From Erysipelotrichia bacterium (GTDB lineage Bacteria; Bacillota_I; Bacilli_A; Erysipelotrichales; Erysipelotrichaceae): a DNA stretch of 13,486 nt. A model generated the notes under the pieces. The model was given only the letters and a program-made list of their open reading frames with translations, had not been told where the DNA came from and searched no databases. Below, piece after piece: positions 1-13,486 of the stretch. Location: NCBI GenBank assembly GCA_009916335.1, contig SAAR01000062.1:1-13486 (forward strand), given 5' to 3'. A program made the translations under genes and the position numbers. Positions within the stretch are counted from its first letter, which is position 1. Every line of letters begins with the position of its first letter.

Positions 1-1424
1 TTATCAAGGTATACAAAACCTATATCTTTATCACTATTTTGAGCTTTAAAATACACTTCTCGCTTCTCCAATAGTCTCTCAACATGGCCATTTGCTATAT
101 AGATTTGGCTCATATTGTTGTCAGTGACACTTGGAAAATTTGCACATATGGTATTGGCTGTAAAAAGATAATTTTTAGAGACTTTTTTAGCAACATTTTG
201 AGCAAGCTCATACGCAACCGCATCGCCTACAATAACTGCTGTTTTACACTCGTTTTCGTCAATAATCCGTTGTAGAACTCCCGTTTGGTTTTGTTGATAA
301 TCAGGAAAATATTTAAACCATTTATCTAAAAAGAGTGTTACACTATTTTTATAGTGCTCTTGAATTGGCACAAGTAACTCTTTTTGATCTAAAAACCGTA
401 CATAAACCGCTCGCATGGCACTATCAACTTTGTAAAACTCTTTGACATAAAAATCGATACACTGATTTAATGACGAGAGCGGGTTGATAAGTGCTGTATT
501 AAACTCTAAAATCGTTTTTACATCTTCCCAAAAAGTTATATCCATGTGTATGGCTTGTTTATTATATGCTCTTTGGGTGATTTTCTTCAAGTGGTTTTGC
601 AAGATATCTTTATCTTGTAGATTACTCAGAAGAGCTTTAAGCCATTGTAAGTCTATCTCATAAAAGGGATGCGCGATATTGACTTTCCAGATATCTATAC
701 CCTCTGGAATTACATAATTTTTTAGGTAGCTATCTAAAGAGCTTTTGCATTCTCTAGAATCGACCCAATGCGTATATGCATTCATTAAAAGTTTGTTTGT
801 TTTATTATATAGAAGATTGTCAAAAACCGCCTTTGCTAGCTCATTAGCAAGTGTTACTGGTGACTTATCAAAATAGCCTTGCCCTATACACTCGTTCACT
901 TTGAGAAAAAACTGCTTTTTCGTACTCTCATTAAATGCACTAACATACATTTCAGGCTCATGTAAAAAGTGTAATAAATCTTTTTCAAGATCAAAAACAC
1001 CTCCCATCCCTGTTGCTAATTTTTTCCAGTAGTCTTCAGACTTGCCTATACTGACAAAAGCCGCTGATACAAGTTCTTCTTCACTCAAGGTAAGATTTAC
1101 ATGTAAAGACTGATACACTTTTTCTTTGATATAGTGATGAAGGTATTTTATTTCAATTGCACCATTTGTTTCGCAGTATTCTCGAATATATCGCAAATGC
1201 TCTTTTGGAATTTGAGTGTAAATAAGATATTTATTGCTATATTCTCCTTGCTTTTCTATCTCATACTTCACGCGAAGCTCATCAATTTCATTATGCACTT
1301 CATAAAGTATACAATCAAGGTTATTGAGCAAAAATTTTGCTTTTTTTGACTCATCGATAATAACAACAATCAGATGTTTTTCATAAATTGAGTCAAGCTC
1401 TTTTTTAAACCATTTATCGATCAT
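1..1424 (-). CDS. pglZ: PglZ, BREX alkaline-phosphatase-fold protein (N-terminal 474 codons, cut by window edge)
   Basis: This reading frame starts at ATG 1424-1422 and runs without a stop to the left edge of the window, so the 3' part of the gene is missing. About 474 codons are present; type 1 BREX PglZ proteins are usually around 800-900 residues. The first half is helical and poorly conserved. Near the end of the visible part are the segments that identify the family: AVIVGDAVAYE with Asp at residue 401, and FPSVTDNNMSQ with the P-S-x-T group at 431-434. These match the metal-binding and nucleophile-type motifs of the alkaline phosphatase fold in PglZ. PglZ is a core BREX component in the cytoplasm that works with PglX; its enzymatic role is still debated. 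The start overlaps the stop of the preceding gene by ATGA, and a good ribosome binding site (AAGGAAG) lies just upstream. Motif match plus position in a BREX operon make the call firm. Confidence 0.9.
   Translation of the reverse strand, partial: MIDKWFKKELDSIYEKHLIVVIIDESKKAKFLLNNLDCILYEVHNEIDELRVKYEIEKQGEYSNKYLIYTQIPKEHLRYIREYCETNGAIEIKYLHHYIKEKVYQSLHVNLTLSEEELVSAAFVSIGKSEDYWKKLATGMGGVFDLEKDLLHFLHEPEMYVSAFNESTKKQFFLKVNECIGQGYFDKSPVTLANELAKAVFDNLLYNKTNKLLMNAYTHWVDSRECKSSLDSYLKNYVIPEGIDIWKVNIAHPFYEIDLQWLKALLSNLQDKDILQNHLKKITQRAYNKQAIHMDITFWEDVKTILEFNTALINPLSSLNQCIDFYVKEFYKVDSAMRAVYVRFLDQKELLVPIQEHYKNSVTLFLDKWFKYFPDYQQNQTGVLQRIIDENECKTAVIVGDAVAYELAQNVAKKVSKNYLFTANTICANFPSVTDNNMSQIYIANGHVERLLEKREVYFKAQNSDKDIGFVYLD
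1096..1107. repeat. 12-bp palindrome TTTACATGTAAA, copy in pglZ
   Basis: A perfect inverted repeat found within the pglZ coding sequence, where it encodes part of LHVN. Identical copies occur at two places in pglX. Its meaning is unknown. Confidence 0.6.
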
Positions 1425-2956
1425 CGTTCTTCCTTTAATGCCATCTTGCCAAGAGCCGTAAGCTTGTATTTTTGTTTTGAACTTTGCGGCTTATCTGGAA
1501 TTGTAAGCGCAATCAGTCCATCACCAATGGCAGGATTTAAGTAGCCATCTCTAAAGTTTTTTCTATCTTTTAATCCCATTTTTTGCATGATCTCATCTCG
1601 TGACATCTCATCTTCTATACATTTGAGTAAGTTCAATACTTGGGGGGTAACTTGGGGGGTAACTTGGGGGGTGGAGACTTCTTTAGCATCTTTTTCTTTT
1701 TTCAACACTTCAGAATGTACGGGTAAGGTGACTTGAAAAAACGTATGCTCGGCATCAAAGGTAAATAAAGGCTTTGGTGAACCATTTTGAGCCATGGCAT
1801 CGATGATTTTCTTGATACCCGTTGATCTTCCCTCAGTCATCTTAAGGTCTTTAAAAAACTCTCCAATCCTTCTATTTCGGTATCTCCTAGAATTAACTCT
1901 TCCATTTTCAAAAGCTTCAAGTTGCACTGATCTATCTGGTCCTGGGTAGCTTAATATAAGCATCTCTTCTTGATATATTCTTATCTCTATAGGCTCTCTT
2001 TCCTCATACGATCGATGGTACACAGCATTGACTAAAGCCTCTTCGATGGCTGCAAATGGGTAGTTTTTTACCCTTGTAGCAATGGCTGTATCAGGATGCT
2101 TCATCACAGTTTCGATAATAAAATTTCTATCGATAAAATTAAGTGCTTCTTGCGTCATCTTGTGAATAGGGCCTTTAAACACCTTCTCGCTAAACTTATC
2201 GCCTCCAGCCCCTTCTTTACCAAACCATACGATGTCTATTTGCGTATAAGGAAAAAACTTCCACGGTTCTGGGTTAAACATCATCAGTCCAACATTGAGT
2301 GGGAAAAGTGCTTCTTTGGGACCATCAACAATATGCATCGCGCGACCAAGCTCTTCGATGGATAACGCATCGACCTCATTAGCAAGCGAGCTTTTGATCT
2401 CACTCAAAAATGCTTTAATCAACGTCTTATCAAGATCTTTCAGTGTTGCCTTTTGGTTATACCTATCATCAAAGGGAACGGTTGCTGTTAGGCTTAGAAG
2501 CTCACTTTCGTCCAAGCCTCTTGCCACAATAGAACTGGAGTTTTTTCTAATGTAGTATTTATACTCACTTCCTTTGCCCAATGTTGACTTCGCTTTATAA
2601 GGGCGTGTCATGCCTCCTGGTACCCAGATAACAAGAATCATCTTTGAATCAAATTCGACTGGAAATAAAATAGGATGATAACTAGGAATGATGGTATTAT
2701 GCCCAAGGGCTAAAAGCTCTTTTTGTATAGCATCAATTGAAGAAGGATTGACACCATACGGAGGCAATATAGGCTGACCATTGCTCTCTTCAATGCCAAC
2801 GATGATATATCCACCACCAAGATTGTGAAAGTCATTTGCAAAGGCGCAAATCGAATGCAGTATCTCTTCTGGATTCCAACCTCGTTTAAATTCTAGTCGC
2901 TCCCATTCTACGGTAGTGCCTTTTAGTAAGTCGTTTATGTTTATTGGTAGATTCAT
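1421..2956 (-). CDS. AlbA_2 (Schlafen-like) / GHKL ATP-binding protein with winged-helix tail
   Basis: This 511-residue protein has three visible parts. Residues about 15-150 are an AlbA_2 (Schlafen AlbA-like, formerly AAA_4) domain with EFKRG at 22-26 and the AFAND...GGGYIIVGIEE segment at 38-57. Residues about 295-420 carry a GHKL-type ATP-binding region of the RecG_C/HATPase_c_4 kind, with the N-box EEALVNAVYHRSY around Asn310. After a linker with three TPQV repeats (429-440) the last 70 residues look like a winged-helix DNA-binding domain. Proteins of this layout are often annotated as putative transcriptional regulators and occur inside restriction and BREX operons, where their role is not settled. 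It starts with ATGA overlapping the stop of the membrane protein gene and ends overlapping the pglZ start, so it is translationally coupled on both sides. Its GC content (about 35-43% in sampled lines) is closer to the BREX core than to the two genes upstream. Confidence 0.85.
   Translation of the reverse strand: MNLPININDLLKGTTVEWERLEFKRGWNPEEILHSICAFANDFHNLGGGYIIVGIEESNGQPILPPYGVNPSSIDAIQKELLALGHNTIIPSYHPILFPVEFDSKMILVIWVPGGMTRPYKAKSTLGKGSEYKYYIRKNSSSIVARGLDESELLSLTATVPFDDRYNQKATLKDLDKTLIKAFLSEIKSSLANEVDALSIEELGRAMHIVDGPKEALFPLNVGLMMFNPEPWKFFPYTQIDIVWFGKEGAGGDKFSEKVFKGPIHKMTQEALNFIDRNFIIETVMKHPDTAIATRVKNYPFAAIEEALVNAVYHRSYEEREPIEIRIYQEEMLILSYPGPDRSVQLEAFENGRVNSRRYRNRRIGEFFKDLKMTEGRSTGIKKIIDAMAQNGSPKPLFTFDAEHTFFQVTLPVHSEVLKKEKDAKEVSTPQVTPQVTPQVLNLLKCIEDEMSRDEIMQKMGLKDRKNFRDGYLNPAIGDGLIALTIPDKPQSSKQKYKLTALGKMALKEER
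1637..1672 (-). repeat. Three tandem 12-bp units encoding TPQV
   Basis: Three consecutive 12-bp units (plus strand AACTTGGGGGGT; the first unit has T instead of A at its first base) encode TPQVTPQVTPQV, residues 429-440 of the AlbA_2/GHKL protein. Each unit contains a run of six G (C in the coding strand). Unit gain or loss would keep the reading frame and only change linker length. TPQV-type repeats are familiar in linkers of this protein family. Confidence 0.9.
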
Positions 2957-4335
2957 GTAATCTTAACCCTCTTAATAACCTCTTCGATGATCTTGTTCAA
3001 ATCATCTTTATTTTTCTCAAAAAAATTTTTATCATCGTTTTGTGTTCTTTTATAGACTAGCTCTACAGGATTTTCAAGCAATCGTTTTAACGAAACAAAA
3101 ATTGTATGCTCTTTAATCTCTTTATCATCAAGGACAGATTTTTCTTTTAGATAGGTAAAATAAGTCATAAGTGATTGCGCTAAAATCGTTTTATAGTCAT
3201 ATTCTTCAAAGAGTTCTTTAGACTTTTTATAGGAAGCCCAAAAGAAGGATACAATGATAACAAATGGTACCATTGTCATGCTTTTAAAGAAAAATAGCAA
3301 AATTGGATCTATACTATTATTGATTATTACTGCTTCAACATTAAAAAATTTAGCAACAATATTGGACAAAAGCTGAGGAGCAAAAAACATCATATATCCA
3401 AAAATCATCATTAAAAGTCCAAAAGACAAAAATCCCACAAAATATCCCCAAAATTCACCTCTAGCCCTCTTTACTTTTTTCTGAAAGGAAGATGATAATG
3501 AGGAACTTGTCGCCCAATCCAATGTCTTTTTAGCCTCTTCTTGAATACTCTTCAAATCATCAATCAAAGATTTCTTCTCTTGTTGATACTCTTTACGATC
3601 ATTATCAAATAATTCACTTTTTTCATTAACAATCTCTTGAAGTTGCTTAAGATACTCATTCATATTATTTTGATTTTTTGCAATTTCTTCATCTTTAGCT
3701 GTTTGATACAATTCAAGTTCTTGCTCAAGGCTATTATGCTTAGCGTATAATTCATCAATTGCAGTTTTTTTTATTTCAAAGTCAGAAACAGATGCCAATA
3801 GTATATCTATTTCAATTTCATTGAGCGAATCAATTTTTTTTATTAGATTTTGCATTATCTCTATTTTATTATCAACAGCATCTTCATCGTATTGTGTTTT
3901 TAATTGTGTAAGAATCTCCTCAATCTCTTGTATTTGTCTTTCTCTTTGGGCAAATGAAGGCATCCTGCTATTTGATAAAAATTCAAAACCATATCTATCT
4001 AAAGATGTAACTAAAGTTTTAAAATGTGTAAAATAATTTTGAGCATATGTTGCATTATTTGAATCTGAAATAAAATTTACTGTATGACTAACAAGAGAAG
4101 CTAAATTTGAATTTATCTCCTGTAAAGAAAAAAATGAAAGTGTATCTATTTTCCCATTATCTCGAACAGCTTCCAATAATGAAAGTTTTGTCAATATAAT
4201 TAATAATTCATCTGAATTTGCATCAAAACTATAGCTTGGATTATACTGCTGATTTAAAAAAATATCTTTTATTTTTTCAATTTTTAAAGCATTTAAATTT
4301 TGAAAAATTGCTGTGATTAATTCTTGCTTTGTCAT
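2953..4335 (-). CDS. Coiled-coil protein with two C-terminal-half transmembrane helices, unknown function
   Basis: This 460-residue protein is not confidently assigned to a family. The N-terminal 125 residues are helical and soluble. Residues about 135-290 are rich in E, K, Q and L in a pattern typical of a long coiled coil. Two hydrophobic segments follow, about 298-319 (after GEFWG) and about 345-367 (ending VSFFWASYKKS), separated by a short loop. A charged helical tail of about 90 residues follows. There is no signal peptide, so the long N-terminal arm and tail are probably both cytoplasmic, with a hairpin in the inner membrane. The layout recalls uncharacterised membrane coiled-coil families such as DUF6161, but this is only a resemblance. 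It overlaps the upstream ATPase gene and the downstream AlbA_2 gene by ATGA. It shares the low GC of the ATPase (about 15-30% in sampled lines), which suggests the two travelled together. A membrane effector triggered by the ATPase is a hypothesis. Confidence 0.8.
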   Translation of the reverse strand: MTKQELITAIFQNLNALKIEKIKDIFLNQQYNPSYSFDANSDELLIILTKLSLLEAVRDNGKIDTLSFFSLQEINSNLASLVSHTVNFISDSNNATYAQNYFTHFKTLVTSLDRYGFEFLSNSRMPSFAQRERQIQEIEEILTQLKTQYDEDAVDNKIEIMQNLIKKIDSLNEIEIDILLASVSDFEIKKTAIDELYAKHNSLEQELELYQTAKDEEIAKNQNNMNEYLKQLQEIVNEKSELFDNDRKEYQQEKKSLIDDLKSIQEEAKKTLDWATSSSLSSSFQKKVKRARGEFWGYFVGFLSFGLLMMIFGYMMFFAPQLLSNIVAKFFNVEAVIINNSIDPILLFFFKSMTMVPFVIIVSFFWASYKKSKELFEEYDYKTILAQSLMTYFTYLKEKSVLDDKEIKEHTIFVSLKRLLENPVELVYKRTQNDDKNFFEKNKDDLNKIIEEVIKRVKIT

Positions 4336-6083
4336 TCAAAAACCTTTTTAATCATTGATTTAATTGTTAAATTTTCAAGCTTATTGATAAGTGGAGAGTT
4401 ATTTTCAATATAACTTTTAAGGTGAGCAACTTCGTTATAAATAACGCCCAAAAGATAATATATCTCTGGTATAGTGATCCCTTTATCGTCCGCAAAATCT
4501 AGTTTTTCTGGCGTACCATGTTTGGAAATAAATTCTATTTTTAAATCTGCTATGTTCAATTGGACAAAAATATTCTCTTCTATTTTTTTCCTCAAGGCGA
4601 CACATACAGAAAAAGGGCAATATGATTCATCTTGAATATATTTTGTAACTTCATCCATTATGAAATTATTAAAAACACTTACATCACCCCATGTTTCTTT
4701 CAATGATAATGCTCTAAATTTTTCTCTAATATTAATTGTTTGATCATGATAATGAAGAAAATATTTGGATATTTCTTCTTTAATTGTTATATCTTCTCTT
4801 TTTTCAATCAGTTTTCTCATATTTGCATCAGTAATAATCACACTTGTATTTAAAAAATAGACTTTTCTATTTTTTTCTGAAAATGCATAGCTCTGAAAAT
4901 AATATGGATTAAGATGTGTCAAGATAAGTGGATAAAACTTTTTGCCTTCTTCTTTCAGTTTATCAATAAACTGAGTTATATAATACTGAACTGCTATTAA
5001 GTTGGCATCGTCTAAATAATCGAATACTTCGTCTATAATCAATATGCAATTATTTTTAGAAAATTTATTTTTTGCTTGTTGTAGCAACGCTATAAAAGTT
5101 AAAACATCTCTTTGCCCATTTGAAATGTACTGAATCTTCGGTATTGACAAAATCAAACTACCATCTTTTTCTTGAGGCTTTACATCTTTCCAAGTAGCGT
5201 TAAAAAAACTAAAAATCTTTATATATCCTTCTTTCTCTAGTTCATATTTTTTGTATATACAAGTAGCTTTGAATTTAGGATTATCCTTTAAATATAAATT
5301 GCAAATCTGCAAAGCAATCAGATAACTATCAATTACATCAAAATTGAATGATTCATAACTTCCAACCAATTCAGCAATGTCAGAAAAATATTGTATGGAT
5401 CGCAATTCATCTAGTTTATTAGTTTCTATCCATGACTTAATTTCTTCACCAGTGCCCATCTGTAAATTTACTGCATTTTTAAATGATGTAATTTTTCTTT
5501 GAACAGTCTGATTTCCAGCTCTATCTAAAACAACATATTTTTCAGATAATTGACTCATAAATTTTTTGTCATTAAAAATAAAACCTACGTTAGGCAAGAT
5601 TTTACCATTAGAACCAAATTCATCTCGTTCACTAGTAACACTGTATTCTATATTGGCTCGTACGGGAATAGATTTAACTAGAGTTATCGGGGCAATTTCC
5701 ATTGAGGCAACTGCTCTTGAAGCGCCCCCTGGAAATTTCATAGTTTTTGCTTTTGGCTCAACCTTACTATTAATAACAAAAATATCAAAAGTACCGCTTA
5801 TTTGATTTGAATCTTTATCTGCTGTAAGTGTGTCCAAAGAACCATCTTCTTTTTTATACTCAATAGATAAAAATGGCTGATTTGATTCATTGTCTTGGTG
5901 GTAGTGATCTTTATCGAGTAACATTCTATTGGCATTCAAACAATTAAATGCTGCCGTTAATGAACTTTTCCCAAAACCATTTGGAGCAACTAAAATACTT
6001 GGTTTATTAGGAATAATGTCAAGTGAAAAACATCGTCGTTCGCCAAAACCTTTTACATTTTCGATACAAATAGTTTTAATCAT
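4332..6083 (-). CDS. ABC/SMC-like AAA ATPase (AAA_15/AAA_21 type), putative defence sensor
   Basis: This 583-residue protein has the full set of ABC-type ATPase motifs. Walker A is APNGFGKSS at 33-41 following an N-terminal ENVKGFG strand, the signature-like motif is SNGQRD at 321-326, Walker B is CILIIDE with Asp351-Glu352, the D-loop-like FDYLDD follows, and a switch histidine is in LTHLN at 390. The roughly 280 residues between Walker A and the signature lack a long coiled coil, so this is a compact sensor-type ATPase rather than an SMC or Rad50. The last 140 residues are helical, with RKKIEEN at 498-504 and YNEVAH ending at His554, vaguely like HEPN-type tails; there is no TOPRIM domain. 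Walker A has Ala at the first position where Gly is usual. The gene starts 3 bases after the pglX stop, and its ribosome binding site GGTAGGA includes that stop. Function is unassigned; similar ATPases act in PARIS, Septu and OLD-type systems. Confidence 0.85.
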   Translation of the reverse strand: MIKTICIENVKGFGERRCFSLDIIPNKPSILVAPNGFGKSSLTAAFNCLNANRMLLDKDHYHQDNESNQPFLSIEYKKEDGSLDTLTADKDSNQISGTFDIFVINSKVEPKAKTMKFPGGASRAVASMEIAPITLVKSIPVRANIEYSVTSERDEFGSNGKILPNVGFIFNDKKFMSQLSEKYVVLDRAGNQTVQRKITSFKNAVNLQMGTGEEIKSWIETNKLDELRSIQYFSDIAELVGSYESFNFDVIDSYLIALQICNLYLKDNPKFKATCIYKKYELEKEGYIKIFSFFNATWKDVKPQEKDGSLILSIPKIQYISNGQRDVLTFIALLQQAKNKFSKNNCILIIDEVFDYLDDANLIAVQYYITQFIDKLKEEGKKFYPLILTHLNPYYFQSYAFSEKNRKVYFLNTSVIITDANMRKLIEKREDITIKEEISKYFLHYHDQTINIREKFRALSLKETWGDVSVFNNFIMDEVTKYIQDESYCPFSVCVALRKKIEENIFVQLNIADLKIEFISKHGTPEKLDFADDKGITIPEIYYLLGVIYNEVAHLKSYIENNSPLINKLENLTIKSMIKKVFE

Positions 6084-6086
6084 TTC

Positions 6087-9000
6087 CTACCACTCCGCTG
6101 CCAGATACTTTTTCAACTGTCCAGCATTCAATACTTCATAGCTGATCATTTTTCTTTTTTGTAGTGGTGCTATGTTTTTACCTACGCCACTGTCTAGTTC
6201 TGGGTTGTAGCCCTCGGCTAGGAGGTCGTCAATTTTTGCTTTGTAGGTTTCTATCTCTCTGAGTTGTTTAAAAATGAGGTCTTTTTCATTTTGGGCTGAG
6301 GCGCTGTTGTCGTTGCTTAGGTCAAGTTGACGGTTTTGAAGGGCTCGTTCTCGATTTTCTATATAGACTGATTTTATCCTTAGTAGATTGTCTCTGCTCC
6401 ATTTATAGATGCTTATCAAGCATTCAAATCCTCGGTACTCACCACTGCTGAGATGCCAGATAAATGGAGTTTTTGGTAAATACATAAAAAGATTGAGGTG
6501 GTCACTCAGTTCTTTAAAAAAGTTATTGAGTAAATAACTCCCTAGCTCTTTTCCTAAAAGGACATCAAAACTGCTTGTTTGTGCATCGCTAAAGCCTTTT
6601 TGATAGAACTTTTCATGCACTCTTTGAAGCAGTATCTGCTCACCTGCATTTGGCACCAAAGGAACGATGCCATCTTCATCTTCAGCTAATATCTCGCGAA
6701 TCATATCGACTAAAAATTCTAGGGCTATGGTGTTCATGCGTTGTTTTGGGAGATTTTTGGACTCTTGGAACCAGTGCCAGACATTGATTGGATTGACCTC
6801 ATGTTTGATGCAAAACTCTTCTAGGTCATTGTTGGCTTGATAGAGGCTCTCAAACGCTTTGATGATCTCTGCTTTTTTATCAGCATCAAATGCTTTTACA
6901 TGTAAAGCGTTGATGTATGTTTGAGACAACGAGAGATCAAAGTTTTCTACAACATAGGACAGGTATGCTTCTTTGGCTTCAAGCTCTACATGTAAATCTC
7001 CCACGCTTTTCCCTTCTTTTTCTAGCACCATAGCTTTATCGCTCTCACTGAGTTCATAAACTTTAAAAATTTCTTCGTTGATGATGGCTTCATTGAGTAG
7101 CACTTCAGCTAAAAGATAATTTTCGTAGTTTAAGTACTCTAACAGGCGTTCTTTGAGGTTTGCATGAGCGCTTATGTAAAGTGGGTTTTGAGTGAAATTT
7201 GTCTCGGTAATGCTAAAAGAACAGAGATGCTTTTTGATTTCAATATTTATTTTGGCTAGGTTTGAGATGAGTTCTTCTTGTGGTTTTAGAGGTATTACGA
7301 AAGGGATTCGTTTCACATCCCCTATTTGTGTCTCCACTGTTGAATTTAGACATTCTAATATATAAAAAGATATTTTTGAATTTAAGACAGCAAGCGTATA
7401 ATCAAGATTGACTTTTTGCTTATTTAAATTATTAAAAATGCATGACCCTTTTTTATCAAAAATTTGATTTTGAGGCAGCTTGCGAAAGGATACGCCTTTT
7501 GAAGATGTTGCAGAATATGTAATACCTTCTGAAAAATAAAAAGCTTTGTTATCAGTAGTAGCTAACAATTTACCATTATTTGTAAAATTTACCAATAGCC
7601 AATTGTTTCCAAACCATTTATTATAGTCACCACCCTTTTGGTACGGAACCCAATTTCTTTTATCTAAAACATAGTCTTTGGATATATTATTTGATTGCAA
7701 TTCCCAATGGAATCGTAAAAATCTCAAATTATCACCTGTCATCAAACCTGTTGCAAGCTTCAAATAGTATTCAAAATTCTTAACTTTAAACTTCTCCCTA
7801 AACTCATCGCTAATCCAGTAGATAAATGGATAAGATTTGATGATTTTGAGTTTTTCTTGTGGCAATGTGTAATTGTGTTTATTTTCTTTACTCTCGCAGT
7901 AGTCACTATAGGCTTCTACAAAAACATCATATCTTTTCCCTTCATATATTTCATTGAGTTTAATGAATGATGAATCTTTTGTTTGCATATTTTTTTCAAG
8001 AACATACATCGCACTATCTACTCTTGCTGATGGATGAAACATACCCAAATAACCCCATTCAACAAAAAAGTCTATATGCGTTTTATCAAGCATGAAGGCT
8101 CGTACGTCTTCAAAAGTTTTGATGTACATGAAAGTTGGTGGATGCACTAAAGCCATTTTTCCATTCTTATTTGTCAATTCATGGCACCTCTTAATAAAAG
8201 TGGCATAAAGATTTGTATTGAACTTATAAGGCACTTTGTACTCTTTGTCGATAAACTCTTTGAGGTCTGCTCCAAAGTCACTGCTATCGGTGTATGGAGG
8301 ATTAGCAGTAGCAATATCATACTGCATTGTGATGATCTCTAAGAATTTCATAGCATCAGCTGTCTTAGTCGAGAGAAAACTATGATTTTCATCTTGAGCA
8401 TATTGTGCTACGGCAATTTTTAGATGATTGAAAAAACTTTTTTCAAAGGCTTTGTGCTCTTCTACGATGTGACTACTAAAGAGGTCTTTTGATTTGGTAT
8501 CGATAGCGTCTATTTTCATGCGTAGTTTTTCACCAATTTTGACCAAAGATCCAAACTTATAAGCTTGTTGCAAGTCTGCCCATATCTCTTCGACGAGCTT
8601 TTGTTGTGCTATCTCAAGCTTTGAGCCCTCAAAGATATGCTTTACTTCGCTGTAAGGTGGTAAAAAGAAGTCACTTGAAACGACTGAAAAAGAGAGATTT
8701 TGGATGGTTCTGCGTCTTTTTTTGGCTTTGATGTAGAGTCCAAGTTGTGCTATCTGGATGGCTCTATCATCAAGGTCAATGCCATGAAGATTGTTTTCGA
8801 TGATAAGCTTTGGTATCTCTTTTTTCTCGACATCAAGCCCATAATTGTCCATTTGATCTACGTAAAGTTCATAAAAAAGATCAAATGCATACAATAAGAA
8901 GTTACCACTTCCGCATGCTGGGTCGATAAGTTTTATCTCAGTGATAGGCTTAAGCTCTCTTGTGCGCTCTTTTGGGGCATTGGCTATTTTATATCTATCT

Positions 9001-9752
9001 TTGATGGTGGAGCTTGGATACATCTCAAGATACAGTTTGCCTAAAGCATTGTTGACTAAAAACTCGACTACCCATTTGGGTGTATAGACCTGAGATTGGA
9101 GAGAGACTTTGTCGTACTCTGTTTTATCACCACTGTCTTTAAATGCTTGTTTTTTAGAGGTATTGTAACTCTCATAGAGCCAGCCTAAAACATCATCACT
9201 CTGCCAAATATGGGTTTCTACTTGTGTATCTTTTTCTAGGGCATTAAACGCTGTGATGATTTCACCCAGTTCTATAACATGGGGTAAAAGTGCATAGGGG
9301 TGATTTTTGTGATAAAGTGGGAACTCTTCACCTAAGGTATTAAACGCGTGTTTGATGTATTCTCGTAAACCCTCTAACTCATGGGCACGCATAGAGGGAT
9401 TTTCTTCTAACCATGCTTTATGCCCGAAGGATCTGTCTCCATGAATGGCATCTTTGGTGATGATAGGTGGAAATAATTCGTGCGCTTCCATAACTTTAAT
9501 GGCAGCAATGCGGTTAAACAGTGTAAAAGTAAGTTCATCAAGCACTTTTTCTCTCGCATCTTTGTAAGAGCCCATCTCGCCTATGTGGTTTTGGATAATG
9601 AGATCTAGCTTGGCACGCTTTACATGTAAATCTTTAGAGATTTCATCTAGCTTGAGTTCCTTGGCAACACCAATACCAAGACCGGCAAATTGTTTGTCAA
9701 ATGCTTTTTCGATGAGTGTGCGTATAAAATTTACATGATCGGTGAGTTTCAT
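6087..9752 (-). CDS. pglX: PglX, BREX-1 adenine-specific DNA methyltransferase
   Basis: This 1221-residue protein is full length for type 1 BREX PglX (the E. coli protein is about 1,225). It methylates adenine in a short asymmetric DNA site, which marks host DNA, and it is also needed for phage exclusion. Visible motifs are SQVYTPKWVVEFLVNN before the catalytic domain, the SAM-binding motif I DPACGSGNFL beginning at Asp277, and the catalytic motif IV NPPY at 484-487 inside ATANPPYTDS. Residues about 580-850 correspond to the target-recognition region and are more AT-rich (about 23-30% GC in many lines) than the two ends of the gene (about 38%), which suggests exchange of the specificity region. 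The C-terminal 370 residues are helical, as usual for the family. The start ATG overlaps the stop of the PLD-like gene by ATGA, and AAGGAT upstream serves as ribosome binding site. No frameshift is seen, so no sign of phase-variable switching. Confidence 0.95.
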   Translation of the reverse strand: MKLTDHVNFIRTLIEKAFDKQFAGLGIGVAKELKLDEISKDLHVKRAKLDLIIQNHIGEMGSYKDAREKVLDELTFTLFNRIAAIKVMEAHELFPPIITKDAIHGDRSFGHKAWLEENPSMRAHELEGLREYIKHAFNTLGEEFPLYHKNHPYALLPHVIELGEIITAFNALEKDTQVETHIWQSDDVLGWLYESYNTSKKQAFKDSGDKTEYDKVSLQSQVYTPKWVVEFLVNNALGKLYLEMYPSSTIKDRYKIANAPKERTRELKPITEIKLIDPACGSGNFLLYAFDLFYELYVDQMDNYGLDVEKKEIPKLIIENNLHGIDLDDRAIQIAQLGLYIKAKKRRRTIQNLSFSVVSSDFFLPPYSEVKHIFEGSKLEIAQQKLVEEIWADLQQAYKFGSLVKIGEKLRMKIDAIDTKSKDLFSSHIVEEHKAFEKSFFNHLKIAVAQYAQDENHSFLSTKTADAMKFLEIITMQYDIATANPPYTDSSDFGADLKEFIDKEYKVPYKFNTNLYATFIKRCHELTNKNGKMALVHPPTFMYIKTFEDVRAFMLDKTHIDFFVEWGYLGMFHPSARVDSAMYVLEKNMQTKDSSFIKLNEIYEGKRYDVFVEAYSDYCESKENKHNYTLPQEKLKIIKSYPFIYWISDEFREKFKVKNFEYYLKLATGLMTGDNLRFLRFHWELQSNNISKDYVLDKRNWVPYQKGGDYNKWFGNNWLLVNFTNNGKLLATTDNKAFYFSEGITYSATSSKGVSFRKLPQNQIFDKKGSCIFNNLNKQKVNLDYTLAVLNSKISFYILECLNSTVETQIGDVKRIPFVIPLKPQEELISNLAKINIEIKKHLCSFSITETNFTQNPLYISAHANLKERLLEYLNYENYLLAEVLLNEAIINEEIFKVYELSESDKAMVLEKEGKSVGDLHVELEAKEAYLSYVVENFDLSLSQTYINALHVKAFDADKKAEIIKAFESLYQANNDLEEFCIKHEVNPINVWHWFQESKNLPKQRMNTIALEFLVDMIREILAEDEDGIVPLVPNAGEQILLQRVHEKFYQKGFSDAQTSSFDVLLGKELGSYLLNNFFKELSDHLNLFMYLPKTPFIWHLSSGEYRGFECLISIYKWSRDNLLRIKSVYIENRERALQNRQLDLSNDNSASAQNEKDLIFKQLREIETYKAKIDDLLAEGYNPELDSGVGKNIAPLQKRKMISYEVLNAGQLKKYLAAEW
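6895..6906. repeat. 12-bp palindrome TTTACATGTAAA, copy in distal pglX
   Basis: A perfect inverted repeat in the 3' half of pglX (encodes part of LHVK). A near copy, CTACATGTAA, is about 90 bases away at 6986-6995. Confidence 0.6.
9619..9630. repeat. 12-bp palindrome TTTACATGTAAA, copy in proximal pglX
   Basis: A perfect inverted repeat near the start of pglX, again reading as LHV on the coding strand. A shorter match, ACATGTAA, lies at 9888-9895 in the upstream gene. Confidence 0.6.
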
Positions 9753-10909
9753 TTCACTATATCCTTGGTTATAAGTTTCACATTTTGAAGTTCTACAATA
9801 AAATCTTTATCATCTATGAGCCGTTCAGATAAGTTTTTATAAATTACTTTTATGGTTATCTTATCATCAAAAGCTTTTCCAATTTCGACATGTAATCTCT
9901 CTTCAATCCATTGTTTTAAAGCTTCATCTGTATTGCCTATGAGGGTTTGGTATTTTAAAAAAGTCATTGGGGGATTTTTTTTGAGTGTTTTAAAAAGGTA
10001 GTTGCTTAAAGTTTTAACAGTCTTTGCTTGCTCTGCCTTTAAAACAACTTTCGCATTTTCATATAAATCATCTATTTTTTCTTGTACTTGAGCGACATTT
10101 GTATCAAACTTTTCTTGAAGATTTGTGCTAAGAATAGTTCCATAACCTTTTATGGAAACCAAATAATTCTTTCTTAACTCTTTCACTAATGTGTCTATTT
10201 GAGAAGTGTATTTTTCTATCTTTTTTTTGTCGCCGATAATGTGCGCTTTACTTTCTAAAATTTTTTTGAGTTCTTCTGATCTGTCTTTATCGGATATTAA
10301 CTCTTTTGGTATGGTAATTGTTCTATTTTTGATATTTATACCACGCACTTCTAGTTCAACAAAAACCATATTAAAGGATTGAATTTTTTTAAAAGATGCT
10401 TGTTGCTCAATAAGTATAGATTCACTTTTTGCTGCTTCAACATCTTCTTGAGTTAGAAGATTTTTTCCTATTTCAGGCTTTTCTTCTTCAGATACATTTG
10501 TTTGTACCATATGAGCCTCGATTAACTTCATGAGAGTTTGGGCTTCTTGGGCAGATGGTTTAAAAGCATTTGTGGCTACGCTGTTTATTTGAAGTGGAGA
10601 AAAAACAATCAGTACATCATCAACCATTAGAACACCCATGCCTAGATTGTCATCGCATCTTAGAACAACTCCTGCTGATAAAAGAAGTTGCAATGACTTT
10701 GCATGCTCTGATGTTCTATTGCCTAGAGTATCATTTTTTGACACGATAACATGAATATTTTTTATGTTACTAGCAAGAATAGCTTTTGTAACATTTTCAC
10801 CCAAAGATGGAATAGCCAGTACAATTTGCTTTTGCGCTGATTCTATAAAAGCAATAATTTCTTTTGCTCCTAGGCTTTTGAAATAGCTATTAAAAATGTT
10901 TTGATCCAT
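9749..10909 (-). CDS. PLD-like-fold protein with degenerate HKD motif, BREX-associated, unknown function
   Basis: This 386-residue protein sits between brxC and pglX, where a minimal type 1 BREX operon has no gene. Residues about 15-110 read like one half of a phospholipase D fold: an amphipathic helix, the strand QIVLAIPSL, a second strand HVIVS, a helix ending LLLSAGVVLR, then NLGMGVLMVDDVLIVFSPL. In active family members this last stretch carries H-x-K-x4-D and G-S. Here the positions are Gly90, Gly92 and Asp97, so the catalytic His and Lys are gone and nuclease activity is unlikely. Residues about 175-386 contain a beta segment (FVELEVRGINIKNRTITIP) and a helical, coiled-coil-prone region without a motif I recognise. 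The stop overlaps the pglX start. A structural or DNA/phage-sensing role in the BREX complex is inferred from location only. The start at ATG 10909 has only a weak ribosome binding site (GAAAG). Confidence 0.8.
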   Translation of the reverse strand: MDQNIFNSYFKSLGAKEIIAFIESAQKQIVLAIPSLGENVTKAILASNIKNIHVIVSKNDTLGNRTSEHAKSLQLLLSAGVVLRCDDNLGMGVLMVDDVLIVFSPLQINSVATNAFKPSAQEAQTLMKLIEAHMVQTNVSEEEKPEIGKNLLTQEDVEAAKSESILIEQQASFKKIQSFNMVFVELEVRGINIKNRTITIPKELISDKDRSEELKKILESKAHIIGDKKKIEKYTSQIDTLVKELRKNYLVSIKGYGTILSTNLQEKFDTNVAQVQEKIDDLYENAKVVLKAEQAKTVKTLSNYLFKTLKKNPPMTFLKYQTLIGNTDEALKQWIEERLHVEIGKAFDDKITIKVIYKNLSERLIDDKDFIVELQNVKLITKDIVK

Positions 10910-11009
10910 ATGAAACTTTCATGATTTTATTTATCTAATTTTAAACAAATACAAAAACTCTTAAATTACATCACGCTGTAAATAGTATGGAGTTAATGTA
11001 CATATAAGA
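10910..11009 (-). promoter_or_regulatory. 100-bp intergenic gap, possible internal promoter
   Basis: This is the only real gap in the operon, about 80% A+T. On the minus strand it contains -10-like hexamers TAGATA (plus-strand 10932-10937) and TAAAAT (10924-10929), with T-rich stretches upstream as is common in Campylobacterota promoters, but no convincing -35 box. A start here would leave only a 7-15 base leader before the PLD-like gene. No stem followed by a T-run that would act as a terminator after brxC is visible, so read-through from brxC remains likely. Confidence 0.2.
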
Positions 11010-13486
11010 CTACTCCACCATAACTTCTATCTCATCATCATCACTCTGTCCTACTAATGCTCGCAATTGTTGAGAGAGAAGCTCTTTGTATTCTCGTATA
11101 CTTATCACTTTTTTAGGCATTTTGAATGCAATTTTTTTAAGCACTGGTATTGTTTGTGTTGGTGTCGATGGAGTTGTTTCCCCAATCACAGGTGCTGGTG
11201 TTGGCTTAGGTGCTTCTACTCGAATAAAATTGCCACTAAGAAAAAAAAGTTCACTCTCTTTTGTTGGGCCAAGATCAATGTAGTTAAGTACATCACAAAG
11301 TGAATAGCCGCATCGTTTACATGTAATATCAAAGTCTAAGTCTATATCCTCTGGTTTTACTATCTTGCTTTTGACATACTCTGTTATCACGCTGAGTTTG
11401 AACTGGTTATTTTTGTTTGGATCTTGTGGATAAGTGCTAAGTTCTTTGTGTGCAGATTCAACTTTGATCAAAAGAGATGCGTAAAGACTATTCATTGTTT
11501 CAATATTGTTTTTCAAAAGTTTAAAATACTCATCTTTAGCTTCTTGTGAGAGCGAGAGCAATGTGGTAACATTTTTAACAATATCTTCTTTGAAAAGCAT
11601 TTCAAATTTTTCTTTACAATCGCTAATTTTTACATTTGATTTATGGGCTTTTGAGAGCTCATTTTCCAATTGCACTAAAAAATCTCGGCGTTGCTTAATG
11701 GTTGAAAAATTATTTTTAATGAATCGTTGTGTTTTTAAAATATGCCCTATCGCTTGGGTAAATGCAACTTGGTGCTCAAGAAAATGCGTCACTTTATCGA
11801 TGTAATTGGCTTCTGTTGTTTTTGAAGTATATTCTTGTAAAATAGCCTTTTGCTCTAAAGTGGCGCTAAAAAGCTTATCAAAGTCTGCAACACTCTCTTT
11901 TAGGGTATTGATTGCAGCTAAAAAATAGTCACTTAGAATTTTAATGGCATCTGCTAGATCAAAATCACTGGAGTTATAGCCTACTTTTTTACTCGTATGC
12001 TCTTCGTAGTCTAACTCTTGAAGCGTTTGAACTAATTTTGTTTTTTGCGCAGCGCTAAGTGTTTCAGAGATAGACTTAAATGAGGCATTTCTAAACTTCG
12101 TTGTATTGATAAAAGCATCATGCGATGCTCTGTCTTGATGCGAAAAATAATCCGTTGCATTGAGCCTAACAACTAATCTTCCTGCACGAAATAGAACAGC
12201 TAGCGTTGTAGCAATTGTTCCAAAACCGTATCCCCATGGAGCGCCACTCAAATCTATCTCCAAAGATTTACCATCTGTATAGTTTCTGATTTTTGCAGAT
12301 ACCTCTTCAACGACTTTAAGGCTACCCCCGATAAAATTTCCATTGGTATCGAAAAATTTAAAATCATCTCCTTGAAAATTACGGTGAAGCTTGTCATTGG
12401 AATTTTCACTAAAAAGCCTTGGAATAATACTTTCCGATAAACTCGCACCTAATCGTCTGGTGTAGATATTTTTAACAAGTTTTTTTTGAATCTCATTAAT
12501 CGAAGATTTGAAACTTTCTTTGTTTAGTATGCTATCTTCATAGAGGTAAATCACCGTTCCTTCAAGACATGCCGTTTCTATGAGAGAGAGTAAGTATTTC
12601 TCTTTTTCTTCCTTCATGCTTGAAAATTCTCGAATGATCGTTGCGATATCTTTGTCACTATCTGTTGCATACTTTTCAATCATCGTAGAATAGCGTCTAA
12701 TTTCGCCAATGAGTTTATCTATCTCTTCAAATGTATTGTTTTGAGGAATAAGGGTAATGAGTTCTTTTGTGTGTTGTGTATGGCGCTTAGTCTCTTCAAT
12801 AAAATCTTCTCGTTTAGCCTGCATATTAAATGGGCTATAAACGCTTAGTCTTAGATTCTTGTTGGAAGATGTCTTAATGTCATCATCAGTATCTGTTAAA
12901 ATATTAAAATTGTATGAGGTGCCATCATCATTAACACTTGCAATCCCATTAAAAAAAGATAGTTTTTTAAGATAACTCGTGTAATCTCTCTTTTTTAAAT
13001 AAAGCTCGCTTGTATAATTATTCATCTCATCAAGTAGTCTACTCTCCAAATCAGAAGTGATTTTGTAAGTATTGTTAGAGTACAAAAGCACTTTGGCATC
13101 GACTAAAATAGTAAGAGCTTCTTCAATGAGTGGTTTTAGAGTGTAATAGGAGTTTAAATCGGACATATAGCCTTTGGTAATATTCTCAAGTGTTGCCAAA
13201 GCCAGATCCGCTGAATTGTTTAAAAAATGGATGGTTTTCATTAAGTTAACGCCATCAATGGTTGATTTGTCTTGAAGTATTTTTTTAGCAGTGTCGTATT
13301 TCAAACCCAGTGCTGTAGGTGGATTCATTTGCGCTTCATTACATAAGTCATAAAATGTTGAAAAGTTATAAAGCTCTTTATTTTTAAGATGCTTTTTGAG
13401 TACATTAAAGGTTGTAAAAATAACACCGCGCGCTGCAATTTGAGAAGCAACAAGCGCATTAGAGTTAAAAAGAAATTTTTGCAATA
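11010..13486 (-). CDS. brxC: BrxC, BREX P-loop ATPase (C-terminal ~825 residues, cut by window edge)
   Basis: The frame is open to the right edge of the window; the first possible start (TTG at 13484-13482) is not a believable start, because BrxC proteins are about 1,200 residues and the N-terminal P-loop domain lies outside. About 825 residues are present. The segment DLSGAPWGYGFGTIATTLAVLFRAGRL (written here as its ends: DLSGAPWGYG and AVLFRAGRLVVR, near residues 415-445 of the visible part) is characteristic of BrxC. Much of the rest is helical and coiled-coil prone. Near the end are three cysteines in C-x2-C-x4-C (722, 725 and 730 of the visible part), then a Pro/Thr-rich linker and an acidic tail. 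BrxC is a large cytoplasmic ATPase that is essential for BREX defence and is thought to act as the assembly and DNA-associated motor with BrxB, PglX and PglZ. The gene ends 100 bases before the next start. Confidence 0.9.
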   Translation of the reverse strand, partial: LQKFLFNSNALVASQIAARGVIFTTFNVLKKHLKNKELYNFSTFYDLCNEAQMNPPTALGLKYDTAKKILQDKSTIDGVNLMKTIHFLNNSADLALATLENITKGYMSDLNSYYTLKPLIEEALTILVDAKVLLYSNNTYKITSDLESRLLDEMNNYTSELYLKKRDYTSYLKKLSFFNGIASVNDDGTSYNFNILTDTDDDIKTSSNKNLRLSVYSPFNMQAKREDFIEETKRHTQHTKELITLIPQNNTFEEIDKLIGEIRRYSTMIEKYATDSDKDIATIIREFSSMKEEKEKYLLSLIETACLEGTVIYLYEDSILNKESFKSSINEIQKKLVKNIYTRRLGASLSESIIPRLFSENSNDKLHRNFQGDDFKFFDTNGNFIGGSLKVVEEVSAKIRNYTDGKSLEIDLSGAPWGYGFGTIATTLAVLFRAGRLVVRLNATDYFSHQDRASHDAFINTTKFRNASFKSISETLSAAQKTKLVQTLQELDYEEHTSKKVGYNSSDFDLADAIKILSDYFLAAINTLKESVADFDKLFSATLEQKAILQEYTSKTTEANYIDKVTHFLEHQVAFTQAIGHILKTQRFIKNNFSTIKQRRDFLVQLENELSKAHKSNVKISDCKEKFEMLFKEDIVKNVTTLLSLSQEAKDEYFKLLKNNIETMNSLYASLLIKVESAHKELSTYPQDPNKNNQFKLSVITEYVKSKIVKPEDIDLDFDITCKRCGYSLCDVLNYIDLGPTKESELFFLSGNFIRVEAPKPTPAPVIGETTPSTPTQTIPVLKKIAFKMPKKVISIREYKELLSQQLRALVGQSDDDEIEVMVE
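11317..11326. repeat. 10-bp palindrome TTACATGTAA, copy in brxC
   Basis: A 10-bp core copy of the same palindrome (flanked TTTACATGTAAT), located in the brxC codons for the C-x2-C segment. Here it is read in a different frame (ITCK), so the sequence is not kept only for an LHV peptide. Confidence 0.55.

Follow-up and report, generated by a model that had tools for sequence, protein, structure and literature searches.

What occupies the interval between pglX and pglZ in this BREX locus, and which of its products would act against a phage? According to the PMC11341690 survey, about 5000 of roughly 7000 gene-bearing pglZ-pglX intervals hold no known defence system, and the locus described here offers one candidate family for such intervals. 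The initial annotation had proposed a two-gene module in the interval, in which an ABC-type ATPase senses infection and a membrane coiled-coil protein damages the cell; its premise that the slot takes second-line systems agrees with the same excerpt of PMC11341690.

BrxC, PglX and PglZ occur together in the window (the whole stretch of 13,486 nt that was analysed), and the host locus is therefore BREX (type 1-like), as had been suggested. No brxA, brxB or brxL was seen within these 13,486 nt, off the ends of which brxC and pglZ run. The features, all on the minus strand, are:

11010..13484, minus strand: brxC (PADLOC BrxC PDLC02493, E = 4.6e-229, 762 bits); the 5' end is beyond the window
9749..10909, minus strand: 386-aa gene between brxC and pglX, with a weak PLD-like N-terminus (PLDc_2 E = 0.02, below cut-off) and no PADLOC match
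6087..9752, minus strand: pglX methyltransferase (PADLOC PglX PDLC02519, 1451 bits; NCBIfam BREX_1_MTaseX, 565 bits, cut-off 500)
4332..6083, minus strand: restriction-linked ABC ATPase, 583 aa (SMC_N below cut-off; invariant ABC motifs)
4332..4811, minus strand: C-terminal region of the ATPase (about residues 425-583), putative nuclease site (invariant R498, E502, K527 and H554)
2953..4335, minus strand: two-transmembrane coiled-coil protein, 460 aa, of a small orphan family (hydrophobic segments; 12 relatives found by searches)
1421..2956, minus strand: Schlafen AlbA_2 + HATPase_c_4 + wHTH protein, 511 aa (SLFN_AlbA_2 E = 1.5e-14, HATPase_c_4 E = 1.3e-12, Fic-like_C E = 4.2e-25)
3..1424, minus strand: pglZ (PADLOC PglZ PDLC02545, E = 1.1e-114, 383 bits); the 3' end is beyond the window

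The insert between pglX and pglZ comprises three genes, encoding the ABC ATPase, the membrane protein and the Schlafen protein. The two reading frames of the proposed module lie where they had been placed, in the pglX-pglZ interval and sharing a 4-base ATGA overlap; the count of two was wrong, since the Schlafen gene had been left out. Nor does the overlap mark out a coupled pair. The gap between pglX and the ATPase gene is 3 bases, the Schlafen gene overlaps both the membrane-protein gene and pglZ by 4 bases, and the whole run from the 386-aa gene through pglZ is therefore tightly coupled. The ATPase and membrane-protein genes have low GC contents (0.291 and 0.277; GC3 0.202 and 0.208) relative to the Schlafen gene (0.399) and pglX (0.369). 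However, the 386-aa gene near brxC has similar values (GC 0.314, GC3 0.222), and composition is therefore weak evidence for joint acquisition of the pair.

Judged by its motifs, the first protein of the insert is an ABC-type ATPase, as the initial annotation held. The Walker A lysine (K39), the signature glycine (G323, in SNGQRD), the Walker B residues D351-E352 and H390 are invariant in 200/200 aligned members. The best general matches are SMC_N (E = 9.7e-7, 28.9 bits, under the Pfam cut-off of 40) and RecF, also below cut-off; AAA_13 matched one of the 55 members scanned against Pfam (E = 1.5e-4), and the best match among PDB sequences was an unrelated molecule (E = 0.18). The family is large, unnamed and widespread outside BREX as well: a family search returned 2234 matches, of which the closest relatives form an identity ladder from 91 to 51%. 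In the portions of the literature searched, PMC10853773 included, nothing was found on this family, and a literature search for the gene combination likewise found nothing.

Three plasmid records and four viral contigs encode members of the family; phage records gave no match at E <= 1e-3, and in three samples of Campylobacterota-phylum genomes members occurred in 1/397 (the L033 genome), 0/24 and 1/151. The BrxC model of the window reached E <= 1e-30 in 4 of the 397 genomes, and BrxC had no match among plasmid records. PglX relatives occurred on 115 plasmid records, all below 60% identity, and relatives of the Schlafen protein on five.

The neighbourhoods of 86 other ATPase loci indicate a link between this family and restriction systems. 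Up to 2.5 kb from the ATPase, HsdM, HsdS and HsdR genes number 8.1 per 100 kb, versus 0.32 at 7.5-10 kb (about a 25-fold difference). In 21/86 loci the ATPase has a type I R-M or related methyltransferase gene no more than 3 kb away, as judged with R-M seeds drawn from two members of this same set; a further locus with a type III system near the ATPase falls outside this count. In the other 65 of the 86, no R-M gene of the searched types was seen over that distance. Two other BREX loci carry the ATPase, one in the order pglZ - brxL - restriction-like gene - ATPase (L131) and the other as pglX - ThsB - pglZ - brxL - a 567-aa gene - ATPase (L023). In the ATPase tree the three BREX rows stand apart, and the starred branches force three changes. 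In 19/85 loci, contig ends included, no same-strand ORF of at least 70 aa lies within 250 bp of the ATPase gene, and the protein thus seems able to act alone.

The C-terminal region of the ATPase is where an effector activity might reside. R498, E502, K527 and H554 are kept in 200/200 aligned members, which suggests that the ATPase may be its own effector, with this region serving as an RNA-cutting domain; naming the four residues provides a handle on that question. The ACNase triad of PrrC and RloC is defined as Arg-X3-Glu-X36-52-His (excerpt of PMC2610378). R-x3-E is present in all 200 members, the distance from E to H is x50-53, and 199/200 fall inside the published range. An N four residues before the H554 position is found in 196/200 members, in 10/20 RloC-like and in 4/4 PrrC-like proteins. 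The motif R-x3-E-x36-52-H is nonetheless common by itself, occurring in the last 160 residues of 48/428 unrelated ORFs (7/428 when N-x3-H is added), and this counts against the nuclease reading. It was picked after the alignment had been seen, and the shuffle estimate of 0.002 is to be read accordingly.

Our best explanation, which we hold tentatively and at somewhat less than even probability, is that the insert is a three-gene back-up cargo whose core is the restriction-linked ATPase, probably with its own nuclease domain, and to which the membrane protein is an accessory. The observations behind it are the gene order, the restriction linkage, the presence of the ATPase in three BREX loci and the invariance of the residues, from which we infer every biochemical step that follows. 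As long as BREX works, the dimer of the ATPase would be kept inactive, through either its nucleotide state or contact with BREX proteins. Once a phage had blocked or overwhelmed BREX, the binding or hydrolysis of ATP would rearrange the heads and expose the C-terminal region, where R498, E502, K527 and H554 would form a putative metal-independent RNase site, possibly cutting tRNA by analogy with PrrC and RloC. Cleavage of RNA would stop translation and, with it, the phage. The membrane coiled-coil protein would anchor or tune the ATPase, and the Schlafen-type protein would be a further back-up effector. A bolder version, which we consider rather doubtful, is that the ATPase founds a family of more than 2000 restriction-linked suicide nucleases with an R-E-K-H site unrelated in sequence to HEPN, that BREX has recruited it at least three times, and that the membrane protein here tethers this nuclease at the inner membrane.

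The model of the initial annotation treats the ATPase purely as a sensor, whose task would be to release or activate the membrane coiled-coil protein, with damage to the membrane as the outcome. The overlap of their genes and their shared low GC, as if they had been acquired together, speak for it, as do the similar identity ladders (90-58% for relatives of the membrane protein). The two predicted membrane helices are borne out by two hydrophobic segments, which begin at about residues 294 and 342, the coiled-coil label being a judgement from the appearance of the sequence. However, a relative of the membrane protein was found in the flanks of 0/86 other ATPase loci examined, both other BREX loci included, a count that leaves out contigs of the two proteins' close metagenomic relatives; none of four contigs around distant membrane-protein relatives (L119-L122) matches the ATPase. 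A conserved sensor-effector pair is therefore rejected on these loci, and the weakness of the GC argument and the invariant C-terminal residues of the ATPase itself also weigh against the model, which we regard as unlikely.

The best reading of the membrane protein is a rare, lineage-specific accessory beside the ATPase. Its C-terminal half is common to proteins outside BREX. It had no match among plasmids at E <= 0.01, none of 375 pattern stretches in IMG/VR was confirmed, and the best hit among PDB sequences was an unrelated molecule (E = 0.018). Distant relatives occur in 5/397 Campylobacterota-phylum genomes and in 1/153 (one of those five). Among ten relatives, bDLD2 matched one (E = 3.9e-4) and LMBR1 two (best E = 2.3e-4); both matches, below cut-off where cut-offs were given, were set aside because they fall in helical stretches and are missing from the window's own protein.

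Also unlikely is a pairing of the ABC ATPase, as sensor, with the AlbA_2 Schlafen protein, as effector, the membrane protein being a spacer or anchor. By its order of AlbA_2, minimal histidine kinase ATPase and wHTH, the third protein of the insert is of a known BREX companion type: such Schlafen-HATPase-wHTH proteins are reported from at least 1017 taxa, in the vicinity of BREX and related systems (excerpt of PMC12839542). Three type I R-M loci (L074, L038 and L043) have both an ATPase of the family and a Schlafen-type protein; in L074 the latter is 56% identical to that of the window and has a 4-base overlap. Against this, only these 3/86 ATPase loci have the two genes no more than about 1.4 kb apart; in another locus the Schlafen gene is 8.6 kb away. 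Finally, a passenger or housekeeping role, with a RecF/SMC-like ATPase serving DNA repair or BREX assembly and not acting as a toxic effector, is quite improbable, for although SMC_N and RecF are the best general matches and 65 loci are without a nearby R-M gene of the searched types, the restriction linkage has a steep distance gradient and the family occurs on plasmids and viral contigs.

For comparison with known systems, the favoured back-up ATPase is most readily set beside PrrC and RloC, with which it shares the N-terminal ABC head (Walker A, signature, Walker B and His switch), the C-terminal Arg-x3-Glu...His at the published spacing, in many members the N-x3-H ahead of the catalytic His, and residence in restriction loci. 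The window ATPase differs in having no zinc-hook-like CXXC (CXXC occurs somewhere in 9/200 members) and no detectable profile similarity in the C-terminal region: when aligned by hhalign with the C-termini of RloC-like and PrrC-like proteins, this region gave no signal (probability below 1%), whereas the positive control, PrrC-like versus RloC-like, gave 76-90%. The AAA_13 match in just 1/55 members is another difference. Strict PrrC/RloC membership was rejected. The HEPN superfamily motif is Rx4-6H (excerpt of PMC3710099); no R stands at -5, -6 or -7 of H554 in 200/200 aligned members, a further difference from PrrC and RloC, and no HEPN family is among the 25 listed of 31 Pfam families matched in the 55-member scan, so that strict HEPN membership was also rejected. 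PARIS, found in the pglZ-pglX interval of other BREX loci (excerpts of PMC11341690 and PMC12839542), shares the interval and the general idea of an ABC-ATPase back-up. It consists, however, of AriA and the TOPRIM protein AriB, whereas no conserved partner gene was seen for the window ATPase, the AriA model matched it at only E = 0.0058, no individual stretch passing by itself, and none of the 7 window proteins matched TOPRIM; PARIS membership was rejected, in keeping with the initial annotation. BrxU (GmrSD type IV; excerpt of PMC11341690) and ThsB (in L023) are likewise cargo of the pglX-pglZ interval, although their protein families are unlike those of the window insert. The BREX-linked Schlafen proteins provide the closest parallel to the third gene, which has the domain order described in the excerpt of PMC12839542 and differs in that the genes for an ABC ATPase and a membrane protein precede it within the operon.

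The ABC ATPase and membrane coiled-coil genes that the initial annotation described as a two-gene insert between pglX and pglZ are both real and present, but the insert holds a third gene, of Schlafen type, that had been missed. Every gene of the window lies on the minus strand, and their order is brxC, a gene for a 386-aa protein, pglX, ABC ATPase, membrane coiled-coil gene, Schlafen-type gene and pglZ. The genes other than the BREX core are:

9749-10909, minus strand, gene lying between brxC and pglX, 386-aa product whose N-terminus is weakly PLD-like (E=0.02)
4332-6083, minus strand, ABC ATPase gene (ORF)
2953-4335, minus strand, membrane coiled-coil gene (ORF)
1421-2956, minus strand, Schlafen-type gene (ORF)

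The 4-base overlap taken as a sign of coupling between the ATPase and membrane genes exists, but tight spacing is common to the whole gene run: overlaps of the same length join the 386-aa gene to pglX, the membrane gene to the Schlafen gene and the Schlafen gene to pglZ, and 3 bases separate pglX from the ATPase gene. The distance from brxC to the 386-aa gene is 100 bases. No PADLOC model matched the product of the latter, and a 22%-identical relative lies directly before a type IIG-like methyltransferase in another ATPase locus (L076, 1435-2700).

Genes pglZ and pglX are reported together in about 9000 genomes, about 7000 of them with genes in between; about 5000 of these intervals are without any known defence system, and among the remaining 2000 or so BrxU is found in 15.98% and PARIS homologues in 2.21% (PMC11341690). 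A catalogue of BREX back-up effectors lists proteins of the Schlafen-HATPase-wHTH type, from at least 1017 taxa, along with OLD-type ABC ATPases that come with nucleases (PMC12839542); the words PrrC, RloC and anticodon are absent from the main text of that article. ABC-HEPN proteins are described in R-M operons (PMC3710099). No report of the present ATPase family in BREX was found in the literature searched.

The ATPase family comprises at least 2234 proteins (phmmer, E<=0.001, among 7998 candidates scored). Among the matches listed, the closest organism-named relative of the window ATPase is from a Sulfurimonas MAG (74%), a hint of Campylobacterota, but a sample of that phylum yielded few matches to either the ATPase or the BrxC model of the window. 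To the best 80 of 99 genome-scan relatives we added three plasmid loci, four viral-contig loci and one further genome locus; removal of two near-copies left 86 loci. A conserved ATPase-membrane pair, as originally proposed, finds no support there: no relative of the membrane protein occurs in any of the 86 (two profiles, E<=0.1, ORFs of at least 100 aa, available flanks), including the two other BREX loci, L131 and L023. L131, a viral-collection contig, has the order type IV-like gene (PADLOC Orf5/HEC-06 match), pglZ, brxL, a second, restriction-like gene (PDC-S02/mREase_IV match) and ATPase, with pglZ and brxL in the stretch 1869-6265. L023, a Halomonas contig, runs pglX end, ThsB, pglZ, brxL, small ORFs, a 567-aa ORF and the ATPase, which is thus beyond brxL; the TIR protein ThsB (1054-2025) occupies the pglX-pglZ interval. 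The ATPases of the window, L131 and L023 are separate in a quickly built maximum-likelihood tree with 95 rows, and its starred branches force three changes, the exact place of L131 being unsure since the program flagged long branches near it.

The loci were searched with profiles, each built from one or two seeds. Those for HsdM, HsdS and HsdR, seeded from L064 and L074, which are themselves among the 86 loci, gave 32 matches within 2.5 kb of the ATPase (395 kb of flank), 16 at 2.5-5 kb (350 kb), 4 at 5-7.5 kb (327 kb) and 1 at 7.5-10 kb (309 kb). In 21 of the 86 loci the ATPase has a gene of a type I R-M system, or one for a related methyltransferase, no more than 3 kb away. This is an undercount, because L128 carries a type III system, outside the count, and in L076 the ATPase adjoins a restriction-enzyme-like gene and is some 3.5 kb from a type IIG-like methyltransferase. 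The restriction link is strong but not universal, since the profile search found no such gene within 3 kb in 65 loci. In a set of 97 out of 112 close neighbours, Pfam matches include Methylase_S (10), N6_Mtase (6), Eco57I (6) and HSDR_N (4). Two type I R-M loci hold further genes: in L064 (11758-14135) the ATPase gene overlaps by 4 bases the gene after it, which matches the UG5-nitrilase reverse-transcriptase defence model, and in L134 (1979-3394) hsdS and the ATPase flank a gene for a P-loop protein of 471 aa that looks KAP-like by eye.

A Schlafen-type gene recurs near the ATPase in other loci, albeit in few of them. In L074, hsdS is followed by the ATPase and by a Schlafen-type gene that overlaps it by 4 bases and whose product is 56% identical to the window's over 508 residues. 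The order is hsdS, ATPase, a 97-aa ORF, Schlafen and hsdR in L038, whereas in L043 hsdS (849-1805) and the ATPase are followed by further ORFs and then by Schlafen (4952-6601) and hsdR (6748-9987); in L076 the Schlafen gene is 8.6 kb from the ATPase. The third insert gene is therefore the one that shows a repeated, if infrequent, link to this ATPase.

Relatives of the membrane protein number at least 12 among the candidates scored, nine from a first search (one a 317-aa piece) and three further pieces from a second. Its C-terminal half consists of two hydrophobic segments and a conserved tail; conservation peaks at residues 361-420, beyond the second segment, and the tail is probably cytosolic because of basic residues at the segment ends. 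This half resembles proteins of 401-472 aa (18-24% identical) in four genomes of the Campylobacterota-phylum sample, and the other window proteins had no match in the stretches read around these four relatives. The latter are two-helix membrane proteins outside BREX (L119, 176-1381; L120, 8190-9434; L121, 10036-11253; L122, 8073-9491). The membrane protein may serve the ATPase as an anchor, a restraint or a helper, or may be an effector.

An alignment of the 200 of 207 ATPase-family sequences that span 540-700 residues revealed R498, E502, K527 and H554 in every member, T524 in 199 and N550 in 196. R-x3-E is present in all 200, and the E-to-H spacing is x51 in 168, x50 in 17, x52 in 14 and x53 in 1. 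The published PrrC/RloC triad is Arg-X3-Glu-X36-52-His, and alanine at any one of its residues abolishes RloC activity (PMC2610378); on the strength of this triad we propose that the ATPase may carry its own RNase site in the C-terminal region. The case rests on invariance and not on the motif, because unrelated ORFs also carry the bare R-x3-E...H motif (48 of 428; 7 of 428 with N-x3-H). In profile comparisons the region gave no signal against the C-termini of 20 RloC-like and 4 PrrC-like proteins, putative labels based on Pfam AAA_13, size and motif, and these two groups recognised each other at 76-90%. With no such signal, the HEPN Rx4-6H arginine missing in 200/200 aligned members and the motif common elsewhere, identification of the ATPase as PrrC itself is unsupported. 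That it may work like PrrC is our leading guess from sequence. Its C-terminus is unlike those of PrrC/RloC in profile and lacks the HEPN Rx4-6H arginine, but shares with PrrC and RloC the spacing of R-x3-E...H.
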